Shown here in pieces: positions 1 to 32,836 of a stretch of DNA of 32,836 bases. The translations under genes and the position numbers were made by a program. Numbering within the stretch: position 1 is the first letter of the stretch; each line of letters opens with the position of its first letter. The stretch comes from a virus: the IMG/VR virus record IMGVR_UViG_3300030380_002187, positions 1 through 32,836 of that record. The stretch is one strand, 5' to 3'. The notes under the pieces were generated by a model. That model saw only the letters and a program-made list of their open reading frames with translations. It did no database searches and had not been told where the DNA came from.

Positions 1-24
1 AAGATGAAAACTAAACATAGCAAG

Positions 25-53
25 CAGGACGTTATATAACGTCCTGTTTTTTT
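25..53 (+). terminator. Rho-independent terminator of an off-window + strand gene
   Basis: A perfect 22-bp palindrome at 25-46 (arms CAGGACGTT / AACGTCCTG around a TATA centre) is followed at once by seven T at 47-53. This is a classical intrinsic terminator reading rightwards. The reverse direction lacks a T run, so it serves + strand transcripts arriving from the left, which implies a + gene ending just before the window. Confidence 0.85.
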
Positions 54-71
54 CTTGGATATATAGAAAGA

Positions 72-98
72 CGCAGGTCGCAGGTCGCAGGTCGCAGG
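72..98. repeat. CGCAGGT heptamer tandem repeat (4 units)
   Basis: Four CGCAGG cores spaced exactly 7 bp apart (72, 79, 86 and 93) form a short perfect tandem array. It lies between the terminator at 25-53 and the promoter-like sequence at 116-143, in non-coding DNA. The same core recurs, with T or C as the seventh base, in the array at 999-1113 inside the 3' end of the nuclease gene. I do not recognise a named repeat family. Confidence 0.85.
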
Positions 99-115
99 AA
101 TAAAACTTTTTATCC

Positions 116-143
116 TTGCTTTTATGTGCGAATCTGATACAAT
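116..143 (+). promoter_or_regulatory. Candidate sigma70-type promoter for the 172-924 gene
   Basis: TTGCTT (116-121) and TACAAT (138-143) are separated by 16 bp and end 28 bp before the start codon at 172. The -10 matches 5 of 6 consensus bases and the -35 only 3 of 6. An upstream terminator (25-53) means the gene needs its own promoter, which supports the call. Confidence 0.45.
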
Positions 144-171
144 AAATCATCAACAATAGAAAGAAGAAACA

Positions 172-924
172 ATGAAAAATAAAACGCCAAACGGTTATAC
201 CATTTATGACGGGCCAAGCTTACTGGATAACATGCCTATTATTTGTGTCGCGTTAACTGGTAAATCTAGAAATAGCAAAACTGGCGCGATGATGCAAACT
301 GTTATCATCCGCAAAGACATCCCGCCAATTGAAGCAAATAGAACTGGCGCAGATTATTCTATTTGTGGCGAGTGTCCACACAAGGGCACGCCAACAAATA
401 AGGACAAAGGCACGGCCGCAGGCCGCGCTTGTCACGTTACATTGATGCATAGCCCAAATACAGTTTATAAACAATTTCATCTCGGAGCGTATCCGCATTT
501 AAGCCAGGACGAATTACCGGAGCTCGGTAAAGATTGGAAAATTAGGATCGGTTTTTATGGCGACGGGGCTTGTATACCAAGCGATATCTGGAAAGCTTTG
601 TTGTCACAAGCTAAAGGCCATACCGGATATAGCCACCAGATAAACCAGTCACAAGCGGATTTTCTTTCAAGCTTGTATATGCAATCAGTTGAAACCGAGA
701 TGCAGGCCTTTGCGGCATGGTCAAAAAACATAAGAACTTTTAGAATAATAAAAGATGTCTCGGAAGTAGTAGACGGAAAAGAGATCTTGTGTCCTGCATC
801 CGAGGAAGCAGGTAGCAGAACAACATGCCTCGAGTGTGGCTTATGTGCAGGTACTATGACTAAATCCAAAAAGTCAATTGCCATTGTCGCGCATGGTGCA
901 GGCAAGAAACACTTTGCAGCATAG
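172..924 (+). CDS. Conserved phage/plasmid-type protein with two Cys clusters (function unknown)
   Basis: 250 aa. Two cysteine clusters are visible: C65-x2-C68-x-H70 with C87, and C207 followed by C219-x2-C222-x2-C225, so two zinc or metal sites are likely. Between them lie a GFYGDGAxIP segment (about 127-136) and TGYSHQ (151-156). From memory the CPAS-EAG-T-C-C-LC-G C-terminus and the final KSI-I-AHG belong to a family of unknown function common in phages and plasmids (I believe DUF7227; not verified). The gene is monocistronic: its own promoter candidate lies upstream, a purine-rich Shine-Dalgarno (GAAAGAAG) precedes the ATG, and a hairpin terminator follows 4 bp after the stop. It converges on the nuclease/terminase unit on the other strand. 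One CGCAGG core (417-422) lies within it. No function is assigned. Confidence 0.85.
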   Translation: MKNKTPNGYTIYDGPSLLDNMPIICVALTGKSRNSKTGAMMQTVIIRKDIPPIEANRTGADYSICGECPHKGTPTNKDKGTAAGRACHVTLMHSPNTVYKQFHLGAYPHLSQDELPELGKDWKIRIGFYGDGACIPSDIWKALLSQAKGHTGYSHQINQSQADFLSSLYMQSVETEMQAFAAWSKNIRTFRIIKDVSEVVDGKEILCPASEEAGSRTTCLECGLCAGTMTKSKKSIAIVAHGAGKKHFAA

Positions 925-928
925 CATC

Positions 929-954
929 AGGAGGCCTTGTGCCTCCTCTTTTTT
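929..954 (+). terminator. Rho-independent terminator after the Cys-rich protein gene
   Basis: A 7-bp perfect stem (AGGAGGC 929-935 / GCCTCCT 941-947) has a 5-nt loop and is followed by CTTTTTT at 948-954. It starts 4 bp after the stop codon of the 172-924 gene and sits between two convergent genes. Confidence 0.9.
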
Positions 955-965
955 AATGATAGATT

Positions 966-1433
966 TTAATTACGCATTTTCTCCTGTGTATAGAGAGGCG
1001 CAGGCCGCAGGCCGCAGGTTTGTGTCTCTCTGTTCCATAGATCCAAGGCCGCAGGTCGGAGAGCCGCAGGTAGGCCGCAGGTGTCTCCTATATATAAGGC
1101 CGCAGGCCGCAGGTCGGAGATGCAAGATCCATGGATCTGTAAGGCTAGAGCCCCATCAAATAAAAATACATCGCCTTGGAGAGGTGCGTGGAGCAAGAAA
1201 AAACTCACGCCACCACAACGAGAATGCGCCAGATGCCAAGCAATCTGTGACTTTTGCACCTTTGCCCTATCATTTTTTATCATTTTTAATTCAACCCATA
1301 GTGGTACGCCATTCATACAAATATAACAGTCTGGCATTCCTTCGGATACGCGGTTCTCAAGCCTTTGAAAATGCGTCTTTTTCGGGAAGCTTTTCTTCAA
1401 TACTTCCCATAATTGTTTCTCCGTTTTTGGCAT
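966..1433 (-). CDS. VRR-NUC / PD-(D/E)XK-type nuclease with a repeat-derived C-terminal tail
   Basis: 155 aa. The first ~100 residues have the layout of small phage VRR-NUC/Holliday-resolvase-like nucleases: EKQLW near the start, then RLENRVSEGMPDCY with the GxPD motif at about 32-35, then WVELKM (about 46-51) supplying the E-x-K catalytic half. IAWHLAHSRCGG is also typical. After about residue 105 the sequence becomes low-complexity, with repeated LRPAAL and LPAALRPAAL units encoded by the CGCAGG repeats (reverse complement CCTGCG). So roughly the last 45 residues look like coding sequence created by repeat insertion. The start overlaps the terminase small subunit 3' end by 77 bp; I kept ATG 1433 because the conserved N-terminal helix begins there. 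Such nucleases often sit beside terminase genes and may help DNA processing or packaging (inference). Confidence 0.8.
   Translation of the reverse strand: MPKTEKQLWEVLKKSFPKKTHFQRLENRVSEGMPDCYICMNGVPLWVELKMIKNDRAKVQKSQIAWHLAHSRCGGVSFFLLHAPLQGDVFLFDGALALQIHGSCISDLRPAALYIGDTCGLPAALRPAALDLWNRETQTCGLRPAPLYTQEKMRN
999..1113. repeat. Irregular CGCAGG repeat cluster inside the nuclease gene
   Basis: Eight CGCAGG cores occur here: 999, 1006 and 1013 (7-bp period); 1050, 1065 and 1076 (irregular); 1101 and 1108 (7-bp period). The longer unit CCGCAGGTCGG occurs twice (1049-1059 and 1107-1117). The cluster falls within the 3' third of the - strand nuclease gene yet keeps the reading frame open. It is the same unit as the intergenic array at 72-98. 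Confidence 0.85.
1125..1138. repeat. 14-bp perfect palindrome
   Basis: AGATCCATGGATCT is its own reverse complement. It adjoins the CGCAGG cluster inside the nuclease gene. Part of the sequence (AGATCCA) also occurs at about 1040-1046, so it may be part of the repeat-associated structure. Confidence 0.6.
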
Positions 1434-1911
1434 CTTCTGTCACCTTGTACTCGCCTTCAACGAATGCGTGTGGATATGATTTTCTAAGCTCATTTAATCT
1501 GCCTACTATTTCGTCTCTGGAAAGACTATCTATCTGGTGTATGTGGTTTGCCTCGCGTCTGTCTATTGTAAGACCGCCAAGGCTCGAGCGTATCTTTTCG
1601 GCATTGATTGCCGCAGAGTATTGCCCCGCCTCTTCAGCACCTTCTGAGAGCTCTGCAAGCCTTTTTAATTGTCCAAGCAAAGTAATTCCATATTTCTTTT
1701 CTCGAGTCTCTCTTAATTCTTTTATAAACTCGACTACTTCTGGATATGATTTTCCATCCAATAATTTATATGCATGTTGTGCGGCCGAGTCAGAAGCATA
1801 TCCTGCCAGTCTAGCACAATCTGCGTTTGAGTTTTTGCCTTCAATATATAATTTTGCAAATTCTTTCTGTCTTTGTGTTAGACCAGAAGGCCTTCCAAGT
1901 TTCTTTTCCAA
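1357..1911 (-). CDS. terS: Terminase small subunit (TerS-like)
   Basis: 184 aa. The N-terminal segment has the small-terminase pattern LTxRQKEFAKLYIEGKNxxADCARLAGY (about 11-38), followed by a helical middle and a charged C-terminus. This matches the HTH DNA-binding part of the Terminase_2-like family, which recognises phage DNA for packaging with the large subunit. The start codon is TTG (1911-1909 on the - strand), placed 9 nt after a strong GAGGAG Shine-Dalgarno at 1926-1921, and no ATG start fits. The 3' end overlaps the nuclease gene by 77 bp, so the two are co-transcribed. The large terminase is not adjacent in this window, which is unusual. A candidate promoter with repeats lies upstream (2018-2045). 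Confidence 0.8.
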   Translation of the reverse strand: MEKKLGRPSGLTQRQKEFAKLYIEGKNSNADCARLAGYASDSAAQHAYKLLDGKSYPEVVEFIKELRETREKKYGITLLGQLKRLAELSEGAEEAGQYSAAINAEKIRSSLGGLTIDRREANHIHQIDSLSRDEIVGRLNELRKSYPHAFVEGEYKVTEDAKNGETIMGSIEEKLPEKDAFSKA

Positions 1912-1993
1912 TAGTAAAATCTCCTCAAATTTTAACTCTAAAAATTATTTTTTTGTGCGCGGTATGCTTTATAGCCCTAAAAAGTGTGACATA

Positions 1994-2069
1994 TGGGACG
2001 TACATGTGACGAGCACTACTATAAAAAACAATAACTTAAAGGCAACGTCCCAACGTCCCACTCGTCCCA
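1994..2069. repeat. CGTCCCA iterons: three direct copies and one inverted copy
   Basis: CGTCCCA occurs at 2046-2052, 2054-2060 and 2063-2069 (spacing 8 and 9 bp). Its exact reverse complement TGGGACG is at 1994-2000. The copies flank a candidate - strand promoter (2018-2045). All lie in the 299-bp divergent gap between the terminase small subunit and the first gene of the early operon. The arrangement suggests binding sites for a regulator or an origin protein (inference). Confidence 0.7.
2018..2045 (-). promoter_or_regulatory. Candidate promoter for the terS-nuclease unit
   Basis: On the - strand TTGCCT (2045-2040) and TATAGT (2023-2018) are spaced by 16 bp. The three CGTCCCA repeats end directly at its upstream edge, and the inverted copy lies about 18 bp downstream of the -10. 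Transcription would run into terS (start 1911). Confidence 0.5.
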
Positions 2070-2149
2070 CAACTTTTTTAAAAAACTTTTTTTATTTTTC
2101 ATCAGAATACACTATATGTAAAAAGGTTAAGATTTATTCATTTTATCCC

Positions 2150-2180
2150 TTGACGTGGGAAAACCTATCTTTTATTTATA
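2150..2180 (+). promoter_or_regulatory. Candidate promoter for the early operon
   Basis: TTGACG (2150-2155) and TTTATA (2175-2180) lie 31 bp before the first start codon at 2211. The 19-bp spacer is longer than ideal. The AT-rich surroundings and the position in the divergent gap make it the best + strand candidate here. Confidence 0.35.
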
Positions 2181-2210
2181 TACCATCAACATTAATAGAA
2201 GGAAAAACAA

Positions 2211-2435
2211 ATGGCAACACAAACAAACGACCAGTGGATCGAGGACGGAGATTATTCCATCGAGAACCATGGTTCGGTGTTCTTGGTCTTCCCACAGAAT
2301 GAGGATGCCAAGGAAAATTTAATCAACAACGTATCTAATGAGGTACAGTTTTTGGGTGATGCGATGGCCGTTGAGCCAAGGTTCATCACTCACTTAGTAG
2401 AGATATTTAACAATGAAGGTTGGAGGGTTTGCTAA
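2211..2435 (+). CDS. Small acidic protein, first gene of the early operon (unknown)
   Basis: 74 aa, acidic, no recognised motif and no membrane segment. It begins MATQTNDQW with an AAGGA Shine-Dalgarno. It is the first gene of a run of about fourteen short, tightly coupled + strand genes. The stop overlaps the next start as TAATG. Its last four residues WRVC are encoded by a ribosome-binding cassette (TGGAGGGTTTGYTAATG) that reappears at the end of the next gene. Position suggests an early, possibly host-takeover gene, but nothing in the sequence shows a function. Confidence 0.75.
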   Translation: MATQTNDQWIEDGDYSIENHGSVFLVFPQNEDAKENLINNVSNEVQFLGDAMAVEPRFITHLVEIFNNEGWRVC

Positions 2436-2767
2436 TGACTAATTATGCACACATTCAAACAAAAGAGGCATGGTTATGGACAGACTTTGGGTTTGATTTT
2501 GCTTCTCGTATTTTTCCACAAGATATTTTAGACGATTTGCCGAGGTATGTACGCGGTGAGAAAAAAGGCAAGATTAAGAATCATAAGATTGTTTGGGAAA
2601 AGGTCGAGCGTGGCGGTTGGACAAGAACCAATGGTGTTGAGAAGAGAGTCGGTAAGGTCATTAAGGCACGACTTGTGTGCTCTCCTTTTCGAGAAGAAGA
2701 GCAGACTGTTTTAGATTATGGGCGCGATGCTGAAGGTAACTGGCAACCAACTTGGAGGGTTTGTTAA
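2435..2767 (+). CDS. Small basic early protein (unknown)
   Basis: 110 aa from ATG 2435, chosen over an upstream TTG (2420) because GGAGGG at 2422-2427 sits 7 nt before this ATG and the codon overlaps the previous stop (TAATG). The protein is rich in Lys/Arg and Trp (for example WEKVERGGWTRTNG, then KRVGKVIKARLV), compatible with nucleic-acid binding but not diagnostic. It ends in WRVC like its upstream neighbour. No family recognised. Confidence 0.75.
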   Translation: MTNYAHIQTKEAWLWTDFGFDFASRIFPQDILDDLPRYVRGEKKGKIKNHKIVWEKVERGGWTRTNGVEKRVGKVIKARLVCSPFREEEQTVLDYGRDAEGNWQPTWRVC

Positions 2768-3069
2768 TGGGAAGGAATTATATAATAAAGCCAAAGAAGC
2801 AAGATAGCGCAGAGTTTCGGGTTTATGTAAGGAATTTAATACACGAAGTAGGCAAGCACATGGATGATTTTCAATCAACCAGAGAAGACTTTTTTCATAT
2901 GTCAAACGAGATAGCTACCATGCCTAAAAAAGGTGCGTGTGACATTTACATGATGGCAAATGAATTAAGCGATTTATCTGAGGAATTAGATTCATTACAT
3001 GAAAAAACTTTAGAAGTTTGGGACAAACTAAGAGAATGGAATCCTAATTGGCAAGGAGAGGAAGAATGA
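2767..3069 (+). CDS. Small early protein, helical (unknown)
   Basis: 100 aa from ATG 2767, preceded by the same GGAGGG ribosome-binding cassette as the gene before it and overlapping that gene's stop as TAATG. The middle and C-terminal parts look helical, with heptad-like hydrophobics (NELSDLSEELDSLHEKTLEV). The end overlaps the next gene by an ATGA junction. No family recognised. Confidence 0.75.
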   Translation: MGRNYIIKPKKQDSAEFRVYVRNLIHEVGKHMDDFQSTREDFFHMSNEIATMPKKGACDIYMMANELSDLSEELDSLHEKTLEVWDKLREWNPNWQGEEE

Positions 3070-3320
3070 TTAACTTTAAATATTTAGTGGATAGTTTCCC
3101 AGAAAACAAAGACCAAGCGGAGGAGCTATGGCAACAAATCTGTAGCTCCCTTGCACCAGAAAACTTACATGAGGATGGTGAGATATCTAATTCTCAGGCG
3201 GATCGTAAATTCATGGACATCCACCATGATGCACGATTGTTAGCTACCGTGTCTTCATGCCCAAAGCATATTGCTGACAGGTGCGATGACGATATTTCGA
3301 TGTATGTAAGGAGAAAGTAA
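3066..3320 (+). CDS. Small early protein (unknown)
   Basis: 84 aa from ATG 3066. A longer in-frame version from ATG 3048 is rejected because GGAGAGGAAG immediately precedes 3066 and ATGA coupling with the upstream stop is the pattern throughout this operon. Three cysteines (about residues 26, 65 and 73) are scattered without a metal-binding pattern. The next ATG follows the stop with no gap. Confidence 0.7.
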   Translation: MINFKYLVDSFPENKDQAEELWQQICSSLAPENLHEDGEISNSQADRKFMDIHHDARLLATVSSCPKHIADRCDDDISMYVRRK

Positions 3321-3515
3321 ATGGATTTAGAATGGTACGATGAACCTGTGACGGTCGAGCAAGTAAAAAATTGGGTTGGCAGTACATGGGGCGATGTTGG
3401 TAGTGAATACACATTCGACAATCTTTGTTTGCTTTTGGCTGAATTAGCAAATGGGGAATACGAAGGAGAACAATTTAAGCACGACATCCATGACACTTGG
3501 AGGAGCACACAATGA
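3321..3515 (+). CDS. Small acidic early protein (unknown)
   Basis: 64 aa, acidic, starting directly after the previous stop, with AGGAGA 7 nt before the ATG. Trp-rich for its size (5 Trp). It ends in an ATGA overlap with the next gene. No motif recognised. Confidence 0.7.
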   Translation: MDLEWYDEPVTVEQVKNWVGSTWGDVGSEYTFDNLCLLLAELANGEYEGEQFKHDIHDTWRSTQ

Positions 3516-3661
3516 CACGGTATGATTTATTACAAACATTGGAAATGATTTTTCCTAACAAAGAAGAAAATGATTCTTGGTTTGTTGCAAGCGAAGATGA
3601 AGGAATAGTTAGAATAGCATTTGTTGTAGATATAGAGGGAGAACACAATGACTATATTTAA
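3512..3661 (+). CDS. 49-aa early protein (unknown)
   Basis: A short frame read directly from the sequence: ATG 3512 overlaps the previous stop (ATGA), GGAGG lies at 3499-3503, and the stop TAA is at 3659-3661. It begins MTRYDLLQTLEMIFP and is acidic. It overlaps the next gene start by 14 bp. The coupling and the strong ribosome-binding site support it as a real gene; function unknown. Confidence 0.65.
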   Translation: MTRYDLLQTLEMIFPNKEENDSWFVASEDEGIVRIAFVVDIEGEHNDYI

Positions 3662-3821
3662 GGTAACTTTTATACCGCATAACACACTAGAATACACTTA
3701 TGAGGTTGAGGCTGATAACGAAGAGTTGGCCTGTTCACAAGCTCGTGATGATTTTAGAATGGATGTTGGCTACGACAAATCAAAAGATTTTATTATTAGT
3801 GATGTAGAGGAGGATGCATAA
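3648..3821 (+). CDS. 57-aa early protein (unknown)
   Basis: ATG 3648 follows GAGGGAGA and runs to TAA 3819-3821, overlapping the next gene as TAATG. The sequence alternates hydrophobic and polar residues (MTIFKVTFIP, then LEYTYEVEADNEE) followed by a helix containing ACSQARDDF, which suggests a small beta-alpha fold of the kind seen in several short phage proteins. No specific family is claimed. Confidence 0.65.
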   Translation: MTIFKVTFIPHNTLEYTYEVEADNEELACSQARDDFRMDVGYDKSKDFIISDVEEDA

Positions 3822-4360
3822 TGTTCGGTGATGTTAATTACGATCCAAATAAATCCATTGATGATTATAAAGAGCTCACTTGTGACGAGACACTAACCTT
3901 ATTGGAGTATGCTTTCGGGGCTAAAAATGTCTATCTCGTTGAAGAAGGCGAGGGTTACATTCTGGTAGAGGCTGATTCAATTTTCAAGGCACATGGGAAA
4001 AAGTCCATGCGGTTTGAGTTGGACAAGCTAAACCTTAGATGGGGCTATCACTATGGTAGGCCAGAAGGATACAGTAACGATGTTATCTGTATCTATACTA
4101 AGGAGGCTGATAAAAATTCAGATATTGAGATGAATAATTTATTTTACAAAAAGGTTTTATCTCATGTGTTATTTGAGCAAACCATCACGAGCTCTAAAAA
4201 AGAATTACAAGAAGTTTTATTCTTTGACGAGTCTACTACTGACTCTTGGAGTCTTGAAAAATGCAGGATTCAATATGTTAAAGACCAGATTGAATTTTAC
4301 GAGGGAGGAAATCTCGAGGCTGAAGTTGAAGAATTGTGTAAGGAGATAGAAGATGCCTAG
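3821..4360 (+). CDS. Early operon protein, 179 aa (unknown)
   Basis: 179 aa, acidic, soluble, with no recognised motif. The N-terminus starts MFGDVNYDPNKS; the C-terminus is a long charged helix (LEAEVEELCKEIED). It is coupled to the upstream gene by TAATG and overlaps the next gene by 8 bp. Codon use is like its neighbours. Confidence 0.75.
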   Translation: MFGDVNYDPNKSIDDYKELTCDETLTLLEYAFGAKNVYLVEEGEGYILVEADSIFKAHGKKSMRFELDKLNLRWGYHYGRPEGYSNDVICIYTKEADKNSDIEMNNLFYKKVLSHVLFEQTITSSKKELQEVLFFDESTTDSWSLEKCRIQYVKDQIEFYEGGNLEAEVEELCKEIEDA

Positions 4361-4787
4361 ACTAATGATGGTATGGGAATGGCAAGATGCCTTCAGTAAA
4401 TGGGGGTTCATGGACGGAGATGGATGGAACGGCACGCACCTTGTAAGTGAGTTTATCGAGTCACTTGGGTACGAGGTCGAGTGTGATACTTGGGGTATTC
4501 ATAACTATCTAATTCTGGACATTCGGGAAAAGATAGCGGGAACGGACGCAACAGTTTCTATCTTGTTTAATCCTAACAATAAAGTTGGCGATGATCTAGA
4601 TGATTGGAACGATGAATGCCGCAAGCGTATGAGAGCTTACTATTCTGGTAAGGAAGAACAAAAAGAAGGTGAGACAGAAACTGATTTTGATCCATTAGGA
4701 TATGCAGATCCCGAGTCTTATTTGCCACAGGATTTAATTGATTCTTTGAACGAAGAATTTCACAACGAATATGAGGTGTATGAATGA
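4353..4787 (+). CDS. Early operon protein, 144 aa (unknown)
   Basis: 144 aa, acidic, with GGAGATAGAAG before the ATG. It holds several Trp in its first half (WEWQDAFSKWGFMDGDGW) and an acidic C-terminal region with a segment DPLGYADPESYLP. No family recognised. It overlaps the cell-wall hydrolase gene downstream by 4 bp (ATGA), so the two are translationally coupled. Confidence 0.75.
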   Translation: MPRLMMVWEWQDAFSKWGFMDGDGWNGTHLVSEFIESLGYEVECDTWGIHNYLILDIREKIAGTDATVSILFNPNNKVGDDLDDWNDECRKRMRAYYSGKEEQKEGETETDFDPLGYADPESYLPQDLIDSLNEEFHNEYEVYE

Positions 4788-5209
4788 TAGAGACTGCATT
4801 AGTATGCCTTGCACTTAACATCTACCATGAAGCTCGTAACCAACCAACGATAGGTCAGGTGGCCGTGGGTCAGGTAGTAATGAATCGTGTTAGGGATGAG
4901 AGATTCCCTGACACGGTGTGCGAGGTTGTCAAACAGGGGCAGACCTATTCTTGGCAGCCCGACCTTCCAATCAGAAACAAGTGTCAGTTTAGTTGGTGGT
5001 GCGATGGTAAGAGCGATAGGCCGCAGGATAAAAAGGCTTGGGAGCATGCTCTATTGTTGGCATCAGGGGTATATCTGGACAAACTACATGATTTTGTGGA
5101 AGGATCAACACACTACCATGCCATTTATGTCTTACCAGACTGGCATGAAAGCAAACAATATGTGGTTAGAATTAACGACCATGTATTTTATAAGTGGGAG
5201 AACGATTGA
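4784..5209 (+). CDS. SleB/CwlJ-like cell-wall hydrolase
   Basis: 141 aa. It carries the hallmark of the Hydrolase_2 (SleB/CwlJ) family: NIYHEARNQ (12-20) with the presumed catalytic Glu16, then GQVAVGQVVMNRV, FPDTVCEVV, CQFSWWCDG and the C-terminal GSTHYHA. These enzymes cut peptidoglycan, mostly as muramidase or lytic transglycosylase. There is no signal peptide and no membrane anchor, so periplasmic access would need a holin or leakage. It sits in the early operon, far from the late endolysin (14828-15346), which is unusual. It could be a second lysin or act on septum or wall; this cannot be settled from sequence. The start is ATG 4784 in an ATGA overlap. Confidence 0.8.
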   Translation: MIETALVCLALNIYHEARNQPTIGQVAVGQVVMNRVRDERFPDTVCEVVKQGQTYSWQPDLPIRNKCQFSWWCDGKSDRPQDKKAWEHALLLASGVYLDKLHDFVEGSTHYHAIYVLPDWHESKQYVVRINDHVFYKWEND

Positions 5210-5406
5210 TGTGGAAGCGTTGCATGGTTTGCGGTGAAAGAGCAGACGCAATAGAAAACAACACACCTTATTGTGCAGACCATTGGTTTAAATTTTTTAC
5301 AAACGAAGGAGGATTATATGGGAAAGATGAGCGATCTAGAAATCGAGCTAGAGGAAATGGAACTAAGCTTAGAAGAGTTTCGGCAACAGATACGCGAACT
5401 CAATGA
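5209..5406 (+). CDS. Small zinc-finger-like protein
   Basis: 65 aa from ATG 5209 (TGATG overlap with the hydrolase stop). CMVCGERA at the N-terminus followed by YCADHWF gives a C-x2-C ... C-x2-H arrangement within the first 26 residues, like a small zinc knuckle. The C-terminal ~30 residues are basic (KDERSRNRARGNG) and overlap the next gene by 89 bp, so the true functional part may be the first 35 residues. An earlier in-frame ATG (5194) is less likely because of the coupling pattern. Confidence 0.55.
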   Translation: MWKRCMVCGERADAIENNTPYCADHWFKFFTNEGGLYGKDERSRNRARGNGTKLRRVSATDTRTQ

Positions 5407-5530
5407 TGCCGTTGTTAATTTTCAACCGCCAAAACCTACACGGCAGACCAGAGCTAAGACAAGCTCTAAGAAGGCTAAGAACATAAGCGGATGGAGAAGA
5501 GGCCTGGAACTTGGAGGTAGTTTAAAATGA
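5318..5530 (+). CDS. Small coiled-coil protein with a basic tail
   Basis: 70 aa from ATG 5318, chosen because AGGAGG lies 5-10 nt upstream. Residues 5-33 form a clear amphipathic acidic helix (DLEIELEEMELSLEEF) followed by a Pro/Lys/Arg-rich tail (KPTRQTRAKTSSKKAKN). The pattern fits a small oligomerising, nucleic-acid-contacting protein, but the function is unknown. The stop overlaps the next ATG (ATGA). Confidence 0.65.
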   Translation: MGKMSDLEIELEEMELSLEEFRQQIRELNDAVVNFQPPKPTRQTRAKTSSKKAKNISGWRRGLELGGSLK

Positions 5531-5706
5531 TACATGGAGATGACATGGATTTCCTTCTCAAGATACATGATGAGTATCAAGATGGAAAAATAAATTTAAA
5601 AGAAGCAGTTCGCAGGGCTCAACTGGTCTTGGATTTATCGGAGGATTCTTTGAAAAAAGTATTCACGGATATCGAAAGAAACAATGTGGTTAAGATTGCA
5701 GGCTAA
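5527..5706 (+). CDS. 59-aa protein upstream of the SNF2 helicase (unknown)
   Basis: Read directly: ATG 5527 overlaps the previous stop (ATGA) and the TAA at 5704-5706 overlaps the helicase ATG (TAATG). Starts MIHGDDMDFLLKIHDEY and is largely helical. The tight coupling on both sides and the good codon pattern support it as a gene. No family recognised. Confidence 0.65.
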   Translation: MIHGDDMDFLLKIHDEYQDGKINLKEAVRRAQLVLDLSEDSLKKVFTDIERNNVVKIAG

Positions 5707-7157
5707 TGTTTAGATATAAAACACCACCATACGCCCACCAAGAAGAGGCACTTCGCAGGTCTTATGACAAGAAGAACTATGCCTATTTTATGGAAATGGG
5801 ATGCGGCAAGTCTAAGGTATTGATAGATAATATTGTATGGCTCTACGACATTGGTCGTATAGACACGGCTATTATTATTGCACCCAAGGGTGTGTATCGA
5901 AACTGGGAGCTCTCAGAAATACCAACACACATGCCTGATCACGTTGACTATACGGTGGACGTATGGAAACCAAGCCCCAAAAAAGCAGAAAAAGAAAAGC
6001 TTATGGAAGGGGCAACAGAAGAGAGAAAACGATTAAGAATACTCCTTATTAACGTAGAGGCTTTTGGGTCAACAACTAAGAAGCTAAGTTTATATCTGGC
6101 AAGTTACATAGATAATTGTAAGTTTATGTTGGCCGTGGATGAGAGCACCACCATAAAAAACCCGAAGGCAAAACGGACAAAGAACATTATACAATTTGGC
6201 AAGCAGGCAGGATACAAGCGCATACTGACAGGCTCTCCAGTAACAAAGTCACCTATGGATTTATATTCGCAATGTGAGTTTATGGATAAATCACTGCTGA
6301 ATCATGAAAGCTATTGGTCTTTTCAAGGTCGGTATGCCGTAACACGTACACAAAGAATGGGCAGTCATAGTTTTCAAATGATTGTAGGCTATAGAGGTCT
6401 AGAAGAACTATCGGAGAAGCTAGATAAGTTCTCGTTTCGTGTTACAAAAGACGAGGCTCTGGATTTGCCGGAAAAGATATACACAACACGAGGTGTATCT
6501 TTGACAGATGAACAACTCGAATACTATGTATCACTTAAAAACGTAGCAGTCGCATTGCTCGAGGGCGGTGATTTAGTATCAGCCCCCGCAGTTATGACAC
6601 AACTTCTGCGTCTGCAACAAGTGCTCTGTGGTCATGTGATGACGGACGATGGTGACTTGGTAGAGATACCATCGAGAAGAATAGATGCACTACTCGATAC
6701 GATAGAAGAGATGCAGGGCAAGATAATCATATGGTCGCGGTTCAGGTATGACATAAAGAAGATAGCTAAAGTTCTCAAAGACAAGTTTGGTGAGGGCTCT
6801 GCGGTTACATTCTTCGGTGACACAACCGACAACGAAAGACAGAACGCGATAGAGAGCTTTGAGAGAGGTGAGGCACGATTCTTTGTGGCAAACCCACAGA
6901 CCGCAGGTCGGGGTCTCACGTTGAATGCAGCAACGAATGTGATCTATTACTCAAATGATTTTAATCTCGAGACACGCATGCAGTCCGAGGACCGATGTCA
7001 TCGTATCGGTCAGCATAATAAGGTGTTGTATGTGGATCTTGTGTGCCGTGGTACGGTGGATGTGCACATTGTAAAGACATTACAAGGTAAGATTAAGATA
7101 TCTGCCGCAACATTAGGAGAGAAGGTCAAGGAGTGGCTAAGAATACCAACGAAATAA
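5706..7157 (+). CDS. SNF2-like SF2 DNA helicase/translocase
   Basis: 483 aa. Helicase motifs appear in order: a Q-like HQEEAL (11-16), Walker A MGCGKSK (31-37), DEST in the Walker B/DExx position (145-148), LTGSP (motif III, about 174-178), a second RecA domain with IIIWSRF and VTFFGD, then TAGRGLTLNAATNVI and the arginine-finger motif HRIGQ (432-436). This is the compact SNF2/DEAD-type helicase common in phage replication modules. It lacks extra domains, so it is the minimal two-RecA form. ATP-driven translocation on duplex DNA, perhaps fork or origin remodelling, is the likely role. It is coupled to the upstream 59-aa gene (TAATG) and starts the replication block. Confidence 0.88.
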   Translation: MFRYKTPPYAHQEEALRRSYDKKNYAYFMEMGCGKSKVLIDNIVWLYDIGRIDTAIIIAPKGVYRNWELSEIPTHMPDHVDYTVDVWKPSPKKAEKEKLMEGATEERKRLRILLINVEAFGSTTKKLSLYLASYIDNCKFMLAVDESTTIKNPKAKRTKNIIQFGKQAGYKRILTGSPVTKSPMDLYSQCEFMDKSLLNHESYWSFQGRYAVTRTQRMGSHSFQMIVGYRGLEELSEKLDKFSFRVTKDEALDLPEKIYTTRGVSLTDEQLEYYVSLKNVAVALLEGGDLVSAPAVMTQLLRLQQVLCGHVMTDDGDLVEIPSRRIDALLDTIEEMQGKIIIWSRFRYDIKKIAKVLKDKFGEGSAVTFFGDTTDNERQNAIESFERGEARFFVANPQTAGRGLTLNAATNVIYYSNDFNLETRMQSEDRCHRIGQHNKVLYVDLVCRGTVDVHIVKTLQGKIKISAATLGEKVKEWLRIPTK

Positions 7158-7171
7158 TATTATTTATTGGG

Positions 7172-7201
7172 TTGACATAAACTTATCACTGCTTATATAA
7201 C
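7172..7201 (+). promoter_or_regulatory. Candidate sigma70-type promoter in the middle of the replication block
   Basis: A perfect TTGACA (7172-7177) is followed by TATATAAC, giving a -10 of TATATA (7194-7199, 16-bp spacer) or TATAAC (7196-7201, 18-bp spacer). It lies in an 80-bp gap after the helicase, ahead of the 57-aa gene, and could drive the SSB-primase-polymerase genes independently. It is the strongest promoter-like match in the window. Confidence 0.6.
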
Positions 7202-7237
7202 AAAACTAGAGATTTTAAATTATTACAGGAGATTTGA

Positions 7238-7411
7238 TTGGATATTACGAAGTTTAAATCAGTAGCCATTTATGTGGAGACTCATGGAAAAGTAAAAGAG
7301 CTTGCCTATCAGGGTAGAAGGAGCGTTCCTAAACAAATGGAACTACTCATAGACAAAGCTTGGGAAGAACATTTGGCAAGCAAGAAGCTTGACGGTGTGA
7401 AGAAAAAGTAG
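7238..7411 (+). CDS. 57-aa small protein (unknown), TTG start
   Basis: TTG 7238 lies 6 nt after AGGAG (7227-7231); the frame is open to TAG 7409-7411. It begins MDITKFKSVAIYVETHGK and continues with RRSVPKQMELLIDKAWEE. The pattern of a short strand followed by a helix with SVPKQMELLI recalls small DNA-binding or antitoxin-like proteins, but this is only a resemblance. It is the first gene after the promoter at 7172-7201. Confidence 0.6.
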   Translation: MDITKFKSVAIYVETHGKVKELAYQGRRSVPKQMELLIDKAWEEHLASKKLDGVKKK

Positions 7412-7471
7412 GACACTACTAAACCACCCGAAGGGGTAAAACTTTATTTTATATTTAAAGAAGGAGAAAGC

Positions 7472-8041
7472 ATGAGTGATTATGATCTATTCACACATAT
7501 AGAAGAAAAGATTGATGCAAGTAAGTTTGACGAAGTATCTACAGAAGGTGTTTCGGATCTATCTACACTTGTACGCAGGAAACTACAGATTGACAAAGAC
7601 ATTGAGGATGCAGAACAACACCTTAAAAATCTAAAGTTTCAGGCAACTAAGATTTCCACAGAAGATATTCCTGCTCTTATGCAACAGATGGGTGCCAATA
7701 AACTAGGGGTCGATGACCATGAGGTTAAGATAGTTCCCTTTGTTCATGCACGCATAAGTGAAGAGAACAAGGACAAGGCTCACGGATTTATCAGGTCAGT
7801 GGGCGAAGGAGATATCATCAAGAACGAAGTGACTGTTAATTTTTCTGCGGGTCAGGACAATGAAGCAGGTGCGTTTGTGGATGAACTTAGAAGTCAGGGT
7901 AAAGATCCAAACCAAAAAACATATGTACATCATTCCAAGTTGAAAGCATGGGTTAAAGATAGGATCTCTAAAGGTGAATCAATAGACATGGATCTATTTT
8001 CAGTGTTCACAGGTAACGAAGCAAAGATTGTAAGAAAATAA
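7472..8041 (+). CDS. Phage replication-module protein with coiled coil (unknown)
   Basis: 189 aa. Residues about 30-65 are strongly helical and coiled-coil-like (LVRRKLQIDKDIEDAEQHL), followed by a mixed beta segment (VKIVPFVHARI). I have seen this type of protein directly before an SSB-like gene in phage replication clusters, without an assigned function. AAGGAG precedes the ATG. 12 bp separate it from the next gene, so the two are co-translated. A role as DNA-binding or scaffold partner is inference. Confidence 0.7.
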   Translation: MSDYDLFTHIEEKIDASKFDEVSTEGVSDLSTLVRRKLQIDKDIEDAEQHLKNLKFQATKISTEDIPALMQQMGANKLGVDDHEVKIVPFVHARISEENKDKAHGFIRSVGEGDIIKNEVTVNFSAGQDNEAGAFVDELRSQGKDPNQKTYVHHSKLKAWVKDRISKGESIDMDLFSVFTGNEAKIVRK

Positions 8042-8053
8042 TAGGAGGACAAT

Positions 8054-8854
8054 ATGTCAACAAAACAAGCAGTAGCAGAAAAGCAAAACACAGCAATAGC
8101 TAATATTATGGATACCCTCGAGGAACATGCAGGGGCAGGTATGGACTCTATTGGAACGGAGGATATGCAGATACCATTCTTGCGTATCTTGCAACCACTT
8201 AGCCCACAACTTCTAAAGACAGACCCGAAATATATCAAAGGTGCATCAGCAGGAGACTTATTTAATACGGTTACAGGTCAGGTGTGGGACCCAGAGGAAG
8301 GGGTTACTGTGATACCGTGTGGGTATACAACTAAGTATCTCGAGTTTTCTTTCAGAGAAGAAGGCGGTGGATTTGTTCAAGAATTGAACCCAACCAATCC
8401 AGACATTCAGAAGGTAGAACGTGTTGGCTCGTCTGAAAAGTTACCCTCTGGCAACGAGCTCGTGCGTACTGCACAACACTTGGTCATGATCGTGGACGAG
8501 GACGGTGGTACACAAAGTGCTGTGTGTGACATGAAAAAGACACAATTGAAAGTGTCAAGACGTTGGAATACCCAGATGCGTATGTTGCAGTATAAGGGCA
8601 AGAACGGTCCCTTCAATCCACCGATGTGGGCAACAATATGGAAACTAAAAACAATTCAGGAGTCCAATGACAAGGGCTCGTGGTTCAACTTCGATGTATC
8701 CAAGATGGAGCCTACCGATGTGCCTGCCTCTGCTATCGATGCGGCCAAGGCATTCTTTGATAGTTTCAAAAAAGGTGAAATCAAAACATCAGGTGTAAGC
8801 TCAGATGAAATAGATAACTCTCCGCAATCTACAGTCGATGACTTACCCTTCTAA
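8054..8854 (+). CDS. ssDNA-binding-like protein (SSB-type acidic C-terminal tail)
   Basis: 266 aa. The last residues, DEIDNSPQSTVDDLPF, form the acidic disordered tail ending in DDLPF that is typical of single-stranded DNA-binding proteins, which use it to recruit polymerase, helicase and primase. The body (QIPFLRILQPLSPQL near 42-56, RRWNTQMRM, PPMWATIWKL) is rich in aromatic and basic residues. It does not match bacterial SSB, so it is a phage-specific type. AGGAGG sits directly before the ATG. The gene stands between the coiled-coil protein and the primase, as expected for a replisome SSB. The assignment rests mainly on the tail and context. Confidence 0.65.
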   Translation: MSTKQAVAEKQNTAIANIMDTLEEHAGAGMDSIGTEDMQIPFLRILQPLSPQLLKTDPKYIKGASAGDLFNTVTGQVWDPEEGVTVIPCGYTTKYLEFSFREEGGGFVQELNPTNPDIQKVERVGSSEKLPSGNELVRTAQHLVMIVDEDGGTQSAVCDMKKTQLKVSRRWNTQMRMLQYKGKNGPFNPPMWATIWKLKTIQESNDKGSWFNFDVSKMEPTDVPASAIDAAKAFFDSFKKGEIKTSGVSSDEIDNSPQSTVDDLPF

Positions 8855-8858
8855 AATT

Positions 8859-8994
8859 TGGTGAAGCAATGTTGACGGGAGTCGGAGGTCCCCGAAAAAG
8901 GTTATGAGAGTGCTTCATCATTGTAGGTGTATTCAATTGGCGTTTTATCCACCTACAGTTCCTTTCTCTTTCATAGCTAACCTCCACCAACATT
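8859..8994 (+). ncRNA. Candidate structured RNA or leader/origin element upstream of the primase
   Basis: The 152-bp gap between the SSB-like gene and the primase holds several mutually consistent helices. (A) 8859-8868 pairs with 8911-8920 (10 bp, one G-U). (B) 8921-8929 pairs with 8950-8958 (9 bp, one G-U, 20-nt loop). (C) A long-range set: 8868-8874 with 8988-8994 (7 bp), 8884-8889 with 8980-8985 (6 bp), and 8903-8910 with 8966-8975 (8 bp with a 2-nt bulge). A and C cross, so the RNA is either pseudoknotted or switches between two folds. C ends close to the primase ribosome-binding site (GGAGAG 8996-9001). A near-match DnaA box (TTATCCACC, 8945-8953) lies in the loop of B. I know no named family that fits. 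Confidence 0.4.
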
Positions 8995-9006
8995 CGGAGA
9001 GAATAT

Positions 9007-10536
9007 ATGGATCAGACGCAACGGTTCATGGCGGCTTTCAAAGGGTTTGAATACGCACATGGACAGACAAAAATACAAGAAGAAAGAGTGGCCGGAAAGC
9101 AAAAGGCTAACTCTAGAATTATTCGAGAGCCTCTTACAGAAGAGCTCGTAGAGTCTCACCTAAAAGGTATCCTTGGTGTAGGATCTATTCCCATAAATGA
9201 GAACAACAAATGTAACTTCGGTGCACTGGATATTGACACCTATCCATTAGACTTAGTAGCCTTAGATAAGAAGCTACGGGCCGCAAAGGTTCCGTGTATC
9301 GTGTGCCGTTCTAAGTCAGGCGGTGCTCACATATTCTTCTTCTTTACAGAAGAGATACTGGCAGGAGAGTTCCGTGACAAGGCATCTGAGATTGCGTCAT
9401 ATCTTGGATTTGGAGGGTGCGAAATATTTCCCAAGCAAGAACAGGTGCTTGTTGAGCGTGGTGATGTTGGGAACTTTATTAACCTTCCATACTTTGACTC
9501 GGAACAAACCATGCGGTACGCGGTCAAAGAGAACGGCAAGAACGCGAAGCTAACAGAGTTTCTCACACTGGTTAAAAAACGCAGTGTTCCACCAAAAGAT
9601 TTTTTAAATATTAGTTTAGGTGGTCAATCAAACATGTTTAAAGACTGGCCTCCGTGTTTGCGTGTGATGATGGAGCAGGGCATACCAGAGGGCACCCGAA
9701 ACACAACGATGTTTAACGTGGCTATCTTATGCAAGATGATGGATCCAGATAACTGGAAGTCGAATCATGAAAAGATTAACACGCAGTATTGTCAGCCACC
9801 ACTGCCTGCCTCTGACATTGTTACGATCCAGAACCAGATGGACAAGAAAGAATATTTTTACACATGTGATCAAGAGCCAATGAAGTCTTTCTGCAACAAG
9901 ACGTTATGCAAAACTTTAAAGTATGGTGTTGGCAATCAAAAGGTAACGATGGATTTAGCAGGCCTATCTGTTGTGATGTCAGAACCAAGGCTTTGGTTCA
10001 TGGATGTAAATGGCAGGAGGCTAGAGCTAACAACAGAAGAACTACAAATGCCTGTCAGATTTCAAAGAGCCTGCATGGAGCAGTTAAGTTTTATGCCAGA
10101 TGCATTCAAGGCAAATGACTGGCAGATTCTTGTTAATGGTTTGATGGAGAATCTAAACGAGATTGAAGTGCCAGATGAGCTTACATTCAAAGGACAGTTC
10201 TTTGAGCACATGGAGGCATACTGCACTGGCAGAATACAGGCGCAGAGTGCAGAAGAGATTATTCTTGGCAAGCCGTACACGAGAGAGGGATATACTTTTT
10301 TTAGATTGGATTCCCTCATGGGGTTCTTGAGACAACGTAAGTTTGATGATTACTCGAGGGCACAAGTTCAAGAACGATTGAAGGAAATGAATGGAGGTCA
10401 AGAGGCCAATGGAGGTAAAAATTTTAGAACATCTAAAGGGGAATGGAAAACCATTCGTGTGTGGTGGATACCAGAATTTACACAGGAAGTAGAAGTGCCT
10501 GATGTTGAGATAGAAAAGACGGAGGTGCCCTTCTAA
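9007..10536 (+). CDS. AEP-family DNA primase
   Basis: 509 aa. The N-terminal domain shows the archaeo-eukaryotic primase (AEP) signature: ALDID with catalytic D75 and D77, CRSKSGGAHIFFF with SGGAH at 104-108, then EIFPKQEQ and GNFINLPYF as in TOTE-type and related phage AEPs. A downstream helical region (about 220-290) looks PriCT-like, and SFCNKTLCKTLKYG supplies Cys residues for a small metal site. The ~200-residue C-terminus ends in an acidic tail and the final residues EVPF. It would make primers, or prime and extend, at the fork. The gene follows the structured 8855-9006 gap and overlaps the SF1 helicase start by one base (TAATG). The Shine-Dalgarno is GGAGAG. Confidence 0.85.
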   Translation: MDQTQRFMAAFKGFEYAHGQTKIQEERVAGKQKANSRIIREPLTEELVESHLKGILGVGSIPINENNKCNFGALDIDTYPLDLVALDKKLRAAKVPCIVCRSKSGGAHIFFFFTEEILAGEFRDKASEIASYLGFGGCEIFPKQEQVLVERGDVGNFINLPYFDSEQTMRYAVKENGKNAKLTEFLTLVKKRSVPPKDFLNISLGGQSNMFKDWPPCLRVMMEQGIPEGTRNTTMFNVAILCKMMDPDNWKSNHEKINTQYCQPPLPASDIVTIQNQMDKKEYFYTCDQEPMKSFCNKTLCKTLKYGVGNQKVTMDLAGLSVVMSEPRLWFMDVNGRRLELTTEELQMPVRFQRACMEQLSFMPDAFKANDWQILVNGLMENLNEIEVPDELTFKGQFFEHMEAYCTGRIQAQSAEEIILGKPYTREGYTFFRLDSLMGFLRQRKFDDYSRAQVQERLKEMNGGQEANGGKNFRTSKGEWKTIRVWWIPEFTQEVEVPDVEIEKTEVPF

Positions 10537-12050
10537 TGCAGACAACAATCTTTGGTCCTCCAGGAACAGGCAAAACAACAACGCTAATTAATATTGTCAA
10601 AAAAGAAATACAAAGAGGCACCCCTTTGGATAAGATTGCCTTTGTTTCTTTTAGTCGTAAGGCCGCTGACGAAGCAAAGCAAAGAGCCGTGCAAGAATTA
10701 AACGTGAACCCAGATAACCTGACTTGGTTTAGAACACTGCATTCTCTAGCTTTTCAATATCAGGGCATGAGTACAAAAGATGTGATGAAAGCATCTGATT
10801 ATCGAGAGCTTGGAAGATTAGTCGGGTTAGACTTTAGCACAAACTCTTATTTAACAATGGCTGATGGTGGTTTGTTTGCACAGGGCAAAGGGGGTGATGC
10901 ATATCTGGGTATGATTCAGATAGCCAGAGTTCGTGGTTGGAGTTTAGAAAAAGAGTTTAATTATACGGCTGATTACAGAATGCATTTTCAGCAGGCACGG
11001 ATCGTGGATAATGCACTGAGAGCATACAAAAAAGAAGCAGATAAAAAAGATTTCGTAGACATGATTGAGGACTTTGTCGAGGACGGTGAGGGGCCTTCAT
11101 TTGATGTTCTGATAGTTGATGAGGCACAAGACCTAGCACCACTCCAGTGGCGCATGGTGCGCGAAATACTGGCACCTAATTCTAAGCGTGTCTACTATGC
11201 TGGAGATGATGATCAGTGCATCTATACATGGATGGGTGTGAACGTAAAAGATTTCTTAAGAGCGTCTGAAGAAAAGCAGATACTGACGCAGTCGTATCGT
11301 GTGCCACAGCAAGTGCATGACATAGCGGCATCGATTGTAAATCGTATTGACATTCGTCAGGACAAGCAATGGAACCCCGCATCACATACAGGCACAGTGG
11401 TATGGCACCGTGATGTGCGAGATGTAGATTTAGATGAGGGTCAGTGGTTAGTGCTTGCTCGAACTAATTACATAGCAAACAACATCGCTCGAGATTTACG
11501 CGAAGACGGCTATGTCTTTTACAGAGAGGGCTCGGGTTGGTCTATCTCCCCGAACATATTGCAATCAATAGAGACTTGGTTGTTGTTATGCAAAGGCTCT
11601 GAGATATCGACTGAGAAATTGTGGCAATTTTGTGACCAACTTAGAAAGGGCTTTCTTACTAGATCTGCAAAAAGCAGGCTCAAGAAGATGGAAGAGGGCG
11701 AAACTTTTAATCTGGGTCGATTAATAAACGAGTTTGAGTTGCAGGCATCCGAGCAAACCAAATGGTACGACATAATAAATGTATCAGAGACAGAGGAGAT
11801 TTATATATCATCCGCTCGAAGGAGGAACGAGAAGATCCTAACAGGTACACCGAGAATAAAGATATCAACCATACACAAAGCCAAGGGAGGAGAGGCAGAC
11901 AATGTATTATTAATTTTAGACTCATCAAGAGCAGCGTGTAAATCAAGGGACCACGATGCTGAGAAAAGAACTTTTTATGTTGGCGTAACCAGAGCCAAGA
12001 AAGAATTACATTTAGTAGAAGCAAAATCAGAATGGGGATTTTACATATGA
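10536..12050 (+). CDS. SF1 DNA helicase (UvrD/Rep-like)
   Basis: 504 aa. Motifs in order: Walker A GPPGTGKTT (7-15), motif Ia (FVSFSRKAADEA), Walker B DEAQD (195-199), motif III GDDDQCIYTWMG (223-234), motif IV region SYRVPQQVHDIA, motif V STIHKAKGGEADNV, and motif VI FYVGVTRAKKELHLV near the end. This is the full UvrD/Rep set with short insertions, close to half of UvrD's length. It would unwind DNA 3' to 5' during replication or recombination. It overlaps the primase by TAATG and the next gene by ATGA, so the replisome genes are translated as one set. Confidence 0.88.
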   Translation: MQTTIFGPPGTGKTTTLINIVKKEIQRGTPLDKIAFVSFSRKAADEAKQRAVQELNVNPDNLTWFRTLHSLAFQYQGMSTKDVMKASDYRELGRLVGLDFSTNSYLTMADGGLFAQGKGGDAYLGMIQIARVRGWSLEKEFNYTADYRMHFQQARIVDNALRAYKKEADKKDFVDMIEDFVEDGEGPSFDVLIVDEAQDLAPLQWRMVREILAPNSKRVYYAGDDDQCIYTWMGVNVKDFLRASEEKQILTQSYRVPQQVHDIAASIVNRIDIRQDKQWNPASHTGTVVWHRDVRDVDLDEGQWLVLARTNYIANNIARDLREDGYVFYREGSGWSISPNILQSIETWLLLCKGSEISTEKLWQFCDQLRKGFLTRSAKSRLKKMEEGETFNLGRLINEFELQASEQTKWYDIINVSETEEIYISSARRRNEKILTGTPRIKISTIHKAKGGEADNVLLILDSSRAACKSRDHDAEKRTFYVGVTRAKKELHLVEAKSEWGFYI

Positions 12051-12499
12051 AAAAAATAAATAAACTACAGAAGATTAAACGCTTGTTAAAAAAGCACCCA
12101 GAAAAGAGCAACAAAGAAATAGGTGCTATGACAAAAGCTAATCCAAACTATGTAGCTAAGATAAGAAGAAATGAAAAACAACCTGTGTTTAATAATGAAG
12201 CTAGAGTAATAATGGGCAAGCCAAGACCTAAGAACAGGGTTTGGTTTTTAAACGAAGCTGAACTTTTAATTAACGGACCAAGGGCAAATGATTATGGAGA
12301 GTCCCAGATAAACCATGAGCGTATTGCAAAAATGTGGACTATAATTTGTAAGACGGATATAACTCCAGAACAGGTTATTGCTTGTATGATAGCAGTTAAA
12401 CTGGCTAGATTATCAGAAGACATATCTAAGAGTGATTCTTGGGTAGACATAATTGGATATGCCGCTTTAGGTGGAGAAATGGTAAATGTTAAAAGCTGA
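12047..12499 (+). CDS. DUF6378-like protein with an N-terminal HTH-like segment
   Basis: 150 aa from ATG 12047, which overlaps the helicase stop (ATGA). An upstream in-frame ATG (12032) is rejected for that reason. The N-terminus is basic and HTH-like (IKRLLKKHPEKSNKEIGAM, then NPNYVAKIRRNEK). Residues about 70-148 match, from memory, the phage DUF6378 domain (AELLINGPRANDYG, then CMIAVKLARLSEDI and SWVDIIGYAALGG), related in style to MazG-like helical proteins. Function unknown; the domain pair suggests DNA or nucleotide handling (inference). Confidence 0.65.
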   Translation: MKKINKLQKIKRLLKKHPEKSNKEIGAMTKANPNYVAKIRRNEKQPVFNNEARVIMGKPRPKNRVWFLNEAELLINGPRANDYGESQINHERIAKMWTIICKTDITPEQVIACMIAVKLARLSEDISKSDSWVDIIGYAALGGEMVNVKS

Positions 12500-12728
12500 T
12501 GGGTTTGATAAAGCAGTGATTGGCAGGGCTCTAAACCCTGTCAATCGTGAAGACGTTATTGTATATGATGCGTATCTTTGTATGAAAATTCTTGTAGAAA
12601 GAGACGGCATGACAGAAGATGATGCAATAGAGTACCTAGAATTTAATACGATAGGTGCTTTTGTAGGGGAATCTACTCCTATATTTTTATGGAGGATGTC
12701 TCTTGAAGAAGTCGAAGCATCAATTTGA
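12486..12728 (+). CDS. Conserved small phage protein
   Basis: 80 aa. The pattern DGFDKAVIGRAL, then VIVYDAYLCMKILVERDGM, DDAIEYLEFNTIGAFVGE and TPIFL is one I recognise as widely conserved in tailed phages with no known function. It overlaps the upstream gene by 14 bp and the polymerase start by 26 bp. This close coupling to PolA suggests a replication accessory role, which is unproven. Confidence 0.75.
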   Translation: MLKADGFDKAVIGRALNPVNREDVIVYDAYLCMKILVERDGMTEDDAIEYLEFNTIGAFVGESTPIFLWRMSLEEVEASI

Positions 12729-14649
12729 TTTTCTGGAAAACCCTGAATTTGACTTTGCTCACAAAGAAGATATGAAAGAACTATCTTTAGCCTCTGTAGA
12801 TAAAGACTGGTCACCTCCTCAAGTATTTCCAGACTTAACAAAGCATAAAAGAATTGCTGTTGACTTGGAAACGAAAGACCCAAACATCAAGACCTTGGGA
12901 CCAGGATGGCCTCGAAGGGATGGCTATGTGATTGGTATAGCTGTAGCGGCAGGAGATTATCAGGGATACTTTCCATTCAGGCATGCAGAAGGTGAGAATT
13001 TACCAGAAGATACGGTGCTGTCATGGTTCAAGAAACAGATGGCAACGCCAAACATAGAAAAAGTTTTTCACAACTCGACTTATGATCTGGGTTGGCTACG
13101 AGCAGAGGGGATAGAGGTTCAAGGTCGAATCATCGACACCATGACAGCCGCCCCTTTGTTGGATGAGAACAGAAGATACTATAATCTAAACTCTTTATCA
13201 GGCGAGTATCTACAAGAATACAAGAACGAAAGACTGTTGAAGCAGGCGGCTACTTACTTTGGTGTAGATCCAAAAGCAGGTATGTGGCAACTGCCATGTA
13301 GATATGTTGGTCCATACGCTGAACAAGATGCGGCCGTGACTCTTAGACTCTGGAACAAGCTGTCAATAGAGCTCAAAGAACAAGAATGTGAATCGATATT
13401 CAATCTTGAAAGTTCTTTGATACCATGCCTGCTGGACATGAAAACAAAAGGGGTACGAGTTGATCTAGATAAAGCAGACAAAGTAAAGAAGCTACTCGAG
13501 AAAAGGGAAGCTGACCTGTTAGAAGAAATACGGGCCGAAACTGGTGTGTCTATCGAACCTTGGGCGGCTACATCTATAGCAAAAGCGTTTGATGCTCTTA
13601 GTCTTCCATACCATAGGACAGACAATACTGATGCGCCCTCCTTTACAAAGCAATTTCTTCAGAATCATGAACATCCAATAGCCTATAAGATATTAAAAAT
13701 ACGAGAGTTCAATAAAGCTAACACGACTTTCATCGATACGATTGTAGAACATAGCCATAACGGCAGACTACATTGTGACTTCAACCCACTGAGAAGTGAC
13801 GATGGAGGTACCGTTACAGGTAGATTTAGTTCTTCTAACCCTAATCTACAACAGATACCTGCACGAGATCCAGAATTAAAGAAACTAATCAGAGGTTTGT
13901 TTATACCAGAAGAAGGTGCGGAGTGGGGCTCGTTTGATTATGCATCACAGGAACCTCGGTGGTTAGCACATTATTGTGCACAGATAAAAGGCCCTGCAAG
14001 ACATCCACAGATTGATGAAGTGGTAGAGATGTACAAGCGAGGAGATGCAGACTTTCACCAGATGGTTGCAGATATGGCGGGTATCAAAAGAAAAGAAGCA
14101 AAGACAGTTAACCTTGGGATCATGTATGGCATGGGCAAAAGCAAGCTTGCAGGTGTGTTAGATATATCTGAAGCAGAGGCTACTAAACTTTTAGAAGTCT
14201 ATCATGAAAAGGTTCCGTTTGTGAAAGGTATTGCAGACAGTGCCATGAACCATGCACAAAAAGAAGGTGTGATACGAACATGGTTAGGACGTAAGTGCAG
14301 GTTTGATATGTATGAGCCAAAGTCTTTTGGATTTAACAAAGCACTACCACTGAAAGAAGCACTACAACAGTACGGTGGCAAGGGCATGATTAGAAGAGCG
14401 TTCACATACAAGGCTCTTAACAAACTTATACAGGGCTCGAGTGCCGATCAGACAAAGAAAGCTATGGTGGATTGCTACAACGAGGGCCTTGTTCCAATGT
14501 TGACGGTGCACGATGAGCTTTGTTTTAACATAGAGTCAGAGGAACAGGCCACCAGAGTCGTTGAGATTATGGAAACCTGTGTGGAAGACCTGAATATTCC
14601 TTTCAAAGTAGATGCAGAGATGGGTAAGAACTGGGGTGAGGTTGGATAG
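12703..14649 (+). CDS. polA: DNA polymerase I (family A) with 3'-5' exonuclease
   Basis: 648 aa. The proofreading exonuclease domain is intact: Exo I DLET, Exo II HNSTYDLGWL, Exo III YAEQDAAV. The polymerase domain has motif A FDYASQEPR with D412, motif B RKEAKTVNLGIMYG with K467, L471 and Y475, and motif C VHDELCF with D604. There is no 5'-3' exonuclease domain, as in T7-like phage polymerases. The residue equivalent to E. coli Phe762 is Leu471. Phage polymerases vary here between Phe, Tyr and Leu, and the choice affects nucleotide discrimination and speed. The start is TTG 12703, supported by GGAGG (12691-12695) 7 nt upstream. No thioredoxin-binding loop or DnaJ-like insert was seen. It is the last gene of the replication block, followed by the terminator region. 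Confidence 0.95.
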   Translation: MKKSKHQFDFLENPEFDFAHKEDMKELSLASVDKDWSPPQVFPDLTKHKRIAVDLETKDPNIKTLGPGWPRRDGYVIGIAVAAGDYQGYFPFRHAEGENLPEDTVLSWFKKQMATPNIEKVFHNSTYDLGWLRAEGIEVQGRIIDTMTAAPLLDENRRYYNLNSLSGEYLQEYKNERLLKQAATYFGVDPKAGMWQLPCRYVGPYAEQDAAVTLRLWNKLSIELKEQECESIFNLESSLIPCLLDMKTKGVRVDLDKADKVKKLLEKREADLLEEIRAETGVSIEPWAATSIAKAFDALSLPYHRTDNTDAPSFTKQFLQNHEHPIAYKILKIREFNKANTTFIDTIVEHSHNGRLHCDFNPLRSDDGGTVTGRFSSSNPNLQQIPARDPELKKLIRGLFIPEEGAEWGSFDYASQEPRWLAHYCAQIKGPARHPQIDEVVEMYKRGDADFHQMVADMAGIKRKEAKTVNLGIMYGMGKSKLAGVLDISEAEATKLLEVYHEKVPFVKGIADSAMNHAQKEGVIRTWLGRKCRFDMYEPKSFGFNKALPLKEALQQYGGKGMIRRAFTYKALNKLIQGSSADQTKKAMVDCYNEGLVPMLTVHDELCFNIESEEQATRVVEIMETCVEDLNIPFKVDAEMGKNWGEVG

Positions 14650-14654
14650 TTGGT

Positions 14655-14738
14655 TTAGGTATTAACAATTATCCATATCAGTATGCCTAAGACTACACCA
14701 AGGCAGATAAATATTATAGTAAAGGCTAAAAACGTCAA
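14655..14738 (-). CDS. Candidate single-span membrane peptide (possibly frameshifted)
   Basis: The - strand frame from TTG 14738 to TAA 14655 encodes 27 aa that are almost entirely one transmembrane helix (AFTIIFICLGVVLGILIWII). An ATG at 14754 lies in another frame. Removal of one T from the T5 tract just downstream of the TTG would join MKDARIDV to the hydrophobic stretch, giving a 32-aa peptide of normal appearance. So it may be a real small membrane protein (holin- or pinholin-like) read through a frameshift, a decayed gene, or chance. It overlaps the terminator hairpin and lies just downstream of the endolysin on the same strand. Confidence 0.3.
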   Translation of the reverse strand: MTFLAFTIIFICLGVVLGILIWIIVNT

Positions 14739-14804
14739 TTCTCGCGTCCTTCATGGTATATATACACGACTATCGCTGCTGAAGGGCCTGAGAATTGGGT
14801 TTTT
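14736..14804. terminator. Bidirectional terminator between the convergent replication and late blocks
   Basis: A long imperfect hairpin has an outer stem CAATTCTC (14736-14743) / GAGAATTG (14790-14797), a 4-nt internal loop on each side, an inner stem CCTTCA (14748-14753) / TGAAGG (14780-14785), and an apical AT-rich palindrome GTATATATAC. On the + strand it is followed by GGTTTTTT (14798-14805), ending the polymerase operon. On the - strand it is followed by GACGTTTTTAG, giving a weaker stop for late transcripts. Confidence 0.75.
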
Positions 14805-14827
14805 TATCTAATGATTTCAGTAACTTA

Positions 14828-15346
14828 CTAAAGAGGCTCAACAAGGTGTAAGGCGTGTTTTTTAGCTTCGTTGTTACGTCTAGTCCAACCTTTACCAAAA
14901 GTTTTAAAGTGAGACAGAGATTCATAGTAGTTTTGTCTGTCTGAATACAGGGTATCTAACGTGTGTAGTACGTCTGCATCACTGACAAGACCAAGGGTCT
15001 GTGGTCCGATGGCACCGTCTTGTGTAGCACCGACTGCTTTTTGTAAGAATTTAATCGCTCTGCTTGGTCCAGAGTTTACACCGAAATCAAAAACAAAATA
15101 ATCCACACCGCTGGGCAGTTGATCACATTTCATTTTTTTCCAGTAATTGTTTTCGTATATCGGAGCTACATCTTCCTCGGTTAGCTCACGCATATCTTTT
15201 ACTAACAAGTCGTTCTTCATGCAGTGCTTTTCGTACACACGCCTGGTCACCCCCATCATAGTCTCTCCTCCAGGGTCTTCAGCGTGATTAACGTGGCCTC
15301 CTTCGTGTTCCAGTACCCATGCCAGTGCCTTATCAAAGTTCTTCAT
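14828..15346 (-). CDS. Endolysin: GH108-type N-acetylmuramidase
   Basis: 172 aa. The N-terminus WVLEHEGGHVNHAEDPGGET is the GH108 (glycosyl hydrolase 108) signature, with the catalytic Glu of the EGG motif at residue 15, followed by MMGVTRRVYE. The second half (DYFVFDFGVNSGPSRAIKFL, then GAIGPQTL) corresponds to the PG_binding_3 region of this family. Length fits a complete enzyme that cleaves the glycan backbone of peptidoglycan at lysis. There is no signal peptide, so a holin is expected; none is certain in the window. It is the last gene of the late operon, starting 1 bp after the stop of the 1406-aa internal protein. Confidence 0.9.
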   Translation of the reverse strand: MKNFDKALAWVLEHEGGHVNHAEDPGGETMMGVTRRVYEKHCMKNDLLVKDMRELTEEDVAPIYENNYWKKMKCDQLPSGVDYFVFDFGVNSGPSRAIKFLQKAVGATQDGAIGPQTLGLVSDADVLHTLDTLYSDRQNYYESLSHFKTFGKGWTRRNNEAKKHALHLVEPL

Positions 15347-15347
15347 A

Positions 15348-18300
15348 TTATTGTCCTTGTAGTCTTCTTACTATTTGTAAATTTTTCAAAGCGTCTATTG
15401 GGTTGCCACCTAGAAGAGATGGGTCTCGAGGCTGAACGGGGGCTGACTGAGCCTGTGTACTGGGAGGAACAACACTAGCAGTAGCCCCCGCCTGCGGTGT
15501 TGCCGATTGAATGGGTTCGGCAACTGGGGCAGAGGGTGTTATTTCTTGTGTGACAGGTTCGGGTTGCGGTGTTTCTGGCTCAAGACTTCTACCTCGTAAC
15601 TCTCTTCTTATATCATTCAACTCTGAACGTGGAAACACAGAACGTAAGTCATTCTCTCTGAGATTTTTAGAAACAGTTCGGCTGCTAACATCGATAGGGT
15701 CAAACTCTCCACGCATCACTCGACCAAGGTCACCTACGTTTGCTCTTTTTAATATCTTTCTTATCTGCCTGTCTTCAAGTCCCATAGTTCTCATGTCTTC
15801 AACGATACGAAACAGGTCGCGTTGAACACGGAACTTCGCTTCATTTGCATCTCTGTAAGCTCGTATAAATTGTTCCGAAGATGCGTTAGCTCTATTAGAT
15901 ACCGTGGTGTAAATATTACTAGAGTTTTTACTACGCTCTGAGATTTCATAACCCTTAAACCTAAGACCAAGTGGAACATCAATTGGATTTTCAGTGATTC
16001 CTGTAAAGGCTCTTGCAAGTTCAGAAGACAATTCTCTTTCTCTGTCATATCTATCTTTTGAGCTAATTCCTGTTTCTTCTTCTAAGCCAAGACCCGACAC
16101 CAATCCTCTGGCAAAACGACTTGGTTCAGGAGTTCCCCCAGATACTGTAGCAGGAAAAACAGAAGGAACTATTGCGTCAAGTATATGAACAAAGCTCTTA
16201 CCTATCTTTGTTCCTGCGTCATCCTCTGGGTTATAAACTTTAGCACCACTTATAGTTTGACCGCCACGACCACCCACAAGTTGCCCTGCTTGTCTAACTC
16301 CAAGCAACTCTGCTTCAGGATCTAACACATCTCTTAATTTTGAAGTGATGATTGCTTCTTCAGTAAATGGTTTAAACAATTCTCCCAATGCTTCATTAGC
16401 TGCTTGCCCTGCAATCTGTGCTCCATTGTATCCTTTTAATTTACCTTCTTCTGCTTTATTCATCGCACCATTTACAACTCTTTCGAGCAAGTCATATGGA
16501 TTTGAATAGCTATAGTTGATATAGGTCGGGAGTCCATCTTCATCTCTACCAGTTGGTATGAGTCTAGCATTCTTTTCCCACTCAGGTGCCATGGATCTTT
16601 GATATGCATCCATTTCTTCTTTTGTAACTCCTGAGTTCATGTACGCATAATGACTCAAAGCGGCAGGAGCAATTCCAAATGTAGTAGCAGCACCTGTTAG
16701 TCTACGAAGTCCTATCTTTCTAATTTCTGCATTATCACTTGCAAGCTCATCAATACCACGAGCAACTGTATTTACCCCTGTTCTAAGTATTTCATACGGA
16801 AATGCTATGAAGTTACCTACCGGGGCTCTTCTTAAAGTTCTTATAAACTCAGGTGCCATGTTATAGTTTGGAACTGTATTACGAACTATATCTGCGGCTT
16901 GTTCTTTCAATGCTTGTTCAGAAGGAGCACCTTCTTTAACTCCACGATAGGCATTTCTAAGTTTATTTAATTCAAAATTATAATTATATATTTTCCATAT
17001 ATCGTCACCTGCTTGATACAGATTTTCTGCTTTCTTGCCCACGTTGCCAAGCATCGAGCCAAGTCTATTATCTGTAATTTTACTTCCAAATTTTCTACCC
17101 ACAGGAATGCCGTTTACGGAGGCATCATCCGTGTAACCAAGACCTTTTTGTAGGAGTTGTTGAATCTCTCGTAATTCTGCTTGTGAGCCAACGACACCTA
17201 GCTGTTGTAACTCTTGAAAGCTTTTCAAAGCCGCATCATTAGAAACGTTTGTAAATAAATTATCGTAAACAAGTCGTAACGACTCGCCAAGATTTGCGCC
17301 TCTCCCAATATTGCCTTGTGCTGCTGCAAACAAAGACGCTGTTGTTACATTTCTTATTTGTGTTATTGGAGATAGAACAGTCTTACCGTATTGAGTAGCA
17401 CCTTTTAATCGTAAGAATCCAGAGTATGCATCTCGCACTGTGTTTCCAATTACGTTTGTGTCGTTAATCACAAACCGATTCATGTCGTTAAAAACTCTTG
17501 TAGGAACAGCATAACCTCTTAAGGTACCAAATTTTGATTTCTCAAGAGATTCGTTCCTATCAATAATAGTAAACCCCTGTTTATCTAAGGCATCTATTTC
17601 AGCTTCACTTAATCCTCTTGTATCTTTAAATAGTTTTCCAATACCAGCATTATCTTTAGCCAACTTTCTTATGCTAGAAAAATATTTATCGGCTGCTATA
17701 AACTGTGACAAATCAGAGACAGTTCCTAGAAAATTTTCTTTTGTGTCTTTCACCTCTCCTAATAAAGCCCTTTTGTAATCAGCCATATTAGTTCTGTTTT
17801 TAAATAAATTGGGATTTATTTGTATGTCTGCAATACTTGCAAAGCGTGTTTTAGGATCTGCCTTAGTGTTAATTCTTCGGTGCCTATTTAAAAAATTTAT
17901 AGCAGCGGCTTCTGCTTGAGCATCTGTAATTGGGTCCATGCTTATAAACTGAAACTCATCTCCACCTTCAACAGTTCTAGCAACACCTAAACTCGTTGCT
18001 CTGGATTCATCGACTCTTGCAATTAGTGAGAGTTCTTCCAAGGTAGAACTTCTGTCTGATTTAAAACCAGCAACCGCTGCACTGAGAACTTCTTTTGTTG
18101 GCTGATATTTTGCGTCTTCAAACGAGCGGTATCTTCTTCTGAGGTAATTATTTATGTTGGCTTCTATCTCTCGTCTTAGTTCTGTACCAATTTTTTTACT
18201 ACCATCTTTAGTAGTGATCTCATCTAAACCTTTAAGGTAATCGCTGTTTAATATATCGTTGTTCAGTTGTTGAACTAGGCCACGCATCTTACCCGCTTCA

Positions 18301-19568
18301 CGTTGTACGTTTTCAGGCAACTCTTCAAAGGCTCTTTGTCTTGCCTCCGCTGTCGGGCCAACCATGAACTCTTCTAAGTTATTAAAGATACTTTGTTCTG
18401 TTAAAGGACTAGCTTCACTTGATACTTTGCTTGCTTCTTTTAATGCCTTATCTACTTCTTTATCGAGCCCAGCAAGAATAGATTTAGCTCCCTTAACAAT
18501 TGAATCTGTTGTACCTACGGTGAGAAGTCTTTGTGTTGCTATCTCTTGTGGTAAAGAACCACGGTATCTAAATACTTTTGCTATATTTTCTATAGTGTTT
18601 CCTACTGGTCCTGCTTCACCTGAAATAACACTGTCTTCTAACTTCGCCATTGACTGACCAACAGCCTGCCCTGCTTTTTTTAATCCAGCAGCCGTGCCTC
18701 TAACTACATCCTTTACAACAGGTGCTTCAGTAAGAACCTTACTTGTGCCTCTTGCCGTTGCACCAAGAGCGGCAGGAACAGCCAAGGTCAGTGCACCAGT
18801 TTCCGTGCCTATTGCTAATTTGTTTGTAAGTCTCCGAAGAGCCTCTTCTCTACCAGATAAACCTATCTCTTGGTTGGTTTGAGTTGGACCTCCCTCAAAG
18901 AAATCAGCTATAGTTGTTGTTCCATCTGTAGCAACAGCCGCATCAACCAGACCAGCCGCTGCTAATTGTTGTGCACCAAGAGCTAGTTTTTCACCCTTTG
19001 TCAAAGGATCTAATTTAGCAGGAGCAGGAGCCAGTTGACCAGGTTTTGGTGCAGGTGGTTTAGTCATGCCCGTTGCTTTTTTAAATGCCTTTGAATATCT
19101 TTTGGCTTTGCTTAATTTACTTACAGCACTTGCGGCACCAAGACCAGGAATAACAAACTGAACAATTGCCTCAGAACCTTTGCCTATCAAACCTTCTGGG
19201 TCGATACCTGCGAAGTCTCTTAATTTAGTTGCTGCTTTTGTAACGGAAGATGCGTAGTCTGTATCAGCAGCAAGGTCCACGGCTGATGCTCCGAGTTCCA
19301 AGATACCTTCTGGTATGGCAATTAGACCAGAGCCAATGCCCTCAAAGAACTCTTGTGCTACACCCTCGGTTGGTTGTTCTGGTTCAGGTTGAACGGTGGG
19401 GGGTTGAGTAGGAGAAGTTTGAACGGTGGGGGGTTGAGTAGGAGAAGTTACACTAGAAAAGTCAACTCGTTTTTTTATAGCTTCTATAATTTGTTCTCTC
19501 GTAGCCCCTTCAGGTCCCTCTATACTATACGTTTTTCCGTCAGGCCCTTGAATGCTATATGTAGGCAT
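15348..19568 (-). CDS. Large internal virion / DNA-ejection protein
   Basis: 1406 aa. It starts MPTYSIQGPDGKTYSIEGPEGATREQ; the GPxGAT-EQ pattern is a common N-terminal module of phage internal proteins. Residues ~50-65 are a Pro/Thr/Gln linker with a perfect 10-residue duplication. There are Ala/Gly-rich, weakly hydrophobic segments in the first 300 residues, a long helical middle, and a Pro/Gln/Thr-rich C-terminal ~110 residues. I see no transglycosylase or other enzyme motif. Size and place (last structural gene, before the endolysin) resemble T7 gp16, the largest ejectosome protein. The assignment as ejection protein is inference from size and order. Confidence 0.7.
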   Translation of the reverse strand: MPTYSIQGPDGKTYSIEGPEGATREQIIEAIKKRVDFSSVTSPTQPPTVQTSPTQPPTVQPEPEQPTEGVAQEFFEGIGSGLIAIPEGILELGASAVDLAADTDYASSVTKAATKLRDFAGIDPEGLIGKGSEAIVQFVIPGLGAASAVSKLSKAKRYSKAFKKATGMTKPPAPKPGQLAPAPAKLDPLTKGEKLALGAQQLAAAGLVDAAVATDGTTTIADFFEGGPTQTNQEIGLSGREEALRRLTNKLAIGTETGALTLAVPAALGATARGTSKVLTEAPVVKDVVRGTAAGLKKAGQAVGQSMAKLEDSVISGEAGPVGNTIENIAKVFRYRGSLPQEIATQRLLTVGTTDSIVKGAKSILAGLDKEVDKALKEASKVSSEASPLTEQSIFNNLEEFMVGPTAEARQRAFEELPENVQREAGKMRGLVQQLNNDILNSDYLKGLDEITTKDGSKKIGTELRREIEANINNYLRRRYRSFEDAKYQPTKEVLSAAVAGFKSDRSSTLEELSLIARVDESRATSLGVARTVEGGDEFQFISMDPITDAQAEAAAINFLNRHRRINTKADPKTRFASIADIQINPNLFKNRTNMADYKRALLGEVKDTKENFLGTVSDLSQFIAADKYFSSIRKLAKDNAGIGKLFKDTRGLSEAEIDALDKQGFTIIDRNESLEKSKFGTLRGYAVPTRVFNDMNRFVINDTNVIGNTVRDAYSGFLRLKGATQYGKTVLSPITQIRNVTTASLFAAAQGNIGRGANLGESLRLVYDNLFTNVSNDAALKSFQELQQLGVVGSQAELREIQQLLQKGLGYTDDASVNGIPVGRKFGSKITDNRLGSMLGNVGKKAENLYQAGDDIWKIYNYNFELNKLRNAYRGVKEGAPSEQALKEQAADIVRNTVPNYNMAPEFIRTLRRAPVGNFIAFPYEILRTGVNTVARGIDELASDNAEIRKIGLRRLTGAATTFGIAPAALSHYAYMNSGVTKEEMDAYQRSMAPEWEKNARLIPTGRDEDGLPTYINYSYSNPYDLLERVVNGAMNKAEEGKLKGYNGAQIAGQAANEALGELFKPFTEEAIITSKLRDVLDPEAELLGVRQAGQLVGGRGGQTISGAKVYNPEDDAGTKIGKSFVHILDAIVPSVFPATVSGGTPEPSRFARGLVSGLGLEEETGISSKDRYDRERELSSELARAFTGITENPIDVPLGLRFKGYEISERSKNSSNIYTTVSNRANASSEQFIRAYRDANEAKFRVQRDLFRIVEDMRTMGLEDRQIRKILKRANVGDLGRVMRGEFDPIDVSSRTVSKNLRENDLRSVFPRSELNDIRRELRGRSLEPETPQPEPVTQEITPSAPVAEPIQSATPQAGATASVVPPSTQAQSAPVQPRDPSLLGGNPIDALKNLQIVRRLQGQ
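19390..19449. repeat. Perfect 30-bp tandem duplication in the linker of the internal protein
   Basis: Two identical 30-bp units (19390-19419 and 19420-19449) lie back to back within the 1406-aa gene. On the coding strand each encodes the same ten residues (TSPTQPPTVQ). The perfect match suggests a recent slippage event in a disordered linker. Confidence 0.9.
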
Positions 19569-19577
19569 GACTTTCTC

Positions 19578-21338
19578 CTAGTTTACAGAAACCTCAGACC
19601 CAAAACCATCCTCTGTAACAGATTGTTGATTTTGAACTGACCTTGGCGGCAGTTCTTTTCCTGTTAAGTCTTTATAAGCATCTTGTAAAGTAACATCTGA
19701 GCCAATTTGATTTGCTAGAATAACTGCCTCATCAAGATCTATATTATAAACATTTGAAATGGATTGAGCAAGGTTTGTTGTATCTGTAGCCTTACCTTTA
19801 GTACTGGTCCCCGCAGCTTCGATTAAAGCCGCACTGGTTAAAATTTCTTGAACCCGGTTTTCCTTTCCCTGCTCTGTAAGAGTCATTTTACCATCTACTA
19901 TTTCCAAGTCACCGTTAGCCTCAAGTATTTTTACTACAGGTTCTTGAGTTTGTAAAAAAGCTAAATTATTGGTTATGATTTGTTGAACTTCTGCGTTAGT
20001 GAGTTCTCGTTCTTTTTGTCTAAGTTGCTCATCACCTTGTTGTAACTTACCAATTTGGAACAAGGTGTTGGCTTCTAAGGTAGCTTTTACATGAGCTTGA
20101 TCGTTTAACCTAAGTTGATAGTCTCTATCCTCTATTAACCTCTGACGCTCACGCTCATTTTGAGCTATCTTTGCATTATAATCAGCTAAGTTGTAATTGT
20201 TTTGTATTTGATCTCTGTTTTGATTCCATTGATTTGTTGCTGTTGCCGCAGCAATGTTGGCTGTTTCTTGATCTTTTATCATTCGATATTTAAGATTGGC
20301 AAATTCTTTTCGGTTTTCTGCCTCTTCCTCATTAAGAGCAGATATATCTTTACCATATTCATTAACACCAAATGAAAGACCTTTTGCAATATTAGTCAAT
20401 GCGTTAGAATCACCACCTGCGGCTATTGCTAAACCTGCTTTCATTAAATTAAAGTAAAAGGCATCTTTTCTTCTTTTGTCTAACTTACCAGGTTCAATAC
20501 CTAAGATTTCTGTTGCCTCTTTAGTGATTTTTTCTAAATCAACTTCTTCTGGATTAACTCTATCAGTTACAACAAGAGCAGCCATGTTCACTGGATCTTC
20601 TGTCACTGCTTGGTCAGGATTTATTTTATTAGGAGGCTTGTTACCCTTTGTAGCAGCATCAAGATTTTCTTGCAGTTTTTTTATGATGTTTGCGCTAGTA
20701 GAAGTATCCTGTGACTCTGGTGGCAGGACCTTCTTTTTCCTTGTATCTTTGTCATTTTGACTCTGATCCCCAGATGCTGTAACCGCTTTTCCTTGTAACT
20801 CTTCAGACATAAGCTTATTAGAAAGAACGTCAGCAGTAACAGGTAATAATGTGCTGTCATCGTCAGCATCCTCAAACCCTAACTCAGCAGAGTCTGTTCC
20901 TTCAAAGGCTCTACCAGGAATTACAGACCCTATTCCTTGCAAGGCGGTAAAATCTTTCGGTGGCACTATTCCTGGAACACCTTCTGCTAAACTTTCTGGA
21001 GCATCAGGTTCAGAACGAAACTGTGGAAGTGGCCTAAAAAGATTAAGAATAGTGCCTCCTGGGCCTTTCTGTGGTGGCGCGCCAGGAAATAATTTAAAAC
21101 CCTGGCTTGTAGGAGTGCTTCCTCCTAAAGAGTTAGCAAGTTCTCTCTGTTTTCTTTCTATTTGTTTCTGTGCTATAAGACCCTGTATTACTGGATCAGG
21201 CAAAGGAGTTCTTGCATTAATCCCACCAAGATTTCTCTTCTGCACCGTCTGCATCAACTGTGGTGATGATGCAAGAATACCTGCCGCTTGTTTACCAGCG
21301 TTTTTAGGTCTGAACATTTTACGATTTCTTGGGCTCAT
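19578..21338 (-). CDS. Internal virion protein, helical (gp15-like by position)
   Basis: 586 aa, starting MSPRNRKMFRPKNAGKQAAG. The first ~250 residues are Pro/Gly/Ser-rich and low in structure. The second half is strongly helical with coiled-coil character (RQRLIEDRDYQLRLNDQAHV, then QQGDEQLRQKERELTNAEV). There is no enzyme motif and no signal peptide. The gene is 9 bp upstream of the 1406-aa gene and 12 bp downstream of the 308-aa gene. The trio resembles the T7 internal core order gp14-gp15-gp16, which is an inference from order, size and composition only. Confidence 0.65.
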   Translation of the reverse strand: MSPRNRKMFRPKNAGKQAAGILASSPQLMQTVQKRNLGGINARTPLPDPVIQGLIAQKQIERKQRELANSLGGSTPTSQGFKLFPGAPPQKGPGGTILNLFRPLPQFRSEPDAPESLAEGVPGIVPPKDFTALQGIGSVIPGRAFEGTDSAELGFEDADDDSTLLPVTADVLSNKLMSEELQGKAVTASGDQSQNDKDTRKKKVLPPESQDTSTSANIIKKLQENLDAATKGNKPPNKINPDQAVTEDPVNMAALVVTDRVNPEEVDLEKITKEATEILGIEPGKLDKRRKDAFYFNLMKAGLAIAAGGDSNALTNIAKGLSFGVNEYGKDISALNEEEAENRKEFANLKYRMIKDQETANIAAATATNQWNQNRDQIQNNYNLADYNAKIAQNERERQRLIEDRDYQLRLNDQAHVKATLEANTLFQIGKLQQGDEQLRQKERELTNAEVQQIITNNLAFLQTQEPVVKILEANGDLEIVDGKMTLTEQGKENRVQEILTSAALIEAAGTSTKGKATDTTNLAQSISNVYNIDLDEAVILANQIGSDVTLQDAYKDLTGKELPPRSVQNQQSVTEDGFGSEVSVN

Positions 21339-21350
21339 CTTGTATTCCTA

Positions 21351-22277
21351 TCAACTAAGTGGGTTTACACCAAAGTTAAATAAATTTCCTACGCCACCTG
21401 CTGCGCCTGCCGCACCAAGGCCAGCGATACCAAGACCTAACAACTGTGAACCAAGGCTCGGGTCTGGTGTTGAAGTGACCGTGGACGTTTGTTGCGTGGA
21501 CGGAACGCCCCTGAATATATCAGATAAGAATGACAACGACTGGAAAGGAAGCCCTTGTTGTGCCATCAAGTTAGACTGCTCTGCGGTTAGCTGTGCCTGA
21601 CCCGGAGTAAACATCCCTGTTGTTGGGTCGGTAGAACCAAACTGTTGAGTCAGTGCTCCAAGTCCAAGGGCTGTGTTTATGTCCTGTGTGCCAAGTTGTT
21701 TTGCTGCTGTTCCTAACTGACCTGAGAGTTGTGCCTGACGCAACTGTTGTTGTGCTGCTTGTTGCGCGGCCTGTTGTGCTTGTTGAAACCCTGCGGAACG
21801 AAGTGCAGAACCTGTTCTAGCCTGCTGTTCTAACACGTTACGACCCAACTCTGCTTCTGCTATACCTTGTCTTGAGCCACCAAACGCTCCAGACCTAGCA
21901 GCTTGAGCTCCTATCGTTTGTTGAGCAATGTCACCTTGGCGTGCAATATCTTTGTACTGCTGTTGGATTACGTCTTCCATGTAAGGATCCATGAAAGCCC
22001 GATAGGATTCTGGTGTAATGGTGGCACCCTGTGCTCCTGCAATTCCAGAACTTAATGCACCAGCAGCCTCTTGCATCAAAGGTTGAAAAGAACCAATTCC
22101 TGCCATTCCAGCTTGAATCGCTTGCTGTTGCTGTGGGGACAGACCTGCAATCTGCGTAGGTGCAAAAGGCATGGTTGTGCCCTCTGACAAAGTTTGCGCC
22201 TGTGTTAGTAAATCAGCAAGAAAATCTTCTTGATACTGAGGAAGTCTAGCTGTTTGTTCTACTTTTTGTACTGCCAT
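21351..22277 (-). CDS. Gln/Ala-rich internal virion protein
   Basis: 308 aa. The middle is extremely rich in Gln and Ala (QQAQQAAQQAAQQQLRQAQ), with a segment ARSGAFGGSRQGIAEAELGRN that I recognise as recurrent in marine phage structural proteins. The C-terminus has an Ala/Gly-rich hydrophobic stretch (LGIAGLGAAGAAGGVGNLF) that could insert in a membrane, fitting a gp14-like ejection protein that forms a pore. It starts in a TAATG overlap with the 271-aa gene. Assignment by composition and order. Confidence 0.65.
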   Translation of the reverse strand: MAVQKVEQTARLPQYQEDFLADLLTQAQTLSEGTTMPFAPTQIAGLSPQQQQAIQAGMAGIGSFQPLMQEAAGALSSGIAGAQGATITPESYRAFMDPYMEDVIQQQYKDIARQGDIAQQTIGAQAARSGAFGGSRQGIAEAELGRNVLEQQARTGSALRSAGFQQAQQAAQQAAQQQLRQAQLSGQLGTAAKQLGTQDINTALGLGALTQQFGSTDPTTGMFTPGQAQLTAEQSNLMAQQGLPFQSLSFLSDIFRGVPSTQQTSTVTSTPDPSLGSQLLGLGIAGLGAAGAAGGVGNLFNFGVNPLS

Positions 22278-23092
22278 TATGCCACCGCTGTCTGTTCTAG
22301 TTCTGCCATCATGTCATACAGCCTAGCAGCACCCACGTTTCTGTCACCGCCACCTGCATTTTTAACTGACTTTGCAGTTAATACAAACTCACCATCCGAT
22401 AGTCTAGCTGGTACTGAATCCGAGGTCCCTGTTCCGGGGCCCGTGACTTCACCGCCACCAATATGCTCACCACCGTCCTTATAATTATATCTTTGTCTTA
22501 TTATATCATCATATGTAAAGTCTGGCGACTGTATTTTTGTCTGCTCTTCTCTATAGCGTGCTAAATCCTCAGGATCATTAATTTCATAGACCTCTCCGGT
22601 CAATGGTCCGGTGACCGTGCCGAATGCTTCACCTTCAGGTTCAGGCTGCGCTGGGACTAGGTTGTTCTCTTCTTTTTCTTCACCACCTGCTAATCCACCA
22701 AGCAATCCTGCTCCAAGAGCCAAAGAGCCAAGACCTAATTTAGGAGATGATACAGGGGTTTCTCCAGAACCAATTCCAAAAAAAGGCATTGATTTTGGTC
22801 TAGGCATGATTTCTTCCCCACCAACAATTACGTTGCGTCCAGGAATAAATCTACCAATACCTTTTTCTAAAGGAGAACGAGTGATCCCAAAAAACTTTTC
22901 ACCTGCGTACCCTACAGTACCACCGATTGCTGCATTTTTCATAGCATCTTCGATATCTCTGCCTTGAGCAAGAGTTCCAATACCAGAGCCAAACGCAGCA
23001 CCAATAGGACCAGCATAGGCCATGCCTATTGTGCCTCCTATCAAAGGTAGTGCTTCGCTTACTGCGTCTTTGAATTTAGAAAATAATCCCAT
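22277..23092 (-). CDS. Gly-rich virion-associated protein with a conserved phage C-terminus
   Basis: 271 aa. Residues 15-60 are a Gly/Ala-rich hydrophobic stretch of glycine-zipper type (LIGGTIGMAYAGPIGAAFG), probably membrane-active. The C-terminus contains GPGTGTSDSVPARLSDGEFV followed by LTAKSVKNAGGGDRNVGA, a module I know from many podovirus structural proteins of unknown role. It lies between a 76-aa protein and the internal protein set, with one-base overlaps on both sides. Likely part of the DNA-ejection apparatus (inference). Confidence 0.65.
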   Translation of the reverse strand: MGLFSKFKDAVSEALPLIGGTIGMAYAGPIGAAFGSGIGTLAQGRDIEDAMKNAAIGGTVGYAGEKFFGITRSPLEKGIGRFIPGRNVIVGGEEIMPRPKSMPFFGIGSGETPVSSPKLGLGSLALGAGLLGGLAGGEEKEENNLVPAQPEPEGEAFGTVTGPLTGEVYEINDPEDLARYREEQTKIQSPDFTYDDIIRQRYNYKDGGEHIGGGEVTGPGTGTSDSVPARLSDGEFVLTAKSVKNAGGGDRNVGAARLYDMMAELEQTAVA

Positions 23093-23322
23093 TATACTTT
23101 TACTTTAACCGTTCCTGAGTCATTATACAATGCTCCTATTTCTAACCCAGAATCAGATGTTGGTAAATCGGTCAATGTAATTTTTGTTCCACGCATCTCA
23201 CCGGGGTTTCTTTCCTGTGATATAAAAACCTCTAACGCCCTGATTAAGTCGGTCATGAATGGTTGACTGTATTCATCAGGTGCACTTGGTAGCCTTGGAG
23301 GAACATCACCTACATTTGCCAT
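23092..23322 (-). CDS. Small structural-operon protein (unknown)
   Basis: 76 aa, with one-base overlaps to both neighbours. It starts MANVGDVPPRLPSAPDEYSQ, has a helical segment (FMTDLIRALEVFISQERNP) and ends in beta-like residues (LEIGALYNDSGTVKVKV). This shape is common in small genes between tail and internal protein genes. No function can be assigned. Confidence 0.7.
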   Translation of the reverse strand: MANVGDVPPRLPSAPDEYSQPFMTDLIRALEVFISQERNPGEMRGTKITLTDLPTSDSGLEIGALYNDSGTVKVKV

Positions 23323-25211
23323 TACCTTCTTCCATCCTGCCTTAAGTCAACTCTCGGAGAGCCTATCTTCCAACGCACACCAAGATCTGTGGAGTCAACT
23401 CGCATAGCAAAAGACCTGCCTCTTAGTCTCATATTCAAAACATTTGTAAACTGCTCAACAGGAGTAGTCGCTGTCCTTGTAGTATCTTTTGATTGAGTTT
23501 GTAGATAATTTCCCCCAGGAGCATTTCTTGCTTTCAAGGTTAGACTTACAGCGGGAGAATTTGAACTTGACCCGTCAAAGGTAAAGTCAGGAATAACTCG
23601 TCTAATCAAACTAAACTGATCTCCGTCTGCAATATCTATCTGGCTAGATTCAATAAAAGAGGTCATCGCAGAACCATCATCGTCCTCGCCAAACTCATGG
23701 TTAAATAAATAGCTTGAACTAGCAGCAATCGGAAAGGTCCGTAGACCACGGTCAATCCATGCTGTTCTACTGAGCGAACCAAAGTACCACACCTTTTCTA
23801 TGTAGTTGTACACAACATACTTATCATTCTCTCCTGTCCCTCCGCTGCCTAGAGAGTTTGATAAAGAAGGGTAAAACCAAAACACCTCGCCCCACTGAGA
23901 GTTAACACCAGCTACGACCTTTTGCTGTTGCTCGTAGTCAAAGTCTAAAAATACTTTATCTCTGACGCTGCAAGGAATTGGCTGTGTCTGACCTGAATAT
24001 AGATAAAAGTTATCGTTACCCATCCAAAAGACCGCATCCTCCACGGCCACCGCAGCTTTTGAAGAAGCAATTGTAATATTAGAGGCTAATTGTTGTATGC
24101 CAAACGTAAACGGTGGTCCAATAAATCTTAGAGAGTGTAGAGATGTATCTGTGTATACCAGTATCTCTCTTTTTGTCTCTACTGCTTGAACAAACTTAGA
24201 CCCTGACCCTATCCTTATATCTCCAGCCGTATTTGTTGCCGCAGGATACCAGACTAAAGGATCTTCTTGGTCAGAAAAACGTATTAGTAAAGGGTCCTGT
24301 GTTCCATTCCCATCATTCGCGGTATTACTTGAATTTATCGCATCGCAACCAAAAGCAATAACGTGACGGTCAATGTCTGACACCATTATTTGTTTAGCAA
24401 TTGTTGGAATACTTGTCTTTGTTCCAGATAGTGTGTTTAACAGAACGGCTCGTGTACTAAGATTGTTTGTTCTATCCCAATAAAATATTCCCCCATCTAC
24501 AGGGTTTATAATTAAATCTTCTCCAAAGTTATCATGTGACCATGTTCTTAATTCTGATGACGTAGTTACACTTGAAGCAGAACCCCATCCATCATCGCCC
24601 CAAGCTCCTGCGCCCCAACCAGTACCACCTACTTGTGTATCTAAACCAACATTAATTTGGTATGTTCCTACAACAGAGCCACCTCCATTGCCTGAATCAG
24701 AAGAATTTGCTGCAACAGACGAAGTTATTGTAAACGTATTAGCGGTAGGTACAGAAACTACTTGATATTCTTGGTTTAAAACAGTTGCTGTAATAACGCC
24801 CCCAAGAGATACAGCCCCAGAAAAAGTAACAAAATCATTCTCCTGTGCGCCATGCGAACTGTCTGTAACAGTTATGGTTGTTGATCCGTTGGTCGCGGAG
24901 AAAGTTACATCTCCTGCCGAGGTTGTAGCACGAATAGGTGTTACATCATTAAAGCTACCACCTTCTTCTATATAGTATTTAAGATGTGTGCCGACCCCTA
25001 AGTAATTAGAACCGTCCAAGGCAACCCAGTTATGTAATCTTCTCGCTGTGCCAAGATACGTACTTGAACTATACTTCTCCCAACCTCCTAGTTTTTGAGG
25101 CAATCCAAAGTTAAATCTTATCTTATCACAGTCAAACCAACCCCCCTCATTGGAGTATGATGTTGTTTCTCTGTTAATTCCTGGTCTAAACTGTAATTTA
25201 GTTAAAGGCAT
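23322..25211 (-). CDS. Tail protein (tail-hub / gp12-like by position)
   Basis: 629 aa. The N-terminus (KLQFRPGINRETTSYSNEGG, then WFDCDKIRFNFGLPQKLGGW) is one I recognise in many marine podovirus virion proteins. A beta-rich insert around residues 105-165 (SATNGSTTITVTDSSHGAQ, then NDFVTFSGAV) looks like an Ig-like or carbohydrate-contact module. A Gly-Trp motif (GWGAGAWGDDGWG) follows at about 196-212. The repeating beta pattern suggests a propeller-like tail tube or stabiliser protein. Placement directly before the internal proteins mirrors T7 gp12. The structural role is likely; the exact part is inference. Confidence 0.7.
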   Translation of the reverse strand: MPLTKLQFRPGINRETTSYSNEGGWFDCDKIRFNFGLPQKLGGWEKYSSSTYLGTARRLHNWVALDGSNYLGVGTHLKYYIEEGGSFNDVTPIRATTSAGDVTFSATNGSTTITVTDSSHGAQENDFVTFSGAVSLGGVITATVLNQEYQVVSVPTANTFTITSSVAANSSDSGNGGGSVVGTYQINVGLDTQVGGTGWGAGAWGDDGWGSASSVTTSSELRTWSHDNFGEDLIINPVDGGIFYWDRTNNLSTRAVLLNTLSGTKTSIPTIAKQIMVSDIDRHVIAFGCDAINSSNTANDGNGTQDPLLIRFSDQEDPLVWYPAATNTAGDIRIGSGSKFVQAVETKREILVYTDTSLHSLRFIGPPFTFGIQQLASNITIASSKAAVAVEDAVFWMGNDNFYLYSGQTQPIPCSVRDKVFLDFDYEQQQKVVAGVNSQWGEVFWFYPSLSNSLGSGGTGENDKYVVYNYIEKVWYFGSLSRTAWIDRGLRTFPIAASSSYLFNHEFGEDDDGSAMTSFIESSQIDIADGDQFSLIRRVIPDFTFDGSSSNSPAVSLTLKARNAPGGNYLQTQSKDTTRTATTPVEQFTNVLNMRLRGRSFAMRVDSTDLGVRWKIGSPRVDLRQDGRR

Positions 25212-25900
25212 TAACTTGCTCTGCCTCCATAAAAATCAGCAAAATCTATTGTACCGCTAGTCGGAACATTGGGATTAGCGTTTATTGTAAACGAAATATT
25301 ATAATCTCCAGACGGAGAAATAGCAGAACTCGCTCCGTTTGCAACAGTAGTACCTTCTATTGTTACATCAAACCCTGTGTTATTAGTAAAAGTATAAGCT
25401 AAACTTGATTGAGTGTAATAATATCTATACTGTAAATTTTTGCCACCAGATGCATTTAAGATAGTATAAGGACCACTACCAATTGGTTGAGCCGTCCCAG
25501 AATTTTGCATGGTGAAATTTCTCGAACTACTTGAACCTGTAATAGTGACATATATGTTAGAGCCTGAGTCACCATCACTTTTATTGTAAAGATCAACAGA
25601 AACATGATTACTACTGCTTGAATTACCAACAGATACGCTTGCTCCTGGACTAAAGGTACTAGTAGTAGTAGGACCAACTTGGGATGAGCTTGTTGATCGT
25701 ACTAAGGTTAATCCTGTTACTCCTCCAAAATCACTATAAGTACCATTAGAGGATGGGGCTGCTTGTGTTGCGGTTCCTGATACAGTGGTAGGAACATTGT
25801 CTCCTCCTCTATAAAATTCATTAATGGAGTTAGGTTGACTATCGCTATACTCTGTAGCCATTTGCCCTAAAGATATCGCACCACTAGAAGGTAAAACCAT
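25211..25900 (-). CDS. Fibre/baseplate-like structural protein
   Basis: 229 aa. The N-terminus MVLPSSGAISLGQMATEYS followed by INEFYRGG matches a module frequent in marine phage structural proteins (the LPSSG-ISL start). The remainder is Ser/Thr/Gly-rich and beta-prone with no cysteine, typical of a fibre or receptor-facing protein. It overlaps the 629-aa gene by one base and is 2 bp downstream of the ELN-LDG fibre gene. Confidence 0.65.
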   Translation of the reverse strand: MVLPSSGAISLGQMATEYSDSQPNSINEFYRGGDNVPTTVSGTATQAAPSSNGTYSDFGGVTGLTLVRSTSSSQVGPTTTSTFSPGASVSVGNSSSSNHVSVDLYNKSDGDSGSNIYVTITGSSSSRNFTMQNSGTAQPIGSGPYTILNASGGKNLQYRYYYTQSSLAYTFTNNTGFDVTIEGTTVANGASSAISPSGDYNISFTINANPNVPTSGTIDFADFYGGRAS

Positions 25901-25902
25901 AA

Positions 25903-26793
25903 TTAGAAACTCTGGTATGCAGTTATGTTATCGGCTGTCTCTAATGCCCCAGCACTAGAGAGCCTCATTATTACCGTGCCATTAAATTTAAAGACTAAAC
26001 GATTGCTTGAATCTACTTCGGCTGTAAAGTGACCACTTGGACCTAATTGTAAAGCTGTAGCACCATCTGCCGTAGAAGCAATAATACCTGTCGCAGTTAT
26101 ATTTCTTGCACCACTTGTATCTTTGTTTGCGTCCACAACTACCGCTTTAGAAGCGTCTACTGTTCCTGCCGTGGCTACATCTACATAATTTAATTCTGTG
26201 GTTGTTGCAGTTACACCATCAAGCAAATTAAGTTCTGTGGCTGTAGAAGTTACACCATCAAGAATATTTAATTCAGCCGCAGTAGAAGTTACGTTTGTTC
26301 CCCCAACAGCCAGTGTCGTTGCATCAATCTTTGTTACAGCTAAGTTTGCATATATATCTGTAACAGTTGCGCCACTTCCACCACCGTTGAATTTTAAAAA
26401 AACGTCTTTACCATTACCTATTTCAAAATCATTACTTGCGTTGTAAGTGCCTTGAAAGACAATAATGGAACGACTTCCAGATAAACTATTCCTTATATGT
26501 ACTGTTTTTTCTGCGTCATTTGGAGTTAGTTGCACATATGCGGTAGCACCTAGATCTCCACCATCTGTAAACTCTATAAACTTATTTCGACCATTTGATA
26601 CCGCTCCATCGCTAATAGGTAGGCTATTAGGGGAACCAGAAGACCCAGCACTTGATAGAGTTATAGATATGATTCCATCTATCGCTTGGTCTAATATATC
26701 AAAGTTAGTGTTTGTTGTAGCACCCCAAGTACCAGATTGTTCACCTGTTGCTGGTTTTTCGATACCAAGGTTTGTTGTATATGAACTTGCCAT
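25903..26793 (-). CDS. Tail fibre protein with ELN-LDG repeats
   Basis: 296 aa. An N-terminal TNLGIEKPATGEQSGTWG module, known from phage fibres, is followed by a beta-rich part. Then come three tandem repeats of the T-TELN-LDGVT type (AELNILDGVTS, TELNLLDGVTA, TELNYVDV, about residues 168-200) and a final domain (ALQLGPSGHFTAEVDSSNRL). Such repeats form elongated trimeric fibre shafts. The gene is one base from the adhesin-like repeat gene upstream (overlap at 26793). Confidence 0.75.
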   Translation of the reverse strand: MASSYTTNLGIEKPATGEQSGTWGATTNTNFDILDQAIDGIISITLSSAGSSGSPNSLPISDGAVSNGRNKFIEFTDGGDLGATAYVQLTPNDAEKTVHIRNSLSGSRSIIVFQGTYNASNDFEIGNGKDVFLKFNGGGSGATVTDIYANLAVTKIDATTLAVGGTNVTSTAAELNILDGVTSTATELNLLDGVTATTTELNYVDVATAGTVDASKAVVVDANKDTSGARNITATGIIASTADGATALQLGPSGHFTAEVDSSNRLVFKFNGTVIMRLSSAGALETADNITAYQSF

Positions 26794-28622
26794 TATGCGG
26801 CTTCCTCTGTCCAGTTAGGGTTTTGTGACGGTTCCTCTTCACTCCAAGATGGAGATTGACTTGCGCTTGTTTCTGACCAACTAGGAGTTTGAGAAGCAGT
26901 TTCTTCACTCCAAGAAGGTGTTTGGGATGGGCTAATCTCTGAATAGTTTGCATTCTGATCAGGAACTATCCTTCCCCACACGACTACATTACCAAGAATC
27001 GCTGTCGTTGACAATCCTGTTAGTGTAACAACAGACTGCGCTACTACAGTTACTGTTCCAACTGTAGTGGTGGCTGATACTCCTGTAACAGGCGCAAAAG
27101 TAATTGTCTCAACGGTAGGACTTCCGACAGACCCTGTAGCAGAGATACCTGTCAATGTTACAGAACAATCCCCTGTAACAGTCTCATCCCCTATAGCAGT
27201 GGTGGCTTCTTCACCTGCTACATCAATATTTGCACCTGCGCTTACAGTTTCATCTCCTACGGCAGATGTAAGCCCTGGAACACTTGAAAGTACAGCCGTA
27301 ACGCTTATTGCTACGGTTTCGTCACCAACCGCTCCTGTAGCTTCTTCACCTGTGGCCGTGAGAGAAGCATCTCCAGTAACGGTTTCATCGCCCACAGCCC
27401 CAGTTGCCTCTAGCCCTGTGAGATCTACAGTTGCCCCCGCTGTAACAGTCTCGTCACCAACCGCTCCTGTAGCTTCTTCACCTGTAAGGGCTATAGTGGC
27501 TGATCCTGTAACAGTCTCGTCACCTACTTCACCAGTTGCCTCCACACCAGTTACATCATACTTTGATTCAATAACAACAGAGCCAACCGCCCCTGTTCCT
27601 TCTACCCCTGTTGGAGATATGTTAGCCGTACCGACAACGGTTTCGTCACCCACACTTAGAGTAGAAGCTTCCCCAGATACCCCTGTAACAGCGGCTCCAC
27701 TTATGCTCATGTCCCCTGTTCGACCAACAGCTTGCTCACCTGTGGTAGTAAGTGTTGAACTTCCACTTACGGTTTCATCCCCAAGACCTGTAGTGGCAGA
27801 CACCCCTGTAAGAGAGACAGAAACATTTGCAGTGACAGAAACAGTGACGCTTCCTAAATTAGCTGTCGCAGCAACACCGCTGACTACAACATTACTGTCT
27901 AAACTTGTATCAACGGTAACAGAGCTAACCGCTCCTGTAGCAGACACCCCTGTAACGGATACGGGGGTTTCGAGAGATACAGTCAGATCGCCCACTGAGC
28001 CTGTGGCAGATAATCCTGTTGCAGATGCAGATGCTCCTGCTGCCACTGTTTCGTTACCAACTGAGCCTGTGGCAGATAATCCTGTAACACTCAAAGTTGA
28101 GCTTGCAGTAACGGTTTCATTACCAACTGAACCTGTAGCAGATGCCCCTGTAGGTGAAACAGATGCTGTGCCAGTAACGGTTTCATTACCAACTGAACCT
28201 GTAGCAGATAATCCTGAGACTGCGATAGATACTGAAGTTGAAGCGGTTTCATTACCAACTGCCCCTGTGCCGGAAAGCCCCGTCACAGATACATTTGCTG
28301 AACCCGTTACGGTTTCATCGCCAACATTTAGAGTAGCCCCTGTACCAGATACACCTGCGATACCTGCCCCTAGTACAGTAACAGAGCCAACACCGCCCGT
28401 TGCTGCGATACCTGTTAAAGTCGTAGAGCTTGCGCCAGTTACCGTTTCGTTGCCAACAGCCGAAGTGGCCGCAACACCTGTAACAGAGACAGTAACACCG
28501 ATTGCACCGCCCCAGCCACCATCACCCCATGCATCTCCACCCCAAGTGCCAGAAGCAGGAGTGGTTACTTGGTCAGCATCAGCAAAAGGACGTTCTGAAA
28601 ACGCTGAAAAAGGCAACGCCAT
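26793..28622 (-). CDS. Fibre/adhesin with ~23 tandem 22-residue repeats
   Basis: 609 aa. A short N-terminal segment with a Gly-Trp motif (GTWGGDAWGDGGWGG) leads into about 23 repeats of roughly 22 residues, consensus T(G)xSATGSVGxETVTGxAxV. Two homogenised blocks are visible: SATGSVGNETV in the first half and EATGAVGDETV in the second. The C-terminus is a separate Ser/Pro/Trp repeat (SQTPSWSEE-like, about five copies). The regular beta-prone period suggests a solenoid or extended fibre. There are no cysteines in the main repeats, no signal sequence and no protease motif. The repeats keep the complementary strand open over 1.5 kb. Fibre function is inferred from composition and context. Confidence 0.7.
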   Translation of the reverse strand: MALPFSAFSERPFADADQVTTPASGTWGGDAWGDGGWGGAIGVTVSVTGVAATSAVGNETVTGASSTTLTGIAATGGVGSVTVLGAGIAGVSGTGATLNVGDETVTGSANVSVTGLSGTGAVGNETASTSVSIAVSGLSATGSVGNETVTGTASVSPTGASATGSVGNETVTASSTLSVTGLSATGSVGNETVAAGASASATGLSATGSVGDLTVSLETPVSVTGVSATGAVSSVTVDTSLDSNVVVSGVAATANLGSVTVSVTANVSVSLTGVSATTGLGDETVSGSSTLTTTGEQAVGRTGDMSISGAAVTGVSGEASTLSVGDETVVGTANISPTGVEGTGAVGSVVIESKYDVTGVEATGEVGDETVTGSATIALTGEEATGAVGDETVTAGATVDLTGLEATGAVGDETVTGDASLTATGEEATGAVGDETVAISVTAVLSSVPGLTSAVGDETVSAGANIDVAGEEATTAIGDETVTGDCSVTLTGISATGSVGSPTVETITFAPVTGVSATTTVGTVTVVAQSVVTLTGLSTTAILGNVVVWGRIVPDQNANYSEISPSQTPSWSEETASQTPSWSETSASQSPSWSEEEPSQNPNWTEEAA

Positions 28623-28632
28623 CTTTAACCTC

Positions 28633-29031
28633 CTATGCTAAGTCTCCAAAAACAGAAGAGTTCACAACATCCATATCATCTGCATTTTGATTATCTATCC
28701 TTATACAAATAACCCCATGTGAACCAGTTGCATACCCTGTATCTGCGCTTGTTCCGCAACCAACAACTCTAGGCTGTGCTTTATCAGTTTCTGTTGCAAT
28801 TCCTTGAACTATGTATGTTGTGTTTCCCATATTACTTGTAAAATTATATGTATAATCACCTGTTCCTTCGTCAGTCATACTTGCTGTATTTAAGCTATCG
28901 GTAATAGCAACTGTTCCTGAACCATCTCCATTTGTCCAAACTTTAGCACTGCCATTTGCCACAAAAGAGGTAGCTATAGAGTTATTACCACTGGCATCCT
29001 TTAGTGTATTTACTCTAAGCTCACTTGCCAT
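28633..29031 (-). CDS. Small fibre-like protein, LKVD-GDLA family member
   Basis: 132 aa, N-terminus MASELRVNTLKDASGNNS, C-terminus FGDLA. Together with its neighbours it shares an N-terminal xELxV(D/N)xL segment and a C-terminal GDLA, with an unrelated Ser/Thr-rich beta middle. This N-terminal module is known from many marine phage structural proteins. Likely a short fibre or decoration protein whose middle is variable. Its start overlaps nothing; 10 bp separate it from the repeat adhesin. Confidence 0.65.
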   Translation of the reverse strand: MASELRVNTLKDASGNNSIATSFVANGSAKVWTNGDGSGTVAITDSLNTASMTDEGTGDYTYNFTSNMGNTTYIVQGIATETDKAQPRVVGCGTSADTGYATGSHGVICIRIDNQNADDMDVVNSSVFGDLA

Positions 29032-29405
29032 TACGCTAAGTCTCCAAATGCCACATAACTAAAAGAAGCGTCTCTATATGAACCGTCATATATTCGTATA
29101 TCGTCTGCTGTAGATGTTGTGGATTCATATCTAGTTGTCATTAAATCATTTACAGAAAACCCAGCAGAACTTCCTGTAGATGAAAAAGCGGTGTTATTAA
29201 ATCCGTTTGTTATATTTATTATTGCGTAACCTGTTTGTGTGTCTGTAGTAGAGCTTACATTAAAGCTGTCTACATCTGGAAGCCATGTAGGGTCAGACCC
29301 AGATAAAGTTTTATTGGAGGAAAATACTTTTGCCATACCAGACATAGTATCTTGAGTAGCTCCTGATGTTTTCCCTATGCTGTCTACTTTTAAAATACTA
29401 GCCAT
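29031..29405 (-). CDS. Small fibre-like protein, LKVD-GDLA family member
   Basis: 124 aa, N-terminus MASILKVDSIGKTSGATQ, C-terminus VAFGDLA, overlapping its neighbours by one base on each side. The middle is beta-prone and rich in Ser, Thr and Asn. It is a paralogue of the 132-, 130- and 146-aa proteins in this operon at both ends but not in the middle. Confidence 0.65.
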   Translation of the reverse strand: MASILKVDSIGKTSGATQDTMSGMAKVFSSNKTLSGSDPTWLPDVDSFNVSSTTDTQTGYAIINITNGFNNTAFSSTGSSAGFSVNDLMTTRYESTTSTADDIRIYDGSYRDASFSYVAFGDLA

Positions 29406-29797
29406 TACGCGAGATCCCCAAAAACTAGAGTAAATCCATAACTGTTTATATCACTGCTTGAATCTGCATCATGCTGTTGCGTGGCTAACAAAGCGGTAGT
29501 TGTAACACCAATATCTACATTTTGTGTATTGTTTGCTGCTATAAAACCATCTGGGTAAACATTCTCCAACCCAGCCATACTAGTAGTATAGTTTCCTCTA
29601 GCTAGGCCGTTTCCAGCATCTGTGCCACTCGCTATGTTTAAAGTATTGCTAGGTAACGAATTTTGAGCTACACCAGCATAAGTAGTAGAACTTAAATTCA
29701 TACCAAAAACAGCTTTTGGAGCTAGTTGCTTAGTCAACGCAACAGGACTAGTGCCATCTTTTGCTGCAATCGTATCTACATTTAATACACTGGTCAT
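29405..29797 (-). CDS. Small fibre-like protein, LKVD-GDLA family member
   Basis: 130 aa, N-terminus MTSVLNVDTIAAKDGTSP, C-terminus FTLVFGDLA. The same end modules flank a middle (NSLPSNTLNIASGTDAGNGL) unlike that of its neighbours. It overlaps the 124-aa gene by one base and the 152-aa gene by 4 bp, so all are translated from one message. Confidence 0.65.
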   Translation of the reverse strand: MTSVLNVDTIAAKDGTSPVALTKQLAPKAVFGMNLSSTTYAGVAQNSLPSNTLNIASGTDAGNGLARGNYTTSMAGLENVYPDGFIAANNTQNVDIGVTTTALLATQQHDADSSSDINSYGFTLVFGDLA

Positions 29798-30252
29798 ACA
29801 ATACTCCAGTAGCCATTAACAGTAACAGTTGCGCTTTGTGTAATTGGTCCAGCAGACATACCATTCTCATCGCTGTCTATTGTAAGGTCGTTACTAATTG
29901 TCTGACCATTCAGACGTATAATACTGTTATTTCCTTTAAACGGATATCGAGTGTCAGACTCTGTTTTAGTATAGGTTTCTGCAACACTAAAAACGTCATA
30001 AGCAATCATCTCAAGTACGTCATTCGCTGATGCACCTGTTACCAAAGTAACTGTTGTGCCGTTAGTTGCCGCATAATCTGTAGTAGGTTTAAGCAAAACA
30101 CCATTTTTATATACATCCAAGAACATACCATCAGAGTATGTGAGAACATTGGACGCACTATCGCTACCAGAAAAAGCAGTTTGATTTGCACTAGCTGTAT
30201 ATAAAAATCGTGTTCTTACACCGTTAGTTGGGGATTTTCCTATGTATGGCAT
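29794..30252 (-). CDS. Tail fibre module protein (YIGKSPTNGVRT type)
   Basis: 152 aa. Begins MPYIGKSPTNGVRTRFLYTA, then SDGMFLDVYKNGVLLKPTTD and NDVLEMIAYDVFSVAETYTK. This order (YIG, then SYSDG-x-DVY-NGVLL, then NDV-E-IAYD-F) is a well-known phage fibre module, probably an N-terminal attachment or shaft domain. The short C-terminal part (SATVTVNGYWSIV) seems to be a variable tip. Confidence 0.7.
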   Translation of the reverse strand: MPYIGKSPTNGVRTRFLYTASANQTAFSGSDSASNVLTYSDGMFLDVYKNGVLLKPTTDYAATNGTTVTLVTGASANDVLEMIAYDVFSVAETYTKTESDTRYPFKGNNSIIRLNGQTISNDLTIDSDENGMSAGPITQSATVTVNGYWSIV

Positions 30253-30256
30253 ACGT

Positions 30257-30811
30257 TTATCCTAAAGCTGTAATTTTTATTTGGGGTCTATGAAACTGGG
30301 AACTAGTAGCTCCATCAAACCAATATGTCTGATGTAATTTTACCTCGTTACTACTTCCATATTCTCTAAATTGTAATTTCAATGTTTTGGCAGAAGACCA
30401 AGAAGATTGTCTTCCAGTATCTGTGTTAGCTGTACCACCTATAGGAATTACCCAATTAAAATTAACTTGTGTTCCTTCATACCCACCTGATTCCGTCACT
30501 CTAGCATCAACAACTTCGTCACTGTCTATATAGAATCTATAATGTAGTATGCCGTGTTGATCAACATGAGCTACTAGATAAGAAAATTCATATATCACAC
30601 AAGTCGCTCCCGTTGGTGGGGTATAATCTATTGAGCTTCCTGAAATATCCACATAAGACGTTGTGCCATTCTGTACTGCCGTAACATTTGTGGTGGTATA
30701 TGAGCCACTTGATACGGTGTAACTTTGACCATCGCACAAGGCTGCAAGTGTCTCCAAAGTCCTCCCACTTGAAGGAGCAATTCCTGCTGGTCTAACTTGT
30801 GTAAGTGTCAT
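30257..30811 (-). CDS. Fibre-like protein, paralogue of the 31669-32241 gene
   Basis: 184 aa. Aligns by eye with the 190-aa gene four genes upstream: a GR(I/T)LET start, then ATCVIYEFSYLVAHVDQHGI against KTVLYEFSMQVSSVDSHGI, then YGSSNE-x-x-(L/V)H-T-Y and a C-terminus QIKITALG against QLQITAIG-like. No catalytic motif; likely a beta-sandwich fibre tip or capsid decoration (inference). It starts after an AGGAAC site. Confidence 0.65.
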   Translation of the reverse strand: MTLTQVRPAGIAPSSGRTLETLAALCDGQSYTVSSGSYTTTNVTAVQNGTTSYVDISGSSIDYTPPTGATCVIYEFSYLVAHVDQHGILHYRFYIDSDEVVDARVTESGGYEGTQVNFNWVIPIGGTANTDTGRQSSWSSAKTLKLQFREYGSSNEVKLHQTYWFDGATSSQFHRPQIKITALG

Positions 30812-30820
30812 ACTTTGTTC

Positions 30821-31195
30821 CTATGCGTAAGGACTTGTTCCTAATAAACTTGTATCCCATGCAGCTTTTAGTTCAGCTATGCTTGTTGCATTTGTTATTG
30901 CGCTTGCAGCAGGTGCATTACGAAGATTTGTTTTCTTTGTAACAGAGGCTGCTTTTGCTGTTGCATCGTCAGCTTCTAATGCTTTCATATACGCAACATC
31001 TTCTGCTTCTAACAAAGGCGCACGAACTTCCCTTATCTTATCTTTAAAAATAGTTTTTGCGGTGGCTAAGTCTTCTGATATTACATTACCTTCAAGTGTC
31101 CAAGCACCACGAAAATGACGATCAGACGGCTTAGTAACACTAGCGGCATTAGCTTGATTGCCGTCCTTATCTACTATATATGTTGTCACAGCCAT
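30821..31195 (-). CDS. Phage tail assembly / fibre-associated protein
   Basis: 124 aa. The helical pattern IFKDKIREVRAPLLEAEDV, then YMKALEADDATAKAASV, LRNAP and ELKAAWDTSLL matches the K-IR--R-PLL--D--YM-ALE family often placed beside tail fibre genes and regarded as assembly factor or fibre-associated (from memory). Unlike the other fibre genes here it is mostly helical. Context supports an assembly role. Confidence 0.6.
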   Translation of the reverse strand: MAVTTYIVDKDGNQANAASVTKPSDRHFRGAWTLEGNVISEDLATAKTIFKDKIREVRAPLLEAEDVAYMKALEADDATAKAASVTKKTNLRNAPAASAITNATSIAELKAAWDTSLLGTSPYA

Positions 31196-31206
31196 CTAAA
31201 TCTCCT

Positions 31207-31665
31207 TTATGCGGCTAGTTCTTCAGAGATACGCCATGCGTTTCTCCACTCTCTTGTTTTTGGCAACTGCTCTTTCTTGCAGATAACCATCTTCGGGCGG
31301 TTGCCCTCATCCCAAGTCTTCCAAACATGCTCTGGCACATCCTTCTGAATTAAGTATTCTATTGCCTCTTCTTCTGTCATCGCCTCAATAGGCTCTGTCT
31401 GATGTAATAAATACCCACGAGTATGCTTTTTAAAATCAGGTTGAGCTTCGTCCTTTTTTAATTCCCAGTATACCCAAACAGGTGGCAATATACCACCCTG
31501 TAATGCACAAGCCATCCAGTTCGGGTCAGGGACAAGAATCTTTGCACATTCTTCTAGCTTATCCTCATATACGACTCGATACTCAGATTGCACACCATCT
31601 AGGTTTTCTTTAGCCCAACATAGTCTGTCAAATAAGTGTGTGCCTTTAAATTGTGGTGTATCCAT
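31207..31665 (-). CDS. Conserved phage protein between fibre genes (unknown)
   Basis: 152 aa. Motifs CAKILVPDPNWMACALQGGI, then LLHQTEPIEAMTEEEAIEYL and LIQKDVPEHVW and RNAWRISEELAA recur in marine phage genomes next to fibre genes (from memory) but have no assigned role. The protein is acidic and soluble. It lies between the helical assembly-type protein and the 190-aa fibre gene. Confidence 0.65.
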   Translation of the reverse strand: MDTPQFKGTHLFDRLCWAKENLDGVQSEYRVVYEDKLEECAKILVPDPNWMACALQGGILPPVWVYWELKKDEAQPDFKKHTRGYLLHQTEPIEAMTEEEAIEYLIQKDVPEHVWKTWDEGNRPKMVICKKEQLPKTREWRNAWRISEELAA

Positions 31666-31668
31666 CGT

Positions 31669-32241
31669 TTATCCTATTGCTGTAATTTGTAATCTAGGTT
31701 TAATAAATTGATTGCTTGCAGACCCATTCCAATAATACGTTCCATGAACTTCGGCTTCATTACTACTACCGTAAGACCTTCCTCGTATTTTAATTTCTTT
31801 TAAAGCAGTCCAACTGGAAAATTCAGCATCATCTATGTTATCAGTTGAAGCATTACATCGTATAGGTATTCTTTGTGTTATAAAAGCGTTCGGAACATTA
31901 TTCGCACTAATAGTAATTTTAGCATTAGTAATTTCTACACTATCAATAAATGAGCTAAAATGAGCAATACCATGACTATCAACGGAAGAAACTTGCATAG
32001 AAAATTCATAAAGCACAGTTTTTGTTCCTGCTGGTGGAACGTAATTTATTGTAGACCCTGTAATATCTACAACAGTTGAGCCTGTAAGCTTTTGAGTAGC
32101 AGTTACAGTTTCTAGTGCATATGTTCCGCTTAATACAGGAAAAGAACTACCATTACAAAAACCACTAAATGTTTCTAAAATTCTTCCAGTGCCTACATTA
32201 TTATTCTGCAACAGGAGATTATCTACTTTTAAGGTGCTCAT
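31669..32241 (-). CDS. Fibre-like protein with LKVD N-terminus (paralogue of 30257-30811)
   Basis: 190 aa from ATG 32241. A longer frame from 32265 is rejected because the ATG coincides with the upstream stop in a GCATGA junction and begins the MSTLKVDNL module. The N-terminus belongs to the LKVD family; the body (VVDITGSTINYVPPAGTKTV, then LYEFSMQVSSVDSHGI) matches the 184-aa protein. So it is a chimera: LKVD attachment plus the shared C-terminal domain. The end QITAIG lacks the GDLA tail. Confidence 0.7.
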   Translation of the reverse strand: MSTLKVDNLLLQNNNVGTGRILETFSGFCNGSSFPVLSGTYALETVTATQKLTGSTVVDITGSTINYVPPAGTKTVLYEFSMQVSSVDSHGIAHFSSFIDSVEITNAKITISANNVPNAFITQRIPIRCNASTDNIDDAEFSSWTALKEIKIRGRSYGSSNEAEVHGTYYWNGSASNQFIKPRLQITAIG

Positions 32242-32678
32242 GCTAATTCTCCGTGAATAGTACAAAGAGCTAAATCCATATCATATGGACCTAAATCAGA
32301 ACTACTACCGTTACTGTAACCACCTGTCCAACTTGTTGATGAAGTGCTATAAACTATTGTTCCTCCATCAGCAGTAGGAAATAGCCAATAGGCAGTTACC
32401 GAAGTAGATGATTGTCTGCCTGAATGACCCCCAGCAACATAATCATCATTAGCAAAATTGCTAGTATAATTTGTATCTGTTAACCCAGAACCATCATCAT
32501 TAAGACTGCTTATATTAAGACTATCTCGTATTGTATGACTTGAAGATTGTTGAAAATTACACCATCCTTTTGCTAAACCTTGTTGCAAAGATGTCTGCGT
32601 ACTACCATTCTCACCTGTTACAGTGACAGCATTAACAGAAGTTTTGCCTGAGATTTTGTCTACTTTAATCTCACTCAT
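32238..32678 (-). CDS. Small fibre-like protein, LKVD-GELA family member
   Basis: 146 aa from ATG 32678 (MSEIKVDKISGKTSVNAV). The start overlaps the upstream gene's stop (GCATGA), which is why I did not use the earlier frame start at 32705. The C-terminus is IHGELA, a variant of GDLA. The Ser/Thr/Asn-rich beta middle (NISSLNDDGSGLTDTNYTS) resembles the 132-aa protein (TASMTDEGTGDYTYNFTS). Likely a fibre or decoration protein. Confidence 0.65.
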   Translation of the reverse strand: MSEIKVDKISGKTSVNAVTVTGENGSTQTSLQQGLAKGWCNFQQSSSHTIRDSLNISSLNDDGSGLTDTNYTSNFANDDYVAGGHSGRQSSTSVTAYWLFPTADGGTIVYSTSSTSWTGGYSNGSSSDLGPYDMDLALCTIHGELA

Positions 32679-32836
32679 GCTAAATCCCCTATCGCAGTAA
32701 GCCACACTTTACTATTGTCAGAAGTGCTACCATTACTAGAACCAGATGAACCATATGCCGTGCCAACTTGTATTGAGTTTGTTGCTAAAGCTGTAATAGT
32801 TCCATCGTTAAAAGTTCCTATAATAGCGTTTGTACC
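32675..32836 (-). CDS. Partial fibre-like gene (C-terminus only), GDLA family
   Basis: The gene enters from beyond the right edge on the - strand; 53 codons are visible before the TGA at 32677-32675. The visible end is NSKVWLTAIGDLA preceded by a Gly/Ser/Thr-rich stretch (AYGSSGSSNSGTSD). The C-terminal GDLA links it to the 124-, 130- and 132-aa proteins, and TAIG also links it to the 190-aa paralogue. So the tandem family continues to the right of the window. Confidence 0.6.
   Translation of the reverse strand, partial: GTNAIIGTFNDGTITALATNSIQVGTAYGSSGSSNGSTSDNSKVWLTAIGDLA

Follow-up and report, generated by a model that had tools for sequence, protein, structure and literature searches.

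Heptamer arrays resembling a phage control element flank an exchangeable gene slot and overlap a nuclease gene in ocean phages

Tandem heptamers in a large group of ocean phages look like an undescribed phage control element and not like a repeat that lengthens a protein. Place, period, strand and promoter phasing of the arrays are conserved, the codons at their cores are frozen within an ancestral nuclease tail, and the gene cassette that they bracket is swapped between relatives. We propose, with belief about evenly balanced, that the heptamers form cis-acting, operator-like heptad arrays, one of them overprinted on the nuclease gene. In the literature searched, which gave partial coverage, we found no description of CGCAGG or heptamer arrays in phages. 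The window, which is the whole 32,836-nucleotide stretch of DNA analysed, carries the following features:

72..98, + strand: array A, four CGCAGG(T) heptamers end to end, 5' of the DUF7227 gene (TRF)
116..143, + strand: promoter-like TTGCTT-16-TACAAT, 17 bp after array A (from sequence)
172..924, + strand: cassette gene for a cysteine-rich DUF7227/phrog_2554 protein of 250 aa (Pfam 3.2e-07, phrog_2554 4.3e-61)
929..955, + strand: intrinsic terminator of the cassette gene, AGGAGGCCTTGTGCCTCCT then CTTTTTT
966..1433, - strand: PD-(D/E)XK nuclease gene, 155 aa, Hjc/RecU-like fold (phrog_2165 7.4e-24)
999..1113, + strand: array B, with eight CGCAGG cores written antisense into the 3' end of the nuclease gene
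999-1018, 1050-1081 and 1101-1113, + strand: the three core groups of array B
1014..1121, - strand: nuclease residues 105-140 (LRPAA helices), whose codons carry array B (AlphaFold2)
1357..1911, - strand: gene for the terminase small subunit (Terminase_2, phrog_51), which overlaps the start of the nuclease gene (Pfam 4.2e-08, phrog_51 2e-15)

The window contains CGCAGG 28 times, a count reached by 0 of 100 shuffles (expected, 7.3 +/- 3.1), and GCCGCAGG 11 times where shuffles predict 0.28. The original prediction had placed CGCAGG cores in the 3' end of the minus-strand nuclease gene, where we count eight, and the same heptamer outside that gene, where TRF reports a perfect 7-bp array at 72-98 (CGCAGGT x 3.9, period 7, 100% match). 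A pattern search of the window's record found tandem cores confined to arrays A and B and to one strand. Both positions are conserved, array A on the promoter side in relatives and array B with its core codons frozen across the window clade. Isolated cores at 417, 5022 and 6902 were likewise confirmed, together with further ones. Leaving out the nuclease, sense-strand CGCAGG in the window's genes numbers 14 against 6.3 +/- 2.4 under synonymous-codon shuffles; because scattered CGCAGG in five relatives lies at or near the expectation from such shuffles (at most about two standard deviations above), the scattered cores are mostly a matter of codon usage and composition rather than of array spread. 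A genome-wide spread of the core, to which these shuffles lend no support, was rejected. Separately, structural genes of the window hold a perfect 30-bp tandem duplication and 66-bp tandem repeats (19389-19449 and 27994-28268).

Loci gathered by nuclease protein search alone were compared for two clades, that of the window and that of the cultured SAR11 phage HTVC027P, whose nucleases are ~26-36% identical. At least three CCTGCG lie within 160 bp after the nuclease domain in 47/48 window-clade loci; a different heptamer, GCTTGNN, occupies the same spot in the HTVC027P clade, with at least three GCTTG within that distance in 80/81 loci. Lag-7 identity after the nuclease domain is 0.42 in the window clade and 0.53 in the HTVC027P clade, compared with 0.26-0.27 in shuffled sequence and, for the HTVC027P clade, 0.18-0.26 at the other lags between 3 and 13. 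Between the clades, place, period and strand are kept and the word differs. The HTVC027P nuclease encodes LDACGLKLEPCCLGLEACGLHLENLN within its GCTTGNN array. Most records are metagenomic fragments, HTVC027P being the one cultured array-bearing phage; in the long records searched, arrays occupy one locus per genome in one orientation. The array does not spread at random: it keeps to a single locus and a single orientation, next to promoters and on either side of one gene slot.

Neutral or selfish heptamer arrays, with codons frozen by array homogenisation only, would fit the differing core counts of close relatives, a cluster of 4-bp repeats at the corresponding place in a cultivation-independent relative and the triple heptamer's matches to bacterial genomes (at least 120 stretches, of which almost none is related). 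We hold this to be very unlikely, as against it stand one locus, one strand, the same neighbours in two diverged clades and promoter phasing. Inferring a host from the heptamer's occurrence in bacteria was rejected: among the matches listed, only L400, a 5-kb contig from an Opitutae MAG bin with nuclease, terS and arrays (62% identity), carries phage genes, and it could be a weak host hint or a mis-binned phage contig.

The HTVC027P nuclease (L311, MN698241, 16222-16584) is unannotated, and gp32 on the opposite strand (16499-16747) covers the nuclease end and the array. CAAGC arrays are greatly expanded at 1394-2934 of G020, the record of L258, with 29 triple matches in ~3 kb.

The AlphaFold2 model of the nuclease (37-sequence alignment, pLDDT 88.6) matches Hjc/RecU Holliday-junction resolvases in Foldseek, with E from 4e-5 to 1e-3. 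Its repeated LRPAA-type segments, seen in the translation as SDLRPAALYIG and GLPAALRPAALDLW, had been read in the original prediction as an addition after the end of the domain, in which a spreading non-coding repeat supplied about 45 residues. AlphaFold2 instead places residues 101-130, which hold most LRPAA segments, inside the fold as helices: the predicted helices of the tail span residues 105-111 and 121-140, and pLDDT is 94-96 over residues 101-130 and 81 over 131-140, with residues 141-155 poorly modelled. Repeat-free homologues with plain C-termini of the same length were looked for and, for the most part, found. The L156, L157 and L043 homologues carry the plain tail SSDGLVAKSLYQGKNFDQILYHILRLAPNN and that of phage 023Pt_psg01 carries KLYESKSIHGLITDHRETPSLAINDWDHIQRCLLASSSDA, all of similar length, and DSL-LC04, HTVC023P and other homologues, with no repeat or one coding core, have plain C-termini that are similar in length too. 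The L156/L157 nuclease is 50% identical and has one core in its coding part, the array lying 3' of the stop codon. Members of the window clade keep the pattern D-L....L(Y/W).G.......LR....(W) whether LRPAA is present or not. Because homologues without the repeat have tails of similar length and the pattern is kept without LRPAA, the repeat, judged from homologues and model, is spelled into an old nuclease C-terminus and is not the source of the tail; residues 141-155 alone (~10-15 terminal residues) look like a late extension. The repeat is indeed read in frame at the gene's 3' end, as lengthening would have it, but with the tail inside the fold and similar tails in repeat-free homologues, that account is already contradicted save for those terminal residues, and we give it almost no credence. 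Directly after the plain nuclease stop of 023Pt_psg01 (L319, 4320-4465) lie clustered GCTC/GCTT 4-bp repeats, at the place where relatives have heptamers.

What survives of the earlier reading is that the same heptamer occurs in and outside the ORF and that its DNA is constrained. Among 49 dereplicated loci of window-clade relatives, some of them first found via the repeat and so possibly inflating the counts, the fixed-base codons of CCTGCGN are frozen: Leu is CTG in 47/48, Pro is CCT in 41/42 and Ala is GCG in 46/46 and 27/27. The wobble base of the intervening Arg, left free in the heptamer, varies as much as wobble bases elsewhere in the gene (CGG 19, CGA 12, CGT 10), and the sample found by protein alone still shows the array in 47/48 window-clade loci. 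Judged by its codons, array B is constrained as DNA within the nuclease gene.

Promoter phasing is seen in the arrays outside the nuclease. Since the promoter criteria were set after seeing examples, the controls outweigh the absolute numbers: in the HTVC027P clade, a sigma-70-like promoter (TTGACA with at most one mismatch plus a -10 box, within 14 bp after the array on the slot-gene strand) abuts 60/90 of these arrays, compared with 23/608 random positions, 59/1800 shuffles and 5/79 nuclease-tail arrays, and in the window clade the layout array-TTG..16/17..TAnnnT is found in 74/102, compared with 50/920, 269/2040 and 14/106, respectively. The controls thus come to ~4-13%. In the HTVC027P clade the modal offset is 0 bp and the spacer 17 bp. 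The window's -35 box is weak taken alone, and a generic promoter scan missed TTGCTT-16-TACAAT. HTVC027P itself has two arrays outside the nuclease, which terminate within the -35 boxes of gp33 and gp34, and in the infection transcriptome of this phage these two genes are the sole members of 'extra cluster 2', high at 6-9 h (PMC12753301).

One gene lies between the two array clusters, of the GP88 family in 21/26 records tested, or DUF7227. GP88 proteins match DUF7227 weakly, the window's slot protein is related to Pfam GP88 with a conserved C..C signature, and a C-terminal CP...C..C.(L/A)C signature is common to GP88 and DUF7227 proteins; an AlphaFold2 model of the DUF7227 protein (pLDDT 55.9) was too poor for use. 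The slot is swapped in close relatives, with DUF7227 replaced by GP88-type genes. In the pairs L212/L125, L033/L027 and L053/L106, the nuclease DNA is 95-98% identical and the slot genes are different, homology ending ~35-85 bp inside array B and returning ~70-80 bp before array A. Unrelated small ORFs fill the slot in some HTVC027P-clade phages (L279, L290). A third slot-gene type encodes 220 aa in L214 (offset 240-902 after the nuclease) and L188 (offset 249-911), its protein bearing CPEQQGH..C..CTLCWD, a GP88-like C-terminal signature.

This pattern raises the question of whether conserved direct repeats flanking the slot promote gene exchange between phages, a recombination boundary to which the different genes beside near-identical nuclease DNA, the breaks in homology near the arrays and the unrelated ORFs of L279 and L290 would all conform. 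Ordinary homologous recombination in conserved flanks would produce the same pattern, however, and the 0-bp and 17-bp promoter phasing would be left unexplained, so we consider such a boundary quite unlikely.

Hairpins are found near the arrays of several records. Those of L025, L049 and L118 (for example L049, 2249-2340) are terminator-like, with the core pair AAAACCTGCGGTCGCAGGTTTTT as stem. In L021, L023, L027, L033 and L050, the first triad of array B sits in a hairpin loop with T runs after it, and the stem varies on both sides (AGAGGCG/CGTCTCT, GGGCC/GGCCC, GGGTCG/CGACCC); from its sequence, this hairpin looks like the slot gene's terminator.

Terminase genes adjoin this region. All window-clade loci with sufficient flank (93/93) and all HTVC027P-clade loci (63/63) have terS adjacent. 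Immediately beyond the other side of the arrays, relatives have the large terminase gene, a part cut off by the window's left end. Lying between terS-nuclease and terL, the arrays could be a terminase recognition region, pac- or cos-like, bound by the terminase small subunit, and a Hjc/RecU-like nuclease would suit DNA resolution before packaging. The pac sites of P22, SPP1 and P1 may lie in or by terS, with short repeats. We nevertheless think a packaging site unlikely: arrays that lie outside the nuclease are in phase with promoters, and the G009/L043 clade keeps its arrays with no terS found in a 22.8-kb fragment.

The promoter phasing also speaks against replication-origin iterons, placed partly within a coding gene like those of lambda ori. 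The arrays of six to seven related records coincide with the minimum of cumulative GC skew and with the main strand switch, and AT-rich tracts often precede arrays. HTVC027P has arrays, yet its skew is monotonic and follows gene strand; because of this, the direction of transcription accounts for the skew signal, and the skew minimum was rejected as independent evidence for an origin. An origin therefore appears highly improbable.

Under the operator-like reading that we favour, a sequence-specific protein, probably phage-encoded, would bind the tandem heptads and assemble along adjacent units. The arrays bracket a one-gene slot by the terminase genes, usually holding a GP88/DUF7227-family gene, and the upstream array, whose end meets the -35 box in the sigma-70-like promoter of that gene, would control the gene's timing. 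The partner array is overprinted on the 3' end of the convergent nuclease gene, where LRPAA-type codons in the C-terminal helices let protein and heptads both be kept. Because no promoter adjoins the nuclease-borne array, regulation alone does not explain it; it may act as a distal partner site, for example by looping to the promoter array ~0.8-1 kb away. Among the Pfam matches listed for 79 mostly small proteins near arrays there was no RHH, ParB or regulator HTH, and likewise no ParA or omega-like gene, although a divergent small RHH can escape such a search; the terminase small subunit was the sole DNA-binding family recognised in both protein sets.

More tentatively, the region may be a control slot of abundant ocean phages in which one-strand heptad arrays time whichever gene lies between them, the DNA code of the phage protein having shifted from CGCAGGN to GCTTGNN and one array residing in the nuclease helices. 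If true, this would amount to a system of heptad operators evolving as one unit while overprinted on a protein, its apparent binding word changed in concert between clades, and to a clean case of one DNA stretch serving as both an apparent binding-site array and the coding sequence of a folded helix. It would also offer a testable entry into gene control of uncultured marine phages and those of SAR11, whose regulatory DNA is hardly described, and cultured HTVC027P, with its existing infection RNA-seq, makes the idea checkable.

Several known systems share features with these arrays. Cyanobacterial STRR heptamers are dispersed over genomes, and Rickettsia palindromic elements are inserted palindromes in ORFs. 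The phage arrays resemble STRR in being short tandem heptamers, but keep to one region per record; like the Rickettsia elements they lie inside ORFs, but there is no inserted block, and repeat-free homologues are no shorter. The iterons of lambda ori lie in gene O, with units of about 19 bp. Both consist of direct repeats within a phage gene whose reading frame is kept open; the phage arrays differ in their 7-bp units, in having no initiator link and in the monotonic skew of HTVC027P. With the pac sites of P22, SPP1 and P1 they have in common short repeats beside terminase genes, possibly in coding sequence, whereas promoter-phased arrays bracketing a swappable gene set them apart. Streptomyces SARP regulators act at heptameric direct repeats at promoters (PMC5930380). 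The phage heptamers, unlike SARP sites, are contiguous, with a spacing of 7 bp. SARP heptamers are spaced about 11 bp. The nearest mechanistic analogue, as distinct from membership, is omega of pSM19035, an RHH ParB whose dimers bind contiguous 7-bp repeats, 5'-WATCACW-3', at promoters (PMC9499535). Shared with omega sites are contiguous, non-palindromic 7-bp repeats (TRF period 7, lag-7 peak) in several arrays that lie at promoters (60/90 and 74/102 outside the nuclease); unlike omega sites, the core is CGCAGGN/CCTGCGN or GCTTGNN and not WATCACW, all units have one orientation and one array lies inside a coding gene. In pSM19035, one protein both regulates and organises DNA.

Follow-up and report, generated by a model that had tools for sequence, protein, structure and literature searches.

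The 152-nucleotide gap between a gp34-like gene and a primase gene in the window (the whole stretch of DNA analysed, a 32.8-kb virus record) almost certainly, judging from sequence comparison, contains an RNA pseudoknot of four interlocked helices. The genes around it all lie on the + strand, in the order DUF7307 gene (Pam3 gp33-like), Pam3 gp34-like gene (8054–8854; phrog_2402 in PHROGs, Pfam PF23977 at 9e-66), gap (8855–9006), primase gene of the AEP-TOTE type, its product ending in VPF (9007–10536), and then genes for a UvrD helicase and DNA polymerase A. At its 5′ edge the fold is bounded by the stop codon of the gp34-like gene. At the other end, the motif GGAG (8996–8999, + strand, within CGGAGAG) is the likely Shine-Dalgarno sequence of the primase; it is located outside the conserved fold, with weak local pairing possible.

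The fold consists of helices a, b, c and d plus a hairpin e, all on the + strand, with the strands in the order a, b, d, b′, c, a′, e, c′ and d′, where the prime marks the 3′ strand. Helix a is formed by residues 8859–8868 and 8911–8920, the latter immediately following the 5′ strand of helix c. It corresponds to the 10-base-pair helix of the initial annotation and is kept in relatives. Helix b (8876–8879 with 8891–8894) had been overlooked; its loop contains the 5′ strand of helix d (8884–8889), which pairs with residues 8980–8985, 21 nucleotides before the primase AUG. This is the long-range helix of 6 base pairs described before, again kept in relatives. The long-range helix given as 8 base pairs is helix c, present in relatives and in the window clade, with 11 pairs if G.U is counted (8900–8910 with 8968–8978); its 5′ strand is preceded by AAAAA, and a single A (8979) separates the 3′ strands of c and d. 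Hairpin e (8922–8957) has 8 pairs where 9 had been claimed (8922–8929 with 8950–8957), can be extended and is likewise retained. Helix a crosses c and d, and b crosses d, so that the crossing of helices is real and is where it had been placed. A proposed outer helix of 7 base pairs (8868–8874 with 8988–8994) can indeed pair, but its strands, AATGTTG and CAACATT, are missing from the five nearest relatives (alignment A5), and it is therefore probably due to chance. The suggestion that the long-range set extends up to the ribosome site depended on this helix and is lost with it, the conserved fold stopping 21 nucleotides before the AUG.

Whether the stretch folds better than shuffled controls depends on how folding is scored. 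With nested structures the advantage is modest: the 136-nucleotide stretch has a z-score of -2.29 (2 of 200 shuffles as good), the whole 152-nucleotide gap -1.2 and the minus strand -1.50. The first two values make energy alone insufficient for the claim. With a pseudoknot-aware descriptor, none of 200 and none of 150 dinucleotide shuffles reach the score of the window.

Relatives were collected in four scans of viral contigs, of which two used the primase and gp34-like protein as queries and two used other primases. These yielded 244 loci with an excisable gap, all on metagenomic contigs, which reduce to 110 distinct gaps of 25 to 230 nucleotides. By inspection and descriptor, the pseudoknot core is present in 36 of the 110, and the majority of these have the full set of four helices; slot and layout are the same across clades despite almost wholly different letters. 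Clades L086/L088 and L119/L196 have no clear helix a, L126 is reduced to helices b and d, a plain H-type pseudoknot, and L136 taken by itself shows no clear excess (1 of 60 shuffles as good). Helix strands, hand-chosen for pairing, were tabulated for 19 representatives. In these, helix a begins 0 to 8 nucleotides past the upstream stop codon, the junction between b and c is A-rich, and the 3′ strand of d ends 20 to 27 nucleotides before the AUG (19 of 19). The 3′ strands of c and d are separated by one A and nothing else in 17 of the 18 that have helix c, L102 deviating with the strands chosen. Over all members measured, the distance from the end of the fold to the primase AUG is 20 to 30 nucleotides, leaving the ribosome site free. 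The window has all these features: the strand order a, b, d, b′, c, a′, c′, d′, the A at 8979, the AAAAA junction and the spacer of 21 nucleotides.

A later scan with another gp34-like protein provided 19 distinct, previously unseen gaps as a held-out set, 8 of which contain the fold by eye. The descriptor was run on five of these eight (L436, L447, L442, L446 and L441, of which L447 and L442 are close kin). In all five it found helices a, b, c and d in order together with the single A, none of 150 shuffles reaching the score in any case; the 3′ strand of d ends 23 to 30 nucleotides before the AUG. Helix a of L446 is short (4 base pairs) unless a bulge is allowed, and in L447 and L442 the junction between b and c is TG, not A-rich. 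Several gaps are long, with 183 nucleotides in L479, 218 in L488 and 165–166 in L446 and L441, the extra insert being located inside an outer stem or in the e region.

A covariance model of 16 other members (R1) gave no match at E <= 5 to the window or to L081–L084. The model carries a helix d of GGGGG and CCCCC, which the window clade does not have; membership of the window clade rests on layout, not on sequence. When R1 was run over 28 whole records, 22 of them contained a single strong match each (E < 1e-4); two additional matches were weak. It also reveals the fold in L067, where the gp34-like frame is apparently broken (around 2540–3000) and the pseudoknot is intact; a sequencing or assembly error is possible there. 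A common-core pattern retrieved 36 stretches from viral contigs, and the high helix scorers all come from contigs of this slot. Copies in bacterial genomes were considered and rejected: there are at least 117 pattern matches, with helix scores that look like chance.

Conservation of the fold by compensatory changes is shown by an alignment of 16 relatives, with the window clade left out. Of the cells in the four-helix structure, 91.7% are paired (81.7% when shuffled), and 56 cells are changed on both sides, against 18.3 (0 of 500 shuffles as high). Sliding the partners by 1 to 3 columns makes pairing fall to 34–56%. Helix c has double changes in 8 of its 9 pairs, helix d is nearly invariant (5 of 7 pairs never vary) and helix a pairs in only 74.6%, owing to a one-base shift of its register in part of the rows. 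The number of further pair types shows no excess over shuffles (437 of 500 as high). Within one close clade, a single pair of helix c appears as T-A (L101), T.G (L042) and C-G (L147). The window clade alone (six sequences) pairs in 99.6% of cells, a signal reached by 14 of 500 shuffles; its double changes are confined to hairpin e, which has two, while helix c has four one-sided changes of the G.U type.

When the strands are tabulated per representative, including four held-out ones, there are 17, 17, 22 and 10 distinct strand pairs for helices a, b, c and d. Native pairing is 128 of 129, 95 of 95, 201 of 204 and 62 of 62, respectively, values near 100% by construction, as the strands were hand-picked; only the drop upon permuting is informative. 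Permuting the 3′ strands lowers mean pairing to 0.53, 0.54, 0.68 and 0.83, and none of 5000 permutations reaches the observed pairing for any helix, relatedness being uncorrected in this comparison. Thus the alignment shows compensatory changes in the helices, rather than sequence kept without compensation, the outcome that the initial annotation had named as speaking against its proposal.

The direction of folding was examined by allowing A.C instead of G.U, as would apply on the opposite strand. The full fold is then lost in 4 of 10 representatives (L085, L098, L090 and L115) and weaker in 4 more, while L103 is unaffected and L094 almost so. This indicates that the + strand is the one that folds, acting as mRNA, and disfavours a minus-strand RNA. 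RNA is also the natural reading because all neighbouring genes run the same way. A tally of 33 G.U against 1 A.C is biased, since strands were picked allowing G.U.

At the gathering cut-off, Rfam 15 has no matches to the window or to 14 relatives' loci, and none at E <= 1 to 7 further loci; a permissive search with window residues 8800–9060 gave one snoRNA match at chance level (E 3.3). The initial annotation recognised no known consensus and suggested a novel pseudoknotted RNA. Both statements agree with these Rfam results for the window and 21 relatives' loci, the latter also with the covariation and the held-out members. A self-cleaving ribozyme or a riboswitch is not favoured, as Rfam gives no match and the only unpaired parts seen to be conserved are the A-rich junctions. 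Our literature searches turned up no account of an RNA lying between genes for an SSB-like protein and a primase.

The slot is not always occupied by a pseudoknot. The other gaps mostly contain hairpins, with z below -2 in 59 of 74, a tally in which L067 is counted as non-pseudoknot or omitted for its broken gp34 frame. The structures in them start at a median of 6 nucleotides past the stop codon and end at a median of 20 before the AUG, the last 14 nucleotides being omitted from the fold. Strong hairpins are present in 4 of 5 gaps examined from named phage records; in the fifth, L413, the gene upstream of the gap is encoded on the opposite strand, and no such hairpin is present. L413 and L124 (32 nucleotides) are examples of gaps with low structure. 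In gaps L058–L074 and L140–L160 the hairpins are terminator-like, with loops (ACACTC or CCTCC) that can pair with the primase Shine-Dalgarno sequence.

Mapped onto a tree of 109 primases, presence or absence of the pseudoknot requires 9 changes, at least 8 of them forced by well-supported branches, with L067 mislabelled in this count for the same reason. L014 and the L008 group have flanks that are 97–99% identical and gaps that are 42% identical, the slot containing a 226-nucleotide RNA in the former and a 131-nucleotide pseudoknot in the latter. Conversely, L014 and L047 share a gap of 96% identity between flanks of 60% and 73%, and L119 and L196 a common pseudoknot (83%) between flanks of 61% and 70%. 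Exchange takes place with its left breakpoint at the upstream stop codon and its right breakpoint close to where the primase gene begins. In general, across 148 distinct loci, the identity of the gap correlates with that of the flanks (0.69 and 0.66), and clean exchanges are therefore exceptional and not the rule; exact-pattern searches for the same cassettes retrieved 3 and 5 contigs, none of them new. It is conceivable, if rather doubtful, that the slot is a docking site for RNA cassettes (pseudoknot, four-hairpin array or terminator-like hairpin) interchangeable independently of both flanks, the pseudoknot being the most elaborate and a new class of protein-independent translational insulator. 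Whole-cassette exchange at one fixed slot, if confirmed, would be an unusual case of modular RNA evolution in phages. The 226-nucleotide RNA (2775–3000 in both L014 and L047) appears to have about four hairpins, with possible kissing loops by eye. L014 also has an insertion of about 290 nucleotides (1671–1958) 5′ of gp34 relative to the L008 group, containing a small reading frame.

The gp34-like protein is probably a single-stranded-DNA-binding protein and is termed SSB-like here. In the window it ends in DDLPF; in relatives DDDIPF is commonest, and nearly all have a D/E-rich tip of the [IVL]PF type. The protein has no sequence match in the PDB. Its structure is predicted with a pLDDT of 82, and Foldseek gives no significant match (E above 1e-3). 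In a second structural alignment the phiC31 RDF is at the top (Z 7.8), the gp32 cores of RB69 and T4 score 6.2 and 6.0 over 164–167 residues and many bacterial SSBs score lower (Z 3–4), all within the range possible by chance. The tip of the primase is also SSB-like, [VIAP]PF in 126 of 127 distinct primases and VPL in one, and may compete for partners that bind the SSB tip.

As to function, our tentative reading of the sequence evidence, at a probability of about 0.4, is that the pseudoknot acts in cis between the two cistrons, uncoupling or tuning translation of the primase. In a polycistronic replication mRNA, the fold would occupy the space from the upstream stop codon to the primase ribosome site. 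Ribosomes finishing the upstream gene would transiently melt helix a and then be blocked from continuing to the primase gene, whose own site would stay open. This would allow high output of the binding protein, with primase synthesis independent of it and steady at a lower level; slowing of exonucleases, protecting the mRNA, is a possible second role. In most types of slot, a ribosome that terminates is separated by stable structure from one that initiates, for which reason an intercistronic barrier is favoured. As the primase ribosome site is left free, sequestration is not the general rule, and no specific partner would be needed, because cassettes exchange between phages with differing or the same flanking proteins. 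Against a barrier, simple hairpins seem to serve equally in most relatives, leaving no evident reason to retain a costly pseudoknot, and some gaps are nearly unstructured (L124 and L413).

The main rival, somewhat unlikely in our analysis, is a translational operator for the neighbouring SSB-like protein, which would nucleate on the pseudoknot, coat the ribosome site and shut off the primase when single-stranded DNA is covered. The DD[IVL]PF tail of the upstream protein and the alignment of its model to the gp32 cores and many SSBs point this way, even if those fold matches are within the chance-possible range. So does the layout: the T4/RB69 gene 32 operator (PMC535899) is likewise a pseudoknot 5′ of an unstructured ribosome site in a phage replication mRNA, with an SSB gene involved. 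However, that operator precedes the SSB gene itself, while the RNA described here is 3′ of the SSB-like gene and 5′ of the primase gene. Its pseudoknot is about 28 nucleotides (PMC535899), against a four-helix fold in gaps of about 65 to 166 nucleotides here, and the window spacer (8986–9006) has no T4-like UUAAA or UAAA repeats. Near-identical binding proteins adjoin a pseudoknot in the L008 group and the unrelated 226-nucleotide RNA in L014; an operator explains the neighbourhood but not the same protein with unrelated RNAs in the slot.

Less probable is a transcription attenuator, a terminator or a stabiliser of mRNA 3′-ends, any of which would leave more upstream than downstream transcript. 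Many non-pseudoknot relatives have a hairpin and a T-run, and a run of five T occurs at some position in 15 of the 36 gaps with a pseudoknot and in 33 of the 74 without, but no T-run follows the fold of the window. A search of the + strand of 7100–9100 for a G+C-rich stem followed by a U run found no terminator-like site.

The two-state switch suggested in the initial annotation, in which the 3′ strand of d would pair either with its 5′ strand or with the primase Shine-Dalgarno sequence, fared worse and is improbable. In several clades GGGGG or GGAG can serve as a partner for CCCCC or its tail, with an alternative hairpin of up to -14 kcal/mol in L008. This pairing is not conserved, though: CCCCC cannot pair in clades with AGGAG sites, z-scores against shuffles range from -3.4 to 1.8 in the 19 representatives (mostly -1.5 to 0.7, with no general excess) and the ribosome site is partly paired in both states. 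An element acting at the level of DNA, for example an origin of replication or a site where primase is loaded onto single-stranded DNA, would suit the location between two replication genes, but is very improbable in our analysis. The A.C-for-G.U comparison favours a + strand RNA, although single-stranded DNA of the + strand would also be compatible with it. Recoding of the upstream gene's end, by frameshift or stop readthrough, for which a pseudoknot directly past a stop codon might be taken as the signal, can practically be dismissed, as the gap lengths are spread over the three frames (17, 10 and 9 of 36), extensions vary from 1 to 55 codons and helix a, 0 to 8 nucleotides past the stop, would be mostly inside the ribosome.

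The family is new to Rfam, and we could not place its topology among known systems. In the repZ leader pseudoknot of IncI-alpha and IncB plasmids, an upstream frame ends at the structure and a hairpin loop pairs with a strand just before the ribosome site of the replication gene, much as here, but our upstream frame is a full protein gene and the order of helices differs. Three-stemmed H-type pseudoknots with an inserted stem, such as preQ1-III and viral frameshift signals, share the topology of helices b, d and c, of which L126 is the bare H-type. The second crossing, by helix a, sets our fold apart from them, as does the lack of a common conserved core and of an Rfam match. Pistol and HDV-like ribozymes also have a hairpin loop paired downstream and an A-rich junction, but their strand order is different (in our fold d′ follows c′), and no conserved catalytic core is seen here. 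Few cis-acting pseudoknots regulating phage replication genes are known to us. The manA and wcaG leader RNAs of cyanophages (PMC2864571) are structured marine-phage RNAs likewise found by comparison, but have other structures and belong to metabolic, not replication, genes. A strongly covarying pseudoknot family beside an SSB-like gene and a primase gene in many marine phages raises the testable question of how such phages set their SSB-to-primase ratio.

Elsewhere in the window, the spacer at 7158–7471 contains a promoter-like sequence (TTGACA-16-TATATA, 7172–7199), noticed by eye and absent from the list produced by the scan, and a possible reading frame of 57 amino acids (7238–7411) 5′ of the DUF7307 gene. 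On the minus strand, residues 26793–28622 encode a 609-amino-acid protein with many short GNETVTG-like repeats; the 524-amino-acid frame on the opposite strand (27067–28641, +) is probably a by-product of these repeats.
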